Of a DNA stretch of 47,213 nucleotides, positions 1 through 47,213 are shown piece by piece. Where the stretch lies: the IMG/VR virus record IMGVR_UViG_3300046450_000575, positions 1 to 47,213 of that record; one strand, 5' to 3'. The notes beneath the pieces are model-generated. The model saw only the letters and a list, made by a program, of their open reading frames with translations, was not told the origin of the DNA and searched no databases. How positions within the stretch are numbered: the stretch's first letter is position 1; the number at the start of each line of letters is the position of its first letter. The stretch is from a virus. A program made the position numbers and the translations under genes.

Positions 1-248
1 AACGTAAATGTTTCATTCAATCCTTCTTTAATATAATCTAGTGTCATCCCTCTTAAAAAAGGTTGACTCATTGTATCTATCAGAAACTTAAACTTACCGT
101 AGTCTATTTCTAGATCACCGTCTTTAAATTCATCCAGTATAAAAACATATTCGTAACCACTACACCCACCACCAGTCACACCCAGTCTAACTGAGTCTAC
201 TTGTTTCTCTATAAGCTTAGAGATGGCAATGTCGGTAACTTCTATCAT
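1..248 (-). CDS. HesB/IscA-type iron-sulfur A-type carrier protein (3' end cut by window)
   Basis: The visible 82 residues start MIEVTDIAISKLIEK and carry GGGCSGY (residues 27-33), the first conserved cysteine motif of the IscA/ErpA/SufA family, followed by the usual acidic beta-rich segment. The C-terminal CxC cysteines lie beyond the window edge and cannot be checked. A-type carriers hold and deliver Fe-S clusters in the cytoplasm; related genes are known from marine T4-like phages. It is the last gene of the carbamoyltransferase run. A late-type promoter motif ends 5 nt before the ATG, inside the stop region of the preceding gene, and I see no Shine-Dalgarno sequence. Confidence 0.85.
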   Translation of the reverse strand, partial: MIEVTDIAISKLIEKQVDSVRLGVTGGGCSGYEYVFILDEFKDGDLEIDYGKFKFLIDTMSQPFLRGMTLDYIKEGLNETFT

Positions 249-253
249 ATAGT

Positions 254-261
254 TATTTATT
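254..261 (-). promoter_or_regulatory. Late-type promoter motif AATAAATA before the IscA-like gene
   Basis: Minus-strand AATAAATA followed by ACTAT and then ATG. It differs by one base from the T4 late consensus TATAAATA and matches the context of other late motifs in this window. It overlaps the stop codon of the carbamoyltransferase C-terminal gene. Confidence 0.5.
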
Positions 262-868
262 CATCTTCGGGTCTGTTATCATTTTCTTTAATTTTTATTA
301 ACTCATACGGAATATTAATATCTTGGTCTTCGGGAATATACAGATAATTAATTTCTGTACGGTTACAAGTGTCAATTGCATCGTAGATAGTTTCCACCAG
401 TGCTTCACCACCTAGGTTAAAGGAAGTGTTGAACACTATCGGTACACCATTCTTTTCGTACATGGTTTTAATTAAATTATAATAGTTTTTATTTTGCTCG
501 ACTGTGACGGTTTGGATTCTACAGGTTCCGTCTGCATGAACAATACTAGGAATCTTCTCGTAGGCAATCTCTCGTGCTTGAATAGCAAACGACATCCAAG
601 GGGAGTCGGGTAATTGTTTCATATCAAAATATTCATTAGCGTGTTCTGCCATGACACTACCTGCGAAGGGACGATAAATTTCCCTCTTCTTAATATCATT
701 AACAATTTGTTTTGCTTCATGGTTGGTCGGGTCGAATAAAATACTTCGGTTACCCAATGCACGTGGGCCCCATTCACCTTTACCTTGGAACATTCCAACG
801 ATCTGTTTCTCGTCAATAATTAAATCAACAATCTCACTCACGTCTCTTATTATTTTTGTCTTATGCAT
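257..868 (-). CDS. O-carbamoyltransferase, C-terminal domain as a separate gene
   Basis: This 203-residue protein (MHKTKIIRDVSEIVD...) matches the C-terminal domain of NodU/CmcH/TobZ carbamoyltransferases (Carbam_trans_C). The diagnostic GEWGPRALGNRSIL stretch, then RPFAGSV and VPIVFNTSFNLGGEA, are all present. In the family this domain works with the Kae1-like N-terminal domain to move a carbamoyl group from carbamoyl phosphate to a sugar hydroxyl via carbamoyl-adenylate. Here it follows the N-terminal-domain gene with a TAATG overlap of one base, so the halves are probably translated in a coupled way. A longer frame to 940 exists, but the start at 868 fits the junction. No residues that I can judge as essential are missing. 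Confidence 0.88.
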   Translation of the reverse strand: MHKTKIIRDVSEIVDLIIDEKQIVGMFQGKGEWGPRALGNRSILFDPTNHEAKQIVNDIKKREIYRPFAGSVMAEHANEYFDMKQLPDSPWMSFAIQAREIAYEKIPSIVHADGTCRIQTVTVEQNKNYYNLIKTMYEKNGVPIVFNTSFNLGGEALVETIYDAIDTCNRTEINYLYIPEDQDINIPYELIKIKENDNRPEDE

Positions 869-2052
869 TATACTGTCTCCCTTGTTGTCCATGTCGAATT
901 CTTCACATACGGTTTCTCTGTCTTGGGAAGATTGTCCCAAAACTGAACTGCAGCTCCTAGTGCAGTACCACCATCATGGGGGACTGGGTCGATAAAGAAA
1001 TTGACATCGGGGAATGCAGATAGATACTTGTAGTTGTTTGTACAGTTAAGACTGTACCCACCACTCAATATAATATTCTTACATTCGGGGTCTAAGTCTA
1101 ATGCCTTCTGAATTGTTTTACAGGATGCATTAAAAGAATCTATCTCTACTTGTTGTGCAGCTGTAAACTGTGTATGGACATTCTCCATAGGATTACCGTA
1201 GGATGCCATACCCATGACCTTGCCTGCAGCCCGTCCTAGATCGTCTGTACCTAATGCCTGAGACATATTACTAAAGTTCATACCACTAGATGGGAAAGAG
1301 GTAAACTCTATCTCAGCACCTGATTCTGTGTCCGTCATGAACTCTGATTCAAGACAGGTACAAGACTCCCACAACTCGTTAGGGAAATACTTTGCAGACA
1401 GATCATCCACTGCTCGTGCAGCTGACAACTTCTGATATTGTAGAGTGACTTCTTTATTATCCAATTTATAAATGGATTCTATTTCTTGGTGCAGGGGATG
1501 AGTGTCAAAGAATTTCTTTGCACCTCCACCGTCCCATACTATAATGTGTGCAGATTCATACGGACTAAAATACACGGCTGACCATGCATGATATAAATGA
1601 TGATCAACTCGGTAGTGAGACTCGGGTGAAGCTTTCTCATCGGGTGAGAATTGTTCTCCCATTATTGTATCAACAATCTTCTCGTCTGCATTATCCCACT
1701 GATCTTTAAAAGAAAACTCGGGATAAAGAATGTGAAGGTCGTCCATGCGTTCACGACTTAATTGTTTTAATCGGACATCCTTAAGAAAGGTTCGAGACCA
1801 TATCTTGTCAAGGCCTATATGACCATCGACTTCGAGGTCGGTGTGTCGTCTGTCGAAAGATGCAAAGACCACATGGTCTACATCTTTAAGTTCGGGGTAG
1901 TGTTCAAGTGTCTGCATACAGGCACTCTCGGGTTTGGGACTCCAGTACTTCTTGCGTCTGCATCTTTCTTCTTCGTACAGGTTTAGTACTATTCCATCTT
2001 CCAATTCGCACACGGTTGAGTCGTGTGAAATATTCACTCCAAGTATTCTCAT
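868..2052 (-). CDS. O-carbamoyltransferase (NodU family), N-terminal Kae1-like domain as a separate gene
   Basis: The 394-residue protein opens MRILGVNISHDSTVC, the ASKHA-type phosphate loop of NodU/TobZ enzymes. It keeps EEER near residue 27, the metal-site motif HHLYHAWSAVYFSP, VWDGGG, AGKVMGMASYG and LSGGYSLNC. It stops just after the DGGTALGAA segment, where normal proteins (about 570-600 residues) continue into the C-terminal domain. That domain is the next gene, so together the two restore full length (597 residues). Known members carbamoylate sugars on antibiotics and Nod factors. In this phage the acceptor may be a sugar on DNA, since a glycosyltransferase cassette lies at the other end of the window; that link is inference. 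Confidence 0.9.
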   Translation of the reverse strand: MRILGVNISHDSTVCELEDGIVLNLYEEERCRRKKYWSPKPESACMQTLEHYPELKDVDHVVFASFDRRHTDLEVDGHIGLDKIWSRTFLKDVRLKQLSRERMDDLHILYPEFSFKDQWDNADEKIVDTIMGEQFSPDEKASPESHYRVDHHLYHAWSAVYFSPYESAHIIVWDGGGAKKFFDTHPLHQEIESIYKLDNKEVTLQYQKLSAARAVDDLSAKYFPNELWESCTCLESEFMTDTESGAEIEFTSFPSSGMNFSNMSQALGTDDLGRAAGKVMGMASYGNPMENVHTQFTAAQQVEIDSFNASCKTIQKALDLDPECKNIILSGGYSLNCTNNYKYLSAFPDVNFFIDPVPHDGGTALGAAVQFWDNLPKTEKPYVKNSTWTTRETV

Positions 2053-2064
2053 TATTATTTTATC

Positions 2065-2259
2065 CTATAAATTATCGTCTATTTCTTCTTGTTGATTTCT
2101 CTTTTTATAATATTCAATTAATTGGGCAGGGGACACCAGCTGATCTAACATGAATTGTTCTACCATGTGTTTACGACCTTGCCTGTGACCACTGTACCAT
2201 ACACTCACTACAAGTGCAACTATAAATCCTATGTGTACTGCGATTAATCCATTACTCAT
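2065..2259 (-). CDS. Small predicted membrane protein (64 aa)
   Basis: MSNGLIAVHIGFIVALVVSVWY: one N-terminal transmembrane helix at about residues 4-22, followed by a charged cytoplasmic-type tail with GHRQGRKH and a Glu/Gln-rich end. A strong Shine-Dalgarno AGGAGG lies 5 nt before the ATG, inside the end of the preceding gene, which overlaps it by 8 bp. I recognise no family. It closes a run of tiny overlapping membrane-protein genes. Function unknown. Confidence 0.7.
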   Translation of the reverse strand: MSNGLIAVHIGFIVALVVSVWYSGHRQGRKHMVEQFMLDQLVSPAQLIEYYKKRNQQEEIDDNL

Positions 2260-2416
2260 TTTTGCCTCCTATATTAAAACGTTCTACGAACGATTGGAAT
2301 AAACTCCAAAGGTATGACCCAAGTAAAAACCAAAAGACTGCGGACAACCCATACTTCATTACAAACATTGTAATGGTAAAGGGAAGTGTTGCTATAAATA
2401 ATATTAATTCCATCAT
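2252..2416 (-). CDS. Small predicted membrane protein (54 aa)
   Basis: The frame begins MMELILFIATLPFTITMF and continues with a second hydrophobic stretch (LSAVFWFLLGSYLW), suggesting two transmembrane helices in 54 residues, then a short polar tail ending GGKNE. The ATGATG start overlaps the TGA stop of the preceding gene, and the 3' end overlaps the next ATG. This is the tight coupling typical of the local operon. No family recognised. The second ATG at 2413 is an equally possible start. Confidence 0.65.
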   Translation of the reverse strand: MMELILFIATLPFTITMFVMKYGLSAVFWFLLGSYLWSLFQSFVERFNIGGKNE

Positions 2417-2739
2417 ATCTTCTTTCTCGTTTTCTTTTTTAATTTAGCACTAATCTTAGCACGTCTAACTCTTGCAACTTCGTTCCTGTGTAATCGGACA
2501 TCGTCATTCTCATCAGAGAACCACAGAGATACAATTTGTTCACGAAGACTCGAAGGAGTTAAACTCGTACTGTTATTTAGTATTTTAATATGAGAGGGTT
2601 TCATTAAATGTGATGTATGAGTCGGGTTGACATCGGCTGTTAATTTAAATTTATATCCGATACCCTCGTAGACATACACACCACCACGACCTACGGAACA
2701 ATTCCCTCCAGCCTTTATTTCTAACTCCATCTTACTCAT
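2413..2739 (-). CDS. Hypothetical protein, basic C-terminus (108 aa)
   Basis: The sequence opens with a glycine-rich region (KAGGNCSVGRGGVYVYEG) and a likely small beta fold. It ends in a strongly basic tail (RVRRAKISAKLKKKTRKKI) that could bind nucleic acid or membrane phosphates. It is coupled to both neighbours by overlaps (ATGAGTAA upstream, ATGA downstream). I do not recognise a family and assign no function. Confidence 0.65.
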   Translation of the reverse strand: MSKMELEIKAGGNCSVGRGGVYVYEGIGYKFKLTADVNPTHTSHLMKPSHIKILNNSTSLTPSSLREQIVSLWFSDENDDVRLHRNEVARVRRAKISAKLKKKTRKKI

Positions 2740-2863
2740 CTTTATCCTTTCTCTTTCTTTCCTGAAACCGTTTCTCTGAATCCATCACCATTAAGTAGGC
2801 TCCGTAACCCAACCAACACATGAATAAAAGTATCACAACTCCTCCGATCTGTTCGTAAATCAT
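2732..2863 (-). CDS. Small single-pass membrane protein (43 aa)
   Basis: MIYEQIGGVVILLFMCWLGYGAYLM forms one transmembrane helix from about residue 7 to 25, followed by a charged tail (EKRFQERKRKDKDE). The ATG overlaps the TGA stop of the upstream gene (ATGA) and the TAA lies within the next gene's start (ATGAGTAA). The context and hydrophobic/charged layout support a real gene despite its length. Function unknown. Confidence 0.6.
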   Translation of the reverse strand: MIYEQIGGVVILLFMCWLGYGAYLMVMDSEKRFQERKRKDKDE

Positions 2864-3189
2864 TTTCCTATACACTCCACTTCGTTTCGAGGCACCACCA
2901 TGTAGGCCCCTTTGTTATAACTGGGTGCAATGGTATACTGAGAACTAATGTTAATTCTCTCCTGTGTACTCAGTTGTTGTTTATTTTTTTCTGTGCCACC
3001 CAGTACACTCAACGGTGCGGAGGGGTAGGTTATTTCGTCTGTACCACGTACAAAGGGTCTAGGTGTCTCTACAGACAACGAAGTCTGCGTCCAGTCGTAA
3101 TCGGACATTCTCTTAGTCCTCGTCTTGTAAGCACCCTGTGTGTTCCTCTTACGGCCACATGCAGTGTGAGTCATAGAACCATACATCAT
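2860..3189 (-). CDS. Hypothetical protein (109 aa)
   Basis: A polar protein with no membrane helix, starting MMYGSMTHTACGRKRN and carrying MSDYDWTQTSLSVETPRPFVRGTDEITYP in its middle. It sits between membrane-protein genes and overlaps both by 4 bp (ATGA). An internal ATG at MSDYDW would remove a basic, low-information N-terminus and may be the real start. No family recognised. Confidence 0.55.
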   Translation of the reverse strand: MMYGSMTHTACGRKRNTQGAYKTRTKRMSDYDWTQTSLSVETPRPFVRGTDEITYPSAPLSVLGGTEKNKQQLSTQERINISSQYTIAPSYNKGAYMVVPRNEVECIGK

Positions 3190-3560
3190 AAGTTTACTCC
3201 GTAAGACTGTACCATGTTCATTAAGACGGCAGTCCCACTGATCGCAGAACCAATCATAATTGCTCGGTCACTCCATTGCATTCCAACATAGACCCACCCA
3301 CAAGACGATAGCACATAGGCAACCTGTCCGTAGAAGGTAATGTTTGCAGACATTAGAAACACACCCCCGACTGCAAGCAACATACTCACCCACTTAACAT
3401 ACCAATCAGGAGTGCCAGTGGGGGTGGTGGGTTTAACTTCATCGTAATCGTGTTGTAGTTCTATTAAGTCCTGTTGCAGTCTCTTCTTCTCTAGACGGAG
3501 TTCTTTTGCCATCGTAGAAATCTTAGAAGGAATGTAGGGGTCGTTCATATCTGTACTCAT
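3186..3560 (-). CDS. Predicted membrane protein, paralogue of the upstream gene (124 aa)
   Basis: An N-terminal charged coiled-coil-like segment (AKELRLEKKRLQQDLIELQ) leads to TPDWYVKWV at about residues 51-59, then three hydrophobic helices to the C-terminus. The upstream gene has the same plan, with LDWYVKWV at the start of its membrane part and alignable last helices (QWSDRAIMIG versus LWHDKALILL). The two are therefore tandem paralogues. Coupled by ATGA overlaps on both sides. Function unknown; an inner-membrane location is inferred. Confidence 0.72.
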   Translation of the reverse strand: MSTDMNDPYIPSKISTMAKELRLEKKRLQQDLIELQHDYDEVKPTTPTGTPDWYVKWVSMLLAVGGVFLMSANITFYGQVAYVLSSCGWVYVGMQWSDRAIMIGSAISGTAVLMNMVQSYGVNL

Positions 3561-4015
3561 AGTCCTACCACCGTGCTGACTAAGTTACGTAATAAAAACA
3601 TTAACCCCACACCGTTTAATAATATCAATGCTTTGTCATGCCATAGAATAGAGACCCACAACCATAAAGATATACCCACAGCACTTAGGGCCAGATCAAA
3701 CATCTGTAAACCTTCCACGCCACGGATGGACATTGCACACAACACAAAGATGGATGCTACCCACTTGACATACCAGTCTAAGGTATACTTGGGAGTTGCA
3801 CTCTTAAATATGCGTTTACTCTTCTCAAGTTCCTCGGGGGTGTACTTGGGATTCTCCATCATAGGTATAATCTCTTCTACCGAATAATGTTTCAGTGCAT
3901 CTTCTAACGAATAACGTTTGAGTGCATCTCGGTTTGCCTCTATCTTCTCTGATAGTGGTGTCTGTTGTCCCTGTTCAGGGTCTTGATTCGTCATAAGATC
4001 AGACATGATTTGCAA
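3557..4015 (-). CDS. Predicted membrane protein with DWYVKWV motif (152 aa)
   Basis: The N-terminal 75 residues are polar and helical, with a near-repeat (ALKRYSLEDALKHYSVEEII). They are followed by LDWYVKWV and three predicted membrane helices. It is a paralogue of the next gene downstream. Start choice is open: ATG at 4015 (MQIMSDLM), 4006 (MSDLMTN) or 3994 (MTNQDPE); the overlap with the previous stop favours 4006. The duplication suggests two similar membrane subunits. I do not recognise a named family. Confidence 0.7.
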   Translation of the reverse strand: MQIMSDLMTNQDPEQGQQTPLSEKIEANRDALKRYSLEDALKHYSVEEIIPMMENPKYTPEELEKSKRIFKSATPKYTLDWYVKWVASIFVLCAMSIRGVEGLQMFDLALSAVGISLWLWVSILWHDKALILLNGVGLMFLLRNLVSTVVGL

Positions 4016-4253
4016 CCTTACTACTTATGGACTCTGACTTGATGGTGAAGTACCGTCTTATAATATACACTCGGCAGTATGCGACTACTGTCATGAAGGC
4101 TGTGATAGTTGTTCCTATCATAAGGGGGTCTGTCCATTGTAATACGGAGAGACAGATAAAAAGACAGAATAGATTCAGAGGATAATTAATAATCAATCCT
4201 GTGCCTACTGTCATTGCGGTCTCTCGGTGTATCTGTCGTGATCGTTTACTCAT
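3999..4253 (-). CDS. Small membrane protein, DUF7220-like (84 aa)
   Basis: MSKRSRQIHRETAMTVGTGLIINYPLN is followed by a second hydrophobic helix and VVAYCRVYIIRRYF. The layout (basic N-terminus, helix, helix, then a VxSYxxRRxF-like end) resembles small phage membrane proteins that I associate with DUF7220. An in-frame GTG at 4265 adds four residues, but the ATG at 4253 is the likelier start. It is first in the 4253-to-1 run. The roughly 190 bp before it hold no gene I can support and no clear promoter. Confidence 0.65.
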   Translation of the reverse strand: MSKRSRQIHRETAMTVGTGLIINYPLNLFCLFICLSVLQWTDPLMIGTTITAFMTVVAYCRVYIIRRYFTIKSESISSKVANHV

Positions 4254-4441
4254 TTTACTATTCACTCTCTAAAATATCCCAAAAAAAATTCTTGGGGGTT
4301 AATATTTGGTTTCCCTTTAGTTTCCACTCGGAGAACAATAGGGTAGGGGTTTAGGGCAACTCTGAGACTGTCTAGGAGTCCCTCAGCACTGTTTTAAACG
4401 GTTTTACCTGTCAGTACTAGTCCTTCACTCACATAGGGCCT

Positions 4442-4720
4442 CTAAGAGACTCTACGGAGTTCGACTACGTGACCCTTGGTTTCCCATTCTGTACAAACTT
4501 CAAGGCCTTCAGATAGACTCACTGGTTCGGCTGTTCGTTTGATCAGTCCTTTCCCTTCTTCTGTTATACTATACACATCAACTGTCTTCCATCTCATGGA
4601 CTCCATTGATCGTAAGTGACTTGCTCTGCTCATCTCTCTTCTCTTGTTAGTAAGTGGTGGGTCTACTTCCTCCCCTCCTGTATGTTCGGACATAACCCTC
4701 AGAGACTTCACGTGATTCAT
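4442..4720 (-). CDS. Hypothetical early protein (92 aa)
   Basis: A charged soluble protein (for example RREMSRASHLRSMESMRWKTVDVYSITEEGKGL) with no recognisable domain. A sigma70-like promoter lies about 40 bp upstream, with its TATAAT within the last codons region of the preceding gene, so it probably has its own early transcript. An internal ATG at residue 10, preceded by GAGG, is an alternative start. Such small early genes often encode host-modifying factors in T4-like phages, but nothing in the sequence shows this here. Confidence 0.55.
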   Translation of the reverse strand: MNHVKSLRVMSEHTGGEEVDPPLTNKRREMSRASHLRSMESMRWKTVDVYSITEEGKGLIKRTAEPVSLSEGLEVCTEWETKGHVVELRRVS

Positions 4721-4759
4721 AATATAAGGTAACTCTCTGATTAACCCTTTCTACACTCT

Positions 4760-4788
4760 ATTATAACATTAATGGAAGGCCTTGTCAA
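4760..4788 (-). promoter_or_regulatory. Sigma70-like promoter (TTGACA-N17-TATAAT)
   Basis: On the minus strand TTGACA (4788-4783) is followed by 17 bp and TATAAT (4765-4760), with TGT just before the -10 hexamer. Both hexamers match the bacterial consensus exactly. It lies at the 3' end of the 73-aa gene and points to the gene at 4720. Confidence 0.85.
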
Positions 4789-4990
4789 TATGGTTATCAG
4801 TGATTATGTCAATCTCTATCTGACCAATGATCTGAATGCCTGTCCTCTTGGCGACTAGAGTGTTTAACCAGCTCCAGCACTCGTTGATGCATATGTCCTT
4901 ACAGGTTGCATACATCATCTCTTTGTCAGTGAGGTCAATCTCTATGGGTTGACCTGTCGCTATGTGTGTTCCTTTGAGTCCTTGTTTCAT
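4769..4990 (-). CDS. Hypothetical early protein (73 aa)
   Basis: MKQGLKGTHIATGQPIEIDLTDKEMMYATCKDICINECWSW... is a compact soluble protein with three cysteines in CKDICINEC and an Ile-rich C-terminal half. It follows the 47-aa gene with an ATGA overlap, so the two share the promoter at 5154-5183. The downstream promoter overlaps its 3' end. No family recognised. Confidence 0.6.
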   Translation of the reverse strand: MKQGLKGTHIATGQPIEIDLTDKEMMYATCKDICINECWSWLNTLVAKRTGIQIIGQIEIDIITDNHIDKAFH

Positions 4991-5130
4991 AGTGCCTCTA
5001 AGATATCTTCCATCTCGTATGCATCTACCACATCGTAGTCGTAGTCTTCTATGAAGTATTTGTTTGGATTAGTTGCATGGGCCCATGGTGTTGGGTTAGT
5101 GGTGTCTTCTATATCAAGTGTCTTCTTCAT
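4987..5130 (-). CDS. Small acidic early protein (47 aa)
   Basis: MKKTLDIEDTTNPTPWAHATNP opens a very acidic 47-residue protein (IEDYDYDVVDAYEMEDILEAL). A sigma70-like promoter ends 24 bp upstream and GGAGAAACAAAG precedes the ATG, giving a normal leader with a Shine-Dalgarno. The stop overlaps the next start (ATGA). Small acidic early proteins can act as DNA mimics or host-protein inhibitors; that is only a possibility here. Confidence 0.65.
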   Translation of the reverse strand: MKKTLDIEDTTNPTPWAHATNPNKYFIEDYDYDVVDAYEMEDILEAL

Positions 5131-5153
5131 CTTTGTTTCTCCATTATATACAT

Positions 5154-5183
5154 AGTATATCATAAAGTGAGTGACACTGTCAA
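5154..5183 (-). promoter_or_regulatory. Sigma70-like promoter (TTGACA-N18-TATACT)
   Basis: Minus-strand TTGACA (5183-5178), 18 bp spacer ending TGA, then TATACT (5159-5154). The spacer text CTCACTTTATG is shared with the promoter at 5412-5441, so the two are duplicated units. It drives the 47-aa and 73-aa genes. Confidence 0.85.
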
Positions 5184-5191
5184 GTCCTTTA

Positions 5192-5389
5192 TCATTGATT
5201 CTCTCGCGATGATTGCTGAGTGTTAAACTCTTTTACTCGGACAGTAAGTTGCACGTTCACATCAGGTTTGTCCACACTTTCATGCACCTTCGATACACTT
5301 AGTGTCTTCATCCAGTCCACCCATGTTATCGTACCAGCTGCACTACTAGCCGCGCTACGCTTCACAGACACATCCCAACTTTTTTCAAT
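5192..5389 (-). CDS. Small early ORF, apparently without an ATG start (65 aa from ATT, 59 aa from GTG)
   Basis: An open frame runs from a TAA just upstream of 5397 to TGA at 5192. It reads ...IEKSWDVSVKRSAASSAAGTITWVDWMKTLSV... and has no ATG except an internal one at VDWMKT. A GGGGAG lies 5 nt before an ATT at 5389-5387, the position where a start is expected after the promoter at 5412-5441. GTG at 5371 is the other candidate. A basic/polar composition and own promoter support a gene; the start is unresolved. It may instead be a non-coding early transcript. Confidence 0.4.
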   Translation of the reverse strand: MEKSWDVSVKRSAASSAAGTITWVDWMKTLSVSKVHESVDKPDVNVQLTVRVKEFNTQQSSRENQ

Positions 5390-5411
5390 ACGAACTCCCC
5401 ATTATACTTAT

Positions 5412-5441
5412 AGTATAACATAAAGTGAGACCCATTGTCAA
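5412..5441 (-). promoter_or_regulatory. Sigma70-like promoter (TTGACA-N18-TATACT)
   Basis: Minus-strand TTGACA (5441-5436), 18 bp spacer with CTCACTTTATGT, then TATACT (5417-5412). It is nearly identical in layout to the promoter at 5154-5183. It points to the ATG-less frame ending at 5192. Confidence 0.85.
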
Positions 5442-5443
5442 CC

Positions 5444-5478
5444 CCTCTGAGACCCAGTGCCTGTAAGGGTTTCAGAGG
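5444..5478 (-). other. Long imperfect hairpin upstream of the 5412-5441 promoter
   Basis: CCTCTGA at 5444-5450 pairs with TCAGAGG at 5472-5478, and the pairing extends inward through a G-T pair to GACCC/GGGTT, giving a 12-bp stem with an 11-nt loop. It sits between the terminator and the -35 box. It has no T-tract, so it may be an operator or RNA structure rather than a terminator. Confidence 0.5.
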
Positions 5479-5496
5479 ACTGCTTTGTACATGCAT

Positions 5497-5539
5497 AAAA
5501 AAACCCCTCATCAAGCCTACTACTGTAGGGAGAGAGGGG
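5497..5539 (-). terminator. Rho-independent terminator with nested stem
   Basis: On the minus strand CCCCTC (5539-5534) pairs with GAGGGG (5509-5504), an inner CCTAC/GTAGG stem closes an AGTA loop, and seven T follow (5503-5497). This fits an intrinsic terminator ending the transcript that carries the small genes at 6046-5703. The inner stem contains the 12-bp core shared with the nearby repeats. Confidence 0.85.
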
Positions 5540-5556
5540 TGGTCGAAGTGGCTGTT

Positions 5557-5594
5557 TAGTGATCAGGTCTACTACTGTAGAGAGATTAACACTT
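5557..5594. repeat. 38-bp direct repeat, copy A
   Basis: Identical over 38 bp to 5651-5688. The unit contains TAGTGATCAGG, the core CTACTACTGTAG (itself a short inverted repeat) and GATTAACACTT. The core recurs at 5517-5528 inside the terminator, and the tail AGAGATTAACACTT recurs alone at 5619-5632. It lies in a non-coding stretch (5540-5702) of the early region. Confidence 0.9.
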
Positions 5595-5650
5595 GAAGTG
5601 TATGTTTTCTCATAACTAAGAGATTAACACTTCCTAACTGCCGGCAATTC

Positions 5651-5688
5651 TAGTGATCAGGTCTACTACTGTAGAGAGATTAACACTT
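5651..5688. repeat. 38-bp direct repeat, copy B
   Basis: Second exact copy, starting 94 bp after copy A. It ends 15 bp from the stop of the 55-aa gene, so a transcript of that gene would carry both copies before the terminator. A regulatory RNA element, protein-binding iteron or remnant of terminator duplication are all possible. Confidence 0.9.
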
Positions 5689-5702
5689 CTATTGCCCAAA
5701 CT

Positions 5703-5870
5703 TTACATACGTGCTACATAAGCCTCATCAGTTTCCATCATTGAACGGTTCAATGCAACCTGCAAATTGATCTTCTCTGCATACCTATGTGCATCCATCT
5801 CAGTCTTAAACACCTTAGAACATAAGGGACGGTTAGTATGCAGACACAATAGTCGATAGTAGAAAGTCAT
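5703..5870 (-). CDS. Small hypothetical protein (55 aa)
   Basis: MTFYYRLLCLHTNRPLCSKVFKTEMDAHRYAEKINLQ... reads as a small alpha/beta protein of the kind that handles phage-encoded short products. The ATG at 5870 overlaps the TAA of the preceding gene by one base (TAATG), so I prefer it to the upstream start at 5885. Co-transcribed from the promoter at 6077-6106. No family assigned. Confidence 0.6.
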   Translation of the reverse strand: MTFYYRLLCLHTNRPLCSKVFKTEMDAHRYAEKINLQVALNRSMMETDEAYVARM

Positions 5871-6046
5871 TACACCACCTCCCACTTCATAGTGTTGGGG
5901 TATAGAACGATGGTTGCGTCCTCCATGGCTTCCTTGTCTGTCCAGTTCTCTGGCAATCGGTCGTCTTCCTGTGCCCAGATGGCATCAACCATCTCAGTCC
6001 GTTGGTCTTCTGACATGTTTTCCCAGTTCTCTATAGTCACTTTCAT
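5870..6046 (-). CDS. Small acidic hypothetical protein (58 aa)
   Basis: MKVTIENWENMSEDQRTEMVDAIWAQEDDRLPENW... is acidic, Trp-rich and soluble. The sigma70-like promoter at 6077-6106 lies 31 bp upstream of the ATG, with GAGATAAGAGATG around the start. The stop overlaps the next gene by one base. It is the first gene of a two-gene early unit that ends at the terminator at 5497-5539. Function unknown. Confidence 0.65.
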   Translation of the reverse strand: MKVTIENWENMSEDQRTEMVDAIWAQEDDRLPENWTDKEAMEDATIVLYPNTMKWEVV

Positions 6047-6076
6047 CTCTTATCTCTCATCGTTGAATACAGTAGT

Positions 6077-6106
6077 ATTATATCATGCTTTGGGGGGCTC
6101 TGTCAA
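6077..6106 (-). promoter_or_regulatory. Consensus sigma70 promoter (TTGACA-N18-TATAAT)
   Basis: Minus-strand TTGACA (6106-6101), 18 bp spacer ending in TGA, then TATAAT (6082-6077): both hexamers are exact and an extended -10 TGn is present. It drives the genes at 6046-5703. Confidence 0.9.
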
Positions 6107-6378
6107 CCTTTTCTGAGACTTTCTTAGACCATTTTGGAATAAGCACATGCATTTCCCTCCGAAAATCTCTAGGGTTGACTCCCCGCCCAAACTCGGGTTA
6201 GGGTCTCCAAGCATCACCACCGAATCCCACTTTATTCCACTTCTCTCCCCTGAGACCAAATCTGAATATAATCCCACACTTTCCCACACTCTCCCACACA
6301 TTATATTCAACAGGCCATAACACTGAGTGTGCATTATATTCTATCTCAGTCGTGGTAAGGGTTTGTGGGGGGTGATTA
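6107..6378. other. Intergenic stretch without a supported gene
   Basis: This 270-bp stretch has short CCCACACT-type and TATATTC-type low-complexity runs. One minus-strand frame (6334-6083) is open, but it runs through the promoter at 6077-6106, has no Shine-Dalgarno and has a composition unlike its neighbours. I see no terminator or tRNA here. Confidence 0.5.
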
Positions 6379-6555
6379 TTAGATCACAACATAGCATAAG
6401 ACTAAGATACCTAAGAGTACCATCCAATAGTATCTCCTATTCCTTCTCTCTTGTCTTAGTTGTGGGTTGGTGAATTCTTCTTTCTTCCTATTAAGTCCTC
6501 TCTCTATGAATCTCTCCATCTCTCTACCGATCTTTCTGACTATCCAACTAAACAT
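6379..6555 (-). CDS. Small membrane-anchored protein (58 aa)
   Basis: MFSWIVRKIGREMERFIERGLNRKKEEF opens an amphipathic, very basic protein that ends with a transmembrane helix (YYWMVLLGILVLCYVVI). This is a tail-anchored layout. The ATG at 6555 overlaps the end of the preceding oxygenase-like gene by 8 bp, which favours it over an upstream start at 6642 inside that gene. Function unknown. Confidence 0.6.
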   Translation of the reverse strand: MFSWIVRKIGREMERFIERGLNRKKEEFTNPQLRQERRNRRYYWMVLLGILVLCYVVI

Positions 6556-7264
6556 CTGATTGTTTCCGTTTGAAGTATAAGAATCGTCTTGTTGATGATT
6601 CACCTTGGTTGTATTGTACGTCTTCTTTGTGATGGTCTGCATTTAGGTAGACATCCATCGCCATGGAGATTCTTGGTGTTCGGTAGATATTGTTCTTGAC
6701 TCCGTGTTCTACTTGATGACCTACGATGTGTAACTCTCCGTGGATATTGGGGATGGGTTCGTTTCGGTAGTGTGTGTAACTAGGTTGTTCTCCCTGTATA
6801 AAGAGATTGAGTGCGTAGAAATTCTGTAGTTCGTCTCGTTGTGGGTCTACTCTGTCAATCTCGTATTCGTACTCTTCTGTTGTGAGTTGATCTTTGTATT
6901 CTTCTATGAGATCAGTAGGAAAGTAGCCGACCGTTCCGTGGTGGTGTGTAGGTAGTCCTTGTCCTTGGTAGAGGATGTTACCCCATGCTTGGATGCCTAA
7001 TTCGTTAGAATCTTTGAATTGGGGAAGCTCAAAGATTCTATCGGGTATATTCAGGGGTCTTATGTCGGGATGTCTGAGTAGGTTATAGACGAGGTATTGT
7101 GCGGTTAACCCTGTGTACCCTGTCTCTTCGTTCTGTGGGTTGGATAAGTTGAGTATCTTGGATTCGTCCCGCGTAAGTATGTGTGCTATATGACGGCATT
7201 CGTCTTCACTCAGAAAGTCGGTAACTCTTACGTGTAGAAAGGGGTCAGCAGTGACAACACTCAT
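6548..7264 (-). CDS. Putative 2-oxoglutarate/Fe(II)-dependent oxygenase (238 aa)
   Basis: The C-terminal half fits the double-stranded beta-helix pattern of 2OG oxygenases: ILYQGQGLPTHHHGTVGYF (first His cluster, H107-H109), a strand with FYALNLFIQG, then VGHQVEHGVKNNIYRTPRISMAMDVYL with candidate distal His187 and Arg195/198. The first motif is HHH rather than the usual HxD/E, so metal binding is less certain. Such proteins hydroxylate small molecules, proteins or nucleic acids; the substrate is unknown. It is one of eight oxygenase-like genes in the window. Confidence 0.55.
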   Translation of the reverse strand: MSVVTADPFLHVRVTDFLSEDECRHIAHILTRDESKILNLSNPQNEETGYTGLTAQYLVYNLLRHPDIRPLNIPDRIFELPQFKDSNELGIQAWGNILYQGQGLPTHHHGTVGYFPTDLIEEYKDQLTTEEYEYEIDRVDPQRDELQNFYALNLFIQGEQPSYTHYRNEPIPNIHGELHIVGHQVEHGVKNNIYRTPRISMAMDVYLNADHHKEDVQYNQGESSTRRFLYFKRKQSDV

Positions 7265-7274
7265 ACTTTTATTC

Positions 7275-8198
7275 CTAACTACCTATCCACCATGTACGGA
7301 AATAGGTGTCTGACTTGGGTATCTCAGCTCCGTTGTTCGTATCTGCGTAGAGGAATCGTACTAATGGGGATATCGTTCTCCACTCATGGCCATAGGATAG
7401 ATAGTCTGCAGTCATATCCTCGGTGTTATGTGATAACGTCCATTCTGCAGGAAAGAAGCATTCTACATTCTCTTTCCAATCTGAGTTGAGTGAATCGTTT
7501 GATGTCTTGTCATTGATGTAATACTTACCGAAATGACCACAGCCTGTGGGAATGATAATACCCTTTAGATTGTCTTCAATAAACCCTTGGACGTTAGTAC
7601 CGTATTGTTCTTGTACTGCAGTCGGGTCTACATCGAATAGGTCTTTGAGATATAAGTGATCTTGGTCATGCCATGCACAATACCAGTCATTGTACGTATT
7701 AATATTATTCTCTTCAGTCCACCATTTATTCGGCATACTCATATAAGGGAGTTTTTCTGTTTCGATTCGTGCCAGTGTTTCGGTGTCTAACAGAGCTCTT
7801 AATGTCTTAGGTATTTCATCAACTTCTCCTGCAGGGGGAATAGCAGCTAATAGAACCGTCTGACATAGATCAAGGGGAATTATATTCGGGTGATAATATA
7901 TGCTCTTACCGAAAGTGTTCTCAACACTACCAACGAAGTTGAATAAGTCTAATCTGTACCATGCTTCATCTTGAATGTCGTCTCTTGGGGTGCATTCAAT
8001 AACTTGGATGTCGGGTAACAACCCTTCTCCGTCCATCGTGTGACAAAGATAGTTAACTGACATCATATCCATTGCAACTAAATCCAATCTCTTGGCTTTT
8101 AATCGAATGACAGCGGAGTTGACATCTTCTGCTGTAGTGGTTCCGAACTTGGGGATGATGATGTTGCAGTTATTGCGTTGAAAGGTCATGTCTGTCAT
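7275..8198 (-). CDS. Hypothetical protein (307 aa)
   Basis: A soluble, Trp- and His-rich protein (for example YNDWYCAWHDQDHLYLKDLF and IIIPTGCGHFGKYYINDK) without a membrane segment or a nucleotide-binding motif I can recognise. It has its own late-type promoter at 8231-8238 and precedes the oxygenase-like gene by 10 bp. The pair may act together. ATG at 8198 or at 8189 (MTFQRN) can start it. I do not assign a function. Confidence 0.7.
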   Translation of the reverse strand: MTDMTFQRNNCNIIIPKFGTTTAEDVNSAVIRLKAKRLDLVAMDMMSVNYLCHTMDGEGLLPDIQVIECTPRDDIQDEAWYRLDLFNFVGSVENTFGKSIYYHPNIIPLDLCQTVLLAAIPPAGEVDEIPKTLRALLDTETLARIETEKLPYMSMPNKWWTEENNINTYNDWYCAWHDQDHLYLKDLFDVDPTAVQEQYGTNVQGFIEDNLKGIIIPTGCGHFGKYYINDKTSNDSLNSDWKENVECFFPAEWTLSHNTEDMTADYLSYGHEWRTISPLVRFLYADTNNGAEIPKSDTYFRTWWIGS

Positions 8199-8230
8199 GT
8201 GGGGGTTCCATTATATAGTTGTTGTATGTT

Positions 8231-8238
8231 TATTTATA
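8231..8238 (-). promoter_or_regulatory. T4-type late promoter TATAAATA
   Basis: Exact TATAAATA on the minus strand, 33 bp before the ATG of the 307-aa gene. Just upstream, TCCTATG (8242-8248) and CATAGGA (8268-8274) form an inverted repeat with a 19-nt loop that could end the preceding transcript. Confidence 0.75.
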
Positions 8239-8289
8239 GTTTCCTATGCATCCATTATAAATGAAAACATAGGATTCTACAAGGGGGTT

Positions 8290-8403
8290 TTAAGCTAAGA
8301 AGGTATTTACGACCTTGTTAAATCTCCCACTCTTCATCAAACGATGAAATTTGTCTGCTTGTCTCCTAAGATACGAGGCAGACAATGATGCGTAATGTTG
8401 CAT
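8290..8403 (-). CDS. Very small basic protein (37 aa)
   Basis: MQHYASLSASYLRRQADKFH followed by a basic amphipathic stretch ending NTFLA. An AGGAG lies 7 nt before the ATG, a late-type promoter lies about 100 bp upstream and the frame ends before an A/T-rich hairpin. These signals support expression of a 37-residue protein. A short helical peptide is likely; function unknown. Confidence 0.5.
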   Translation of the reverse strand: MQHYASLSASYLRRQADKFHRLMKSGRFNKVVNTFLA

Positions 8404-8451
8404 TTTTATCTCCTGTTATGGTTGTGTAACTTTCCGTGAACTTGGACTTCG

Positions 8452-8471
8452 TTTGTGTAATGTCACACAAA
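8452..8471. promoter_or_regulatory. Perfect inverted repeat, operator-like
   Basis: TTTGTGT at 8452-8458 and ACACAAA at 8465-8471 flank a 6-bp centre. The palindrome lies between the late motif at 8505-8511 and the 37-aa gene, a place where a repressor could bind or the leader RNA could fold. No U-tract follows, so it is not a typical terminator. Confidence 0.45.
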
Positions 8472-8504
8472 CTACTTACTCTTGTCACATATTTGTTACA
8501 ATTC

Positions 8505-8511
8505 TATTTAG
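8505..8511 (-). promoter_or_regulatory. Late-type promoter CTAAATA
   Basis: Minus-strand CTAAATA just downstream of the 74-aa gene and about 100 bp before the 37-aa gene. It has the same core as the late motifs before structural genes. Confidence 0.5.
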
Positions 8512-8530
8512 ACATCCAGTAGTCTGTCTA

Positions 8531-8755
8531 TCAAACTGTCTTATCGACAATGTTGCCTACTGAGTCTATCTCTTTGTGAAACTGGGGTACTGGTGTGAAG
8601 GTCATCCGACCATCTACCATGGCAACTCTGCAATAGTCAACCCAATTACCCCATCCTAGTCTCTCAAATGTTATCTCCTCATCGAGGGATAACTCCTTTT
8701 CCTTATTTTGGTATAGTGTGTAATCTATCCACATACGTTCGCCATGTTCACTCAT
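8531..8755 (-). CDS. Hypothetical protein (74 aa)
   Basis: MSEHGERMWIDYTLYQNKEKELSLDEEITFERLG... is a compact acidic protein with an Ig-like or SH3-like strand pattern. AGGAGC precedes the ATG at 8755 with a 7-nt gap, so I prefer this start to 8776, which would run into the tRNA 3' end. It lies directly downstream of tRNA-Ser. Function unknown. Confidence 0.6.
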   Translation of the reverse strand: MSEHGERMWIDYTLYQNKEKELSLDEEITFERLGWGNWVDYCRVAMVDGRMTFTPVPQFHKEIDSVGNIVDKTV

Positions 8756-8777
8756 CGTTGAGCTCCTATTCTGCAAT

Positions 8778-8867
8778 TGGCGGAAGATATAGGATTCGAA
8801 CCTATGATACCGATAAAGGTATGCTGGTTTTCAAGACCAGTGCATTCAACCACTCTGCCAATCTTCC
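8778..8867 (-). tRNA. tRNA-Ser (anticodon UGA), CCA encoded
   Basis: The minus-strand 90 bases fold as a class II tRNA. The acceptor stem is GGAAGAT/ATCTTCC with discriminator G and an encoded CCA (8780-8778). The anticodon stem is CTGGT/ACCAG around loop CTTGAAA, giving UGA. The variable arm is long, with ATACC/GGTAT pairs, and the T arm has GGTTCGAATCC. T4-like phages carry tRNAs to fit their own codon use; UCA serine codons are favoured by A/T-rich genomes. Confidence 0.95.
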
Positions 8868-9152
8868 ATAAGTTAATACTGGTGTCTTCATGGTTATCCA
8901 CAGCAAAGCAAGGTCATGAAGTAATTTCGACATACTTCCCTTGCATCCTGAAATGTGGGGTGTGTAGGTTATGGTATAACTGGGTTATACGCACCGACTT
9001 TTGTACCACATATCGTCCTCCACCATATCAAACTATCGGTTCCAGTCACCGACCTACTTGGTATCGTATCCCTATTTGAGGTAACTAGTCCTCATTCTCA
9101 TCATAGAAGGTATAAGTAACTACTAGTGTCGGTTAAGACACTCGTTCAAAAA
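8868..9152 (-). other. Structured non-coding stretch upstream of tRNA-Ser
   Basis: About 285 bp without a frame I can support. It holds two perfect hairpins: GTATAAC-TGG-GTTATAC at 8974-8990 and AGTGTC-GGTTAA-GACACT at 9125-9142. The second lies 10 bp after the stop of the 82-aa gene and could end or process that transcript. Repeated ACCGA/TCGGT words suggest further folding. It could be a leader for tRNA processing, a small RNA or a spacer. Confidence 0.45.
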
Positions 9153-9401
9153 CTATTTGGTTTTTTTCGTCTTTGGTTTTGCCTTACGGTAGTTCTTGGT
9201 CTTCACTGGTTCCACTGGTGGTGGTACATCCATTGTGTATTTGACCTCGACCTTCTTAGGGGCTCTCTTTTTGTAAACTTTCTTTTTAGACTCGTCTACA
9301 TTTGGTGTTGATTTGTCGTCTGCAATAAATCGACCCTTGTCGTCTCTTGCTCTGACCCATTCAAATCCAAAGAAGTCTGTGATGTTATTCCACCATCCCA
9401 T
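9153..9401 (-). CDS. Conserved marine T4-like phage protein, Lys-rich (82 aa)
   Basis: MGWWNNITDFFGFEWVRARDDKGRF followed by ADDKSTPNVDESKKKVYKKRAPKK and a Lys/Pro-rich tail. I recognise this plan from short proteins of marine T4-like phages: WW...FFGF start, then RxRDxKGRFxADDxSTPxVxE, then a basic tail. Function is unknown; the tail suggests nucleic acid binding or capsid association. It follows the porin gene by 12 bp and has no promoter of its own that I can see. Confidence 0.65.
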   Translation of the reverse strand: MGWWNNITDFFGFEWVRARDDKGRFIADDKSTPNVDESKKKVYKKRAPKKVEVKYTMDVPPPVEPVKTKNYRKAKPKTKKTK

Positions 9402-9413
9402 GATATTCTCCTA

Positions 9414-10025
9414 CTAAAATGAATACTCGATTCCGAATGTTAGTGAGTCCACTGCAGTGTCTTCCAACACGTTCTGTCCTACCAACATATAGAATGTCGT
9501 ATCTTTAATTGTCTTAGCACCTCTCATCATATAATATGAGTCGTTGCCCTGTCTATCGAATGTCCCATAGATGAACTTTGCGTCCACCAATGGTACGAAC
9601 CATAGATCATAGGTCACTTCACCATATATGTCATGAGTGTCTAAGTCCTGAAATCCAGTGATGGACAATCCACCCACTGAAACTGATGCGTATACTTCTT
9701 CAACTGAATCGTATACACTATCCCACACATATCGAATGTATCCGACATCTAATGAGACATTGTCTGTTATTGATAGGTCATATCCACCGTAATAGTTGAG
9801 TTCTCGTGATGTAGTCTCTCCTGTAACGTTGACCTCGGAACCCCATACCCCTAGGTATAGACCTTCCGTCTCTGCGTGTAAACCGAATGATTTAACAGGT
9901 TTGCCTGACTGAGATTGACCTCTCCAAATGTAGTCACTTGAGTAACCTACAAATCCACTGACATCGGCAAATGTCGGTGTTGAAAATAGCATTAATGATA
10001 ATGCTGTTAATAATAATTTATTCAT
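9414..10025 (-). CDS. Outer-membrane porin-like protein (TorF/Gcw_chp family)
   Basis: Residues 1-20 (MNKLLLTALSLMLFSTPTFA) are a Sec signal peptide with a signal peptidase I site before DVSG. The mature 183 residues show alternating aromatic beta strands typical of an outer-membrane barrel: SSDYIWRGQSQS near the N-terminus, LYLGVWGSEV, ELNYYGGYD, and a C-terminal GIEYSF ending in Phe, the signal for BAM insertion. SDYIWRGxSQ and the LG(V/I)WGS word are hallmarks of the TIGR02001/Gcw_chp bacterial proteins. A phage gene for a host outer-membrane protein suggests envelope remodelling or block of superinfection. It has a late-type motif and AGGAAGG Shine-Dalgarno upstream. Confidence 0.85.
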   Translation of the reverse strand: MNKLLLTALSLMLFSTPTFADVSGFVGYSSDYIWRGQSQSGKPVKSFGLHAETEGLYLGVWGSEVNVTGETTSRELNYYGGYDLSITDNVSLDVGYIRYVWDSVYDSVEEVYASVSVGGLSITGFQDLDTHDIYGEVTYDLWFVPLVDAKFIYGTFDRQGNDSYYMMRGAKTIKDTTFYMLVGQNVLEDTAVDSLTFGIEYSF

Positions 10026-10044
10026 AATATATCCTTCCTATAGT

Positions 10045-10052
10045 TATTTATT
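10045..10052 (-). promoter_or_regulatory. Late-type promoter AATAAATA before the porin gene
   Basis: Minus-strand AATAAATA followed by ACTATAGGAAGGATATATT and the ATG. It overlaps the TAA of the preceding oxygenase gene. Here a strong Shine-Dalgarno (AGGAAGG) lies between motif and start. Confidence 0.5.
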
Positions 10053-10695
10053 GTTGTTTAAAACGTATATTCCCAGCGACACTGATACGTTCACCCCCAC
10101 AATAGAAGGGGTACACTGAGTGTCTCAACCAACTAGGGAAGACCAATAGGTCACCCTGCAGTGGAAAATGACTGAATGTAGACACGTTCAAGAATTGAGT
10201 CTCTCCATAGTGCAGTTCAATGTGACCTGCCATGGGTGTAACTGGCATTGGGCCTGCAGCAGTAGGAGCCTCTTTATTCGTGTCGTATTTGTTGTCGATT
10301 GCATCTTCATATTTTACAGTGTTCTTAGTGTAAAAGACGAAAGAGAACAGACCATCATGTGAATGAATTGGATTGAACTCGGCATTGTTTGCTACGTTCA
10401 CCCATAGCCCATCGATTTCAAGATGTTCTTTGGGTATGCCTAGTTGACATTGATCTACCAGTACCATAACATGATTCATGATATGATCTTTTGTGTCATC
10501 GGTGACTATATCTTCAATAATTAACTGTTCTTCTACTCTTCCTGCAAGTAGTCCACCAACATTGTGATCTTTAGACCCTCTCCGTTGCTCTATACAGTCG
10601 GTTACATGACCTAGATGGTCAGGGTCGATTGCTCCAATATATAGAGGTGGCCCGAATGGACTGATCACTGGCTGATAGTAGTTGTCATCATTCAT
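10048..10695 (-). CDS. 2OG-Fe(II) oxygenase family protein (215 aa)
   Basis: It fits the phage/marine family TIGR02466 (2OG-FeII_Oxy_5). LWVNVANNAEFNPIHSHDG gives the proximal metal motif (H111 with H113 or D114), and GDLLVFPSWLRHSVYPFYCGGERISVAGN gives distal His192 and the 2OG-binding Arg203. Family members of this type are common in T4-like marine phages, but their substrate is not known. It lies in a run of oxygenase genes and precedes the porin gene. Cytoplasmic, no signal peptide. Confidence 0.82.
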   Translation of the reverse strand: MNDDNYYQPVISPFGPPLYIGAIDPDHLGHVTDCIEQRRGSKDHNVGGLLAGRVEEQLIIEDIVTDDTKDHIMNHVMVLVDQCQLGIPKEHLEIDGLWVNVANNAEFNPIHSHDGLFSFVFYTKNTVKYEDAIDNKYDTNKEAPTAAGPMPVTPMAGHIELHYGETQFLNVSTFSHFPLQGDLLVFPSWLRHSVYPFYCGGERISVAGNIRFKQQ

Positions 10696-10710
10696 AATAT
10701 AGTGTCTCTC

Positions 10711-10929
10711 TTATACTGCTTTAGGTACGTACTCAATTTTGACTAGACCCGACTTGGTACGTCTGTCCAATTCATTCTTCACCTTCTGTTTTAGTTTCGA
10801 TGACTTGGGGTCATTGTATGCTTTCAATAGTGTTTCTATCGATTGACATTTCATGTAGTGGTGAACGATTGTTTTCTTGGTTGACCCTCGTGCAACGGTC
10901 ACTGAGGTTGGTGCAAATTTAACTGGCAT
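10711..10929 (-). CDS. Conserved marine T4-like phage protein (72 aa)
   Basis: MPVKFAPTSVTVARGSTKKT then HYMKCQSIETLLKAYNDP and KLKQKVKNELDRR. I recognise this pattern (MPVKFxPT...RG...HYxxxxxxEEL...KLKxKxxxEL) from small proteins of marine T4-like phages. Basic, soluble, likely helical. It overlaps the zinc-finger-like gene by 11 bp. No function known to me. Confidence 0.65.
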   Translation of the reverse strand: MPVKFAPTSVTVARGSTKKTIVHHYMKCQSIETLLKAYNDPKSSKLKQKVKNELDRRTKSGLVKIEYVPKAV

Positions 10930-11164
10930 TTCTTTCCCCTAGATTACGATTAACAGTTGCACTAGCTGTATCGCTAAACTGATTGCTGTTATTGTTGTTA
11001 AAATCTTCAATATTGTTATTTGTTTTCTCATTATCTTTCCTTTGATGATATGATAGACTGCACTGAGCCCCACAAAATATGTGGAGACGGTCTTGTGTGT
11101 GGTACTTGATCTCACTTACTGGAGTCATTGCATCACACACTGAACACCTCAATTGTCCATCCAT
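10919..11164 (-). CDS. Small zinc-finger-like protein with Asn-rich tail (81 aa)
   Basis: CSVCD at residues 7-11 and FCGAQC at about 30-35 give a C2-C2 or C2-C-C zinc site in a short N-terminal domain. After it comes an Asn-rich low-complexity segment (NNNIEDFNNNNSN). Proteins with such knuckles in phages often bind nucleic acid or host RNA polymerase, but nothing specific shows which. It lies between an oxygenase-like gene and the 72-aa conserved gene. Confidence 0.6.
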   Translation of the reverse strand: MDGQLRCSVCDAMTPVSEIKYHTQDRLHIFCGAQCSLSYHQRKDNEKTNNNIEDFNNNNSNQFSDTASATVNRNLGERNAS

Positions 11165-11172
11165 TTTATTTT

Positions 11173-11775
11173 TTATTTTATGACAACCTTAGCAAATGTA
11201 GGGCCGTCTGTTTGTTCTTCTGTTGGTTGATCATCATCACCGTGGTGATAATTATCACTGTTTTGGTTTTCATTAAACCAAACACCCAACATCCATTTTT
11301 CCCCTGCAGTAATAGGTAACACTCCCACGCTTCTCAGACTAGGATTGTTAACGATTAACATATCTCCAACTTTGTCGTTGATGATACTGCTGTCTACCAC
11401 TAGATTACCTCCATGGTAACCCTCTGATAGATTGAATAACACTAGACCAGTGTCTTCTTCTTGGGATGTGTTAAATTCATATGAATCCACTGGATAGCAT
11501 ATGATCTGTATATGACTAGGCTCTTCGAAACACTCACCATCGGGTAAAAAATCTTCTACCCAAGAATAAATCTTTTCGAAATCGGCATCGCCTACTTCAT
11601 CGGGGACAATGTTGTACACCTCAATCTCACTATGGTCTACCTTAAACCTAGAGGTTCCACCTTCAATTTCGTCTTCTTCTTCGGTGAATGCTTGTCTTAC
11701 TGCTAGTGCTATGACTGCATTACATTGCTCTTCGTCTAGTACTCTGTTACCGAGTGTTAATATATTATCTTGCAT
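11173..11775 (-). CDS. Degenerate 2OG-oxygenase-like protein (200 aa)
   Basis: The second half keeps the prolyl-hydroxylase-like scaffold: GLVLFNLSEGYHGGNLVVD, GDMLIVNN and ITAGEKWMLGVWF align with the usual LVYLN..F.GG, G..L.F and T.G.R..L..WF. The metal ligands are not there: the HxD position reads NTSQEED and the distal His is replaced in SLRSVGVLPIT. It is probably not an active oxygenase and may have become a binding or partner protein for the gene just upstream, which it overlaps by one base. Confidence 0.6.
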   Translation of the reverse strand: MQDNILTLGNRVLDEEQCNAVIALAVRQAFTEEEDEIEGGTSRFKVDHSEIEVYNIVPDEVGDADFEKIYSWVEDFLPDGECFEEPSHIQIICYPVDSYEFNTSQEEDTGLVLFNLSEGYHGGNLVVDSSIINDKVGDMLIVNNPSLRSVGVLPITAGEKWMLGVWFNENQNSDNYHHGDDDQPTEEQTDGPTFAKVVIK

Positions 11776-12470
11776 TAGTTATTTCCTGTTGATGGGTGGA
11801 AGAATTGTACTTGACTGATTCTCCAGTTATCTCCACTATATTTAGTGTAGTCTCCGATATAAGCTCCGTGCAATCTATTGCCTGGGAATACAACACATCG
11901 ATTGAATTTAGCAGGGATGATTGTATTTAAATCAAAGTCGTCTTGACATGGGTAGAGTAGTCCATGGTGTTCATCGTTAGATATCCACTCACCTTCGTAG
12001 ACTGCAGTTCCACCACTCTCCTGTTTATCCAAATAAACGAGCATGTTTAGTGTTGCAAGTTTGTCGGGAGTGTCAAATGACGAATCAGTGTGTGGGTAGT
12101 GTTGAAATGCAGGGTCGAATTGATTAATCGTTTGGAACACATTGAATTCGTGAATCATATCCCAATTGTATTTTCCCTTATGGAAATGTTTTCTGCATAT
12201 GTCCAATAGTCGTTCCATCTCACCAAAATATTTTCTAGTGGGGTGGCCGACCTTATCAACGATTCTGCAATCATTGTAGTCAATTCCGTTAGGGGATTCT
12301 CTCTCCGTAGAGTATTTCCACATTGGGAATTGACGAGCCATGAGGAAGTCGTGTATGTCTTCAGGATTCTCATAGAAGTTGTCTATGGTAATTGTCAACC
12401 CATCAAATGTGGGCTCCCACTTTTCAGACATCTTGAATAGTTCATCGTGAATGTATGTTTTACTTACCAT
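11775..12470 (-). CDS. 2OG-Fe(II) oxygenase-like protein, DUF6445 type (231 aa)
   Basis: HYPHTDSSFD gives H127 and D129; LATLNMLVYLDKQESGGTAVYEG follows as in DUF6445; NRCVVFPGNRLHGAYI gives H201, and NWRISQVQFF gives R217. The full catalytic set of the 2OG fold is thus present. The start at 12470 has AGAGGA 8 nt upstream and overlaps the previous gene by 11 bp. The substrate is unknown; the same family occurs in marine bacteria and phages. Confidence 0.78.
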   Translation of the reverse strand: MVSKTYIHDELFKMSEKWEPTFDGLTITIDNFYENPEDIHDFLMARQFPMWKYSTERESPNGIDYNDCRIVDKVGHPTRKYFGEMERLLDICRKHFHKGKYNWDMIHEFNVFQTINQFDPAFQHYPHTDSSFDTPDKLATLNMLVYLDKQESGGTAVYEGEWISNDEHHGLLYPCQDDFDLNTIIPAKFNRCVVFPGNRLHGAYIGDYTKYSGDNWRISQVQFFHPSTGNN

Positions 12471-13374
12471 GGTTTATGTCCTCTTGAAGGAAGTTATAAG
12501 ACATGTCTCGTCCTGTTGTATTATTGTCTAAGTCTGTCTTATGCCATAAATTAAACGATATACTGATACGTTCATATCCAGTCTCTATACCGTTTCTTAT
12601 AGAGGGTACTGCGTGTTGTAGGTAAGAGGGCCAGAGTAAGAAGTCACCTGTGTTCGGGTATACATTCATTTCTGACTCAGTTCCATTCGTACCATTAAAA
12701 TCTATATTGTTCATCCCATCTCTTTTTACAAGACGATCAACTTGTTGTTGACCTGACAATGCCATGATTGATGGTGATGTGAACTTAATCGGTTGTGACC
12801 CTTCGACTGCCTTGACGTAGTATGTTCCACTCATCTTACAATTGGTATGATTGTGTGTCTCATGATGGTGTTCACCAGTGTACACATTAACCCATGCAAA
12901 TAGATGTATGTCATTCCTTGATAGGTGACTCACTGGTATATTCAACATATTCTGTATGTACGAGATATAGGTGTCCTTACATATATCTGAAAAGTCCTTG
13001 AACCATTCTAGGTTGTGGGTCTCTGTACGTACATCCTCATCAAAATAAGTCGTGTAATTACGTCCTAGATCGTGTTCTGCACGTTCTTTAACCTTACTGA
13101 CTAGTCGTCTGCAATCCACCGCAATGTGGTCATGAGGTAAGTTGAAATGTCCCCTTAAAAAAGGAGTAGCAAATACTGGTATTATCTCACCATCAGCTGG
13201 ACGAAAATCTATCGAGGGTAATTGATTTTCCACACGTTTAGCAGCTTCAAGATCATCTGATTCATCAAACTCTGTAGGTGCAAGATATCCTTTTTCATCC
13301 GTATTTGTTTCATTAAATGTACTTTGTACATTATTAGAAACATTTTGGGGTGGCATTATACCCTTTGGTCTCAT
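12460..13374 (-). CDS. 2OG-Fe(II) oxygenase family protein, TIGR02466 type (304 aa)
   Basis: After a polar N-terminus of about 60 residues the protein shows IIPVFATPFLRG, LFAWVNVYTGEHHHETHNHTN (candidate ligands H174/H176), then GDFLLWPSYLQHAVPS (H254) and GYERISISFN (R269). These match the 2OG-FeII_Oxy_5 family, like the 215-aa protein encoded at 10048-10695; the two are distant paralogues. The gene overlaps the spanin-like lipoprotein gene by 4 bp upstream. Substrate unknown. Confidence 0.83.
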   Translation of the reverse strand: MRPKGIMPPQNVSNNVQSTFNETNTDEKGYLAPTEFDESDDLEAAKRVENQLPSIDFRPADGEIIPVFATPFLRGHFNLPHDHIAVDCRRLVSKVKERAEHDLGRNYTTYFDEDVRTETHNLEWFKDFSDICKDTYISYIQNMLNIPVSHLSRNDIHLFAWVNVYTGEHHHETHNHTNCKMSGTYYVKAVEGSQPIKFTSPSIMALSGQQQVDRLVKRDGMNNIDFNGTNGTESEMNVYPNTGDFLLWPSYLQHAVPSIRNGIETGYERISISFNLWHKTDLDNNTTGRDMSYNFLQEDINHGK

Positions 13375-13853
13375 TTCTTCTTCACCTCTGCACCTATTGC
13401 TGGTTCGTCTTTGATGGTCACATTTCTGTAATATACAATGACCTCACCTACTTGTTGAATGTAACGTCTGAGTTCTTGGTTGTTCTGAATCATCACCTTG
13501 TAGTCACCAACAGTTGTTGCAACAAATACGATGTCACCACTATTCTGTTTCTTCATCTCATCGATGAATCTGTCAAGGTAAGTGTAACCAACTGGCCACT
13601 CGGGATTCTCTCTGTCCTTCAGTTCACAAGACTTTGGTCTTTTGTCTTCTACCTTCTTACAGTTGTTTGCAATTCTAGCTTCGGATACGACAAACCATTT
13701 AGGTGCTGTCAAGTCTAAAGGTCTTGGTAATGTGGGTTGGATGATTTCGATTTCGATAGGTTTACTGACTATCTCAATCGTCTTCGAGTTAAATAACGAG
13801 CAACTACTGACCGTTAGTGCTAGTGTCAAGATCGCTAATGTTCTTAGTGTCAT
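13371..13853 (-). CDS. Lipoprotein, probable outer-membrane spanin (Rz1-like, 160 aa)
   Basis: Residues 1-18 (MTLRTLAILTLALTVSSC) form a lipoprotein signal with lipobox VSSC; the mature protein starts at Cys18. A Pro/Ile-rich stretch (KPIEIEIIQPTLPRPLDL) precedes a small folded domain. The start lies inside the upstream gene for a single-TM coiled-coil protein, overlapping by 50 bp in another frame. This is the usual layout of i-spanin/o-spanin pairs, which fuse inner and outer membranes at lysis. At 160 residues it is longer than a classical Rz1, as in other marine T4-like phages. Confidence 0.68.
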   Translation of the reverse strand: MTLRTLAILTLALTVSSCSLFNSKTIEIVSKPIEIEIIQPTLPRPLDLTAPKWFVVSEARIANNCKKVEDKRPKSCELKDRENPEWPVGYTYLDRFIDEMKKQNSGDIVFVATTVGDYKVMIQNNQELRRYIQQVGEVIVYYRNVTIKDEPAIGAEVKKK

Positions 13854-14187
13854 TTTCTATTCCCTCCAATACTTCAACCGTTCCTTTGTTAAATCTGAGT
13901 TCCATAAGGCCTGGTTTGACTTGTGCCAGTCTCTCAAAATTATGTTTTGATAGAATTTCTAAGTACTTTGACTTTTCTGCTTCTATCGCATTGTTCCTTC
14001 GAGTCATGTTCTGTAGAGAAGCAGTCTGTACTGCAAAACTCTCCTGTACCACTCTAAGTGTTTCTTTCTGTTCTTCTACTGCACCTTCTAACTTAATGTT
14101 ATTTCCAGCAAGTATTTGGTTCTCAGTGTAGAGGTAGTAACTACCCAATCCGAGAACAAGTATGATTCCAATCAATAACTGATTCAT
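13804..14187 (-). CDS. Probable inner-membrane spanin (Rz-like, 127 aa)
   Basis: MNQLLIGIILVLGLGSYYLY is an N-terminal transmembrane anchor. The periplasmic part (about residues 25-90) has heptad-like coiled-coil character (VEEQKETLRVVQESF, NNAIEAEKSKYLEILSKHN). This matches i-spanins. The 3' end overlaps the lipoprotein gene by 50 bp. With the T4-type lysozyme at 42549-43001 it would complete the lysis set; no holin was recognised in the window. Confidence 0.68.
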   Translation of the reverse strand: MNQLLIGIILVLGLGSYYLYTENQILAGNNIKLEGAVEEQKETLRVVQESFAVQTASLQNMTRRNNAIEAEKSKYLEILSKHNFERLAQVKPGLMELRFNKGTVEVLEGIENDTKNISDLDTSTNGQ

Positions 14188-14188
14188 T

Positions 14189-14455
14189 CTATATCTCCTC
14201 TATTTTATAGTCTAGGCCTGATGATGATCTAATCTCAATCATCTTCTTGGTTTCCCAATCTCTAAACTTTAAATGTTTTTCTTTTTGTATAATAAGTTTA
14301 CGTGCAGTGTAAACGGACTTATACATTTGTCCACCCACAGTGCTTGATTCCCTATACACGGTTATTTGGTATTCTCCTACGAAGAGGTTGTGTATCCACC
14401 CTGCAAATCGTTTGCAGACACCCCATAAGCCTTTACCGAAATTCTTTCTACGCAT
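14189..14455 (-). CDS. Conserved marine phage protein (88 aa)
   Basis: MRRKNFGKGLWGVCKRFAGW, then FVGEYQITVYRESSTVGG and ARKLIIQKEKHLKFRD. The FVGEYQxTxxxESST word is one I associate with small proteins of marine T4-like phages. The ATG at 14455 has GGAG at an ideal 8-nt distance, better than the GTG at 14464, and overlaps the preceding oxygenase stop. Likely beta-rich and soluble. Function unknown. Confidence 0.6.
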   Translation of the reverse strand: MRRKNFGKGLWGVCKRFAGWIHNLFVGEYQITVYRESSTVGGQMYKSVYTARKLIIQKEKHLKFRDWETKKMIEIRSSSGLDYKIEEI

Positions 14456-15047
14456 TGTAGTCACTCCATCCTGTCAATATTATTTTCTCTCCACTCAATG
14501 GTGGATTTCCTCTGTGGACGTGTGTAAAGTGTGCAGGCCACACTAGTAACGTCCCTCTTGTTGGTTTAAATCTGCATCGTTGGTGAAGGAACTCTGTCTC
14601 CCCACCTTCTTCTACATCATTCATATACAACATCCATGCAAGAACACGATGTTTTGTTATATGTGAGTCTTGTTCATAATGCCATATATGATACCCCTCA
14701 CCCTGCAGTGTCTTTTGTATCTTTCCGTCCACTGATAACAATTCGATATCGTCACGCATACCATATGCTTGTTTATACATCGGTATAATTTCATCGTTTA
14801 GTTGTTGAAAGAATTCTGTTTGGTGTAATGCTCTAACAGTATCCTTTAGTTGATGACAAGTCTGAAATGTAAAGGATTCGTCTGATTTTTCTAGGATATC
14901 ATGAGATAGGTCGTAGTCCTCTCTTCGTGAGGTGTGACCAAGTGACGAGTAATATTCGAATGTATCCGTGATATTATTCATTAGTTCTTCATCTATTGCA
15001 TCGTGAAACACACCTATGTGATCACTCCGCTTTTCAAACTCTGCCAT
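14448..15047 (-). CDS. 2OG-Fe(II) oxygenase (prolyl-hydroxylase-like, 199 aa)
   Basis: A clear prolyl-4-hydroxylase-type fold: GYHIWHYEQD gives H123 and E125 (HxE instead of HxD), AWMLYMNDVEEGGETEF is the standard strand, and GTLLVWPAHFTHVHRGNPPLSGEKIILTGW gives the distal His (176 or 178) and the 2OG-binding basic residue K188. Start at 15047 (MAEFEKR) preferred to 15068. A late motif and a 5' leader hairpin precede it. Target unknown; close relatives are common in marine phages. Confidence 0.82.
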   Translation of the reverse strand: MAEFEKRSDHIGVFHDAIDEELMNNITDTFEYYSSLGHTSRREDYDLSHDILEKSDESFTFQTCHQLKDTVRALHQTEFFQQLNDEIIPMYKQAYGMRDDIELLSVDGKIQKTLQGEGYHIWHYEQDSHITKHRVLAWMLYMNDVEEGGETEFLHQRCRFKPTRGTLLVWPAHFTHVHRGNPPLSGEKIILTGWSDYNA

Positions 15048-15068
15048 AATTATACCTATATGCAACAA

Positions 15069-15089
15069 TACAGGGACATCTTCCCTGTA
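15069..15089 (-). promoter_or_regulatory. Perfect hairpin in the 5' leader of the oxygenase gene
   Basis: TACAGGGA and TCCCTGTA (8-bp arms, 5-nt loop) lie between the late motif at 15094-15100 and the ATG at 15047. It should form at the very 5' end of the late transcript and may protect it or tune translation. No T-run follows, so it is not a standard terminator. Confidence 0.6.
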
Positions 15090-15093
15090 CTAT

Positions 15094-15100
15094 TATTTAG
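15094..15100 (-). promoter_or_regulatory. Late-type promoter CTAAATA
   Basis: Minus-strand CTAAATA, 46 bp before the ATG of the oxygenase gene and directly followed by the leader hairpin. Confidence 0.6.
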
Positions 15101-15112
15101 TGTTGTTTTAAA

Positions 15113-15598
15113 TTAACTGTTTCTTAATGCCTTCAACTGGTTGATTGTATCTTCTGCACTTACGTGTAGGATACCTATTCCACCATGTTCAATCCATGAA
15201 TCAAGGTTCTTCTGTCTGTCGTCAATGAGGACACTTCCTTCCATTGCAAACATTCCTTTCTGACTACCTGTCATGGTGCAAGTGACAACAACTGTTGGGG
15301 ACACATATTCTTTAATCCACTCTTGTTTGTCCCAAACTACTAATTCTCTGTTGACAACACCAGCTGCAGTGAGTATTTCCCACGGTAGGTTGGTGTGCCT
15401 AATGTAACCAACTAAGTCCCACATGTCGGCCATAGGTGGTAGACTTCTGAACAATCTCTTATTCGTTAACTCTTCTTTTCTCTCGTCATAATCGTTATGA
15501 CCTTGATCTGTATTAGGGAATTCGGTTCCTGTTAAGGTCTCCACTCCAGTATTGAAATCTGCCAATACTCCGTCCATGTCTACAAATATTCTTTTCAC
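15113..15598 (-). CDS. HAD-type 5'(3')-deoxyribonucleotidase-like phosphatase
   Basis: VKRIFVDMDGVLADFNTG carries the DxDGxxxD HAD motif I, with nucleophile and acid Asp in VDMDG. ILTAAG is motif II, and VLIDDRQKNLDSW is the C-terminal acidic motif IV. This matches NT5C-type nucleotidases, which dephosphorylate (deoxy)nucleoside monophosphates in the cytoplasm. I place the start at GTG 15598, where AAAGGAG lies 5 nt upstream. The ATG at 15637 would fall at the expected transcription start of the promoter at 15644-15673. Likely part of nucleotide recycling beside the RNR genes. Confidence 0.8.
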   Translation of the reverse strand: MKRIFVDMDGVLADFNTGVETLTGTEFPNTDQGHNDYDERKEELTNKRLFRSLPPMADMWDLVGYIRHTNLPWEILTAAGVVNRELVVWDKQEWIKEYVSPTVVVTCTMTGSQKGMFAMEGSVLIDDRQKNLDSWIEHGGIGILHVSAEDTINQLKALRNS

Positions 15599-15643
15599 AT
15601 TTTCTCCTTTATTTAACTCTTTCTTTCTCTCACTCATGTAACT

Positions 15644-15673
15644 ATTATAACACTATTAAGGGCTTGCTGTCAA
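15644..15673 (-). promoter_or_regulatory. Sigma70-like promoter (TTGACA-N18-TATAAT)
   Basis: Minus-strand TTGACA (15673-15668), 18 bp spacer, TATAAT (15649-15644). Exact hexamers, TGT before the -10. It drives the nucleotidase gene and lies just after the lipoprotein stop. Confidence 0.88.
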
Positions 15674-15681
15674 GTCTTTTC

Positions 15682-17244
15682 TCAAAGATTTGCCAAACAA
15701 ACGTTAAATGCTTCTACTCCTGTAAAGGACTGTAGTATAACTGAATAGTTAGAAAAATCTCGTTGTTCACAATTCTCCTGATCATTTAGTGGGTTGCGGT
15801 GGAATCGGTATACCCACTGATAACCCTTAGAAGTACTGCCACTGTCTATTGATAGAGAATCATTAATATAGAGTAGGTAACGGTTACCATCAACTCCTGT
15901 CATGGTCATATCAATGGCCGTTATGTCGTTGTATATCTGTTGTAGATCAGCAGGGTATCTCGTTGACATAATCAATGGTAAATCTATGTTGAAATATGGA
16001 TTGGAACTGTTCCTCATTTGCAGTTCAAATCCCTCGTATACACTTGAACTTCTTTCAATTCTTTTGACATTTCTTGCATCCTCATCGACAGAGTACTCTA
16101 GTGTTGGGCCCTCACCAATTGCACCTTCAACCCCTTCGCCAGGTGGTGCAGGTAGAAATCTGATAAAGGTTTTGTTCCAATTAGGCCCATCGATCTCTAT
16201 TCTCTCTTCGATAGACATATGAATTAAATAGTTGTTGACGATGGGTGTATCATTGCCCCATTCTTCATAGTTTTCTGATATGAGTACTCTAGAGTTTGCT
16301 TGTAGATTTGCCATAGTAATTTCTATGGGTAAACTGTCTGAGTCTAGTATCTGTCCTAGTGAGTTTCCTCTGAGATCATAGAAGTTATGAGCTCTATTAT
16401 ATCGGAAGTGTTTGTCCGTTAGTATCGAGTCGGTCTCGTTTTGTATATCGAATGTAACATCTGAGAATGCTTGATTGGATAGGATAAGTGAAATGACGTT
16501 GTCTTGAAGCATTCCTCGGAATCCCATGTTATAGGTATCTTTGAGTACCCCTTCGATTTCGTGTAGTGTACCAAGGAAATCAACGATCTTCTCACCGATT
16601 GCTTGTTGGGTAGTGTCACTGGATGCAATGAAATCATCATAGAAATACATCCTATTGATATCAAAGTTTTGTTCTAAGTTGTATAGAAAGATGTTGACTT
16701 CGGCTTTAATATCAGAGGCCAATTGATTTGCAATTGTACCACACCCATCTGCAACACTGATATTCGATGTTAGTTTATCATTAATAGACGCTGTTAACAT
16801 CGTGGTGAATGGAGTGACGTTTGCTTTGGATGCACTGTTTTCATGAGGAAAATACATCATGGTATAGGCAGTGTTTACATATCCTCGGGTTGAGTCATAT
16901 GCACCTACTGGTACTTCTGCAACTCTAGGACGGTTCATTCCACACGTCTCGGTGAAATCTGTGATTGCACTAAATTCAGTTGAATCGAACTCGTATTCAT
17001 AGGTAGTTGAGTTGAAGACTCCCGAAGGTTCTCCCTCATCTTGAATCAAGTTAAAATTGAAATCAACGAAGACATTTGCACCCTCTACGTATCCATCGAT
17101 GACCAATGTCTTAAACATCGGTGATGCACTAGTAGATACGGGGCTTGGTAATTGTAATTGTGCTAGTTCGGGAGCAATCTCATTGACTCCACCACCACAC
17201 GCGACTAAACCAGTAAGTACTGGAACTATTAGTAAGTTTTTCAT
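15682..17244 (-). CDS. Large predicted lipoprotein with own promoter (520 aa)
   Basis: MKNLLIVPVLTGLVACGGG is a lipoprotein signal peptide with lipobox LVAC (Cys16) and the Gly-rich start typical of outer-membrane lipoproteins. Residues 49-80 (DGYVEGANVFVDFNFN, IQDEGEPSG) match a motif common in bacterial surface lipoproteins (DGYxxGAxVFxDxNxNgxxDxGEP), often a calcium-binding or Ig-like start. The remaining 440 residues look like a mixed-fold extracellular domain with several conserved Trp/Tyr-rich strands and paired cysteines. It has its own sigma70-like promoter and so may be made early. A surface role such as superinfection block is plausible; origin from a host gene is possible. No enzyme motif recognised. 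Confidence 0.8.
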   Translation of the reverse strand: MKNLLIVPVLTGLVACGGGVNEIAPELAQLQLPSPVSTSASPMFKTLVIDGYVEGANVFVDFNFNLIQDEGEPSGVFNSTTYEYEFDSTEFSAITDFTETCGMNRPRVAEVPVGAYDSTRGYVNTAYTMMYFPHENSASKANVTPFTTMLTASINDKLTSNISVADGCGTIANQLASDIKAEVNIFLYNLEQNFDINRMYFYDDFIASSDTTQQAIGEKIVDFLGTLHEIEGVLKDTYNMGFRGMLQDNVISLILSNQAFSDVTFDIQNETDSILTDKHFRYNRAHNFYDLRGNSLGQILDSDSLPIEITMANLQANSRVLISENYEEWGNDTPIVNNYLIHMSIEERIEIDGPNWNKTFIRFLPAPPGEGVEGAIGEGPTLEYSVDEDARNVKRIERSSSVYEGFELQMRNSSNPYFNIDLPLIMSTRYPADLQQIYNDITAIDMTMTGVDGNRYLLYINDSLSIDSGSTSKGYQWVYRFHRNPLNDQENCEQRDFSNYSVILQSFTGVEAFNVCLANL

Positions 17245-17268
17245 TTAATACCTCTCATGTATACTTCT

Positions 17269-17297
17269 ATTATACACGTTTTAGAGGGTTTTGTCTA
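17269..17297 (-). promoter_or_regulatory. Sigma70-like promoter (TAGACA-N17-TATAAT)
   Basis: Minus-strand TAGACA (17297-17292), 17 bp, TATAAT (17274-17269), with GTG before the -10. It lies 25 bp before the lipoprotein start and gives this gene an independent, probably early, transcript. Confidence 0.82.
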
Positions 17298-17304
17298 GGG
17301 GGTT

Positions 17305-17610
17305 TTACTCGTTAAGTCGGTATGCGAGGGCTTCTGCCTCTACCTCATCAATGGGTTGGTGCATTATCACTTGTCGAACATGTACCATCTCATGAGCCAA
17401 GGTTATGTACCTTTCCTCATCAAACTTAACAAACATCTCCATATAGATATTGATGTTTGCCTTATGGGGGTAGTCTAGGAATCCCTGTCGCCTGTCGGGA
17501 TGAGGTAATCTGAATATATTTAGTATAACCTTAGAATCTTGGATATCTAACATTCTTGCAAACTCTACTGCTCTGTTTCTTAGTTTCTCATTATTACATA
17601 ATATATTCAT
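17305..17610 (-). CDS. Small HExxH metalloprotease-like protein (101 aa)
   Basis: TLAHEMVHVRQ at residues 70-80 holds the zincin motif H73-E74-xx-H77, and a Glu-rich helix follows (VEAEALAYRL; E91 or E93 could be the third ligand). The whole protein is only 101 residues, so it is a minimal version of SprT/ImmA-like peptidase domains. It might cleave a host or virion protein, or bind zinc without activity. It is encoded just upstream of the lipoprotein promoter and after the 104-aa gene. Confidence 0.65.
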   Translation of the reverse strand: MNILCNNEKLRNRAVEFARMLDIQDSKVILNIFRLPHPDRRQGFLDYPHKANINIYMEMFVKFDEERYITLAHEMVHVRQVIMHQPIDEVEAEALAYRLNE

Positions 17611-17612
17611 AA

Positions 17613-17927
17613 TTAAAACACTGGCATAGAGTCATCAGATTCATAATATATGTTTAGGATTGTATACAGGCTTAGGTCGATTCCCATCCGTTCCTTCAAT
17701 TGTAGTGTAAGTGTAGTCATGGGGTCATGGGGAAAACACTTCTCTGCAGATTGCATTTCTTTATAGTTCAGTGCAATATTAAATTTCCTAGCAGTGGATT
17801 CTCTAGTTACATGGGTGTCGGGTAACCAATTACCAATACGTCTGTCCTCTGGCTGGTTATCCCAGTTTGCTTGAAACTCTCCTTCGAAGGGATTTCGTCT
17901 AACCGTAATACCTTGTACTCTACTCAT
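17613..17927 (-). CDS. Hypothetical protein (104 aa)
   Basis: A soluble protein, MSRVQGITVRRNPFEGEF..., with EDRRIGNWLPDTHVTRESTARKFN and a C-terminal half rich in Leu (TLTLQLKERMGIDLSLYTILNIYYESDD). No motif I can name. It is separated from the peptidase-like gene by 2 bp and probably belongs to the same run as the nrd genes. Confidence 0.6.
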   Translation of the reverse strand: MSRVQGITVRRNPFEGEFQANWDNQPEDRRIGNWLPDTHVTRESTARKFNIALNYKEMQSAEKCFPHDPMTTLTLQLKERMGIDLSLYTILNIYYESDDSMPVF

Positions 17928-17933
17928 GGGTAG

Positions 17934-18086
17934 TTAGTCCTCGTATTCCTCAAGTTCTTCCATGTTATCCTCATCAACATCATGTCCACAGAATGGGCAC
18001 ACATCAATAGAATATTGATATGAATCCATCTCGTGTATAATATCACACTCCGATTTACATGATTCACAAAATAGTTTAAATTTCAT
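17934..18086 (-). CDS. Small zinc-ribbon protein (50 aa)
   Basis: MKFKLFCESCKSECDII and DVCPFCGHDVDEDN carry two CxxC knuckles (C7/C10 and C33/C36) about 25 residues apart, a minimal zinc ribbon, followed by an acidic tail (EELEEYED). The ATG overlaps the previous gene by 11 bp. Zinc-ribbon proteins of this size in phages often touch RNA polymerase or nucleic acid; no direct evidence here. Confidence 0.72.
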   Translation of the reverse strand: MKFKLFCESCKSECDIIHEMDSYQYSIDVCPFCGHDVDEDNMEELEEYED

Positions 18087-18324
18087 CTTGAACTTTATCT
18101 CCTATTATATCTTTCCAAAGGTTTTCATACGATTTAGGTTTACCATCAATTGTAGCATATGGAAGTTCTCTTCCGTTAGTGTCTTCAAGTGTAAAGTCTA
18201 AATGCAGTTCCTTAAATCGAACCTCGTTCAGTTGGATATCGAGACTCAATAACATATGTTTGATTCTGTCGTCTTCCACCCCCTGATCGATCTCTTTGTT
18301 TAAGTATGCAATGTATTGTTTCAT
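18076..18324 (-). CDS. Hypothetical protein (82 aa)
   Basis: MKQYIAYLNKEIDQGVEDDR..., an acidic helical N-terminus and a beta-hairpin-like centre (ELHLDFTLEDTNGREL). It overlaps the glutaredoxin gene by 4 bp and the zinc-ribbon gene by 11 bp, so it is a member of the nrd operon. No known family. Confidence 0.6.
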   Translation of the reverse strand: MKQYIAYLNKEIDQGVEDDRIKHMLLSLDIQLNEVRFKELHLDFTLEDTNGRELPYATIDGKPKSYENLWKDIIGDKVQDEI

Positions 18325-18545
18325 CTCTCAAAGACCCATGTTTCCAATTCTGTAAATCCACCAATTATCTCTCCGTCCATACGGATTTGGGGAAATGTTC
18401 TAGCTGTAGGGAATGACTCCATTAACTCTTCACGAGTAAAGTCTTCACCTAATTGTTTATATGTATACGAAAGACCTTCTCTCGTACATAATGCCTTTGC
18501 TTTATCACAAAAAGGACACGATGGTTTTCCAAATATTTCTATCAT
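18321..18545 (-). CDS. Glutaredoxin
   Basis: MIEIFGKPSCPFCDKAKALC has the thioredoxin-fold first strand and active site CPFC (C10, C13). The cis-Pro motif TFPQIRMDGEIIGG follows at about residue 50. The protein is 74 residues, typical of phage and NrdH-like glutaredoxins. It supplies electrons to the class Ia ribonucleotide reductase encoded just upstream (nrdB overlaps by 4 bp). Cytoplasmic. Confidence 0.93.
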   Translation of the reverse strand: MIEIFGKPSCPFCDKAKALCTREGLSYTYKQLGEDFTREELMESFPTARTFPQIRMDGEIIGGFTELETWVFER

Positions 18546-19639
18546 AATTCAAATCCGTTAAATGTGTTGTCGTCTACGTCTTGTTTAATACCGCCAATCA
18601 GGTACGATTCTATCTCTGTCTCTTGGGGTGCGTTTTGCAATCCTCTACTATTGAACCAATGGTTAGTCCACGGTAATGGATTGTTGGTTGATGAGATATC
18701 GAATATCGGTTGCATTCCAATTGCACGTAACCTTTTATTGGCAATATACTCCACGTAATTCCCAAGTAGTCCTGTAGACAATCCGATCATCGACCCATGT
18801 TTGAATAGAAACTCTGCCCACTCCTTCTCTGAGTCAACAGCATCTTGATACATGTCATACACTTCTTGTTCACAATCTTTCATCACCTTATTCATAACAC
18901 TATTGTTCTCGTGTTTTTGATAACACTTAAGTATGTGTTGTGTGATTGCTAGATGTTGTGATTCATCTCTTGCAATCAGTGATATGATCTTTGCACTACC
19001 TTCCATCATCTTCAGTTCTCCGAATCCGAATGAACAAGCAAATGATACGAAGAATCTAATTCCTTCTAAAATGTTGACACTTATCAATGCAAGATACAAT
19101 GCCTTATATAGGTCGTAATCTTTAATGTCTTGACCTATCAATCTGCGTCTACCTAGATCAATGAACTCATCATACTTTTGGGTTACTGCTTCGGCACGAG
19201 CAACGATTGCTGGTTCGTCCAGTATGGTGTCAAAGATTTCACTTGGGTCACTATAGATATTCTTGATGATGTGCGTATAACTTCTTGAATGGATTGTCTC
19301 CATGAAATCCCATGTAATGATACACGATTCTAATTCGGGTATTGTGACGAATGGTAGGAATGCAATTGCAGGAGCTCTTCCTTGAACACTATCGAGTAGT
19401 GTTTGGTATCTAAGGTTAGAAGTAAAGATATGTTTTTGTGCATCGTTCAGACGAGCATAGTCTGCTCGATCTTTCTGCAAGGACACCTCTTCGGGTCTCC
19501 AAAAGAATGATAACTGCGTCTGAGTTAACTTGTCAAATACTGGGTACTTGAATACATCAAATCGTTGTGTGTTCAATTCCTCTCCAAAGAACATCTTCTC
19601 TTTGGTGAAATCTACATTTTTCTTGTTAAAAACTGTCAT
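18542..19639 (-). CDS. nrdB: Class Ia ribonucleotide reductase, beta subunit
   Basis: 365 residues. SVQGR with D83, then WDFMETIHSRSYTHI with metal ligands E114 and H117 and the radical tyrosine Y121. The sequence is almost the same as the E. coli ETIHSRSYTHI segment. NILEGIRFFVSFACSFGFGE and ARDESQHLAITQH give the second ligand set. It makes the tyrosyl radical needed for reduction of ribonucleoside diphosphates. It sits between an oxygenase gene upstream (stop and start separated by 0 bp) and grx. Confidence 0.97.
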   Translation of the reverse strand: MTVFNKKNVDFTKEKMFFGEELNTQRFDVFKYPVFDKLTQTQLSFFWRPEEVSLQKDRADYARLNDAQKHIFTSNLRYQTLLDSVQGRAPAIAFLPFVTIPELESCIITWDFMETIHSRSYTHIIKNIYSDPSEIFDTILDEPAIVARAEAVTQKYDEFIDLGRRRLIGQDIKDYDLYKALYLALISVNILEGIRFFVSFACSFGFGELKMMEGSAKIISLIARDESQHLAITQHILKCYQKHENNSVMNKVMKDCEQEVYDMYQDAVDSEKEWAEFLFKHGSMIGLSTGLLGNYVEYIANKRLRAIGMQPIFDISSTNNPLPWTNHWFNSRGLQNAPQETEIESYLIGGIKQDVDDNTFNGFEL

Positions 19640-20608
19640 TTATTTGTTTCTCGGTTTTTCTTTAGCGAGTGATAAGTGTGTGTAATTGTTTACGAAGTCG
19701 GATGGTTTAAACTCGTCTATCAGGCCTCTGTTGTTCCAACTATCCATAGCCTTAACAAATTCGGGTCTTACCTTATCTCTATCTTGTTCCTCTGAGTGAT
19801 ATATATCGTTATACCCATCGTAACAATAAACAGGAGCTCTACGTCCATCAGCACCTCGTTTATTTTGTATTGTTCCTTGAGGCATATTCTGTAAACTTCC
19901 TGCAATGTTCACAAAGTGAAGGAACATATGGTAACTGTGGATACCTAGGAATCTGTCTCTGTAATGTACTGCATTAGGGCCTTGATATAGTAACACATCA
20001 CCCACTTCAAGTGAGATAGAGTGTGCCTCTCGTTTACGTGATGGGATTCCTTGTGTTAAATCAAATAGTTCTTGACCATTACCATCCCAATCGACCCAGT
20101 TTCTTGAGTTGTCCACCCAAATCTTCCACGGTTTTCCATCGTCTGATTCGTATCCTAAACATATTGTCGTGGATATTTCACAAGATGGTCTGTCATGATG
20201 AGCTTTGAGGTATGCACCCCTGTCGTACTTCCTAGTGTATGCATAGGTAGGACAAAGTTTAATGTCCAATACATCATCTAGGGCATTATGCATCCATGCG
20301 TGTAGTCCGACTGCAGGAGGAAATTGGTAACATCCATCTGATTTGAACAATGAGTCTTTAGGGGAATCTTGAATGATGTCATTTTCTTTATAAAAAAAGG
20401 TTTCATACCATCGTTCATTCCTTTCAATCGTCTTCCATGAGTCTAGTGTCATCTTAATGATGTCTTTGGGTATGAAGTTCCTAAGAACCACATATCCGTT
20501 TTGCATAAATTCCCATGTCACCTCATTCGTATAGGATTGAACCTTAACATCACCATGTGGGTCTATAGCAACTAATTTTATGTCTTTCTTATCATATTGC
20601 ACAGGCAT
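19640..20608 (-). CDS. 2OG-Fe(II) oxygenase-like protein placed between nrdA and nrdB (322 aa)
   Basis: CPTYAYTRKYDRGAYLKAHHDRPSCEISTTICLGY is the HxD region (H137 and D139 counted from the ATG at 20608), followed by KPWKIWVDN and SLEVGDVLLYQGPNAVHYRDRF with distal His215. The fold is that of 2OG oxygenases acting on amino acids or proteins. A start at 20626 is also open, but 20608 gives a 17-bp overlap with nrdA. Position inside the nrd operon suggests a role in nucleotide or phage DNA metabolism, or in modifying an RNR-linked protein; unproven. Confidence 0.78.
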   Translation of the reverse strand: MPVQYDKKDIKLVAIDPHGDVKVQSYTNEVTWEFMQNGYVVLRNFIPKDIIKMTLDSWKTIERNERWYETFFYKENDIIQDSPKDSLFKSDGCYQFPPAVGLHAWMHNALDDVLDIKLCPTYAYTRKYDRGAYLKAHHDRPSCEISTTICLGYESDDGKPWKIWVDNSRNWVDWDGNGQELFDLTQGIPSRKREAHSISLEVGDVLLYQGPNAVHYRDRFLGIHSYHMFLHFVNIAGSLQNMPQGTIQNKRGADGRRAPVYCYDGYNDIYHSEEQDRDKVRPEFVKAMDSWNNRGLIDEFKPSDFVNNYTHLSLAKEKPRNK

Positions 20609-22883
20609 CGCAGTCTTCCCCATCATCTATAATCTCACCTTGTGGTAAGGGTTCATCTTTAATCACGTCTTCAGTCTTACCATCCATAGTGTTTTGGTAG
20701 TAAGATGTTTTCCATCCATATTTGTAAGTATTCAGTAAGTCTTTTGCCATGACTGATACTGGTACTTCATTGTTATCAAAATTTTCAGGGTTGTAACTCC
20801 AGTTACCACTGATTGCTTGGTCAAAGAACTTCTGCATTACTGCAACGACTTTGATGTATCCCTCGTTATCAGGCATATCCCATAGTAATGTATAGTTGTT
20901 CTTTAACATAGAGTACTGAGGTACTACTTGTTTAAGTGTTCCTTTCTTGCTCTTCTTGACACTAAGGTAGTCTCTAGGTGGTTCTATGCCGTTAGTTGCA
21001 TTAGAAACGACTGAGGACGACTCTGAGGGCATCTGTGCAGTAAGGGTGGAGTGTCTTAGTCCGTGAACCTTGATTCTTGTTCTTAGTTTATCCCAATCCA
21101 TTTTTAGGACATTAGGTACGATTGTATCAACTTCTTTCTTATAGTGGTCGATGGGTAATAGTCCTTGTGCATACTTAGTTCTGTTGAAGTATTCACATGG
21201 GCCCTTCTCGGATGCAACTTGATTTGATGCACATAGTAAATGATACTGAAATTGTTCGGTCAAATCATGCACCAATTGATGTGCTTCGGGGTCATCGTAT
21301 TTAACCTTATTCTTTGCAAGGAAATGAGCAAGACCAATGTAACCAATTCCTAGTGATCGTCTTGCAAGAGTTGACCTCTTTGCAGCTTCTACTGGGTATT
21401 CTTGGTAATCAATTAGTTCTTCCAATCCTCTTACTGCAAGCTCACATAAACCTTGGAGTTCATCCATCTTAATGATGCCTACATTGATTGCACTTAGAAT
21501 GCATAGTGCAATCTCACCTTCACCATCGATATGTGTGATAGGGTCGGTGGGAAGAGTAATCTCTTGACATAGGTTACTCATGTAAACTTTGTCTTGGAAA
21601 CTACTATGGGAATTGCAATGGTCTATATTCATAATATAAATCCTACCTGTCTCAGCTCTCTCTTTCAACATAGCCGTAAACAGTTCCCTTGCACTAATCT
21701 TCGTTTTAGATACTGAAGTTGCTCTCTCATACTTTTCATAAAGTTCATCAAAGTCTTCAGTTCCAAATGCCTCATACAAGCCCGGCACTTCGTGGGGTGA
21801 GAATAGTGTGATGTCTTCGTTCTTCAAGAATCTCTTATAGAACAGTTCAGATAACTGGATAGAATAATCTAGTTTTCTAACTCTATTATCCTCTGTTCCT
21901 TTGTTATTCTTGAGGACGATGATATCACCGATCTCTTGGTGCCAGATAGGGAAATGTACTGTTGCACTTCCCCCTCTCACACCATTCTGAGTACAACATC
22001 TTACTGTAGTCTCAAACTTTTTAAGAAATGGTATAACACCAGTGTGCTGGACTTCGCCACCACGGATTTTGCTACCAAGTCCTCGGATTCTTCCTGCGTT
22101 AATTCCAATACCAGCTCTTTGGGCCACGTAACGTCCGATGGCCATGTCACTGGAAAATATGCTGTCGAGGGAATCGGCTGAGTCAACCAAAACGCAACTC
22201 GCAAACTGTCGAAGTGGTGTTCTGACCCCTGCCATAATTGGGGTGGGTATGTTAATTTTGTACGTGGATATTGCATCATAATACCTTTTGATATATTCTA
22301 AACGATTGTCTTCGGGGTAGTTTCTAAATAATGTCATTGAGATTAACATATACATGAACTGAGGCGTCTCAAACAAAGTGCTATCTGACCTGTCCTGTAC
22401 TAGATACTTGTCTACGATCTGTTGTAAACCAGCATAGGTGAATGTCACATCTCGTGAGTGTTTGATCATCCGATCAATATATTCTATTTCTTCTTTGGTG
22501 TACGAATTAAGGATATCCTTATCATAAACACCCTTCTTGATGTTCCTTTTGATGAGTTCATACAGTGGTGGATAGATTGTTGAGTCTTGCCACTTAGTGT
22601 TGAATACAGATTTCTGTACTCCGAATAGTAATAGTCGGGCAGCAACGAACTGGTAATTTGGATGTTCCAAACTAATTAAATCCGATGCTGACTTGACTAA
22701 TATTTGTTGAATGTCTTTTGTGGTTATTCCATCAAAGAATTGAAGACCACTGTTCATCTCAACCAGTGATTCTGATACTCCTGTAACGTCTCTACAAGCC
22801 TTCTCCACCATCTTATGAATCTTATCTAAGTCAATGTCTACCCTGCTTCCGTCTGACTTAAGTACTCTAAATGGTGCGTTCAT
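20592..22883 (-). CDS. nrdA: Class Ia ribonucleotide reductase, alpha subunit
   Basis: 763 residues, close in length to E. coli NrdA (761). An N-terminal ATP-cone (FRVLKSDGSRVDIDLDKIHKMV) is complete. Active-site features are ASCVLV (first redox Cys), NLCQEITLP with the thiyl-radical Cys, and ALCILSAINVG with the second redox Cys. The C-terminal CDACAI holds the shuttle pair that is re-reduced by glutaredoxin. PSESSSVVSNATNGIEPPR is the conserved phosphate-binding loop. It reduces NDPs to dNDPs for phage DNA synthesis. Confidence 0.97.
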   Translation of the reverse strand: MNAPFRVLKSDGSRVDIDLDKIHKMVEKACRDVTGVSESLVEMNSGLQFFDGITTKDIQQILVKSASDLISLEHPNYQFVAARLLLFGVQKSVFNTKWQDSTIYPPLYELIKRNIKKGVYDKDILNSYTKEEIEYIDRMIKHSRDVTFTYAGLQQIVDKYLVQDRSDSTLFETPQFMYMLISMTLFRNYPEDNRLEYIKRYYDAISTYKINIPTPIMAGVRTPLRQFASCVLVDSADSLDSIFSSDMAIGRYVAQRAGIGINAGRIRGLGSKIRGGEVQHTGVIPFLKKFETTVRCCTQNGVRGGSATVHFPIWHQEIGDIIVLKNNKGTEDNRVRKLDYSIQLSELFYKRFLKNEDITLFSPHEVPGLYEAFGTEDFDELYEKYERATSVSKTKISARELFTAMLKERAETGRIYIMNIDHCNSHSSFQDKVYMSNLCQEITLPTDPITHIDGEGEIALCILSAINVGIIKMDELQGLCELAVRGLEELIDYQEYPVEAAKRSTLARRSLGIGYIGLAHFLAKNKVKYDDPEAHQLVHDLTEQFQYHLLCASNQVASEKGPCEYFNRTKYAQGLLPIDHYKKEVDTIVPNVLKMDWDKLRTRIKVHGLRHSTLTAQMPSESSSVVSNATNGIEPPRDYLSVKKSKKGTLKQVVPQYSMLKNNYTLLWDMPDNEGYIKVVAVMQKFFDQAISGNWSYNPENFDNNEVPVSVMAKDLLNTYKYGWKTSYYQNTMDGKTEDVIKDEPLPQGEIIDDGEDCDACAI

Positions 22884-23932
22884 ATCTTCTTATATTCCTT
22901 AAAATTGAGTTTAGCACTTAATCCTGTGTAAGTGCAAGAGTCTATTATAGAACAGATAGTCTCACTTGTCAATCCGTTAAGTATCATTTCATTGATATCT
23001 TTTAGATCGGTAACACGTCTATCATTCCATATGCAAACTTTGTATCCAAGGTCAATAACCTCTTCAATCTTTTTGAGAATCTCGAAATTACGAGGTTCAT
23101 TATCAAATACTAGTACTGCCTTCTCTTTAATCGTTGTGTCTATTTTCTTAAAATCACTGCCACCTACTGCGATTGCATTCGGTAGAAATAGACTATCTAG
23201 GGGCCCTTCGGTCACATAAATTGTTTTTGTTTTGTCCACTTTATTCAAATTGAAGATCAATGGAGCATCTTCGTTAAATCTCATCGTTAAATATCTAAGT
23301 TTAGAGTCGTTAATTGCTCTCCCACTTAGGCCTAATAATTCTCCCCTTTCCGAATAGAATGGTATTACTATCCTAGGGTCATTACCCAAAACTCTGTCCT
23401 TGTACTTATCGTCAAGGAAGGCAAGGTTCTGTGGTCTATCCGTGAACCATAACTCACTATAGTGGTGTGAAGGAACCTTTCTTGTCTCTAAATACTCTCT
23501 CGCGATTGGAACTTCCGAGCAAGGTTTCATTAGGATTTTAAGATTTTCAACTGTCATGATATCTTCATCTGTATTTAGTAATTCATGTTTTGGTTGAAAC
23601 TTGAAAGTGTTACTAGAAGGCATCTTATGACCACTTGCATGAACCTTTGGTTTACGTCCACTTTCCTTTAACCACTCCTTTATATATTCTTTATGAATGA
23701 CTGGGAAATGATCTTTGATGAAATTTACGGACGATGTACTTTTACCACAATTGTGGCATTTATAGACGAACGATTGTTCCACGGTGAAATGATATCCACG
23801 TGCTTTAAAGGTGTTTTTAGAGGAGTCTCCACAATAGAGACATCGGTGATTTAGGGTGTTGTCACCCTTCCACTTTGCCATGTCCAATGAGGACACGATC
23901 ATACTCAAATATTTGCGTTCTAACCATAACAT
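22880..23932 (-). CDS. DNA primase (T4 gp61-like)
   Basis: CLYCGD ... YKCHNCGKS is the N-terminal zinc finger (two CxxC pairs about 27 residues apart, as in gp61 and T7 gp4). A TOPRIM region follows: IVIPFYSERGELLGLSGRAI, IYVTEGPLDSLFLP with the conserved Glu, and VLVFDNEPRN with DxxP-type acidic pair. It synthesises RNA primers with the gp41-type helicase encoded at 36365. The ATG at 23932 (MLWLERKYL) fits the gp61 N-terminus; the promoter TATAAT at 23940-23945 overlaps the longer start at 23941, so that one cannot be used from this promoter. Confidence 0.9.
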   Translation of the reverse strand: MLWLERKYLSMIVSSLDMAKWKGDNTLNHRCLYCGDSSKNTFKARGYHFTVEQSFVYKCHNCGKSTSSVNFIKDHFPVIHKEYIKEWLKESGRKPKVHASGHKMPSSNTFKFQPKHELLNTDEDIMTVENLKILMKPCSEVPIAREYLETRKVPSHHYSELWFTDRPQNLAFLDDKYKDRVLGNDPRIVIPFYSERGELLGLSGRAINDSKLRYLTMRFNEDAPLIFNLNKVDKTKTIYVTEGPLDSLFLPNAIAVGGSDFKKIDTTIKEKAVLVFDNEPRNFEILKKIEEVIDLGYKVCIWNDRRVTDLKDINEMILNGLTSETICSIIDSCTYTGLSAKLNFKEYKKI

Positions 23933-23939
23933 AAGTACC

Positions 23940-23968
23940 ATTATACATGATACTTGTGCTATTGTCTA
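23940..23968 (-). promoter_or_regulatory. Sigma70-like promoter (TAGACA-N17-TATAAT)
   Basis: Minus-strand TAGACA (23968-23963), 17 bp, TATAAT (23945-23940) preceded by ATG (extended -10 like). The expected RNA start is at or just before the primase ATG at 23932, so the mRNA would have almost no leader. Confidence 0.82.
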
Positions 23969-23980
23969 GGGGTTAATTAC

Positions 23981-24175
23981 CTATGCGTCAATAATAACTT
24001 GGATTTCAACAAGGGAAGTATCCCATGATGTTTTACTTGCGTCATATCCAACTTTCTGAGCATCATCTGCAGCCATGTCAGCATACCCTTCAGGTATTAC
24101 TGGTGGGTTGTCAGTCAAATGAGTTTTTATCTCTGCTGGTGTTAATGTACTAGTTACTTCTTCTCCGTCTGCCAT
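23981..24175 (-). CDS. Small acidic hypothetical protein (64 aa)
   Basis: MADGEEVTSTLTPAEIKTHLTDNPPVIPEGYADM... is acidic with Ala/Asp-rich helices. The ATG at 24175 has GGAG at 6 nt, better than the upstream ATG at 24187. A late-type motif lies 36 bp upstream. It could be a small virion or regulatory protein. No family recognised. Confidence 0.6.
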   Translation of the reverse strand: MADGEEVTSTLTPAEIKTHLTDNPPVIPEGYADMAADDAQKVGYDASKTSWDTSLVEIQVIIDA

Positions 24176-24209
24176 TTTGTTCTCCAATTGGGGTTTATAA
24201 AATTACTTA

Positions 24210-25034
24210 TTATTTAGGTTCTTCCATGTTTCTAACACGACTTTTAGGGACTTGCAGAACATATCTTTGTTCAATAACAGGTGGTTTCTTCTCTTCTATC
24301 TCTTCTTTTCTAGTCCCTATAAGACCTACACTGGTTATCAGTAGTAGAACTGCAAGAGGGTCGAATACAAAGATAAGTGCAAATATCACCCACCTTACTG
24401 CGTTGTCGAGGTACTCGGTTGCTCTATCTTGTCCATAGATTACCTCTGCAACATATTTAATGGGGCCGATCTCACCTTCTTGCATGAGTTGTTCCCTTTT
24501 GAGTGGCATCATCTCTTCATTGTATTTAACCACTTGATCTATTATACCATCCATGTCGATTGCTATCAACCCCCTTTCTTCCTTTTGTCTACGATCAATG
24601 TAGTTACGGTCTTTGGGTTGTGCAGTGTTGATGATAGTGTCGAGGCCGATCAGTCTATTCTCTAGACGTTCTAGTTTACTCTCCTCACTTGAAATTCGTT
24701 TCTCTATGATTGATAACTCTAGTGAGAATGAGTCACCCTGTAGTGTCTGTTCGATGTTTGCTTTTGATAGGAATCCAAAGATACCCAATGATGTAATTAA
24801 CATTAACACTACAACACTAGTAACTAGATACCACTTCTGCCACTTGATCTTATCCCAAAACAAGTGTAAGTATGCAGCCGTTACGAGTTTACCGAACTCT
24901 AGTACCCCTGTCATGACAACCACTTCTATGTATGCTCCTGCAAATATGGTTGCAAGACCAATAACTGAGAAATATGCAGCTATAAATGCAATTGAGATTG
25001 AGGTGGCCAGGGCCAGGTAATTCAAAAAGTTCAT
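24210..25034 (-). CDS. Membrane protein with central coiled coil (274 aa)
   Basis: Three hydrophobic helices in the first 100 residues (YLALATSISIAFIAAYFS; TIFAGAYIEVVVMTGVLEF; YLVTSVVVLMLITSLGIFGF) are followed by a long charged coiled-coil region (residues about 115-200). Then comes another hydrophobic pair (WVIFALIFVFDPLAVLLLITSVGLIG). I recognise this plan from conserved membrane proteins of marine T4-like phages, whose job is not known to me. It ends with a polar tail after the late motif that overlaps its stop. Confidence 0.72.
   Translation of the reverse strand: MNFLNYLALATSISIAFIAAYFSVIGLATIFAGAYIEVVVMTGVLEFGKLVTAAYLHLFWDKIKWQKWYLVTSVVVLMLITSLGIFGFLSKANIEQTLQGDSFSLELSIIEKRISSEESKLERLENRLIGLDTIINTAQPKDRNYIDRRQKEERGLIAIDMDGIIDQVVKYNEEMMPLKREQLMQEGEIGPIKYVAEVIYGQDRATEYLDNAVRWVIFALIFVFDPLAVLLLITSVGLIGTRKEEIEEKKPPVIEQRYVLQVPKSRVRNMEEPK
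24211..24217 (-). promoter_or_regulatory. Late-type promoter CTAAATA
   Basis: Minus-strand CTAAATA overlapping the TAA of the 274-aa gene, 36 bp before the ATG of the 64-aa gene. Confidence 0.55.
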
Positions 25035-25037
25035 AAA

Positions 25038-25220
25038 TTATACGTTAGAGTTTCTTTTGATCAAGTCGAAAATCTGAGAAGGTTCGTAAACGTCCTTCCC
25101 TTTCTTCTTCTTCTTGACAATAGGCTCATGGGTAGATGTCGCACTACCTGTTGCGTTCATAGGTGCATCTTCCCACATCTTGAGATTTGCATAGATTTGT
25201 TGTTTTTTAGTATATGTCAT
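25038..25220 (-). CDS. Small basic hypothetical protein (60 aa)
   Basis: MTYTKKQQIYANLKMWEDAPMN... with a KKKKKGKD stretch and a C-terminal helix (PSQIFDLIKRNSNV). Overlaps the 187-aa gene by 14 bp and is followed by the membrane-protein gene after 3 bp. Likely nucleic acid or protein binding by charge. No known family. Confidence 0.58.
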   Translation of the reverse strand: MTYTKKQQIYANLKMWEDAPMNATGSATSTHEPIVKKKKKGKDVYEPSQIFDLIKRNSNV

Positions 25221-25770
25221 CGCCAGTCACCAGTACCCTATCTTCTCCGATATATCCTATGTATACGAGCATTCCAAATATATTAGAATGTTCCTCATGT
25301 ATATTTATAAGCATTTTCTCGGGATAGACAGTTTCGTTTTGTTCTTTTAGGGGTCTTCGAAGTCTATATGTCTTGTTAGTTTCTACTGAGGGGACATCTG
25401 CAGCTTCAGTTAGTTGTTCCATGAATACTAGATCATTGTCTTTGAGGTGTCTGTAGAACTTCTCACACAACTCTTCCATCTGATCTTCGTTTATCTTAGT
25501 CTCTTCTTTCAGTAACAACAATGCAATGGCATAGGATGCAAATGCAGATTTTCCGAATGGAACCTTTTGTATGATTCGTTTTAGGTTGAACACTAGTCTA
25601 TGTAGTAAGGTGTAGGACTGTTTATCTTCTGAAGTCTCTACCTCTCTATCATAAAGTCTTGCACCCTTCTTATCTATGATGCCCAATTTATATGCATCAA
25701 AATCTGTCCACTTGGTAGTGAGCATCTTGAGTGTTCGGAAGACTATAAGTGTATCAATGATTCGGGACAT
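25207..25770 (-). CDS. Conserved T4-like marine phage protein (187 aa)
   Basis: MSRIIDTLIVFRTLKMLTTKWTDFDAYKLGIIDKKG... The DAxKLGIIDxxG word and YTLLHRLVFNLKRI are conserved in proteins that I know as hypothetical or structure-linked from marine T4-like phages. Likely all-alpha followed by a small beta domain. It starts 5 nt after a late-type CTAAATA, with no Shine-Dalgarno, which suggests a leaderless late mRNA. Probably a virion or assembly protein. Confidence 0.68.
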   Translation of the reverse strand: MSRIIDTLIVFRTLKMLTTKWTDFDAYKLGIIDKKGARLYDREVETSEDKQSYTLLHRLVFNLKRIIQKVPFGKSAFASYAIALLLLKEETKINEDQMEELCEKFYRHLKDNDLVFMEQLTEAADVPSVETNKTYRLRRPLKEQNETVYPEKMLINIHEEHSNIFGMLVYIGYIGEDRVLVTGDDIY

Positions 25771-25775
25771 ATAGT

Positions 25776-25782
25776 TATTTAG
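25776..25782 (-). promoter_or_regulatory. Late-type promoter CTAAATA, 5 nt before ATG
   Basis: Minus-strand CTAAATAACTAT followed at once by the ATG of the 187-aa gene. If it works like a T4 late -10 element, transcription would begin about at the start codon. Confidence 0.65.
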
Positions 25783-25809
25783 GTTGTTTTAAACCTCTAA
25801 GTTAAGAAA

Positions 25810-25885
25810 TGGAGCCCGCAACAAGAGTCGAACTCGTGACATCTTCATTACAAGTGAAGTGCTCTACCAACTGAGCTATACGGGC
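25810..25885 (-). tRNA. tRNA-Thr (anticodon UGU), CCA encoded
   Basis: The 76-base minus-strand sequence folds as a standard tRNA. Acceptor stem GCCCGTA/TGCGGGC, discriminator U, encoded CCA; D arm GCTC...GAGC; anticodon stem CTTCA/TGAAG around CTTGTAA, anticodon UGU; T arm with GTTCGACTC. It reads ACA codons, which fit an A/T-rich phage. Confidence 0.95.
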
Positions 25886-25890
25886 ATGTT

Positions 25891-26262
25891 TTATAATTCT
25901 GTAAGTTTCTGTGTAAGGTGATCGTCCACTGGGATTTGAGTATCAAAGTCTAGTGTAATGTAACCTAGATACAATAACATCGTCTTAATAGATGCCCAAT
26001 ATACATCGTCCTTTATCTTAAATCTTAACATTCTCATGGATGCTTCGAATCCGAATACATTGAGAATGGTTATAACGTGGTTTAACATAAGACGTTCTCT
26101 CAGTTCTCCACTTTCGTGGTATCTGAAGAGAAGTCGTTTGAGATATCGGAATCTACGAAGGTCTTCATAAAAATCCTCAATGTCTTCACATTGAGGGTCA
26201 TCGTAGTTTTGTAATGCGAATGCATTAAAATTCTTAATAGTTATTTTGTCAAATAGACCCAT
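25891..26262 (-). CDS. Conserved phage protein (123 aa)
   Basis: MGLFDKITIKNFNAFALQNYDDPQCEDIEDFYEDLRRFRYLKRL... followed by ELRERLMLNHVITILNVFG and TMLLYLGY. The NYDxPQCxxIEEFxEDLxRxxYxKRL pattern is that of a small helical protein family widespread in large phages (I associate it with DUF7207). Function unknown. It starts a late-type unit behind CTAAATA at 26293-26299 and is followed by tRNA-Thr. Confidence 0.72.
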   Translation of the reverse strand: MGLFDKITIKNFNAFALQNYDDPQCEDIEDFYEDLRRFRYLKRLLFRYHESGELRERLMLNHVITILNVFGFEASMRMLRFKIKDDVYWASIKTMLLYLGYITLDFDTQIPVDDHLTQKLTEL

Positions 26263-26292
26263 AATATATCATAATGTAATGTGTTTGTCTTT

Positions 26293-26299
26293 TATTTAG
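26293..26299 (-). promoter_or_regulatory. Late-type promoter CTAAATA
   Basis: Minus-strand CTAAATA across the TAA of the preceding gene, 31 bp before the ATG at 26262. Confidence 0.55.
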
Positions 26300-26706
26300 A
26301 CAAGTGAACCGTAGACTTTAAAACTTCCTGTTTCTAACTTCTCTATCTTTAGAGATAGTGTGTACGACTCTGCACTCTTGTCAAACTCATCATGTGGGGT
26401 ATCTACTGTCTTACCGAATGATTCGTTTCTGACGAAAGATATAGAATGTGTTCCACCTTCTGAGAAATCAACAACTGATTCCATTTCACGGTTTGCATCA
26501 GCTTCTGCAACTACTCTTGACAATCCAATTTGAAGTAATTTTGCTTCCATTTGATTGAATGCAGCTTCAGGATTCAAATACTCTGTAGTAGCACAATGAC
26601 CTAGAACGGCATTGACTCTTGACTTGATAACTGAATCAGTAATATCATATGCTGATTGCTCTGAAATTAATCCTGATTCTGTTATAAAACTTTTAAATGT
26701 TTTCAT
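26296..26706 (-). CDS. Probable head-internal protein with capsid-targeting-like N-terminus (136 aa)
   Basis: MKTFKSFITESGLISEQ matches the T4 capsid-targeting sequence (MKTYQEFIAEA in internal proteins) and has an I-x-E|S site suited to the prohead protease gp21 after residue 10. The rest is a small alpha/beta domain with no motif I can name. The family rule in T4 is that such proteins enter the prohead core, lose the tag and are injected with DNA. That they do so here is inference. Confidence 0.62.
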   Translation of the reverse strand: MKTFKSFITESGLISEQSAYDITDSVIKSRVNAVLGHCATTEYLNPEAAFNQMEAKLLQIGLSRVVAEADANREMESVVDFSEGGTHSISFVRNESFGKTVDTPHDEFDKSAESYTLSLKIEKLETGSFKVYGSLV

Positions 26707-26710
26707 ATTC

Positions 26711-26974
26711 TTATCCTATTTGTGCAACACCTACACCAAGTACTTCTGCATGTGCAGCGAATACTTCGTCTGTAGGGTTCTTGTTAACTACTTCACTTGA
26801 ACCTACACCTAGTGTAAATGTTCCGATTGTTACGTTTGCAGCCGTCTCGACAGTTACTAATCTTGCAGTAGCACCACTATTATGAACTCTAACTGCAGAA
26901 GTTAATCCGAAGTTAGAGCCATTGGTAGTTGAGGTTGCACATGCAGCTTCTGAACCTAATAATTTAATTTTCAT
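26711..26974 (-). CDS. Small virion-type beta protein (87 aa)
   Basis: MKIKLLGSEAACATSTTNGSN... is a beta-sandwich-like protein (AVRVHNSGATARLVTVETA; TIGTFTLGVGSSEVVNKNPTDEVFA). Similar short proteins with ...LVRLxN...I..F.I......V.K.PTD are found as structural proteins in marine T4-like phages. Low Lys/Cys content and high Ala/Thr/Val/Gly content suit a capsid decoration or tail component. It overlaps nothing and sits between virion-like genes. Confidence 0.65.
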   Translation of the reverse strand: MKIKLLGSEAACATSTTNGSNFGLTSAVRVHNSGATARLVTVETAANVTIGTFTLGVGSSEVVNKNPTDEVFAAHAEVLGVGVAQIG

Positions 26975-26978
26975 CCGA

Positions 26979-27545
26979 TTATGCGACTACTGTAATTGAA
27001 CCAGCTGTAGTTCCAATTCCGACTACAGAAGTGATTGTTGATACAGTTGCTGTTCCAGCATCTTTAATAGTACCACCACTTAATGCAACAGGGTTAACAC
27101 CGACTGTAAGTACATCTGCATCAGCTATAGTTGCCGAAGCAGCTGCTACTACTAGACTAAATGTAAGTTCGTTAGTACCAGTTCCACTAGCATATACTAA
27201 TGAGTGTGGGCCTCTACCTGTTCCTGCTCCTTCATTACCGTTAAGTACTGAAAGTGTAGGACTTCCTGTTACGTCAACTGCTTCGTTGAATATAACTTTT
27301 GCAGATAGTGTTGAACCAGCTGCAACTCCATGTGCAGTTGAAATCCAATCGATATCAGTAATGTCAGCAGCACCAAGTGCAACGGTGAAGTTTTTCATTG
27401 CAACAAGTGTTTCAGTTCTAACTCTAGAACCTACTGTTGTTGCTAATTCCCATCCGTGTGGTTTTGCTTGTGTTCTTGTTTTCTCAGCATCAGATAACCA
27501 ATTTGGTTTAGATTCTGTTCCTGAAGTGTGTCCCCATAATGCCAT
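26979..27545 (-). CDS. Virion protein with Ig-like/adhesion repeat domain (188 aa)
   Basis: MALWGHTSGTESKPNWLSDAEKTRTQ... N-terminal part, then about 120 residues of Ala/Thr/Val/Gly-rich beta strands: VIFNEAVDVTGSPTLSVLNG, LVYASGTGTNELTFSLVV, VNPVALSGGTIKDAGTATVS. This pattern is the SwmB/bacterial Ig-type domain found in surface adhesins and phage decoration proteins. It likely sits on the capsid or tail surface. The antisense 190-codon frame on the plus strand is an artefact of the base composition. Confidence 0.72.
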   Translation of the reverse strand: MALWGHTSGTESKPNWLSDAEKTRTQAKPHGWELATTVGSRVRTETLVAMKNFTVALGAADITDIDWISTAHGVAAGSTLSAKVIFNEAVDVTGSPTLSVLNGNEGAGTGRGPHSLVYASGTGTNELTFSLVVAAASATIADADVLTVGVNPVALSGGTIKDAGTATVSTITSVVGIGTTAGSITVVA

Positions 27546-27559
27546 TTTCTTTCTCCTGT

Positions 27560-28108
27560 TTATCTGTTTGCGACTTTTAGTATCGCATCAAATGTTTTTT
27601 TGAAGGACTTTATATCCTTTTGTAATAATCCTAAGTATTTAGACCGTACTGGGGTCTTAAGACTCATTAATACTGTGTAAACTTTAGATGCATCTTGGTG
27701 CTTAATCTTAAGCTTCTCCATATCATCCGTTCTTACTTCCGTATCCTTTTTTGTGTCATCTATACTTGCAAGTTGTGTTAAGACATTTGCATCGGGACGT
27801 AATTGCATTCCCCTTGCTGTAGATGATAGGGCAGCTACTGCACTATTGACTACATCTTCTTCACTTGCTTCGGCATATTTACCACCAGCCATCTTAGATA
27901 TCTTATCTAACATAGACCGTAATTCTTCTTCAGTCTTTGCCTTTGCGACTGCACGAGCAATCTTTTTGTTACCAGCATCAGACATCATTCCAAAGTCTGC
28001 CCGTTTCTCGGTCATAACCTTGTTGATCTTCTTGGCTTCATCTTTGATGTACCCAAGTCTCTTCAATTTCTCTTTGAAGACTCTGTATCTAGCGTCTACT
28101 CTATCCAT
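27560..28108 (-). CDS. Probable structural/assembly protein, helical (182 aa)
   Basis: MDRVDARYRVFKEKLKRLGY... is Lys/Ala-rich and almost all helical, with long charged stretches (KAKTEEELRSMLDKISKMAGG) and a likely coiled coil. It belongs to the run of late virion-type genes and is separated by only 5 bp from the next one. No domain recognised. A scaffold or head-internal role is plausible. Confidence 0.62.
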   Translation of the reverse strand: MDRVDARYRVFKEKLKRLGYIKDEAKKINKVMTEKRADFGMMSDAGNKKIARAVAKAKTEEELRSMLDKISKMAGGKYAEASEEDVVNSAVAALSSTARGMQLRPDANVLTQLASIDDTKKDTEVRTDDMEKLKIKHQDASKVYTVLMSLKTPVRSKYLGLLQKDIKSFKKTFDAILKVANR

Positions 28109-28113
28109 TAGGA

Positions 28114-28527
28114 CTAGTCTTCTTTATCTTCAGAGTCGTCTTCTTTGCCCTTCTTCTTGTCTATTGCTTTTTGAAGAGCAGGTGGTAATTCACCTTCTTT
28201 GACTTCTTCTTTGTCTTCTGAATCGTCTTCACCTTTCTTCTTAGCAATTGCCTTCTTTAGTGCTGGGGGTAATTCACCTTCTTTGACTTCTTCTTTCTTA
28301 CCGTCTTTACCTTCTTCGTCTTCACTGTTCCAGTTGTCTTCTACGTATGCAAAGAATTCTTTCTTCTTAGCACCATCAAGTTCTGCTGGAGATGTAACAC
28401 CAAATTTCTTTAATACACTATCAAAGAACTTCTTATATGCAGCGGATGACTCCACAACTTTCTTAGACGCCTCTACTAATGAGTCTGATAGTCCGAGTCC
28501 ATATCCGTTAAATGCTTTGTTTATCAT
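28114..28527 (-). CDS. Structural-type protein with C-terminal acidic repeat (137 aa)
   Basis: MINKAFNGYGLGLSDSLVEASKKVVE... has the N-terminal GLGLSDSLxEAxKK word that I associate with marine T4-like structural proteins. The last 60 residues hold two near-identical units, EEVKEGELPPALKKAIAKKKGEDDSEDK and EEVKEGELPPALQKAI, with strong Lys/Glu/Asp bias. It overlaps the 110-aa gene by 4 bp. Likely a head or tail-linked protein; the repeat may bind a partner. Confidence 0.66.
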   Translation of the reverse strand: MINKAFNGYGLGLSDSLVEASKKVVESSAAYKKFFDSVLKKFGVTSPAELDGAKKKEFFAYVEDNWNSEDEEGKDGKKEEVKEGELPPALKKAIAKKKGEDDSEDKEEVKEGELPPALQKAIDKKKGKEDDSEDKED

Positions 28528-28856
28528 TGTTCCAATTCTCCTTTATCGAAGTAATCAAACAATTTTTGTTTGTTATCTTCAGTGAGCTCCATAGACTTTG
28601 CAAGTCTACCAAGCATGTTTTTTTCTGTTAGTTTTTGTACTGTTTGAATTGCTTCATCTTCTGCAACGACTTCTTCAAGTGCAGATAAGACTTCTTCAGG
28701 AGATGCCTCAACGACTTCTTCAGTGAATCCTTCTAGTAAGGAATCGATCTCGTCTGATAGCAATTCATCGTCTGTTTTCTCAACGATAGGTTGCTCTTTA
28801 AGTCCTGTACGAACTTGTTCGAGTATCTCTTTCCAATTTTCTGATTTAAAACTCAT
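28524..28856 (-). CDS. Acidic structural-type protein (110 aa)
   Basis: MSFKSENWKEILEQVRTGL... followed by an acidic centre with LLEGFTEEVVEASPEEV and a helical C-terminus. LLE|G and VVE|A fit prohead-protease cleavage. The start at 28856 is chosen because TATAAATA ends 5 nt before it; the upstream in-frame ATG at 28910 would run into the previous gene. It probably goes into the prohead. No family name. Confidence 0.62.
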   Translation of the reverse strand: MSFKSENWKEILEQVRTGLKEQPIVEKTDDELLSDEIDSLLEGFTEEVVEASPEEVLSALEEVVAEDEAIQTVQKLTEKNMLGRLAKSMELTEDNKQKLFDYFDKGELEQ

Positions 28857-28861
28857 ATGTT

Positions 28862-28869
28862 TATTTATA
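28862..28869 (-). promoter_or_regulatory. T4-type late promoter TATAAATA, 5 nt before ATG
   Basis: Exact TATAAATA on the minus strand, AACAT spacer, then the ATG at 28856. No room is left for a leader with a Shine-Dalgarno. Confidence 0.75.
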
Positions 28870-28887
28870 TAATTCGGATTCCCGAAC

Positions 28888-29097
28888 TTATTCTCCCTCA
28901 GTTTGATCAAATATTCCTAGAACCCAGTTTTCACCAAGATTTTCAGCATATATTTCTGAATGGCCGTGACACTTCCGTGTTGCTAACCAATCATTGTGTT
29001 CGTGCAAATCTACTTCAAACCCTTTATCGGTTTTAAATACTTTTGCATACCTACCACTATCGTTTTTATATGTGTGGTATAATTGCCTGTCTGCCAT
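28888..29097 (-). CDS. Conserved small phage protein (69 aa)
   Basis: MADRQLYHTYKNDSGRYAKVFKTDKG... with GHSEIYAENLGENWVLGIF. The MADRxLYHTYxNxxGRxAKVxKT pattern is one I recognise from marine T4-like phages. The start at 29097 is preceded by GGAG with ATATATT before the ATG, and replaces a 32-residue upstream extension at 29193. Likely a small beta protein; role unknown. Confidence 0.68.
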   Translation of the reverse strand: MADRQLYHTYKNDSGRYAKVFKTDKGFEVDLHEHNDWLATRKCHGHSEIYAENLGENWVLGIFDQTEGE

Positions 29098-29116
29098 AAT
29101 ATATCTCCTACCAATG

Positions 29117-29123
29117 TATTTAG
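29117..29123 (-). promoter_or_regulatory. Late-type promoter CTAAATA
   Basis: Minus-strand CTAAATA, 19 bp before the ATG at 29097, with GGAG between them. Confidence 0.6.
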
Positions 29124-29137
29124 GGGGTAAGGAAGAG

Positions 29138-31393
29138 TTAGTCTTTGAACTTAATCCCAATCTTAGGTAAGGTATTCTCACCAAAGTTTGCATGGTCTAG
29201 TGCTTTCTTAACATCTTTATGCTTTGAAAGACCCTTCTTAAGTTTTTCAATCTTCTTGATTGCAAAACTCATAGCACCACCATGATCGAGTGCAATTTTT
29301 ACTGCTAGTTTTGCAAATTCATCAGTGACTTTGTTCTTTCTGAAGTATACAGAAATCTCTTGTCCAGTCAATTTTTGACCGTCCATATTAGGTTTTTCAT
29401 TTAAGTTCTGAGACTCTTCTTTGATTCCTTTTCCTACAGCAGTATCGTATAACTTCTTACCATCTGCACCTTTTAGAGAAGTTGCATCTGTTGGGTTAGC
29501 GACTGCCTTGTATTCTGAACCTTCTTTCATACCCATAATACGTTGTGCAAGACCAACAAGTTTTTTCACATCGGAATTTTCCATTTGTGCTTTATTCTTG
29601 TCACTCACCTTTTCGTATGCTTGAGTGATAACACTTGCAGTGAACATGTCAACCATGATTCCACCGATTTTCTTTGCACCCTTAGTGTTAACGATTTCTT
29701 GAAAATCAGGTATTAGGTTCTTACCTTCACTGAGTACTTCTTCTATATTATCCATAGTGTCTCCTTCTACCGATTCGGTTCTTCTCTTCGGTTTTTGACT
29801 GTAATAGTCTTTTAAAAATTCTTTTGCTTGTGCAAGTGAAACTGGATAGTTTTTTGCAATGTCTTTTGCTGTCATACCTTGTTGAATGTCTAGGAATAGG
29901 TCACCCATTTTCCCTTCGTCTAGGAAGATGCCTTGTTGGATTGCAGATTCCATAACGAATGATTCATCGAAATGATAACCTTGTCCAGCAGTAGATGGGT
30001 CTCCGTATGTTGACTTACCTCGGACAACACCATCAAGTTTTCTTAGTTGTGACTTAGTTCCATCCAGTTGTACTAGTGTAACACCACCACTACCTTTTGT
30101 GAACTTGACTTTCAACTTCATCAACTTGGCTGCACTTGTGAATGCATCTGATTCGGGTTTCTGAATACCTTTAACTTGGTATACGATCTTCTCTTCATCT
30201 AATGATTCCTTAATACCGTTCTTCTTTCTCCATATAAGAACAGTTTGTGCATCATTGATTTGATCAGCGTAGTTTCCTTTACCCTCGGTGTTTTTCTTAT
30301 TGGAAGGATTTGCCTTCATCGCTTTCTGTGAATCTTTTTGGATGTATTCCAATGATGCTTTTGGTAAATCCCAAAAACGAACATTTTCTATGTTAGCCCC
30401 ACCTCGTGGTTTACCGTCACCCATACTCCACTTTTCTTCTAAATTAATAGACTCATTCATCTTTTGGATATCGCCTGGCTTCATTCCTGGCCATTTAGAA
30501 TCAGGATGAATATTCTTCTGACCCTTTGGTGGTTTAACTTTCCACACTATAGCTTGCTTTGCTTCGTTTGTTGATTCCTCAAAACCTTCGTCCCAATCAT
30601 CTGAAGCACCTCGTGGTTTTTGAGTAAGATACTTGATAGCACCTTTTCTCAATACTGCATCAGACTTATTTTTGTTAGCAGGATACTTCTTCATGATCAT
30701 CATGGTGTGGACAACCTTCTTTTCGAACTCTTTTGGAGAATCTTTCTTTTCTTCGTCTAATGATTCCTTAATACCCATCTTAGCCGCCTTGGAAACAGTC
30801 ATCAAAGTTTGATTGTCACTAGAGGTGAATGCACTATTACTGGGTTTTCTTTTAAACTTCTTAATGATCTTACGATTCTGAACAAGAACCCATGCTTCCG
30901 AAGATTCGTCAATTTCATCAGACTCACCCATTCGTTTACCCTGAGTTGCACTGGTATTGGTCGGAAACTTAGTGTCCTTGACTGCAACCATGTAACCACT
31001 CATATTTGCTTTCGGGTCACCCATGTTCTTTGCACCTTTCTTTAGTGCCTCTGAACTGTTACGTGCCTTGACTATTACACTTCGACCTTTCTTTAATTTG
31101 TTTATGCTCTTGGTGACTGTGACTTTCCAAAAATCCATGCCTTCCATGAATGCTTCGACTTCTTCGTTCACATCTCTTACAGTGAAATCTTCATTGTAAG
31201 GGAATCCTTTTAAAGGGTTGTCAAAAACCTGAGAGAAATTCTTTGATCTTTCTTTCTTCTTCTCTACATTTTTTGCAGCTGCAAGTTTTAGATACTCATC
31301 AACCGTCTGGCCTGGGGTATCACCTTTGTATGCAGCTGTAATTTCTGTAGTACCCACTTCGTGGACACCATTGTTTTTCTTATTTCCTGACAT
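29138..31393 (-). CDS. Large head-associated polyprotein-like protein (751 aa)
   Basis: A Lys/Glu-rich protein that reads as a chain of small basic domains joined by acidic linkers. The linkers contain sites that fit the T4 prohead protease rule (I/L-x-E, cut before S/G/A): IDE163|S, SLDE214, SLDE400, VME482|S, LDE493|G, LSE556|G. GIKESLDEE occurs twice (residues 207-215 and 393-401), and the segment after the first and second linker looks duplicated in plan. This suggests a precursor cut into several internal head proteins or peptides. Related long proteins occur in marine T4-like phages. It overlaps the following HNH-linked gene by 14 bp. No enzyme motif seen. Confidence 0.66.
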   Translation of the reverse strand: MSGNKKNNGVHEVGTTEITAAYKGDTPGQTVDEYLKLAAAKNVEKKKERSKNFSQVFDNPLKGFPYNEDFTVRDVNEEVEAFMEGMDFWKVTVTKSINKLKKGRSVIVKARNSSEALKKGAKNMGDPKANMSGYMVAVKDTKFPTNTSATQGKRMGESDEIDESSEAWVLVQNRKIIKKFKRKPSNSAFTSSDNQTLMTVSKAAKMGIKESLDEEKKDSPKEFEKKVVHTMMIMKKYPANKNKSDAVLRKGAIKYLTQKPRGASDDWDEGFEESTNEAKQAIVWKVKPPKGQKNIHPDSKWPGMKPGDIQKMNESINLEEKWSMGDGKPRGGANIENVRFWDLPKASLEYIQKDSQKAMKANPSNKKNTEGKGNYADQINDAQTVLIWRKKNGIKESLDEEKIVYQVKGIQKPESDAFTSAAKLMKLKVKFTKGSGGVTLVQLDGTKSQLRKLDGVVRGKSTYGDPSTAGQGYHFDESFVMESAIQQGIFLDEGKMGDLFLDIQQGMTAKDIAKNYPVSLAQAKEFLKDYYSQKPKRRTESVEGDTMDNIEEVLSEGKNLIPDFQEIVNTKGAKKIGGIMVDMFTASVITQAYEKVSDKNKAQMENSDVKKLVGLAQRIMGMKEGSEYKAVANPTDATSLKGADGKKLYDTAVGKGIKEESQNLNEKPNMDGQKLTGQEISVYFRKNKVTDEFAKLAVKIALDHGGAMSFAIKKIEKLKKGLSKHKDVKKALDHANFGENTLPKIGIKFKD

Positions 31394-32804
31394 TTGGTAA
31401 TGCTCCCTTTTCCTTTAATTTCTTCATTCTTAGTCTAGGTTCTTTCCTGTTATAGTTTTGAGACACTAGGGATAAGTTGTTCTTATCATTGTTTAGTGGG
31501 TTGTTATCCTTGTGATGAACATCTTTACCATCACCAGCTTTGGCCTTACCCTCTTTTTCCATTTGTCTACGAGCTCTTTTTCTCGCAGCGTTTCTTTCCA
31601 TCTGTTCGGGTCTACCACCGTAGTTTTCCCTTTCTTTCTTGTAATCTCTGTCTTCTTCGACTTCAGTCTCTTCTTTTCTACCCTTTTCGTATTTCTTGAT
31701 AGAATCTCTTGATATCTTAATCATTCTCTTATCGTGTTTCTTAAGAGTTGCTTTCTGTCGTTTGTCCTTTTCATCTGTGTACCGTGACTCTTCAACTTCT
31801 TCTTTTTTTGATTTTATTGATTTTAATTTTGACATTGCCTTTTTGAAAATGCTTGGTTCTTTATTTTTAACCTCGTTTTCCAACTTCTTACTGACATCTA
31901 TCTCTGCACTAGTTGGTTTATAGTTTTTATCCTTTTTGAATTTGGAAATCAGTTTACCAACTGTTGCCGTTGTTGACGCTTTAGCATCTCTATGCAACTT
32001 GGGAGTTTGAGGTGATGATATCATTTGATACATTATCAAAGCAGGAAGCACCACCATAGCACCAGTACCCCATATCGCAAAAAACAAGGCGTTCATATCT
32101 TCATCAAGTTCACGGTCTTCGGTTACAGTCTCTTCACCAAACTTAAGGAACATCTTACCTTTATCTTGTTTTTCGTCTGTAACTTTATGTCCAACCATTG
32201 CACCTAGAGTGTTGATCATACCCAATCCTCTTTCAGGATTCTTAGTGTATTCTTGATCTAGTTTCGTTTCAATTTTTCTTGTGATGACTTTTAAGATGTC
32301 ACGAACACTTGCTACGAGTTTACCTTCGTCCAAGTCAAACGACTCATTCTTTTTACCATACTTCTTGACTAGTGCAGCGTGTTCTTTTGCACGATCTTTT
32401 GCACGTTTGTCTAAGTCTACACCACTCTTCTTCAATCGGGTGGTCAGTCTTTTAGATGCGGATACCTCATCCAACTCTTGTTTCCAAGTGTCGATAAAGT
32501 TTAATAACCCTTCGCTTTGTTTTTCATTTGATTTTCTGTCGGCATCACGTTTAGATTTAATTGCATCATCGTCTTTTTCTTTACTATCGGAATCTGATTG
32601 TCGTGCAACTTCTCGTTCATGTCGAGTCGTAAGAGATTCAAGGTCTCGTTCTTGTGAGTCCTTAAGTTTCTCTGTCTCTGCAGCGTGTTTTGCTTTGAGT
32701 TCTGCAGAGGCAACTGCATCTTCCATCATGAAATCTTCAACTATAGAATTGAAATCCATTGATGCATCTTTTGTTACTTTAAGTAGTTGGTCTAATAAAT
32801 CCAT
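31380..32804 (-). CDS. Head-associated protein with C-terminal HNH-like motif (474 aa)
   Basis: N-terminal long coiled coil (residues about 30-110, KAKHAAETEKLKDSQ...), LDE|G cleavage-like site near residue 160, a central hydrophobic helix (LFFAIWGTGAMVVLPALIMYQM), and a basic C-terminus ending in GKDVHHKDNNPLNNDKNNLSL. That last part fits an HNH motif (HH...N...N) as in phage-borne endonucleases, with Arg/Lys-rich tails around it. It starts 5 nt after CTAAATA. Whether it cuts DNA is unknown; HNH units also occur as DNA-binding parts of packaging proteins. Confidence 0.66.
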   Translation of the reverse strand: MDLLDQLLKVTKDASMDFNSIVEDFMMEDAVASAELKAKHAAETEKLKDSQERDLESLTTRHEREVARQSDSDSKEKDDDAIKSKRDADRKSNEKQSEGLLNFIDTWKQELDEVSASKRLTTRLKKSGVDLDKRAKDRAKEHAALVKKYGKKNESFDLDEGKLVASVRDILKVITRKIETKLDQEYTKNPERGLGMINTLGAMVGHKVTDEKQDKGKMFLKFGEETVTEDRELDEDMNALFFAIWGTGAMVVLPALIMYQMISSPQTPKLHRDAKASTTATVGKLISKFKKDKNYKPTSAEIDVSKKLENEVKNKEPSIFKKAMSKLKSIKSKKEEVEESRYTDEKDKRQKATLKKHDKRMIKISRDSIKKYEKGRKEETEVEEDRDYKKERENYGGRPEQMERNAARKRARRQMEKEGKAKAGDGKDVHHKDNNPLNNDKNNLSLVSQNYNRKEPRLRMKKLKEKGALPNVRK

Positions 32805-32808
32805 AATA

Positions 32809-34116
32809 CTATTTAGTCTTTTTTAAAAGTAGTTCTCGTGTTTTCCATGCAATAGCTCTGGCATTAGTGGGAAATTTCTTTGCCCATGCAGAGATACTAC
32901 CAAAGTGACTGTCTGCAGTCTTCTTTAGTGATGCAGCGGTATCGTTATTTTCAATCTCTATAAACCCTGTTCTGAACATGGTCTTGAATAGTTTTGCATT
33001 AGTCTCTACTGCATCGTGTTCCATCTTAACTACTTCAGGGGGAACTGTTCGAGCTCTTAAATCATTGAGTTTTAGTGCAAGTTCTAGACTTGTTTTAACG
33101 AATACCATCTTGGATTCATATCCCAATGCATCTAATTGTGCCTTATAGTCTTTAATCTTACTGGCTTTTGCACTAGTAGTGTCAAATACTAGACCCAATC
33201 TATTGGGAATGTACAAGTCCATTTGTTTTCCTGCTATTTTCTTTGCCTTTGCTCTCATCCCATCTCTTTCGGGATTGACTTCACCACTACCATCTGAAGT
33301 CATCTTCATAGACATCTTTGCAGTGGTCATCATTCTTTCGAAATGTTGATCACTATTAATCATTTTGAGACCCATAGTGTGTAGTGATAGTGCTTTAACA
33401 ACTGTTGTTTTACCTGAGCCTGGGCCACCCATTAGGAATAATGCTTTGAAGATTCCTTGGTCATAGACCCCTTCTTGTAATTCGTCTTCCTGTATATCGG
33501 TCTGCATATAAAACGGCAGTGTTCCTTCAGTAAGTCCCATACCTCGTCTTACTGCATTGTACAGTTGTTTCTGTTGTGCTTTGTTAGTAGATGGAACACC
33601 GTCTTTGAAGTTATCAAAGTCTCCGTCCTCTGCATACTGTCTCATTTTGGATGCACTCATACCACTAGTGTCATCTGCATCGGGGTCTCTCTCCCCTGCA
33701 GATACAATTTCGATCTGATCAAACTTGTAGTAACCGTGTCGTGCTTTGACTCCGTTGTACTTCTTCAACAACATATCGAACTCTCTAACTCTGTCCGAAC
33801 CTACTACCATCTTAATTTTTTTGTAACCCTGTCGTTCTAATTCTACTGCAATGTCAAATACTGTTCTTGCAGCGGTATCAACAATGATCTTACCAAAGAA
33901 CTGTCTAAGGAACTTGATCTTGTCTACATGTGATAGGGGGTTCTTAACCTTGTCATTTGAGTGTGAAGTGAACACTAGAGGTGTATAACCACCCGAGACT
34001 GACTGTAGTTTGTTTACCAACTTTGCATGACCAGTGGTGGGTGGGTTGAATCTTCCAAAGGAGAACACTGCACCCTTACCAGTTGCTTCAGTTAAAAATT
34101 TGTTAAACGTTTTCAT
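32809..34116 (-). CDS. Nucleotidyltransferase-P-loop kinase fusion with capsid-targeting-like tag (435 aa)
   Basis: MKTFNKFLTEA (residues 1-11) matches the T4 capsid-targeting sequence. FSFGRFNPPTTGH (18-30) and SGMSASKMRQ (151-160) are the HxGH and ISSTxxR motifs of HIGH-type adenylyl/cytidylyltransferases. LFLMGGPGSGKTTVV (Walker A, 230-238), then MINSDQ and LVFDTT, form a zeta/PNK-type kinase domain. The NadR-like order (NMN adenylyltransferase, then kinase) suggests NAD metabolism; nucleic-acid end repair is the alternative. LTE197|G and LQE215|G sites lie between the two domains, so the prohead protease could free both enzymes inside the head. Confidence 0.8.
   Translation of the reverse strand: MKTFNKFLTEATGKGAVFSFGRFNPPTTGHAKLVNKLQSVSGGYTPLVFTSHSNDKVKNPLSHVDKIKFLRQFFGKIIVDTAARTVFDIAVELERQGYKKIKMVVGSDRVREFDMLLKKYNGVKARHGYYKFDQIEIVSAGERDPDADDTSGMSASKMRQYAEDGDFDNFKDGVPSTNKAQQKQLYNAVRRGMGLTEGTLPFYMQTDIQEDELQEGVYDQGIFKALFLMGGPGSGKTTVVKALSLHTMGLKMINSDQHFERMMTTAKMSMKMTSDGSGEVNPERDGMRAKAKKIAGKQMDLYIPNRLGLVFDTTSAKASKIKDYKAQLDALGYESKMVFVKTSLELALKLNDLRARTVPPEVVKMEHDAVETNAKLFKTMFRTGFIEIENNDTAASLKKTADSHFGSISAWAKKFPTNARAIAWKTRELLLKKTK
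32810..32816 (-). promoter_or_regulatory. Late-type promoter CTAAATA, 5 nt before ATG
   Basis: Minus-strand CTAAATA, then GTATT and the ATG of the HNH-linked gene at 32804. It overlaps the TAG stop of the nucleotidyltransferase-kinase gene. Confidence 0.62.
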
Positions 34117-34291
34117 TCGGCATAATCCTAAATTTTAATAATGGTCTTCCATTGATAGTAATGTCACCCTTCTCGTTTCTACCGATCTCTTTGACGACAA
34201 TTTTCTTATTCTTGAATTTTCCACCAAGGACGACATCTCCTATATTTATGGGTATCATAATCGACTCATTAAAGTGTTTAAAGGATTTCAT
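34103..34291 (-). CDS. Small head-targeted-like protein (62 aa)
   Basis: MKSFKHFNESIMIPINIGDVVLGGKFKNKK... The N-terminal MKSFKHFNE resembles the capsid-targeting sequence and is followed by a small SH3-like beta barrel (GDVVLGGKFKNKKIVVKEIG). I place the start at 34291, where the ATG overlaps the TAA of the preceding gene (TAATG); the longer frame to 34345 lies inside that gene. Overlaps the kinase gene by 14 bp. Function unknown. Confidence 0.62.
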   Translation of the reverse strand: MKSFKHFNESIMIPINIGDVVLGGKFKNKKIVVKEIGRNEKGDITINGRPLLKFRIMPNENV

Positions 34292-34464
34292 TAGGTTTCC
34301 ATGTAACAATTTTTTGTCGGTTTGGCGGACATTTCTTGGGCCCAACTCAACTCTTGGATAATTCTGTTATACCAAGCCTTGTCGTAGTCCTTGGATGTCT
34401 TATCCATGTCCTCTTTGAGTTGGTCTATTCTTACGGTAATATAATCTGGCTTAACTCTTCTCAT
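34291..34464 (-). CDS. Conserved small marine phage protein (57 aa)
   Basis: MRRVKPDYITVRIDQLKEDMDKT..., then AWYNRIIQELSWAQEM and a C-terminal CYMET. Short proteins with MRRxxxDYITVxIxxLxxDL...W...I.EL.W are familiar from marine T4-like phages. Helical, charged, soluble. The ATG at 34464 follows 1 bp after the TAA of the ligase-like gene; the start at 34509 would overlap it by 44 bp. Confidence 0.65.
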   Translation of the reverse strand: MRRVKPDYITVRIDQLKEDMDKTSKDYDKAWYNRIIQELSWAQEMSAKPTKNCYMET

Positions 34465-34465
34465 T

Positions 34466-35668
34466 TTATTTGTCCCAAGCCTTGATTGCAGTAAAGTTAT
34501 TGTGTGCAAATTCCATACGGTCTACAAGTTTAACTGCAGAACCACCTGAATCTATTGCAACATATCCTTCGGGGTTGACTGCTTCGAATCCTGTTGCAGT
34601 TTGTTTGAATGTACCAATACTCTTGACTCTATTCAATGCAACAATGATGATCTGTTTTGACTCCACCAATCCTCCCATGAATTTTGTAAGATTAATTAAG
34701 AACTTTTTCATCCCTCTCATGTCGTTATAGATTGATTCACCGATTTCTCGTTTGATCTCTTTGTGTTTCTCTGTCTTAACACCACCCACCACTTTGTCCT
34801 TCCAGTATGATTGAAAGTGTGCAAGGTATCCATCTGCAGTAGGTTTGTAACTTCCACCTCTTATAAGGGTGTTACAGTATGTTTTGTATGTTGCACCAGC
34901 ACCTTTCTTCGTAATCATCTCTTGAATTTTTTGGAACTTATCTAAGTCTCTCTTCGAAATACCATGAAATGATTTACCGACTTCCTTTAATGCGAGTGTA
35001 AGTTTAAGTGTTTCTGTTGCAGTCATTGTGGAGTTACCACTAACATCTTTGTATGATGCATCGTCTACCCAAACGTCATTAGAGACCCCTAGGTTTGCTA
35101 GGTTCACACCAAAGGATGCAGAGAGGTCTTCTATCGTGCCACCAGTGTAAGTAGTGTGAAAGACAATACCCAATTTTGCTCTGTCGATGTCCTCTCCGAT
35201 TTTAGAATCAGCGGATACTGCATAGAGAATAGTGTTCGGTTGGAATGTGATGTATTCAACACCGTCAATTTTTTTAGTTGTCTTATCATCGGTGAACATT
35301 AGATCACCCTGCATGATATTACTGAAAGATAGTTTACTGAGGTATTTGAATGAATCGAGAAACTTTGCTTCTAGTTGACCACTTAACTTTGGGTCTGCTT
35401 TGATCTCTGCTTCGGATGTGTAGAACTTAGGTTCTTTATTAAATAGAGATTTCTTTGCAACAAAGAATTGATTTGTTTCGGGATGTTTCCCACAAAAGAT
35501 TGCAGGAGCTCCATCCCATTTAACGGTCATATTGACGGAAGAGGCTTTGCTCCCTTTCATCATATCTCTAAGACCTCTTAGGAAGTTGATTGCTCCTCTT
35601 CCACCATCAATACCTTGATTGATGATTTCATCTTCGAGATGTTCTAAATGTAGATTTTTTGCACCCAT
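34466..35668 (-). CDS. KxDG ligase-like nucleotidyltransferase-fold protein (400 aa)
   Basis: MTVKWDGAPAIFCGK puts Lys50 in a K-W-D-G box, motif I of covalent nucleotidyltransferases (DNA/RNA ligases and capping enzymes). MQGDLMF (119-125) fits motif III. Near the C-terminus, NPEGYVAIDSGGSAVKLVDR (365-384) fits motifs IV (E367-G) and V (K380). In between are a large insert and KTYCNTLIRGGSY. The family is often annotated as an unknown phage protein (I associate it with DUF6267). If active it would seal nucleic acid ends. It has both a sigma70-like and a late promoter. Neighbour of the nucleotidyltransferase-kinase gene. Confidence 0.68.
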   Translation of the reverse strand: MGAKNLHLEHLEDEIINQGIDGGRGAINFLRGLRDMMKGSKASSVNMTVKWDGAPAIFCGKHPETNQFFVAKKSLFNKEPKFYTSEAEIKADPKLSGQLEAKFLDSFKYLSKLSFSNIMQGDLMFTDDKTTKKIDGVEYITFQPNTILYAVSADSKIGEDIDRAKLGIVFHTTYTGGTIEDLSASFGVNLANLGVSNDVWVDDASYKDVSGNSTMTATETLKLTLALKEVGKSFHGISKRDLDKFQKIQEMITKKGAGATYKTYCNTLIRGGSYKPTADGYLAHFQSYWKDKVVGGVKTEKHKEIKREIGESIYNDMRGMKKFLINLTKFMGGLVESKQIIIVALNRVKSIGTFKQTATGFEAVNPEGYVAIDSGGSAVKLVDRMEFAHNNFTAIKAWDK

Positions 35669-35676
35669 AATAGACT

Positions 35677-35705
35677 ATTATACACGTTAAATGTGTTCCT
35701 GTCTA
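35677..35705 (-). promoter_or_regulatory. Sigma70-like promoter (TAGACA-N17-TATAAT)
   Basis: Minus-strand TAGACA (35705-35700), 17 bp, TATAAT (35682-35677), GTG before the -10. It drives the ligase-like gene together with the late element just upstream. Confidence 0.82.
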
Positions 35706-35706
35706 C

Positions 35707-35714
35707 TATTTATA
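35707..35714 (-). promoter_or_regulatory. T4-type late promoter TATAAATA next to an early promoter
   Basis: Exact TATAAATA immediately upstream of the -35 box of the sigma70-like promoter. The ligase-like gene may thus be made in both early and late phases. Confidence 0.7.
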
Positions 35715-35732
35715 ACAAATAGAAAGGTGATA

Positions 35733-36134
35733 TTAAGCTGCGTTAGCAATACCTTCTGCTAAACTTGTGTTTGCTTCGGTTAGTGCAGCGTTCATTAATA
35801 CTAACTCAGCTGCATGACGGCCAGCACCATCTAGTGTTATACCATTAGCTCCTTCTAGTTCGGTTTTGTAAGTCCAATATAGATCACCTGAAGTTACTGA
35901 AGGATTGTTTGTTGCCCATTCTGCCCAGTGACCCATGTAACCATCCCCAGTCCAATCAGACTTAGCAGGTGGAGTGTCATTTGCCATGTCAAAAGTTGCA
36001 GTATTACTGAAATCGTGAATAGAGTACGTACCAGTTGTTCCCGATACCCAAGCAATAGACTTTGCTATTGAATCTCTTAGTTCTGTACGAATTGCAATTT
36101 CTTCTGCTGTGATTGTTCCTGTTCCTGAGGGCAT
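35733..36134 (-). CDS. Hypothetical virion-type protein (133 aa)
   Basis: MPSGTGTITAEEIAIRTELRDSIAKSIAWVSGTTGTYS... is Ala/Thr/Gly-rich, ends with a helical AAELVLMNAALTEANTSLAEGIANAA, and is soluble. Composition and place in the late block resemble small neck or fibre-linked proteins. Late-type CTAAATA lies about 35 bp upstream and AGGAAAAC precedes the ATG. No family name. Confidence 0.6.
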   Translation of the reverse strand: MPSGTGTITAEEIAIRTELRDSIAKSIAWVSGTTGTYSIHDFSNTATFDMANDTPPAKSDWTGDGYMGHWAEWATNNPSVTSGDLYWTYKTELEGANGITLDGAGRHAAELVLMNAALTEANTSLAEGIANAA

Positions 36135-36166
36135 GATGTTTTCCTATATTTGAGGTTGTATACCTT

Positions 36167-36173
36167 TATTTAG
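36167..36173 (-). promoter_or_regulatory. Late-type promoter CTAAATA
   Basis: Minus-strand CTAAATA overlapping the TAA of the 58-aa coiled-coil gene, 33 bp before the ATG of the 133-aa gene. Confidence 0.6.
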
Positions 36174-36346
36174 GTTTTTGATAGTGGTCGAGAGTGTAAT
36201 TTATCCTCTATTTTACTAATTTTCTGACTTAATTTCTCAATCTGCACGTCATCATGGGACTTCTTGGCATCCCTTAACTGCTGTTTGAGGTCAATTTTCT
36301 TTGATATAGATTCAATAACCTCATTAGATTGTAAATTCTTTTTCAT
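36170..36346 (-). CDS. Small coiled-coil protein (58 aa)
   Basis: MKKNLQSNEVIESISKKIDLK continues as one amphipathic helix with heptad spacing (QIEKLSQKISKIEDKLH). The ATG at 36346 lies 10 bp after a late CTAAATA, in the common local context TATATTATG. A virion chaperone or small assembly factor is possible. No family recognised. Confidence 0.6.
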   Translation of the reverse strand: MKKNLQSNEVIESISKKIDLKQQLRDAKKSHDDVQIEKLSQKISKIEDKLHSRPLSKT

Positions 36347-36356
36347 AATATACTAG

Positions 36357-36363
36357 TATTTAG
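36357..36363 (-). promoter_or_regulatory. Late-type promoter CTAAATA
   Basis: Minus-strand CTAAATA directly after the helicase stop codon, 10 bp before the ATG of the 58-aa gene. It marks the switch from the replication genes to the late block. Confidence 0.62.
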
Positions 36364-36364
36364 G

Positions 36365-37753
36365 TCAAATATTAAAGTCTTTAAATTTATCTGATCTACC
36401 ACGGTCTGCAACTGGGACACTATCGTCATATGTTTGGTTTGCATCGACAATTTCTGTCTGTGCTTCTTGTTCACAATCGTACAACTTCATACGACTTCTA
36501 TCAACTCCAATGACAAACCTTTTGAATACGGTTGGGTCATTGTATCTATTCTTTAACTGTTTAACTACCATCTGATCTAACTCTTCTAATTCTTCTGAGG
36601 AGATTAGTGCAAACATAAAGTCTGCTGTTGCTGGTAATCCAAATGACTCTGAGGTATCTGTTAGTTCCACATCTGTAGAACCGTAACCACTACGAGTCGT
36701 TTGTGTTGCACTCATGATTGGTACATTAAACTCTACTGCAAGTCCTCTAAGTTCTTCTGCAATACTCTTAACTAGTGTATAACTGTTTGCACCAGCACCA
36801 GGCTTTACCCTTGAAGACGCACATATGTTTAGATAGTCAATGTAAATCATATCGGGTTTGAAATCTTTCTTGACATCTAACTCTTGGAGTAAATGTCTGA
36901 AGTGTCCTACGTGTGCTGATGCAGTTGGGTATTCTTTGATAATCAACTTACCTTTGGTCTTAGATGCAATCTTATCAATCTTCTTATTGAACATCTTCTT
37001 AGATAGATCGGGTAGGTCTTTCATAGGGACATTGAGGGTATTCGCATCGATTCTCTCTGCAATCCTTTCTTCTGACATCTCCATAGTAATGTATAATACA
37101 TTCTTATTCATCATCAAGTGAGCTGATGCCATGTGACACATGAATAGGGATTTACCAACACCTGTTCCTGCAAGACAAATATTCAATGTCTTGTTAGGTA
37201 ATCCACCTTTGGTAATCTTGTTAAAATATTCTAAATCGAACGGTAACTTCTCTTCTTCCGTATGGTAGAATTCAAATCGGGTGTCGGCATCTTCTATTTG
37301 ATCGTGACCAATATTAGTGTCAAAGGACACGGAAAGTGCATCCTTAAGGAGTTCGGGTATCTCACCAGTTGAACGTTGTGACTTCTTGTCAATGACTTCA
37401 ATACTGTCCATTACTGCAATGTAGATTGCTCTATCTTTGCACCACTGTTCAGTCTCATCGAGTAACCACTCTTGTGGAGTGTCGTCACCACCTTTAATAC
37501 CACTTACAATAGACTTGGCGTTATTAACAACTGTCTCGTTAAGAGATGTGTTGTTATCCAAGTTTATGAGAAGTGCTTCTACTGTAGGTGTCTTAGTGTA
37601 TTTTTGGAAGTAATCGAATACTCCATTGAATACGGTCTTTTCGTCCTGTTCTGTGAAATACTCGTCCTTAATGAATGGAAGCACCTTCCGTGCAAACTCT
37701 TCACTCTGAATCAGATTCTTCAGAATTGTTTGTTCTATTCTCTTTTGTTCCAT
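36365..37753 (-). CDS. Replicative DNA helicase (DnaB / T4 gp41 type)
   Basis: 462 residues. N-terminal DnaB-like helical domain (about 1-120), then the RecA-like motor: [25 protein letters not shown] (Walker A, GTGVGKS), [15 protein letters not shown] (motif 1a with Glu), MIYIDYLNI (Walker B), and [14 protein letters not shown] (H3/sensor Gln). [11 protein letters not shown] and the Arg finger region [10 protein letters not shown] follow. It unwinds DNA ahead of the fork and recruits the primase. Overlaps uvsX by 53 bp. Confidence 0.93.
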
Positions 37754-38756
37754 ATTTAAAGTATTCCTGTGCTACCAATTCTAATTTTTCCATCACATCG
37801 GGTGTGAAGAATTTTTCGGGGTTGTTGTTGATCGTCTTACCGAACTCTGTCTTACCATTTGGAAGTTTAATTCTTGTACTTGATTTCTCAAATATTCCAA
37901 AGGCAACTGCCATGTCTAGTAGACCATAATATCTGTCCAACCCTGTCTCGTATGATAACCTTACATCAACCACTCTGTTCTCAACAGTCAATCTTGACTT
38001 TGCGTTCTTACAGTGAATAATATTACCAACGATTTCAGTTCCTTCTTTCTCCTTCCTTTTGGAAAGATAGATGATTGATGAGGCTGCATATTTTAATCCA
38101 CTACCACCACCCATCTCTTTTTGAGGGAACATAGAACCAATCACATCATATGTGTGATTTGTAACAATCATAGGAACACCGACTCGTCCAAGTTTAAGAG
38201 TAAGAACTCTGAATGCACCTTTGGTGATCTGAGCCCTAGTCATATCCTTAGTCTCTTTACCTTCTGCAGTGTCTTCGATTTCTTTGGTTGTTGATAACAT
38301 ACCAAGTGAATCTAAACAGAACATCATAGGTGGACGTTTGTCTTTGGGGGTTTCTGCATACTTATCCAGTATACTGATTGCTTGATTTCTGAACTCTTGC
38401 ACTGTGACGACTGGGACGATAACAACTCTTTTAGAATCAATGCCTCTGTCCTCAATCATATCTCTTGATATTGCTGATTCAGATTCGAAATAGATTACCG
38501 CTGCATCCTTATTGTCTTCTAGAAACTGTTTTACCATCCCTAGTGCAAAGAAGGTCTTACCTGTTGCAGACTCACCTGCAATTGCTGTAATCTTGTTTGA
38601 AGGAAGTCCACCGTATAGTGAACCACTTAATAGTGCGTTGAAAATGTGTGAACCAGTATCAATGAAACTGTCAACATCTCCAGCAGCAATTCCATCGTTA
38701 ACAATACTTGCGTATTCGTTACCGCTTGCCTTTACTAAATCTTTTAAAAAACTCAT
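37701..38756 (-). CDS. uvsX: RecA-like recombinase (T4 UvsX type)
   Basis: The ATG at 38756 ([12 protein letters not shown]) gives 351 residues. [19 protein letters not shown] is Walker A (GESATGKT), [10 protein letters not shown] the strand after it, and [11 protein letters not shown] Walker [13 protein letters not shown] and [19 protein letters not shown] are the following RecA/UvsX motifs (loop 2 region). It pairs homologous strands in recombination-dependent replication. The sigma70-like promoter at 38787-38815 and GAGAGG precede it. The upstream start at 38768 is a GTG and less likely. Confidence 0.92.
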
Positions 38757-38786
38757 AATTATAAACACCTCTCAAATGTATACCTT

Positions 38787-38815
38787 AGTATAACAGAGAT
38801 GTGGTTATTTTACAA
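38787..38815 (-). promoter_or_regulatory. Sigma70-like promoter before uvsX (TTGTAA-N17-TATACT)
   Basis: Minus-strand TTGTAA (38815-38810), 17 bp, TATACT (38792-38787) with TGT before it. The -35 is weaker than in the other early promoters and may depend on an activator as in T4 middle promoters. Confidence 0.6.
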
Positions 38816-39011
38816 GGGGGTTTTTGGGGTATTTTTCGTCATGGCATCTGGCGAGACGTTCTTTTACTTCTTTGGCCATCTTATCATCGAATTTGACGTG
38901 TTCTTTCATCATCGTTTTAATTTCTTTGATCTGAATCTCCATGGTAAGAATTGCAGTAAAGATCAGTGCTATTACGATAATATAGAATATATCAATCAAT
39001 AATAGTGTCAT
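38805..39011 (-). CDS. Small membrane-anchored coiled-coil protein (68 aa)
   Basis: MTLLLIDIFYIIVIALIFTAIL is an N-terminal transmembrane helix; the rest is a charged amphipathic helix (KEIKTMMKEHVKFDDKMAKEVKERLARCHDE). The ATG overlaps the nuclease stop by one base. It is probably inner-membrane bound. Rz-like size and plan, but too short to assign; role unknown. Confidence 0.6.
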   Translation of the reverse strand: MTLLLIDIFYIIVIALIFTAILTMEIQIKEIKTMMKEHVKFDDKMAKEVKERLARCHDEKYPKNPLVK

Positions 39012-39499
39012 CAGGACACCTTATCAATCTGTTCTTGGGTAACGGTTCCGTTCTCCAAAAGCAGATGTCTATGCTCCAAATGTCGTTCTAAGGTGGTGTC
39101 TTTGCTTTCACCAGTATATTCTACGGCATGATGATCATTAATCATCTGTTGGTTAACACTAATTCTTGGTTCTAATGATTGAGGTTCGTCTGCAACGGTC
39201 TCGTTCACAAACAACTCACCTAGGATTCTTCCGAATTTACCTTTATCGTGTGAGATCAGTGTCACTGCACCTCTCGATAATATGTCTGTTAGATGGTATT
39301 TTGAAGCTTTACCGAATACCTTTTCTACTAAGTCACGTGTTCTAGATTCGGGGGTATCAATACCCATTAGCCTAACTCGTTGTTTTTTCAGAACAACCGA
39401 GAAGCCCAAATCGATGTCCACATCAATCGTATCTCCGTCAACCACTTTTGTGACTGTCACGTTAAATTCATATAAATTTTCCATACTCATATTTATCAT
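39011..39499 (-). CDS. Thermonuclease-like (SNase) nuclease (162 aa)
   Basis: VTVTKVVDGDTIDVDIDLGF gives the calcium-site Asp residues; KQRVRLMGIDTPESRTRD gives the first catalytic Arg and the Glu of SNase; DKGKFGRILGELFV gives the second Arg. The fold is the OB barrel of micrococcal nuclease, at 130 or so residues. No signal peptide (start MINMSMEN; ATG at 39490 also possible), so it is cytoplasmic and may degrade host DNA or process phage DNA. Similar genes occur in marine T4-like phages. Confidence 0.85.
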   Translation of the reverse strand: MINMSMENLYEFNVTVTKVVDGDTIDVDIDLGFSVVLKKQRVRLMGIDTPESRTRDLVEKVFGKASKYHLTDILSRGAVTLISHDKGKFGRILGELFVNETVADEPQSLEPRISVNQQMINDHHAVEYTGESKDTTLERHLEHRHLLLENGTVTQEQIDKVS

Positions 39500-39504
39500 T
39501 TTTT

Positions 39505-42018
39505 TTACCCGAAGAAACTGTCCAATGATGCAACTGGTTCAACATTCCAACCGATCAATTCAATTATTGCTTTAAGTGGTTCAATAAATGCCTTATCGAA
39601 TTGCATATCGTAATTGATGTAGTCCTGTAGTTCAAATTCTTTAGGTAGAACATTAGAGAAGGATATTACATTCTCGTTAAATTTGTTTGGGAGCTTAAGA
39701 TACACAAACAGAATCTTATCTCCACTCCGAATAAGGTTATATCTCTTGTCAATGTTCTTCTTTTCGAGGTAGTGGTTGTATAGTAATGCACCTCGTACAT
39801 GGATAGGTGTACCCTTACTATAGATCATTGACCTGTCTGAGTACTGTTGTAGGTTGTTGCAACCTCTAGGTGATGCAACCTTTTCAACTGGAAGGTCTCT
39901 AAAGTCTCTACGAGCATTCTCTACGAAATCCCATACATCTTGTTCTGTTCCATTCATGACCAACTTAAGTGCATCGGTCAACTTTTTACGAATCCACTGG
40001 GGTGTACTGGACTTTGCTGTCTCAATACCCATCATCTTCAGTTTAGGTTCGTGAAGTCTAACTCCTTCCATGTCATAAACATTAAGGATGTATCTTTTCT
40101 TTGCAGTCCATATTCCACGATCTGCAATAGCCTCTCTACCCATTTCCATCTTCTGTTGGAATGCGTTAGTGTAATCTGCAAGTTCATCATACCCCTTTGC
40201 AAGAACACCTTCAATCTTCTCGTTGGCAACGGTGTCAAGGAAGTCTACGATCTTATTCTTAGGTGTATCAGCAGGAAACACTTGTTGCACTAGTTTATCA
40301 AAAGTGATGTATACTGAGTCCGTGTCCATTGCGATAACATAATCTTGGTCTGTAGTCTTCAGTACCTTGTTCATCCAATCGTTGATAGTGATCTCTGCAG
40401 TCTTAATGACTAACTGACCCGACATGGTAATTGCTTCTGCAAGGTTTGGGTCGAAGAATGCAAAGTATTGATTTGCTAATGCACCATAAGCAGAGTTAAG
40501 TGCAATCTTTCTGACCTGTTGATTGTTGTATGCTCGTTTGATTAGACCATCAAGTTCATTCTTTCGTTTTGAATCAGTACAAACTTCCTGTTCCTTTTGA
40601 TAAGAAATCATCTTACCTTTCCACTCTTTACGTTCTTGGTAGAACTTCTCCATGAGCTCGGGTAGGAAACCCTGTTTGTCTCTTTTGAATTTTACACCAT
40701 TGGGTGCAACTGTTAAATTTAGTTTCTTTAGACTGGATAAGTCTGCCTTACCATCTAGAATCTTTTGGACATCAACATCCATAAGACCATTCTTCATCAT
40801 GGTCTCGGGTGATATGTTATACTGCATAATCAAATGGGGATAGAGTGAGTTCAAGTCAAACGACATAACCCAATCGTGTTTACCAACCAGTGGTTCCTTT
40901 ACATATGCACCAACGATTTGATGTGTCTTGCGTTGTCCTAGAGACTGTGGTGGGGTTTGAATTCCCTGTTCTTTGAGGAAGTTGTAGATAATAGTTTCCC
41001 AGTATTTTACCATTCCAAATGTATCATTGTAGTTACACTTAGCATTGTAAGACATGGTCATGGTCAATTCTAGTAGACCAAGTTTATCTTCTAGGTCTTC
41101 AACAAGAACAACATCCTGTACATTATATGCAAGGAACTTTGAATAGTCGTTTTTATACAATCCGTGTAATGAACCGTGTTCTGAGTAATCCAATTTCTTC
41201 TTACCCAACTCCATGTGGGCAATGTGATTCAGTGCATAGGATTCTTGGTTGACGAAAGTTCTCTTCTTATACAAGTCCATGTAGTCAACAACATTAACAC
41301 CGTACAGTGTAAACTTCTGTTGAGTGTTACCAAAGTTGGTTTTGTATTCTCTGACATCTACTTGATTCCATGGAGAGAACTTCTTGTGTTCTCCTTCACC
41401 GAATAACCTATCGACACGATTACACAGATATGTAATATCAAATGAATCTACATTCCAACCAGTAATAATATCGAAGGACTGCTTTCTCCAGTACTTGATA
41501 AATTCAGTTAACAGTTGTGCTTCGTCAACACATTCATGATAAGTTACATTGGCTGGTTTCTCATCCCAAGGGCCGATACCAAAGGTATGTGCCATGAAAC
41601 GAAATGGTTTGATTGTGATTGCATTGACCTTCTCCATTGCAAGAGTTGGTTCGGGAAACCCATTCTCTGATTCACACTCAATGTCGAGTGTTGCAATTTT
41701 AACTGTCTTAAAGTCCCACTTGATATCACCACGGAACTGGTCAGCAATGTAGGTGTAAATGTATCTGTCGTAGCCGTGGATTTCAAATCCAACAGTACCT
41801 TGATACGATTCACGAAACTTTCTTGCACCACCCATCGAACTGAGGTTTACTGCCTCAAGAGGTCTGCCGTCAAGTGAACGGAATGCAGTCTCACCCTTGG
41901 TGGATGGGACGTAGTGATTAGGACGGTAAGCAACAGTCTGTTTGACCTGCTTACCGTTCTGATAACCCTTTACAAGAATTTTGTCTCTTGTGCGACATAC
42001 ATTAGTATAGAAATCCAT
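39505..42018 (-). CDS. DNA polymerase, family B (T4 gp43 type)
   Basis: 837 residues, shorter than T4 gp43 (898) and like marine relatives. The 3'-5' exonuclease is complete: TLDIECESE (Exo I, D112/E114), GWNVDSFDITYL (Exo II), YNVQDVVLVEDL (Exo III). Polymerase motifs follow: SFDLNSLYPHLIMQ (A), RKIALNSAYGALANQYF (B), VIAMDTDSVYITFD (C, the DTDS catalytic Asp pair). It replicates the phage genome with helicase, primase and a clamp not seen in this window. The sigma70-like promoter at 42025-42053 precedes it. Confidence 0.97.
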   Translation of the reverse strand: MDFYTNVCRTRDKILVKGYQNGKQVKQTVAYRPNHYVPSTKGETAFRSLDGRPLEAVNLSSMGGARKFRESYQGTVGFEIHGYDRYIYTYIADQFRGDIKWDFKTVKIATLDIECESENGFPEPTLAMEKVNAITIKPFRFMAHTFGIGPWDEKPANVTYHECVDEAQLLTEFIKYWRKQSFDIITGWNVDSFDITYLCNRVDRLFGEGEHKKFSPWNQVDVREYKTNFGNTQQKFTLYGVNVVDYMDLYKKRTFVNQESYALNHIAHMELGKKKLDYSEHGSLHGLYKNDYSKFLAYNVQDVVLVEDLEDKLGLLELTMTMSYNAKCNYNDTFGMVKYWETIIYNFLKEQGIQTPPQSLGQRKTHQIVGAYVKEPLVGKHDWVMSFDLNSLYPHLIMQYNISPETMMKNGLMDVDVQKILDGKADLSSLKKLNLTVAPNGVKFKRDKQGFLPELMEKFYQERKEWKGKMISYQKEQEVCTDSKRKNELDGLIKRAYNNQQVRKIALNSAYGALANQYFAFFDPNLAEAITMSGQLVIKTAEITINDWMNKVLKTTDQDYVIAMDTDSVYITFDKLVQQVFPADTPKNKIVDFLDTVANEKIEGVLAKGYDELADYTNAFQQKMEMGREAIADRGIWTAKKRYILNVYDMEGVRLHEPKLKMMGIETAKSSTPQWIRKKLTDALKLVMNGTEQDVWDFVENARRDFRDLPVEKVASPRGCNNLQQYSDRSMIYSKGTPIHVRGALLYNHYLEKKNIDKRYNLIRSGDKILFVYLKLPNKFNENVISFSNVLPKEFELQDYINYDMQFDKAFIEPLKAIIELIGWNVEPVASLDSFFG

Positions 42019-42024
42019 ACTGGT

Positions 42025-42053
42025 ATTATAACAGAAAGTGGTCTATCCTACAA
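42025..42053 (-). promoter_or_regulatory. Sigma70-like promoter before DNA polymerase (TTGTAG-N17-TATAAT)
   Basis: Minus-strand TTGTAG (42053-42048), 17 bp, TATAAT (42030-42025), TGT before the -10. Perfect -10 but weaker -35, as for uvsX; this pair may be a middle class. It overlaps the stop of the 77-aa gene. Confidence 0.68.
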
Positions 42054-42276
42054 GTGTTTTTGTTTGAATTTGATCTTTTATTAAGTCGGAAACCGTATCA
42101 TGTTTTTCACTGGCTGATGTGAGGGCTTCAATTTGAGTGTCGAGGGCAGCTGCAAGATCGGGGTGTTCTCCGATACCAGCTGGGTTGTGAATGTACACTT
42201 CAATGTTTGCAAGTGCAATGTCCATTTGTCCTTGGTACTGGGATTGTAGTGCTTTGAGTAATCGTGTTTTGTCCAT
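42043..42276 (-). CDS. Conserved small marine phage protein (77 aa)
   Basis: MDKTRLLKALQSQYQGQMDIALANIEVYIHNPAGIGEHPDL... The pattern MDKxxLxKALQSQYxxxxxxAxANIEVYxxNxxGxxEHP is one I recognise from T4-like marine phages. An all-helical small protein. It starts in a TATATTATG context 10 bp after the preceding gene. Function unknown. Confidence 0.7.
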   Translation of the reverse strand: MDKTRLLKALQSQYQGQMDIALANIEVYIHNPAGIGEHPDLAAALDTQIEALTSASEKHDTVSDLIKDQIQTKTLVG

Positions 42277-42286
42277 AATATATTTC

Positions 42287-42607
42287 CTATTTGTTTCCTG
42301 TCGCTACTTTGTAATTCTGTTCTAAATTGGGTCGAACCTTAAACATTGTAACGATGTTTCTATTGTTGATTTCGAATCTGTACTCTCTTGCCCATGGATT
42401 CCACGGTGCAAGACTGATTTCCATTTTACCATCAGTGACTTCCACAATACAAAGTTGTGGTTCTGCGATGACTGTTTTACTACTAAATCGTGATGTGGTT
42501 ACCCTACCTAAAATAGTTTCTCCACCAAGAAGTCTTAGTGCAAAAATGTTATCCACAGGCAAGAACCATGTCTTGGAGTTCTTTCGAACGTCTTCCGACC
42601 TGTCCAT
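42287..42607 (-). CDS. Sm-like small phage protein (106 aa)
   Basis: The core TWFLPVDNIFALRLLGGETILGRVTTSRF resembles an Sm1 motif (LRLLGGETIxGRV) with following strands (CIVEVTDG, APWNPWAR). Sm-like proteins that bind RNA or assemble in rings are known from marine T4-like phages. The start is uncertain: ATG 42607 overlaps the lysozyme gene by 59 bp, and GTG 42556 would reduce this to 8 bp. Other reads of the fold are possible. Confidence 0.6.
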   Translation of the reverse strand: MDRSEDVRKNSKTWFLPVDNIFALRLLGGETILGRVTTSRFSSKTVIAEPQLCIVEVTDGKMEISLAPWNPWAREYRFEINNRNIVTMFKVRPNLEQNYKVATGNK

Positions 42608-43001
42608 ACCATTTGGAATCTTCCATCTCTACTGCCATTTCTTTCCAGTCATGGACTCTACATGCTTTCAACATTCCTTTAAAGTAGCCCAAACGAGTTG
42701 CACCAAGATTGAATGTCATGTTTACTAACACGTGTTGAATATCTTCGGGTAAAAGGTAGAATGCATCCTCATCTCCAAACACATGAATTGCTTCATTAAC
42801 GTGTTTGTCAAAGTCTGTATCGTAATACGAATCTACAATGTCTTGACTGACTGGAGTTCCAGCGTCTTGACCATGTTCATCGTCACCTTCTTTAATAAGA
42901 TGCCCAACACCTAGTGTTAAATATCCTAGTGAATCTGCATACACTTCGAGGACTTCACCTTCGTGTCTCTTAATCTGTTCCTTTAGTACTTCTTTGTTCA
43001 T
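42549..43001 (-). CDS. Endolysin, T4-type lysozyme (GH24)
   Basis: 150 residues. RHEGEVLEVYADSLGYLTLGVGH carries the T4 lysozyme triad E14, D23 and T29 with the usual E-8-D-5-T spacing. MTFNLGATRLGYFKGM and WKEMAVEMEDSKWYGQVGRRSKEL fit the C-terminal lobe. It cuts peptidoglycan at lysis, and the spanin pair at 13371-14187 would finish envelope rupture. No signal peptide, so it needs a holin. AAGGAAAGATA precedes the ATG, and a possible late promoter lies at 43071-43077. Confidence 0.93.
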   Translation of the reverse strand: MNKEVLKEQIKRHEGEVLEVYADSLGYLTLGVGHLIKEGDDEHGQDAGTPVSQDIVDSYYDTDFDKHVNEAIHVFGDEDAFYLLPEDIQHVLVNMTFNLGATRLGYFKGMLKACRVHDWKEMAVEMEDSKWYGQVGRRSKELQDMVLACG

Positions 43002-43293
43002 TATCTTTCCTTATTTGTGCTTGCATGACTTCTACTAGAATGTCACCCATGAGTGTTTTTAGTTCAACATTATTTAGGTGTTTCTTAAGTTCCTCTTCGG
43101 TCTTTTCGACATTATGTGGTAATCTTCTTATAGTTCTTTCAAAATTTATGTTGGGTTTGCCATTTTCGAACCCGACCTTTCCGTATTGGTATACGAGTCC
43201 GTCCCATTCACCACCAGTAAGTTCAATCGCTGCGTCAGACTGGTGTAGGTTCTCTACAACCATGTAGACATTATCTTCAAATAGTGTTGTCAT
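42970..43293 (-). CDS. Conserved T4-like marine phage protein (107 aa)
   Basis: MTTLFEDNVYMVVENLHQSDAAIELTGGEWDGLVYQYGKVGFEN... The TTxFEDNVYxV...LxGGExDGVVYQYGKVxF pattern is one I know from T4-like marine phages. The C-terminus includes GDILVEVMQ. Likely a soluble beta-rich protein. The start at 43293 overlaps the spermidine-synthase-like gene by 17 bp; the longer frame to 43374 is inside it. Overlaps lysozyme by 32 bp. Confidence 0.7.
   Translation of the reverse strand: MTTLFEDNVYMVVENLHQSDAAIELTGGEWDGLVYQYGKVGFENGKPNINFERTIRRLPHNVEKTEEELKKHLNNVELKTLMGDILVEVMQAQIRKDNEQRSTKGTD
43071..43077 (-). promoter_or_regulatory. Possible internal late promoter CTAAATA before lysozyme
   Basis: Minus-strand CTAAATA inside the 107-aa gene, 70 bp before the lysozyme ATG. 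Same core as the other late motifs, but within coding sequence, so it could be chance. Confidence 0.4.
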
Positions 43294-43975
43294 TACAAAT
43301 TGTGATATGGTTTTTACCACCCTCCAAATTTTTATACTGTTCAACGACATTTGTGAAGGCATCTTTAAGCCCAATCATGTAGTCGTCATATGTTTGTGGT
43401 GCTACAAAATAATTAATTGCAACACGACCTTTAGGTGTTAGAATACTCTTCAACCCTTCATAGAATTTAGGTGAAATGAATTTGTTCTCTATCCGTGTAT
43501 CATCACAAACATCTACAATTATGATGTCATATATCCCTGTTAGCAATGTGTCTTGTACAAAATGGTATGCATCTTCGGTGATCACCTTGATTCGATTGTC
43601 TGAGGGCATTTTAAAATACTTTTCTGCAATGTCCTTTAAGTCGGGTATGATATCCACCACATCAATTTGACACTTAGTGTTTTGATGTAACCATGTTGGT
43701 ATGACTCCACCACCTAATCCAAGTACTAATGCTCGTGACGGTGATTCAACGTGGTTTACCACTTGTACTAAATGTCTTGCATAATCATATTGTAATCTTT
43801 CGGGGTAGTTCTTTAGGATTGATGCTTGAGTTATTGCACCTTCACCATAATGTAATGAAATCGATGTTGGGGTTTCTTTAACCTTAATCAGCATCCCATT
43901 TATAACAGTCCTGTATATCACGTTACCTGTGTGACCCATTAGAGGATTAACTATATTTGTATATCTCGGTTTCAT
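43277..43975 (-). CDS. Spermidine-synthase-like Rossmann methyltransferase-fold protein (232 aa)
   Basis: SRALVLGLGGGVIPTWLH is the nucleotide/AdoMet-binding loop, CQIDVVDIIPDLKDIAEKYF gives the acidic ribose site, RIKVITEDAYHFV and YDIIIVDVCDD follow as in SpeE and related proteins. The ATG at 43975 overlaps the previous stop (TAATG); the longer frame to 44068 is inside the glycosyltransferase gene. Whether it makes polyamine is unclear; it lies in the DNA-modification run, so it may alkylate a modified base or make polyamine that neutralises packaged DNA. Confidence 0.78.
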   Translation of the reverse strand: MKPRYTNIVNPLMGHTGNVIYRTVINGMLIKVKETPTSISLHYGEGAITQASILKNYPERLQYDYARHLVQVVNHVESPSRALVLGLGGGVIPTWLHQNTKCQIDVVDIIPDLKDIAEKYFKMPSDNRIKVITEDAYHFVQDTLLTGIYDIIIVDVCDDTRIENKFISPKFYEGLKSILTPKGRVAINYFVAPQTYDDYMIGLKDAFTNVVEQYKNLEGGKNHITICNDNTI

Positions 43976-44793
43976 TATGACATGAAATCCTTTATTGTTG
44001 CCACTTGAGAAGACAAATATGCTTTTTTCCATTGCACAGATGCTCCTAGTCTGTCTAGGTTCTTCCAAGGCCCTGACAATGTTTTTTTGGTTCTAAGTTT
44101 AACAAACTCAGGGAATAATTTTTGTAGGTCTTCACATGATTTATTATGGAATTCTACATCTCTATACTCAGAACAACCACCATCTTGATAACTCGGGCCG
44201 GGGTCAACAACATAATTATGCCATACTTTGTTTGCATGTCCTGTAGTTAACAATTGCAGATTTACATAGAAATCTTCTGCACCACAACATCCAACCCAGT
44301 CAATATCGTTCCATATTTTTGCAAGGTTTTTATTGTATACTTTGTTTCCCGACATTCTACTATTTTCAATGTATGGAAGTTTTCCCCAAGGGAAATTCCA
44401 AGTGGTTCCTAATGCACCATGCATCAAGCCAGAATCTAATTCTTTTTCAATATCTATTAACATTTGTTCAAAATGTTGCTCTGTAAACGTGTGTTTCTTG
44501 CCTGTTACTTGATACTCTGTTTCTTCATTATATACAAACCTTAAATCATCATCAAATAACCAAAAGTGATTATTACGATTAACTGCAAACTCTTTTGTTG
44601 TTTGTTCGATAGTTCTTGCATAACCAATGTTATCACCATCAAGAACAAATATATTTGGATGAACTTTTCGTGCTTCAGCTTCCTCTTGGGGTTGAACAAC
44701 TAAAGTTACGTTATCTCTAAACTTTTTTGGAATGTTTCCAAGAGTGGTCTGTTTATCCAATCTTTTATATGTACAAATAACTAAATCAATCAT
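43975..44793 (-). CDS. Glycosyltransferase, TET-associated (TAGT-like) GT-A type (272 aa)
   Basis: MIDLVICTYKRLDKQTTL, VTLVVQPQEEAEARK and NIGYARTIEQTTKEF are the N-terminal nucleotide-sugar fold of the TET-associated glycosyltransferase group. HFWLFDDDLRFV is the metal-binding DxD. Members are thought to add sugars to 5-hydroxymethylcytosine in phage DNA. Here the TET-type gene is two genes upstream and a sugar epimerase lies between. GAGGAG 5 nt before the ATG at 44793 decides the start over the GTG at 44799. Confidence 0.8.
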   Translation of the reverse strand: MIDLVICTYKRLDKQTTLGNIPKKFRDNVTLVVQPQEEAEARKVHPNIFVLDGDNIGYARTIEQTTKEFAVNRNNHFWLFDDDLRFVYNEETEYQVTGKKHTFTEQHFEQMLIDIEKELDSGLMHGALGTTWNFPWGKLPYIENSRMSGNKVYNKNLAKIWNDIDWVGCCGAEDFYVNLQLLTTGHANKVWHNYVVDPGPSYQDGGCSEYRDVEFHNKSCEDLQKLFPEFVKLRTKKTLSGPWKNLDRLGASVQWKKAYLSSQVATIKDFMS

Positions 44794-45490
44794 ACACACT
44801 CCTCATTGCTTTCCATCCTAACTTTTTCATTTCTGTTATATCTGCAATACTACGAAATATTTCAATATCATCCCCTTCTTTTTCGGGAACATCTACTCCG
44901 AAATGTTTTACTACATCTGAAACTAAATGTTCTTTACCAGTTCCAACTTCATAATATGGTAGTGCATCTCGTGTTCCTTGCATGATAAACAATAAGATAG
45001 CACCTATAATATCATCTATATGAATAAAGTCTCTTATATGGTTTGTATGGTACTTAATAGTTCCATTTTTGATTCTAGTTATTAATCCTATATCTGAGGC
45101 ACCATCACCATAGATGCTTTCAAATCTTAATCCAACATGACCTTTATGTGCAAGTGTTTCTAAAACTTTTTTAGTTGTTCCATATGGACTTCTCCAATAT
45201 TCTTTTGCAGCTGCACTAGAAGCATAAACCATTGGAACATCTTTACATGTATCAAATATTTTTTTACTGTATTCTACATTTTGCAACCAGTAATCGTGTG
45301 GTTCGTTAATAGAATCTCTTGGTGAGATTAGACCAGCAAGATGAATAACAAAATCTTCATCACCATCTAAATAAAAATCTTTTATGTCTTTACCTATTTT
45401 AGTATCCCATTCTACAATATTATGTTTATCTAAAGCACTTCGTAGATATTTTCCTATAAAACCTCTTGAACCTGTAATAACTATTTTCAT
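44786..45490 (-). CDS. NAD-dependent epimerase/dehydratase (extended SDR, 234 aa)
   Basis: MKIVITGSRGFIGKYLRSAL carries the GxxGxxG NAD motif, and DFVIHLAGL the usual strand. PMVYASSAAAKEYWRSPYGTTK provides the Ser-Tyr-x3-Lys catalytic set (YGTTK). HIRDFIHIDDIIGA is the C-terminal motif seen in UDP-sugar epimerases and dehydratases. It is likely to make the activated sugar used by the next gene's glycosyltransferase. ATGA overlap with the TET gene and 8-bp overlap with the transferase. Confidence 0.87.
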   Translation of the reverse strand: MKIVITGSRGFIGKYLRSALDKHNIVEWDTKIGKDIKDFYLDGDEDFVIHLAGLISPRDSINEPHDYWLQNVEYSKKIFDTCKDVPMVYASSAAAKEYWRSPYGTTKKVLETLAHKGHVGLRFESIYGDGASDIGLITRIKNGTIKYHTNHIRDFIHIDDIIGAILLFIMQGTRDALPYYEVGTGKEHLVSDVVKHFGVDVPEKEGDDIEIFRSIADITEMKKLGWKAMRSVYD

Positions 45491-46488
45491 AAAAAATCTC
45501 CTAGTGTACCCTTCTCTTCATAGTTTCCTGCATGGGGGCCGATAGGTTTCTCAGTTTTACCTGCTTCACCCATAGTTGCAACATGTTCGTCACAGTACGC
45601 AACACATGATAGTCGCACTCCTTCACCAGTGATAGGTGTTACACCATGCAATTCATTTGAATCTGCAATCAGTACGTCTCCATCATCTGCTTCAATAGCA
45701 ATACCATATCTAGGGAAACATAAGTATGCACCATCGAATTCTCCGATACGGAATACACACATTGTAGTCATACCGAATTCTAAATCTTTACCATCCAAGT
45801 GAGCAGACATCTTTGTTGTCCCACCTGTGGAGTACTTGTTTGCAGATAAGGCTGTCATCGGTGAACCACCAATGTGATACTTCTTGTCTATACAATTGTC
45901 TGCAAAGGTTTTTTGTAAGTTGTATACTTCGGGAACTGCATTTTTCAATGCTTCCTCATTGACATTTGCAATCTGTGATAATGCTTCTAATTTTTTTGCA
46001 TTAGATTTCTTTTGCATCCATCCACTAGCTTTGATCATACCAGTGAACCTTCCTCTTTTATAACCGATCAATACAGAATGAATCTCATTTGCTTCTGCAA
46101 TACGATTGAACTCACCGTTCTTCTTTAGAGGGTAATAACTGTTAGGTGTTCTAAGGACATAATCTTTACCTTCGATTAATCCTTTTGCTTTCATGGCATC
46201 GTGATCAATGGGGCCTGCAGCGTTTGCTCTCATTGTAGATGTGTCATCTATTGAGAACAGAGTGTCTTTAACTGTTTGATATACTTTACCCTTGTATGCT
46301 TTCTTTACGATACATGCAAGTAATGTTTTACCCATGAGTGTACCATGAGGTTTATAGATTTTGATAACATCACCATCGTATTCAATAGATGATATAACAG
46401 TATCGTAAGAATCTTCTGTAAGATACTTACCATTCCATTTTTTGAATGTGTCTTTAAATCCTAAGTCTGTTGTTGTTGTATATTCCAT
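45487..46488 (-). CDS. TET/JBP-type 5-methylcytosine dioxygenase (333 aa)
   Basis: The catalytic C-terminal half (about 205-300) fits the TET/JBP family of 2OG-Fe(II) enzymes: MSAHLDGKDLEFGMTT has H230 and D232, YLCFPRYGIAIEADDGDVLIADSNELHGVTP has H281, and GVRLSCVAYC has the 2OG-binding R292. The N-terminal 200 residues are of unknown fold and probably bind DNA. It oxidises 5mC to 5hmC (and perhaps further) on phage DNA after the methyltransferase acts. The ATG at 46488 (MEYTTTTD) overlaps the methyltransferase gene by 28 bp; the frame to 46536 is too long. Confidence 0.87.
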   Translation of the reverse strand: MEYTTTTDLGFKDTFKKWNGKYLTEDSYDTVISSIEYDGDVIKIYKPHGTLMGKTLLACIVKKAYKGKVYQTVKDTLFSIDDTSTMRANAAGPIDHDAMKAKGLIEGKDYVLRTPNSYYPLKKNGEFNRIAEANEIHSVLIGYKRGRFTGMIKASGWMQKKSNAKKLEALSQIANVNEEALKNAVPEVYNLQKTFADNCIDKKYHIGGSPMTALSANKYSTGGTTKMSAHLDGKDLEFGMTTMCVFRIGEFDGAYLCFPRYGIAIEADDGDVLIADSNELHGVTPITGEGVRLSCVAYCDEHVATMGEAGKTEKPIGPHAGNYEEKGTLGDFL

Positions 46489-47213
46489 GGTTCCAATATC
46501 TGTTGTTTGACTTCCTCGACTAGACGATACATACAAAGTGGTGCAACCATCAATCCGATTCTTGCTCCCTTGTCGTCATAGTCTCCAGTCATTTTATAGT
46601 CATTAGGTAAAGTCATTAACCTTACCATCTCTTTAGGTGTGTAGATTCGTTTTCCATTGTGATGAAAATGATTACCACCCATAAATTTTGGTTGACAACC
46701 CGATTCAGTTAATGAATGGGCTGCAAGATGTTTAGGTACGATTCTTGACATGTAGTAAGAATGTTTTACATCTTCTTCTGCAATATTACCAAGTTTTGCA
46801 TTCTCTTCAAACCAAGGGCCAACGATATGATCACCTATAGAAACATAGGAAAGATTTTCTTTATCCTCTATTCCTGCAATTCCTTTACAAGGAGTGCAAT
46901 GTGCAAGTTCTTCTTTTGGGTGTACATCGAATCCATTTACCCAATGACCTTTTGATGATTCATTCATTGCATTTTCTAGATAAGCTGCATCTATAATATT
47001 TTGTTCATCTGTTTCTAAATCATGGATTGCATCTTCAATGGATGCAAATTCTTTTACTGGGTCGGGGAAGACGGAAGACATACACATCCAAGGCATACCG
47101 ATACCTTCTAGTACATCATCACGTACACCAACCATGAATACTCTTTCTCTCTTCTGAGGTACACCGTGCTGATGACCCTTCATGACTTTCCAAGTAACTG
47201 AGTATCCAAGTTT
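46461..47213 (-). CDS. C5-cytosine DNA methyltransferase, C-terminal part (cut by window edge)
   Basis: The frame is open to the window edge. YSVTWKVMKGHQHGVPQKRERVFMVGVRDD is the conserved motif VIII (GVPQxRxR), and EMVRLMTLPNDY with GLMVAPLCMYRLVEEV are motifs IX and X of the C5 methyltransferase family. Motifs I-VI with the PCxxxS catalytic Cys lie beyond the edge. The target recognition region is between (residues 40-180). Encoded upstream of TET, it would make the 5mC that TET oxidises. Confidence 0.9.
   Translation of the reverse strand, partial: KLGYSVTWKVMKGHQHGVPQKRERVFMVGVRDDVLEGIGMPWMCMSSVFPDPVKEFASIEDAIHDLETDEQNIIDAAYLENAMNESSKGHWVNGFDVHPKEELAHCTPCKGIAGIEDKENLSYVSIGDHIVGPWFEENAKLGNIAEEDVKHSYYMSRIVPKHLAAHSLTESGCQPKFMGGNHFHHNGKRIYTPKEMVRLMTLPNDYKMTGDYDDKGARIGLMVAPLCMYRLVEEVKQQILEPWNIQQQQT

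Follow-up and report, generated by a model that had tools for sequence, protein, structure and literature searches.

Why would a T4-like phage carry a gene for a channel of the bacterial outer membrane? The auxiliary genes of phages mostly encode enzymes, or components of transport systems in the inner membrane or periplasm. The channel gene described here lies in a 47,213-base IMG/VR record of a T4-like phage, referred to below at its full length as the window. We asked which family the encoded protein belongs to, how its gene is distributed among phages and bacteria, and which role during infection fits best.

An intact channel gene in a T4-like phage

The window DNA polymerase and NrdA share 48% and 72% identity, respectively, with T4-like cyanophages, and a UvsX-like recombinase, a DnaB-like helicase and a primase are also encoded. 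Similarity to T4-like cyanophages in these two proteins does not fix the host. No isolated-phage matches were found for the window proteins encoded at 7275-8198 and 31380-32804. Two tRNA genes are present, tRNA-Ser(tga) at 8778-8867 and tRNA-Thr(tgt) at 25810-25885. The gene at 19640-20626, between nrdB and nrdA, carries the PHROGs label "ferrochelatase"; this label also falls weakly on oxygenase-like window proteins and may be a transferred misname.

Table 1. Coordinates of the channel gene, its signals and neighboring genes in the window.
Feature	Position	Strand	Details and basis
Channel gene, TorF/Gcw_chp-type, outer membrane	9414..10025	-	203 aa; profiles and model
Signal peptide (predicted), residues 1-20	9966..10025	-	Read by eye; A20 conservation; model helix 3-13
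Mature beta-barrel (predicted), 12 strands, residues 21-203, C-terminal Phe	9417..9965	-	Model; KdgM/NanC nearest folds
Shine-Dalgarno AGGAAGG	10033..10039	-	Sequence; 7 nt upstream of ATG
ATAAATA, resembles late promoter	10045..10051	-	Overlaps stop codon of upstream gene
Upstream neighbor, 2OG-Fe(II) oxygenase	10048..10695	-	Profile matches; outside channel gene
Downstream neighbor, 82-aa basic protein	9153..9401	-	Cluster c38; beside channel in several sister loci
Rz/Rz1-like spanin genes	13371-14187		Window group, few genes from channel, conserved block

The channel gene is an exact open reading frame with an ATG start and no internal stops, and its GC content is typical for the window (Table 1). 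The signal peptide was read by eye as MNKLLLTALSLMLFSTPTFA, with the cut before the D that follows; residue A20 is near-invariant across 59 relatives, and the structural model described below places a helix at residues 3-13. The protein ends in EYSF, and a C-terminal Phe is found in 33 of 36 viral rows as well. The initial annotation, made from the DNA alone, had described an intact frame behind a strong Shine-Dalgarno sequence, a signal peptide, barrel strands and a C-terminal Phe, and all of these held up. Its late-type motif did not. ATAAATA is present upstream, yet it occurs 8 times on the minus strand, where a first-order Markov simulation gives an expectation of 9.9. This is indistinguishable from chance, and only 3 of the 53 listed ORFs have a copy within 80 nt upstream. 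Because of this chance-level copy number, the late-promoter reading was dropped.

The small basic protein downstream has no match in Pfam or PHROG. Genes resembling 2OG-Fe(II) oxygenases crowd around the channel gene, at 6548-7264 (a weak match), 10048-10695, 11775-12470, 12460-13374 and 14448-15068.

Family, predicted fold and channel interior

Hmmscan matched the channel protein to PF09694 (Gcw_chp) with 46 bits against a cut-off of 24 (E 8.3e-12) and to TIGR02001 (TorF family putative porin) with 60 bits against a cut-off of 47.15 (E 2.4e-16). The matched stretches, residues 21-108 and 19-136, cover the N-terminal part of the protein. The family name given in the initial annotation was therefore correct, since both curated cut-offs are exceeded, and a relationship to bacterial porins is recovered by HMM search. 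PF09694 was matched by 58 of 59 rows, phage and bacterial alike. PHROGs gave no match to the window protein up to E 1, and phmmer found no PDB chain up to E 10.

An AlphaFold model built from alignment A7, which comprises 30 phage and 29 bacterial sequences of the family, has a mean pLDDT of 90.3 and a pTM of 0.80, and predicts 12 strands between residues 21 and 202. The best fold matches are the 12-strand porins KdgM, NanC and VhGalP (Z 16.3 to 14.0). VIA-align ranked KdgM first (Z 16.3, rmsd 2.8, 163 residues aligned), followed by VhGalP (Z 15.1) and NanC (Z 14.4), so the model agrees with a KdgM/NanC-type barrel; KdgM was also the top rank in Foldseek. As other barrels reach Z 11-14, the lead of KdgM is modest. 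In sequence, by contrast, these porins share 9-13% identity with the phage protein, and Gcw_chp is its sole Pfam match up to E 1, which places it outside the KdgM/NanC sequence family. The predicted fold in common with KdgM and NanC shows no function.

Eight residues are invariant in the 59 rows, and are thus common to phage and bacterial members; all are predicted to face the lumen (W61, E75, G81, E110) or to lie in loop 1 (Y32, R35, G36, Q39). Predicted lumen positions, assigned along with lipid-facing ones by hydropathy, vary less than the latter, a difference as large arising in 52 of 5000 shuffles for the viral rows and 3 of 5000 for the bacterial rows. In other respects the phage copies differ from their bacterial counterparts. 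The window protein is shorter (203 aa versus mostly 210-255 aa), shows only 22-32% identity to the bacterial members of A7, and belongs to a phage group in which loops 4 and 5 are trimmed, with median lengths of 5 and 5 residues in phage rows versus 13 and 10 in bacterial rows. These extracellular loops were inferred from strand order with both termini placed in the periplasm.

The conserved interior and the short loops bear on whether the barrel masks the receptor, diluting, displacing or hiding it and so excluding superinfection. Such a role would suit a barrel that is surface-exposed by prediction, in a phage that also has matches to a nucleotide-sugar epimerase and a carbamoyltransferase, which are sugar/envelope-type genes; a study of pelagimyophages suggests that other envelope genes serve to avoid coinfection (PMC7029224). 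The predicted extracellular loops are short, however, and two of them, loops 4 and 5, are shortened further in phages, the opposite of a growing shield, while the invariant residues sit in the lumen and loop 1. We consider masking unlikely.

Relatives and gene contexts in phages

Four near relatives were found first, nine with profiles, and then 58 contigs; profiles together with a search via two flanking genes brought the count to 66 IMG/VR contigs from 62 metagenomes, a figure in which partial copies are counted, as is the weak L176-L178 group. The closest, L001, shares 99.9% DNA identity with the window over 12.6 kb, and L002-L004 share 90% protein identity with the window channel. Of the 58 contigs known at that point, 50, mostly fragment records, were searched for hallmarks; T4 gp23 was found in eight, a T4-type polymerase in twelve and a terminase profile in five, two of them weak (E 1e-6 to 1e-7).

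The order of genes around the channel follows at least four distinct contexts across phage contigs, with neighbors named from profile matches or by eye from sequences. In the window group the order is spanins, 2OG oxygenases and channel, and in a second group UvsX, DnaB helicase, channel and ThyX. The channel gene lies directly after gp23 in L149 and L150, whereas in L122-L124 and L176-L178 its neighbors are of the nrdA/nrdB type; the remaining contexts were not assigned to a type. In one phage group (L106-L110, L109 and L113), a sulfotransferase-like protein of 230-245 aa (by eye; cluster c30) adjoins the channel gene. These contexts make it very unlikely that the barrel is a lysis accessory that weakens the outer membrane alongside the Rz/Rz1-like spanins. 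The window-group channel does follow spanin-like genes in a conserved block, but elsewhere it sits between a DnaB-type helicase and thyX, beside gp23, or beside nrdA/nrdB-type genes, with no recognized spanin adjoining.

Presence of the gene varies at fixed sites. Among loci related at the downstream gene 7275-8198, the channel is found in 13 of 17 and is absent from four similar ones (L187-L190). Helicase and ThyX are both visible in 18 of 80 ThyX loci; their junction holds the channel in 4 of the 18, with a gap of 818-900 nt, and lacks it in 12, where the gap is 178-200 nt. Of the four contigs with the channel, two were known from the earlier profile search. In the remaining loci the gap is 10 nt (L273) or 714 nt (L212), the content of the latter looking like a 2OG oxygenase; this alternative slot thus seems filled by the gene class that surrounds the channel in the window. 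Presence and absence at a fixed site is the pattern expected of an exchangeable cargo slot or cassette.

Such patchiness at one locus would also be seen if the channel gene were neutral, or had only recently been captured from a host and was in transit, with no function for the phage. We regard this as highly improbable, because dN/dS is well below 1 in ten phage pairs (0.15-0.41; 0.22 for the window versus L002) and because the gene has many phage contexts, deep viral branches and window-typical GC. We conclude that the channel gene is under purifying selection. Loss of the gene from sister phages together with a damaged frame, which the initial annotation had named as evidence against its reading, was not found; the sisters keep an intact gene.

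A phylogenetic tree with every second bacterial row (39 rows) collects 36 viral rows on a single side (1 change); the support for this branch is 0, so the tree cannot separate one capture by phages from several. The Acinetobacter phage copy described next, L023 and L176-L178 fall on long or isolated branches. Acinetobacter phage AB1I1M-1 (OQ627712), an isolated T4-like phage of 168 kb, carries a Gcw_chp gene annotated as TorF. Its protein shares 33.7% identity with the window protein over 43% of the protein, its branch is long, and the neighbors of the window group are absent beside its gene. No isolated-phage relatives closer than the AB1I1M-1 group were found. A further Gcw_chp gene, in a record named Acinetobacter phage MD-2021a (L179, CAKLQH020000037.1), is flanked by the bacterial chromosome genes fadD, ppa, oprD, dapA and comM and was therefore not counted as a phage case; the record looks mislabeled.

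Bacterial relatives and possible function

A scan of bacterial genomes confirmed at least 378 relatives. The best 80 of these are mostly from Gammaproteobacteria, with 26-43% identity, and a PII gene was detected by motif in the fetched flanks of 23 of these 80 loci. In a less biased set of 56 gammaproteobacterial genomes, sampled evenly across the class to which one genome picked among the matches belongs, 25 carry Gcw_chp (32 genes). Of the 32 genes, 14 have PII or Amt no more than 3 kb away; counted by genome with the center genome left out, the figure is 11 of 24. In all 14 linked cases Gcw_chp is upstream of glnK/amtB and co-directional. The count used all 32 Gcw_chp places, PII only from Gcw_chp genomes and 13 Amt places identified by eye, and short contigs could hide more neighbors of this kind. 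Since each genome spans a few Mb and has a small number of PII genes, we estimate, by reasoning and not by a computed control, that chance linkage would account for well under one case. The order Gcw_chp, glnK, amtB is common in Gammaproteobacteria (e.g., L088, L071 and L093) and is seen in betaproteobacterial loci too. This operon is not mentioned in the available parts of PMC8674442, PMC10155442 and PMC4849787. A porin of another kind is upregulated under ammonium limitation and was suggested to admit ammonium, according to the accessible text of PMC7438415. Shewanella TorF is annotated, in the part of PMC5955497 available, as the outer-membrane porin of a TMAO reductase system; TMAO being a small nitrogen compound, we count this toward a nitrogen link.

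In the phage loci no PII-Amt-porin cassette was found: PF00909 (amtB) matched none of the 50 records searched, most of them fragments, and no PII or Amt motif or adjoining glnK-amtB was seen near the channel copies examined. With amtB and PII lacking from the phage copies, the nitrogen link is drawn from the bacterial relatives only. That the phage copies stand alone, with no cognate transporter, and that the porins nearest in fold, also 12-stranded, admit other small solutes would suit a general permeability aid, a non-selective small pore giving osmotic or nutrient relief with no nitrogen role. The loop-1 motif and the lumen Glu and Trp that phage proteins have in common with glnK-linked bacterial copies suggest instead that selectivity was kept, and we consider such a general pore unlikely.

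Rather than receptor masking, we favor a channel that is delivered by the phage and admits small solutes, perhaps ones containing nitrogen. A channel fits the family assignment, the conserved lumen, the shortened loops, the selection and the cargo-like distribution, and nitrogen solutes are our leading guess, drawn from the bacterial relatives encoded with glnK-amtB. The protein would be made with a signal peptide and exported by Sec, and BAM would insert it, as a 12-strand barrel, into the infected cell's outer membrane. In that position it may let in more small hydrophilic solutes, among which ammonium or other small nitrogen compounds are the likeliest; these could feed the host's own inner-membrane transporters during phage nucleotide and protein synthesis. 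We infer all four elements of this scheme, namely localization, channel activity, nitrogen substrate and infection benefit. We hold tentatively, at a little under even confidence, that the phage places a TorF-type channel in the host outer membrane and thereby raises small-solute entry, with nitrogen compounds the likeliest. The narrower proposal, that a virus-specific TorF branch, exchanged as a cassette in several T4-like lineages, acts as a nitrogen inlet with host AmtB, is possible but doubtful. Ammonium crosses general porins anyway, so a dedicated ammonium channel may be unnecessary. Also weighing against a nutrient channel are the 18 of 32 bacterial genes with no PII or Amt neighbor in view, the low identity to the bacterial members of A7, and the Rz/Rz1-like spanins few genes away, which fit an envelope or lysis role too. 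Of the two functions suggested by the initial annotation, nutrient entry is thus better supported than receptor masking, through the glnK-amtB linkage, the invariant residues of the lumen and loop 1 and the trimmed loops.

Phage-encoded outer-membrane barrels are not new as such. One phage-encoded example is Lc, a general porin from the temperate lambdoid phage PA-2. In BFVD, many phage proteins bear the names of outer-membrane barrels, and the initial view that genes for host outer-membrane proteins are rare in phages was overstated. Curli pore genes occur in pelagimyophages, as stated in the available part of PMC7029224. Viral contigs with a glnK-amtB-ompL porin cassette have been published (PMC8115048, available in part) and resemble our proposal in linking a viral porin to ammonium uptake genes. 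That porin is OmpL, by contrast, and is reported together with Flavobacteriales-type genes on viruses that themselves carry glnK-amtB; the likeness is one of description. Our literature searches found no paper tying the TorF/Gcw_chp family to phages. As far as the literature was searched, three findings are new: how widely the TorF family extends among phages, that it behaves as a cassette, and that it is connected to a bacterial family linked with glnK-amtB.

For a Pfam family that is still listed as having unknown function, the glnK-amtB linkage suggests a role that can be tested. A channel of this kind, recurring in phages, would bring the outer membrane into the set of structures that phages remodel, and if the nitrogen proposal is true, nitrogen entry across the outer membrane would be a phage-controlled step of infection.

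Follow-up and report, generated by a model that had tools for sequence, protein, structure and literature searches.

In this work we have found that the open reading frame P0001, at 32809..34116 on the minus strand of the window (the whole 47,213-nucleotide stretch of DNA, from a marine T4-like phage, that was analysed), encodes a fusion of an adenylyltransferase with a P-loop kinase, and that this protein of 435 residues is quite probably head cargo, made as one precursor which a gp21-type protease would split into two enzymes. The fusion itself, which the original prediction had placed here without naming a strand, is present and was identified from the reading of the ORF, its ATG start and its family matches. 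The HIGH-superfamily adenylyltransferase domain occupies residues 14-195 (33532..34077, minus strand) and carries the motifs GRFNPPTTGH, GSDR and MSASKMR, in which the residues expected for catalysis, G29, H30, S154 and R159, are conserved. A match to phrog_3041, a phage 'cytidyltransferase' family, spans residues 1-201 with an E-value of 5.5e-59, and the transferase also gives a weak match to CTP_transf_like. The kinase domain, residues 216-435 (32812..33471, minus strand), has the motifs GGPGSGKTT, NSD, DTT and NxxRxR and likewise conserves the expected catalytic residues K236, D256, D312, R354 and R356. Its residues 224-395 match AAA_33 (E 6.8e-10) and Zeta_toxin (E 3.1e-9), in both cases above the Pfam gathering cut-off (39.9 versus 27 bits and 37 versus 22.3 bits, respectively). 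The two domains are joined by a linker of residues 196-215 (33472..33531, minus strand). An AlphaFold2 model of P0001, built with 24 relatives and having a mean pLDDT of 73, contains two ordered domains, and both the leader (residues 1-11) and the linker region (197-217) are among the stretches with pLDDT below 50.

The protein begins with a putative capsid-targeting leader, MKTFNKFLTE (residues 1-10; 34087..34116, minus strand), with a predicted cut at LTE10|A. Its supposed likeness to a T4 peptide was borne out when it was compared with the N-terminus of the T4 internal proteins IPII and IPIII, MKTYQEFIAEA, taken from the T4 genome record NC_000866: 6 of 11 residues of MKTFNKFLTEA are identical, and positions 4 (F/Y) and 8 (L/I) are similar. 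Residues 4 and 7 of the T4 leader are important for targeting and residues 8 and 10 for processing (PMC9026906), and all four positions are matched in P0001 by F4, F7, L8 and E10. The leader is also conserved in relatives. Of 25 distinct fusions, 23 have F or L at position 4, 22 have F at position 7 and 24 have E at position 10; L8 is kept, and positions 5 and 6 drift. Of 76 non-redundant transferase leaders, 51 have the core of the tag and most of the others have compact variants of it, while the transferase of Pelagibacter phage HTVC008M is without the tag. A strict form of the pattern, M[KR]x[FYL]xx[FYL][ILVM]xE, matches 2 of the 1123 possible starts in the window, the second belonging to an ORF of 136 residues with no family match (26296..26706, minus strand; MKTFKSFITE|S). 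A small ORF between P0001 and the neighbouring DUF6267 gene (34103..34291, minus strand; 62 residues from its ATG) was read from the sequence, and its start, MKSFKHFNES, is possibly a degenerate version of the tag. A full-text literature search for the T4 tag peptide gave no match, and in the open-access literature searched no capsid-targeting tag of such a kind is described for cyanophages.

T4 gp21 cleaves after L/I-x-E (PMC9026906). Sites of the type [LI]xE[AGS] occur in P0001 only at residues 10, 197 and 215; the two predicted to separate the enzymes, LTE197|G and LQE215|G, do lie in the linker, and neither domain contains one. When the protein was shuffled, sites both at 10 and within 190-222 arose in 5e-5 of the shuffles. 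The site at 215 reads [LI]xE|G in 25 of 25 distinct fusions, where it is kept despite an adjoining indel of four residues and P2 takes nine different residues. At 197, L/I and E are also kept in all 25, but no more than 16 have G, S or A at P1' and the other nine have another residue there, and this site may not always be cut; we consider a cut at 215 much firmer. The EGVYD sequence that follows from site 215 could be conserved partly because of the structure of the kinase: EG is kept in the kinase of Agrobacterium phage Atu_ph07, which has V at P3, and two relatives have VKE|G before the kinase. Structure as the sole cause was rejected, given that P2 varies freely and P3 does not, and given the tagged stand-alone kinases described below. 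Across 60 loci that lack the kinase fusion, the transferase body has fewer sites of the same type than expected (1 observed versus 8.4 expected) and the C-terminal tails have more (80 versus 20.7), counts that come from related sequences and are thus not independent. Elsewhere in the window, a protein of 751 residues without clear family (29138-31393) has five [LI]xE[AGS] sites where 1.2 would be expected (p 0.013) and is possibly another precursor that is cut in pieces.

How did a cleavage site come to lie in front of the kinase? A search with the kinase profile detected the kinase as a stand-alone protein in 21 IMG/VR loci. In all 21, [LI]xE|G precedes the kinase domain, and in most of them a leader resembling the capsid-targeting one stands before it (for example MKTFKALIQE|GVYD, MRDFKQYITE|GVYD, MKSYQELQE|GVYD and MKSFEELQE). 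The kinase of Methylophilales phage Melnitz starts with MKTFAELQE|GVYD and HTVC008M gp129 with MIPFILKE|GLYD. Since [LI]xE|G also closes the leaders of the stand-alone kinases, the site in the linker looks like a remnant of the processing of a tag that the kinase once had, and the shared site independently supports cleavage at 215. In the simplest history that these sequences suggest, the kinase lost its leader on fusion behind the transferase and kept its cleavage site. The same kinase is also found mid-way in a protein of 778 residues that starts with MKWNDLNEATG and has no assignment for its N-terminal part, gp053 of Atu_ph07 (L197:2257-4593).

The protease needed for such cuts is encoded by the same phage. 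A contig (that behind locus L005) shares 99.99% DNA identity with the window over 17.3 kb and was treated as the same phage; it encodes a protease of the gp21 family (PF03420, E 2.9e-39) and also the capsid protein gp23. This gp23 has NLGE|AAP at the expected propeptide cut, and the gp23 of a relative has VLSE|AAP, so the L/I-x-E-type cutting rule of gp21 appears to hold in this phage group.

The tag pattern, fixed beforehand, was then applied to S-CREM2 and S-SZBM1, two cyanophages whose virions have been analysed by mass spectrometry in published work. In S-CREM2 the strict pattern matches 4 of 4827 possible starts, and all four are those of annotated genes: the SAM hydrolase gp6, gp13, the APH-like kinase gp14 and the transferase gp154. 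All four belong to the published virion proteome, compared with 52 of 219 proteins overall (hypergeometric p=0.0029; PMC10665884). Two further S-CREM2 virion proteins have looser versions of the tag, gp136 (MQTFSMFFSED) and gp12, which is annotated as Cas9-like (internal RFASFMAEAA). In the S-CREM2 sequence (L032) the Cas9-like protein, with RFASFMAEAA near its N-terminus, and the APH-like kinase, whose strict tag VKRFDAFLTEE is read from a GTG start, lie at 7704-10313 and 10579-12846. For S-SZBM1, the published proteome does not include the two strict-tag proteins (105 and 165 residues) among those detected in virions, and it does include the transferase, whose leader is one residue shorter (MRFRQFIIEA; PMC9146016). 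The transferase family is T4-GC190, according to a note on Syn19_174, and T4-GC190 is reported from S-SM1 virions (PMC3037559). Published proteomes thus place the family in virions of S-SM1, S-SZBM1 and S-CREM2. NMNAT-like proteins are listed for the virions of S-SCSM1 and S-CBWM1, among them S-SCSM1 ORF91, annotated as an NMNAT (PMC9602691).

Could P0001 be an ordinary intracellular enzyme, with a leader and sites that arose by chance or are relics, and could its virion relatives be carried over from lysates? The cyanophage authors themselves caution that CsCl preparations may contain non-packaged protein carried over in this way, and the two S-SZBM1 proteins with the strict tag were not detected. 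Against this stand the four tagged S-CREM2 proteins, all listed for virions, the recurrence of the tag core or its compact variants among the transferase leaders, and the strand bias of further strict-tag ORFs near the transferase in other phages, of which 29 are on the same strand and 1 on the opposite strand. We regard an intracellular role as very improbable. It is only a little less improbable that the protein is packaged and remains whole, its leader being removed, its linker sites buried and a single bifunctional NadR-like enzyme delivered. NadR has the same domain order and is the best whole-chain Foldseek match, and the strong conservation of EGVYD may be structural. However, the model has low confidence in the linker, P3, P1 and P1' are fixed at 215 while P2 varies, and the leaders of the stand-alone kinases end in the same site.

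The conservation of the sites, the virion association in S-CREM2 and the presence of gp21 in the same phage make packaging and cleavage of P0001 well supported, with site 197 as the weakest point. Comparison of tag, sites and relatives hence strongly supports what had been proposed from this sequence, a single precursor targeted to the head and released by the prohead protease, and does so more for 215 than for 197. The incorporation of P0001 into heads, its cuts and all its enzyme activities are what we infer from such comparisons. In the mechanism that we propose, the leader would carry P0001 into the prohead core, as the IPII/IPIII leader does in T4, and the activated gp21-type protease would cut after E10 and E215 and perhaps after E197. 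This would leave inside the head a free adenylyltransferase (from about residue 11 to 197 or 215) and a free kinase (216-435), and the predicted new N-termini are at 11, 198 and 216, those at 11 and 216 being the firmest. Both enzymes would probably reach the next host inside the head. By analogy with the T4 internal proteins only, we infer that they would be injected with the DNA and act before phage gene expression.

In most of the relatives examined the transferase adjoins a DUF6267 protein (PF19782), which in the window is encoded at 34466..35668 on the minus strand. Its invariant residues include K50-W51-D52-G53, E367-G368-x-V370 and K380. A search of the PDB with the DUF6267 profile gave no match, and no paper on the family was found in the open-access literature searched. 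Structural matches of the model include trypanosome RNA editing ligase 1 (REL1; Z 7.6, 194 residues aligned) and T4 Rnl2 (Z 7.1), values which, being below 8, may be due to chance, although these alignments are far longer than the short helical rows among the DUF6267 matches. The model also aligns with T4 Rnl1 and several DNA ligases, and judged by the model the protein looks like a DNA or RNA ligase. In many relatives DUF6267 starts with the tag (MKNFNNYLAE|AKNTHMTH or MKIFKEYITE|QKNTH), whereas the protein of the window starts with MGAKNLHLEHLED and is untagged. Just before the transferase, at L002:4612-5004 and L003:4630-5001, lie small and strongly basic proteins whose leaders resemble the tag (MKKFSELTSELIERK and MLSFKQFVSEV); they are possibly basic internal head proteins. 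Within the window, a protein of 474 residues adjoining P0001 (31380-32804) has an HNH-endonuclease-like C-terminus and no clear tag at its start. Two overlapping ORFs at 257-940 and 868-2052 resemble, when read by eye, the two halves of a carbamoyltransferase, and the split is possibly a frameshift or an assembly error.

For the function of the two enzymes, NadR-like NAD repair and RNA/DNA end repair had been put forward. In its modelled fold the transferase is about as close to CoaD as to NMNAT enzymes (Z 12-14), with NadM at Z 13.6 and archaeal NMNAT at Z 12.5; its profile had no significant match in the PDB, where archaeal NMNAT reached an E-value of only 0.47. The kinase profile, built from 27 sequences, is nearest to zeta toxin (E 1.2e-5), then PSTK (seryl-tRNA(Sec) kinase; E 2.8e-4) and then adenylate kinases, and T4 PNK gives a weaker, partial match (E 2.8e-3). 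The PADLOC matches were dismissed as generic ATPase matches. We tentatively favour an NMNAT-like (coenzyme or NAD) reaction for the transferase, accompanied by an independent zeta/PNK-type kinase, though we would not put this at even chances. A NadR-like salvage, in which the kinase phosphorylates nicotinamide riboside and the transferase makes NAD, restoring it after NAD-depleting defences, seems rather doubtful to us. It agrees with the NMNAT-like fold, with the annotation of the S-SCSM1 virion protein, and with the first place of NadR among the Foldseek matches when the entire chain is used (E 1.3e-6; TM 0.27-0.32 over both domains). A resemblance in domain order and apparently in fold is what is left of the NadR proposal; membership of the NadR family was rejected, because the curated model TIGR01526 scores 24 bits against a cut-off of 341.15 and covers residues 19-74 only. 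CoaD, moreover, fits the transferase equally well, and the transferase mostly occurs without the kinase. The kinase is also found alone and, in Melnitz, far from the transferase, and for this reason an obligate two-step pathway of the NadR type is not favoured. Nucleic-acid end repair, which comes next after the NMNAT-like reading, is unlikely on present evidence. Here a PNK-like kinase would make 5'-phosphates and DUF6267 would seal the ends, countering nucleases or anticodon nucleases at entry. The kinase matches to zeta toxin, PSTK and T4 PNK, the ligase-like DUF6267 model and the position and frequent tagging of DUF6267 are in its favour. However, the ligase Z values are within the range of chance matches, the kinase is often absent or distant from DUF6267, as in Melnitz, the DUF6267 protein of the window has no tag, and no role in such a pathway is known for a HIGH-type transferase.

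Perhaps the Kyanoviridae group of marine T4-like phages uses a tag-and-cut code to load the head with the adenylyltransferase, the zeta/PNK-type kinase, the DUF6267 ligase-like enzyme and cargo polyproteins, a generalization that we offer as possible rather than probable. If it is true, further tagged ORFs around the three enzymes would belong to a head-filling kit, fusions with retained sites would be cargo polyproteins in which one tag delivers several free enzymes, and the delivered enzymes would, on entry, repair the host or rewire it. The ocean is rich in T4-like cyanophages and pelagiphages, and the authors who reported the 'cytidyltransferase' from virions could not decide whether it is real cargo. 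With a readable tag and cut sites, head cargo would become predictable from sequence alone, down to the exact peptide ends. The analysis would also widen the class of T4 internal proteins to include a precursor from which two enzymes would be freed, and it points to DUF6267 as a candidate new ligase-like family.

Among known systems, P0001 is closest in its leader to T4 IPII and IPIII, with which it shares the form MKT[YF]xxF[IL]xEA, the same targeting and processing residues and a gp21-type protease in the phage. The T4 internal proteins, however, are small and have one leader and one product, whereas P0001 has one leader, two enzyme domains and further sites between them. T4 Alt is likewise a head-borne enzyme matured by the prohead protease; it is injected, and gp21 cuts both its termini (PMC9026906). 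Alt is nevertheless a different enzyme and is trimmed, while the P0001 precursor would be split in two. NadR resembles P0001 in domain order and apparently in overall fold, but P0001 is far under the family cut-off, and its domains come apart in evolution and carry protease sites. The kinase is related by its P-loop kinase profile matches to zeta toxin, PSTK and T4 PNK, from which it differs in that its stand-alone forms bear a leader like the capsid-targeting one. Lastly, the T4-GC190 'cytidyltransferase' of cyanophages belongs to the same transferase family as P0001 and is reported as a virion protein in several of them, although the virion-reported members have no kinase domain. For these proteins the cyanophage papers, in the parts available, propose roles in NAD or cell-wall metabolism and suggest packaging without naming a tag.

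Follow-up and report, generated by a model that had tools for sequence, protein, structure and literature searches.

A probable phage cytosine-modification cassette in which the TET oxygenase and the glycosyltransferase share a C-terminal peptide with the DNA polymerase and are predicted to dock on the sliding clamp

The window analysed here, a 47,213-nucleotide fragment of a marine T4-like virus of bacteria with 80 open reading frames (ORFs), carries a cassette that likely makes sugar-capped cytosine after replication. Its TET/JBP oxygenase (TET) and its glycosyltransferase (GT) would be docked on the sliding clamp, glycosyltransferase and kinase modules appear to be interchangeable at the locus, and a protein with a spermidine synthase (SpeE) fold would be an accessory. 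This reading builds on gene content, protein families, motifs, synteny and the conservation of the C-terminal tails with its controls, from which we infer every reaction, the binding to the clamp and the purpose. The five cassette ORFs share the minus strand, each overlapping or abutting its neighbour (Table 1). They are real genes in the order of the original prediction, namely a C5-cytosine methyltransferase (MT), the TET/JBP oxygenase, a short SDR epimerase (EPI), a TAGT glycosyltransferase and the spermidine-synthase-fold protein, and all score above the curated Pfam cut-offs. The common C-terminal peptide and the alternation of kinases and glycosyltransferases were absent from that prediction.

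Table 1. Features of the window considered in this study.
Feature	Position	Strand	Evidence and remarks
Split carbamoyltransferase	257-2052		PF02543 1.6e-15; PF16861 3.1e-57
T4-type DNA polymerase (gp43; POL)	39505..42018	-	PHROG_262 1034 bits; C-terminus ASLDSFFG, the tail reference
SpeE-fold class I AdoMet enzyme, 232 aa	43277..43975	-	PF01564 Spermine_synth 1.1e-9; most likely start ATG at 43973-43975, which overlaps the stop of GT and shortens the protein from 263 to 232 aa
TAGT-family glycosyltransferase (GT), 274 aa	43975..44799	-	PF20691 TAGT 4.3e-11; PHROG_842 beta-glucosyl-HMC-alpha-glucosyltransferase 8.9e-34
GT clamp-type tail ATIKDFMS and stop	43975..44001	-	motif in 7/11 distinct GT tails of the set
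Short SDR nucleotide-sugar epimerase/dehydratase (EPI), 234 aa	44786..45490	-	PF01370 Epimerase 2.4e-16; PHROG_540 1e-34
TET/JBP 2OG-Fe(II) dioxygenase (TET)	45487..46488	-	from ATG at 46488; ORF from TTG at 46536; PF12851 Tet_JBP 1.2e-13
TET clamp-type tail GTLGDFL and stop	45487..45510	-	motif in 28/29 distinct TET tails
C5-cytosine methyltransferase (MT), C-terminal 250 aa	46461..47213	-	PF00145 1.2e-17; N-terminus cut by the contig end

The first four genes fit a known kind of pathway, from 5mC over 5hmC to glycosyl-5hmC, and the gene set very probably serves to methylate, oxidise and sugar-cap the cytosines of the phage. MT would put 5mC into the phage DNA, TET would oxidise it to 5hmC, the epimerase would make or alter a nucleotide sugar, and the TAGT enzyme would move the sugar from that nucleotide onto the hydroxymethyl group; the cap may then shield the DNA against nucleases of the host. 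Docking on the gp45 clamp is expected for TET and GT, with oxidation and capping following the fork; MT and the enzymes whose expected substrates are small molecules lack the tail. The GT module would represent one of two interchangeable decoration modes at the locus, the other being a P-loop kinase. A glycosyl-5hmC pathway had been predicted originally, and a serial action of MT, TET and TAGT on cytosine, together with a linked epimerase, is well supported by families, motifs, the TET fold and synteny, whereas the SpeE-like step lacks such support.

A complete MT from this phage (L004:3319-4608, 429 aa) contains motifs I (FAGGGG), IV (PPCPPF), VI (ENVKG) and VIII (GVPQKRER), whereas the window holds the C-terminal part of the protein only; the GVPQKRER noted earlier is present there and represents motif VIII. 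The oxygenase and the glycosyltransferase fall inside TET/JBP and TAGT, respectively (PF12851, 51 bits against a cut-off of 34.9; PF20691, 43.6 bits against 27.5), and not outside these families, the outcome named beforehand as a refutation. The predicted TET residues H230, D232, H281 and R292 are correct when counted from the ATG at 46488, and correspond to H246, D248, H297 and R308 in the longer TTG ORF; this HxD...H iron triad and the 2OG-binding arginine are invariant in 23 relatives. The best 26 PDB matches to an AF2 model of TET are all of the TET/JBP type (CcTet, CMD1, TET2, NgTET1; TM by query 0.45-0.58), and the modelled fold is a double-stranded beta-helix nearest to the TETs. Searches of PDB sequences with the TET profile and with GT gave nothing useful.

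Likewise, the predicted DDD motif of GT is found at residues 83-85, within LFDDDL (81-86), an acidic DxD-type metal site, and the TAGT gene is linked to TET and C5-methyltransferase genes both in the window and in other loci, including L220. In T2 and T6, the second glucose is added by a PF20691 enzyme (PMC13216743), and membership of TAGT alone therefore does not tell whether the first or the second sugar is added. The epimerase has the expected YxxxK (YGTTK, residues 103-107) and a GxxGxxG motif (GSRGFIG); heptose epimerase and GalE models match it weakly, with scores under their cut-offs. Its proposed role as sugar supplier is plausible, and EPI and GT travel together. They move as a unit: in L071 the identity is 90% for EPI and 78% for GT, against only 68% for MT and TET.

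The strict tail motif occurs in exactly three of the 80 window ORFs: the polymerase (ASLDSFFG), TET (GTLGDFL) and GT (ATIKDFMS). In the loci compared, it is present in 27 of 29 distinct TET tails, all six POL tails and 7 of 11 GT tails against none of 580 distinct tails of other proteins, counts to be read with the motif having been defined after inspection of the tails and with tails within one family not being independent. The tail motif as such is present in 28 of the 29 TET tails and the remaining one belongs to a truncated ORF, such that every intact TET of the group has the tail, while four of the 11 distinct GT tails in the set lack it. L050 and L071 have the GT tail as well, although GT is not overlapped there by the following gene. 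Furthermore, the tail is found on distant TETs, with identities of only about 30-36% across part of the protein, as in DLP_6 (ATLGDFFV) and C48C1 (ISLEEFFV). Among the Mom proteins, which are unrelated base modifiers, 77 of 78 marine ones carry it too. It is missing from MT, from the Mom proteins of Mu, Y8A, ET-ABTNL-9 and P12002L, and from gp33 and gp55 of Melnitz. We considered the tail as a general feature of TAGTs, which was ruled out by the tail-less TAGTs of PS2, AB1I1M-1, LuckyBarnes and ctUhy936. The TETs of HTVC112P, P12024L and S-CBWM1 have no tail, and gp45 (PF09116) was not detected in these three phages. The checked genomes with a tail-bearing TET all have PF09116, except for the window fragment itself, and G001, from the same phage, has it; Cr30 has gp45, yet its TET ends in TGATLF.

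In T4, the C-termini of gp43, gp55 and gp33 carry similar motifs that are interchangeable (PMC2988020), and the alpha-glucosyltransferase binds gp45 (PMC13216743). The tail of POL probably holds the polymerase on the replication ring, the sliding clamp. TET and GT carry the same C-terminal peptide and are therefore predicted, probably, to dock on gp45 as well. That two cassette enzymes and the polymerase end in the same peptide suggests that the DNA is disguised while it is being copied, and we infer from these sequences a base modification docked on the replication clamp. We lean towards the broader hypothesis that marine T4-like phages have fixed the clamp-binding peptide of the polymerase onto unrelated base modifiers (TET, TAGT and Mom, and probably further ones). 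The disguise would then be coupled to the replisome, and the methyl marks would be oxidised and capped on the clamp behind the fork. Docking may nevertheless matter little, because the share of alpha-glucosylation in T4 is set mostly by promoter strength and translation and not by clamp binding (PMC13216743).

In a comparison of 83 TET loci, the MT-TET pair is nearly constant, and of the loci that extend beyond TET almost all have MT next to it. Beside this pair stands a P-loop kinase or a glycosyltransferase module, almost never both. The glycosyltransferase role is filled by TAGT, by GT8-like proteins or by a T4 alpha-glucosyltransferase, as in L057 (PF11440, 5.7e-74) and also L055; the substrate of this enzyme in T4 is 5hmC in the phage DNA. 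For c9, c45 and c57 of other modules, Pfam and PHROGs gave nothing or chance-level matches, and PDB profiles (c9, c45) gave none; c9 has a ParB-like GFNR motif by eye only, and one PDB match to a ParB-family nucleoid occlusion protein (E 0.31). Melnitz, an isolated OM43 phage, is of the kinase type and has Mom. The passages of the Melnitz paper considered here discuss only the methylase (PMC9004378).

It is quite unlikely that the tail, rather than being a clamp motif, arises from an overlap with the ribosome-binding site and start of the gene that follows, or belongs to the TET fold. The codons CTA GGA GAT of the window TET tail do hold a Shine-Dalgarno-like AGGAG upstream of the epimerase ATG, and the tails of c45 and c57 frequently run into the start that follows. 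However, a loose search finds no such site in 33 of 44 distinct TET tails, the distance to the following gene exceeds 20 nt for 21 of the 44 TET genes, and the amino acids are kept while the Leu, Ser, Asp and Phe codons all differ among TET tails; a Shine-Dalgarno artefact was rejected on the codon variation and the gaps. POL, GT and Mom share the tail despite their unrelated folds, and the last 30 residues of the TET model (pLDDT 51-57) lie outside its core. As for the chemistry, JBP-type members of PF12851 act on thymine, and the oxygenase and GT could in principle act on thymine-derived bases or RNA rather than on cytosine in DNA. We think this highly improbable: where the contig extends far enough, TET nearly always has a C5-cytosine methyltransferase beside it, and in T-even phages 5hmC is the substrate of the TAGT and T4 AGT relatives. 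A nucleotide-level origin of 5hmC was rejected on the absence of a thymidylate-synthase-type dCMP hydroxymethylase (PF00303) from the 16 records searched, which is consistent with the post-replicative route. There is a similarly slim chance that the final mark is a carbamate or other group, added by the split carbamoyltransferase whose two Pfam domains are recognised in the window; such enzymes can carbamoylate 5hmC, and an eLife study of 2021 ties the family to cytosine modification (PMC8670742). That gene is about 42 kb away from the cassette, was detected in just one more of the TET records searched (G009) and occurs also in Mosig and HTVC008M, and in unmodified contigs carbamoyltransferases adjoin genes of other functions (PMC8670742).

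The SpeE-like protein had been proposed to add or charge a further group. That it completes the pathway by an indispensable transfer of an aminopropyl or another charged group onto the modified base is, in our view, unlikely. Its model (AF2, pLDDT 74) has the SpeE fold with the N-terminal beta-domain (spermidine synthases, TM by query 0.63-0.75), the protein retains the DxxD pair, its start codon and the stop codon of GT overlap, and its gene adjoins all three GT-type modules of this phage lineage (L002-L004, L005, L006/L007). On the other hand, MT-TET-EPI-GT occurs in two other phage backbones, L071/L072 and L220, without such a gene, either in the whole 129.6-kb contig of the former or among the ORFs around the latter cassette, and the protein is therefore not part of the pathway core. 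Relatives in HTVC008M-like pelagiphages do not adjoin TET, and the protein carries no clamp tail. In spermidine synthase, the Asp of GGGDGG binds the amine of decarboxylated AdoMet, and the single change D103I abolished aminopropyl transfer with a gain of weak methyl transfer (PMC3725402). This Asp is Gly in the window protein (GLGGG, in an ungapped alignment with METTL13, the best PDB sequence match at 1e-12) and Ala in the pelagiphage relatives (GLGAG), which makes methyl transfer likelier than aminopropyl transfer. SpeD was not found in the 16 records searched, and the best NCBIfam equivalog, NF003380, scores 93.5 bits against a cut-off of 304. An aminopropyl or polyamine step was rejected on the lack of SpeD in these records, the missing Asp and the absence from the two other EPI-GT backbones. 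The SpeE-like protein would be a lineage-specific accessory and is most likely an AdoMet methyltransferase, with the sugar, a precursor or something unrelated as the possible methyl target.

Our findings turn an annotation, another phage TET/TAGT cluster, into a testable mechanism in which TET would sit on the sliding clamp via its last eight residues. If true, docking of the modifiers on the replisome would solve the timing problem of post-replicative base disguise, and the tail would provide a sequence handle for unknown base modifiers in T4-like phages. The alternation of kinases and glycosyltransferases beside one MT-TET core would offer a natural series of 5hmC decorations, readable by mass spectrometry.

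The closest known systems are the phage TET/TAGT clusters for cytosine hypermodification, reportedly described by Burke et al. in 2021, with C5-methyltransferase, TET and TAGT side by side and the same expected post-replicative route from 5mC to glycosyl-5hmC. The window differs from these in its T4-type marine backbone, the linked epimerase, the clamp-type tails of TET and GT, the kinase alternative and the SpeE-fold accessory. The T-even glucosyl-5hmC system (dCMP hydroxymethylase, alpha-GT, beta-GT, TAGT) shares the TAGT family, the alpha-GT type seen in L057 and L055, and the link between alpha-GT and gp45. However, 5hmC is made there as a nucleotide and here, as predicted, in DNA by MT and TET, with no PF00303 enzyme found, and the T4 alpha-GT ends in FKEQFDIITK, without this tail. 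The clamp-binding C-termini of T4 gp43 (ASLDFLFG) and gp55 (SLDFLYEAND) resemble those of the window POL and TET in being extreme C-terminal and hydrophobic-acidic, but the putative motif sits here on base-modifying enzymes. Mom proteins (PF25680), which act on adenine, are also base modifiers with the same tail in marine T4-like members, although they have a different fold and are not encoded in the window. Finally, the SpeE-like protein shares its fold and the DxxD pair with the spermidine synthase, METTL13 and putrescine N-methyltransferase group (PF01564), from which it departs by lacking the Asp of GGGDGG.

The window covers 47.2 kb of the genome of a T4-type phage, with polymerase, UvsX and helicase genes at 36-42 kb. 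The same phage is present in the 69.8-kb contig L004 (genome record G001), where the C5-cytosine methyltransferase (MT) is complete at 429 aa and contains motifs I, IV, VI and VIII. The original prediction of a cytosine hypermodification cassette was confirmed with regard to gene order, Pfam families and both the residues and the fold matches of the TET/JBP dioxygenase (TET). Each of the five ORFs, which also include an SDR epimerase (EPI), a TAGT glycosyltransferase (GT) and a SpeE-like protein (SPE), scores at or above the curated Pfam threshold for the family assigned to it in that prediction. The iron triad and arginine of TET are invariant among the 23 relatives compared, and the 26 best PDB matches of its AF2 model are TET/JBP-type enzymes only.

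Features of the window and of related loci (L-numbers, loci; c-numbers, protein clusters)
Feature	Location	Strand	Remarks
MT (cut), TET, EPI, GT, SPE	window, right end	minus	five ORFs, overlapping or abutting
Split carbamoyltransferase	window 257-2052	minus	N-domain gene 868-2052, plus C-domain gene
Four further 2OG-Fe(II) oxygenase-type proteins	window 10048-10695, 11775-12470, 12460-13374, 14448-15068
IscA/HesB-type iron-sulphur carrier-like ORF	window 1-250	minus	left contig end; by eye
P-loop kinase	L013:2838-3374		PF18751
c9	L027:7372-8508		unnamed; roughly 330-420 aa; ParB-like GFNR motif, by eye
2OG-type oxygenase	L220:4867-5484		by eye; after GT, where the window has SPE
Melnitz Mom (QZI95078)	L131:19571-20380		misannotated as DUF465; tail TATLEGFF; relatives at L137-L216
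c57	L081:4900-5787		unnamed; between MT and TET; tail LEEFFS
c81	L081:2712-3461		unnamed; between MT and TET; tail TLEAFI

The C-terminal tails of the proteins in the loci were listed after like endings had been noticed among the GT modules. The DNA polymerase gp43 (POL) ends in ASLDSFFG, TET in GSLDSFF or GTLGDFL, GT in STITDFMV or ATIKDFMS, and c45 and c57 in LEEFF. The C-termini of T4 polymerase (ASLDFLFG) and gp55 (SLDFLYEAND) are interchangeable sliding-clamp-binding motifs (PMC2988020; PMC7892883). A strict motif is matched by 3 of the 80 ORFs in the window, namely POL, TET and GT, by the same three in G002, and in the OM43 phage Melnitz by POL, TET and the Mom base modifier (PF25680 7.4e-49). 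Beyond POL, TET, GT, c45, c57 and c81, none of the 580 distinct tails in the loci set carries it, and in whole genomes a baseplate-like protein of G009 is a further match. The motif was defined after the tails had been seen, and later tests therefore weigh more. By their endings, c57 and c81 are candidates for DNA-modifying enzymes.

In other phages, the tail is present in the TETs of DLP_6 and C48C1 (about 30-36% identical) and absent from those of HTVC112P, P12024L and S-CBWM1. The C-terminal domain of the clamp, gp45, was found in all phages with tailed TETs in this comparison, and a search of the latter three found it in none; Cr30 has gp45 and a degenerate TET tail. Of the marine Mom relatives, 77 of 78 are tailed, and the Mom proteins of Mu, Y8A, ET-ABTNL-9 and P12002L are not. 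We also considered that the tail could be a reading-frame artefact, which was rejected because the peptide is kept while the codons vary; the next gene lies more than 20 nt away in 21 of 44 TET genes. Nor is it a feature of all glycosyltransferases, since it is missing from the TAGTs of two T4-like phages, PS2 and AB1I1M-1. In the tail listing it is absent from MT, EPI, SPE, the cytidylyltransferase, the kinase-like c60 and the P-loop kinase, and thus among glycosylation-type genes it marks the enzymes expected to touch DNA.

A scan with TET yielded 80 loci, and the clustered TET ORF occurs in 83 loci of the full set. MT lies next to TET in nearly all loci long enough to include its position, L046 being an exception, and the pair, on two related backbones, is followed by a P-loop kinase, often with c9, or by a glycosyltransferase set with TAGT, T4 alpha-glucosyltransferase (PF11440 5.7e-74), the GT8-like c56 or the unnamed c45. 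After dereplication, 35 loci have two or more genes following TET; the kinase alone is present in 23 of them and a named glycosyltransferase alone in 8, and no locus combines the two (Fisher p 2e-5), and counting c45 and c57 as decorators gives 23/11/0 (p 3e-8), p-values that ignore shared ancestry. L079 is the sole locus with kinase and c45. The commonest partner of MT-TET is the kinase, not GT, and the kinase and c9 could possibly phosphorylate 5hmC and then transfer some group. Another module, c60-c42-c45 (L006/L007, also L079), encodes a kinase-like protein, a cytidylyltransferase and a 424-aa protein with a clamp-type tail, lies in the place of GT or just before TET, and perhaps performs a CDP-activated decoration. 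Judged from sequence, EPI-GT moves as a unit, because EPI and GT of the window share 90% and 78% identity with those of L071, which has a different backbone and only 68% identity in MT and TET, and because the pair recurs in L220 beside a Melnitz-type polymerase.

SPE, proposed to add or charge a further group and singled out in the original prediction as the least expected gene, has the weakest support of all the pathway members. It was found in only two phage groups: the lineage of this phage (L002-L007 and L010) and HTVC008M-like pelagiphages, which have no TET and encode a version about 30% identical. Although it persists as the GT module changes (GT is 40% identical in L005, and L006/L007 have c60, cytidylyltransferase and c45), the EPI-GT cassettes of L071 and L220 lack it, and by this comparison it is an accessory. 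The spermidine synthase fold is complete in its model, but SPE and its relatives have glycine or alanine in place of the aspartate that contacts the amine of decarboxylated AdoMet; GLGGG or GLGAG also occurs in most bacterial relatives with a readable motif. A plant SPDS in which isoleucine replaced this aspartate no longer transferred aminopropyl groups and gained weak methyl transfer activity (PMC3725402). Since, in addition, the best PDB sequence match is the methyltransferase METTL13 and a search for SpeD found none, we favor methyl transfer from AdoMet, at about an even chance.

Elsewhere in the window, the stop of the carbamoyltransferase N-domain gene overlaps the likely ATG of the C-domain gene (TAATG). 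The split is probably natural, because G009 also has a C-domain ORF of 220 aa.

We hypothesize that MT would produce 5mC on new phage DNA, that TET would oxidize it while on the clamp, and that GT, likewise on the clamp, would cap 5hmC with a sugar that the epimerase helps to make; the reactions, the docking on the clamp, the nature of the sugar and any advantage to the phage are all inferred. Binding of the T4 alpha-glucosyltransferase to gp45 is known from Sommer 2004 and was confirmed in PMC13216743, although the latter study finds that the alpha/beta ratio in T4 is set mostly by expression, not docking. A literature search of partial coverage found no paper joining phage, TET and sliding clamp, and we regard the tail as new, as a judgement rather than proof. 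The cassette belongs to the phage TET/TAGT kind, and is set apart from earlier cassettes of that kind by the clamp-type tail and the alternation of kinase and glycosyltransferase.
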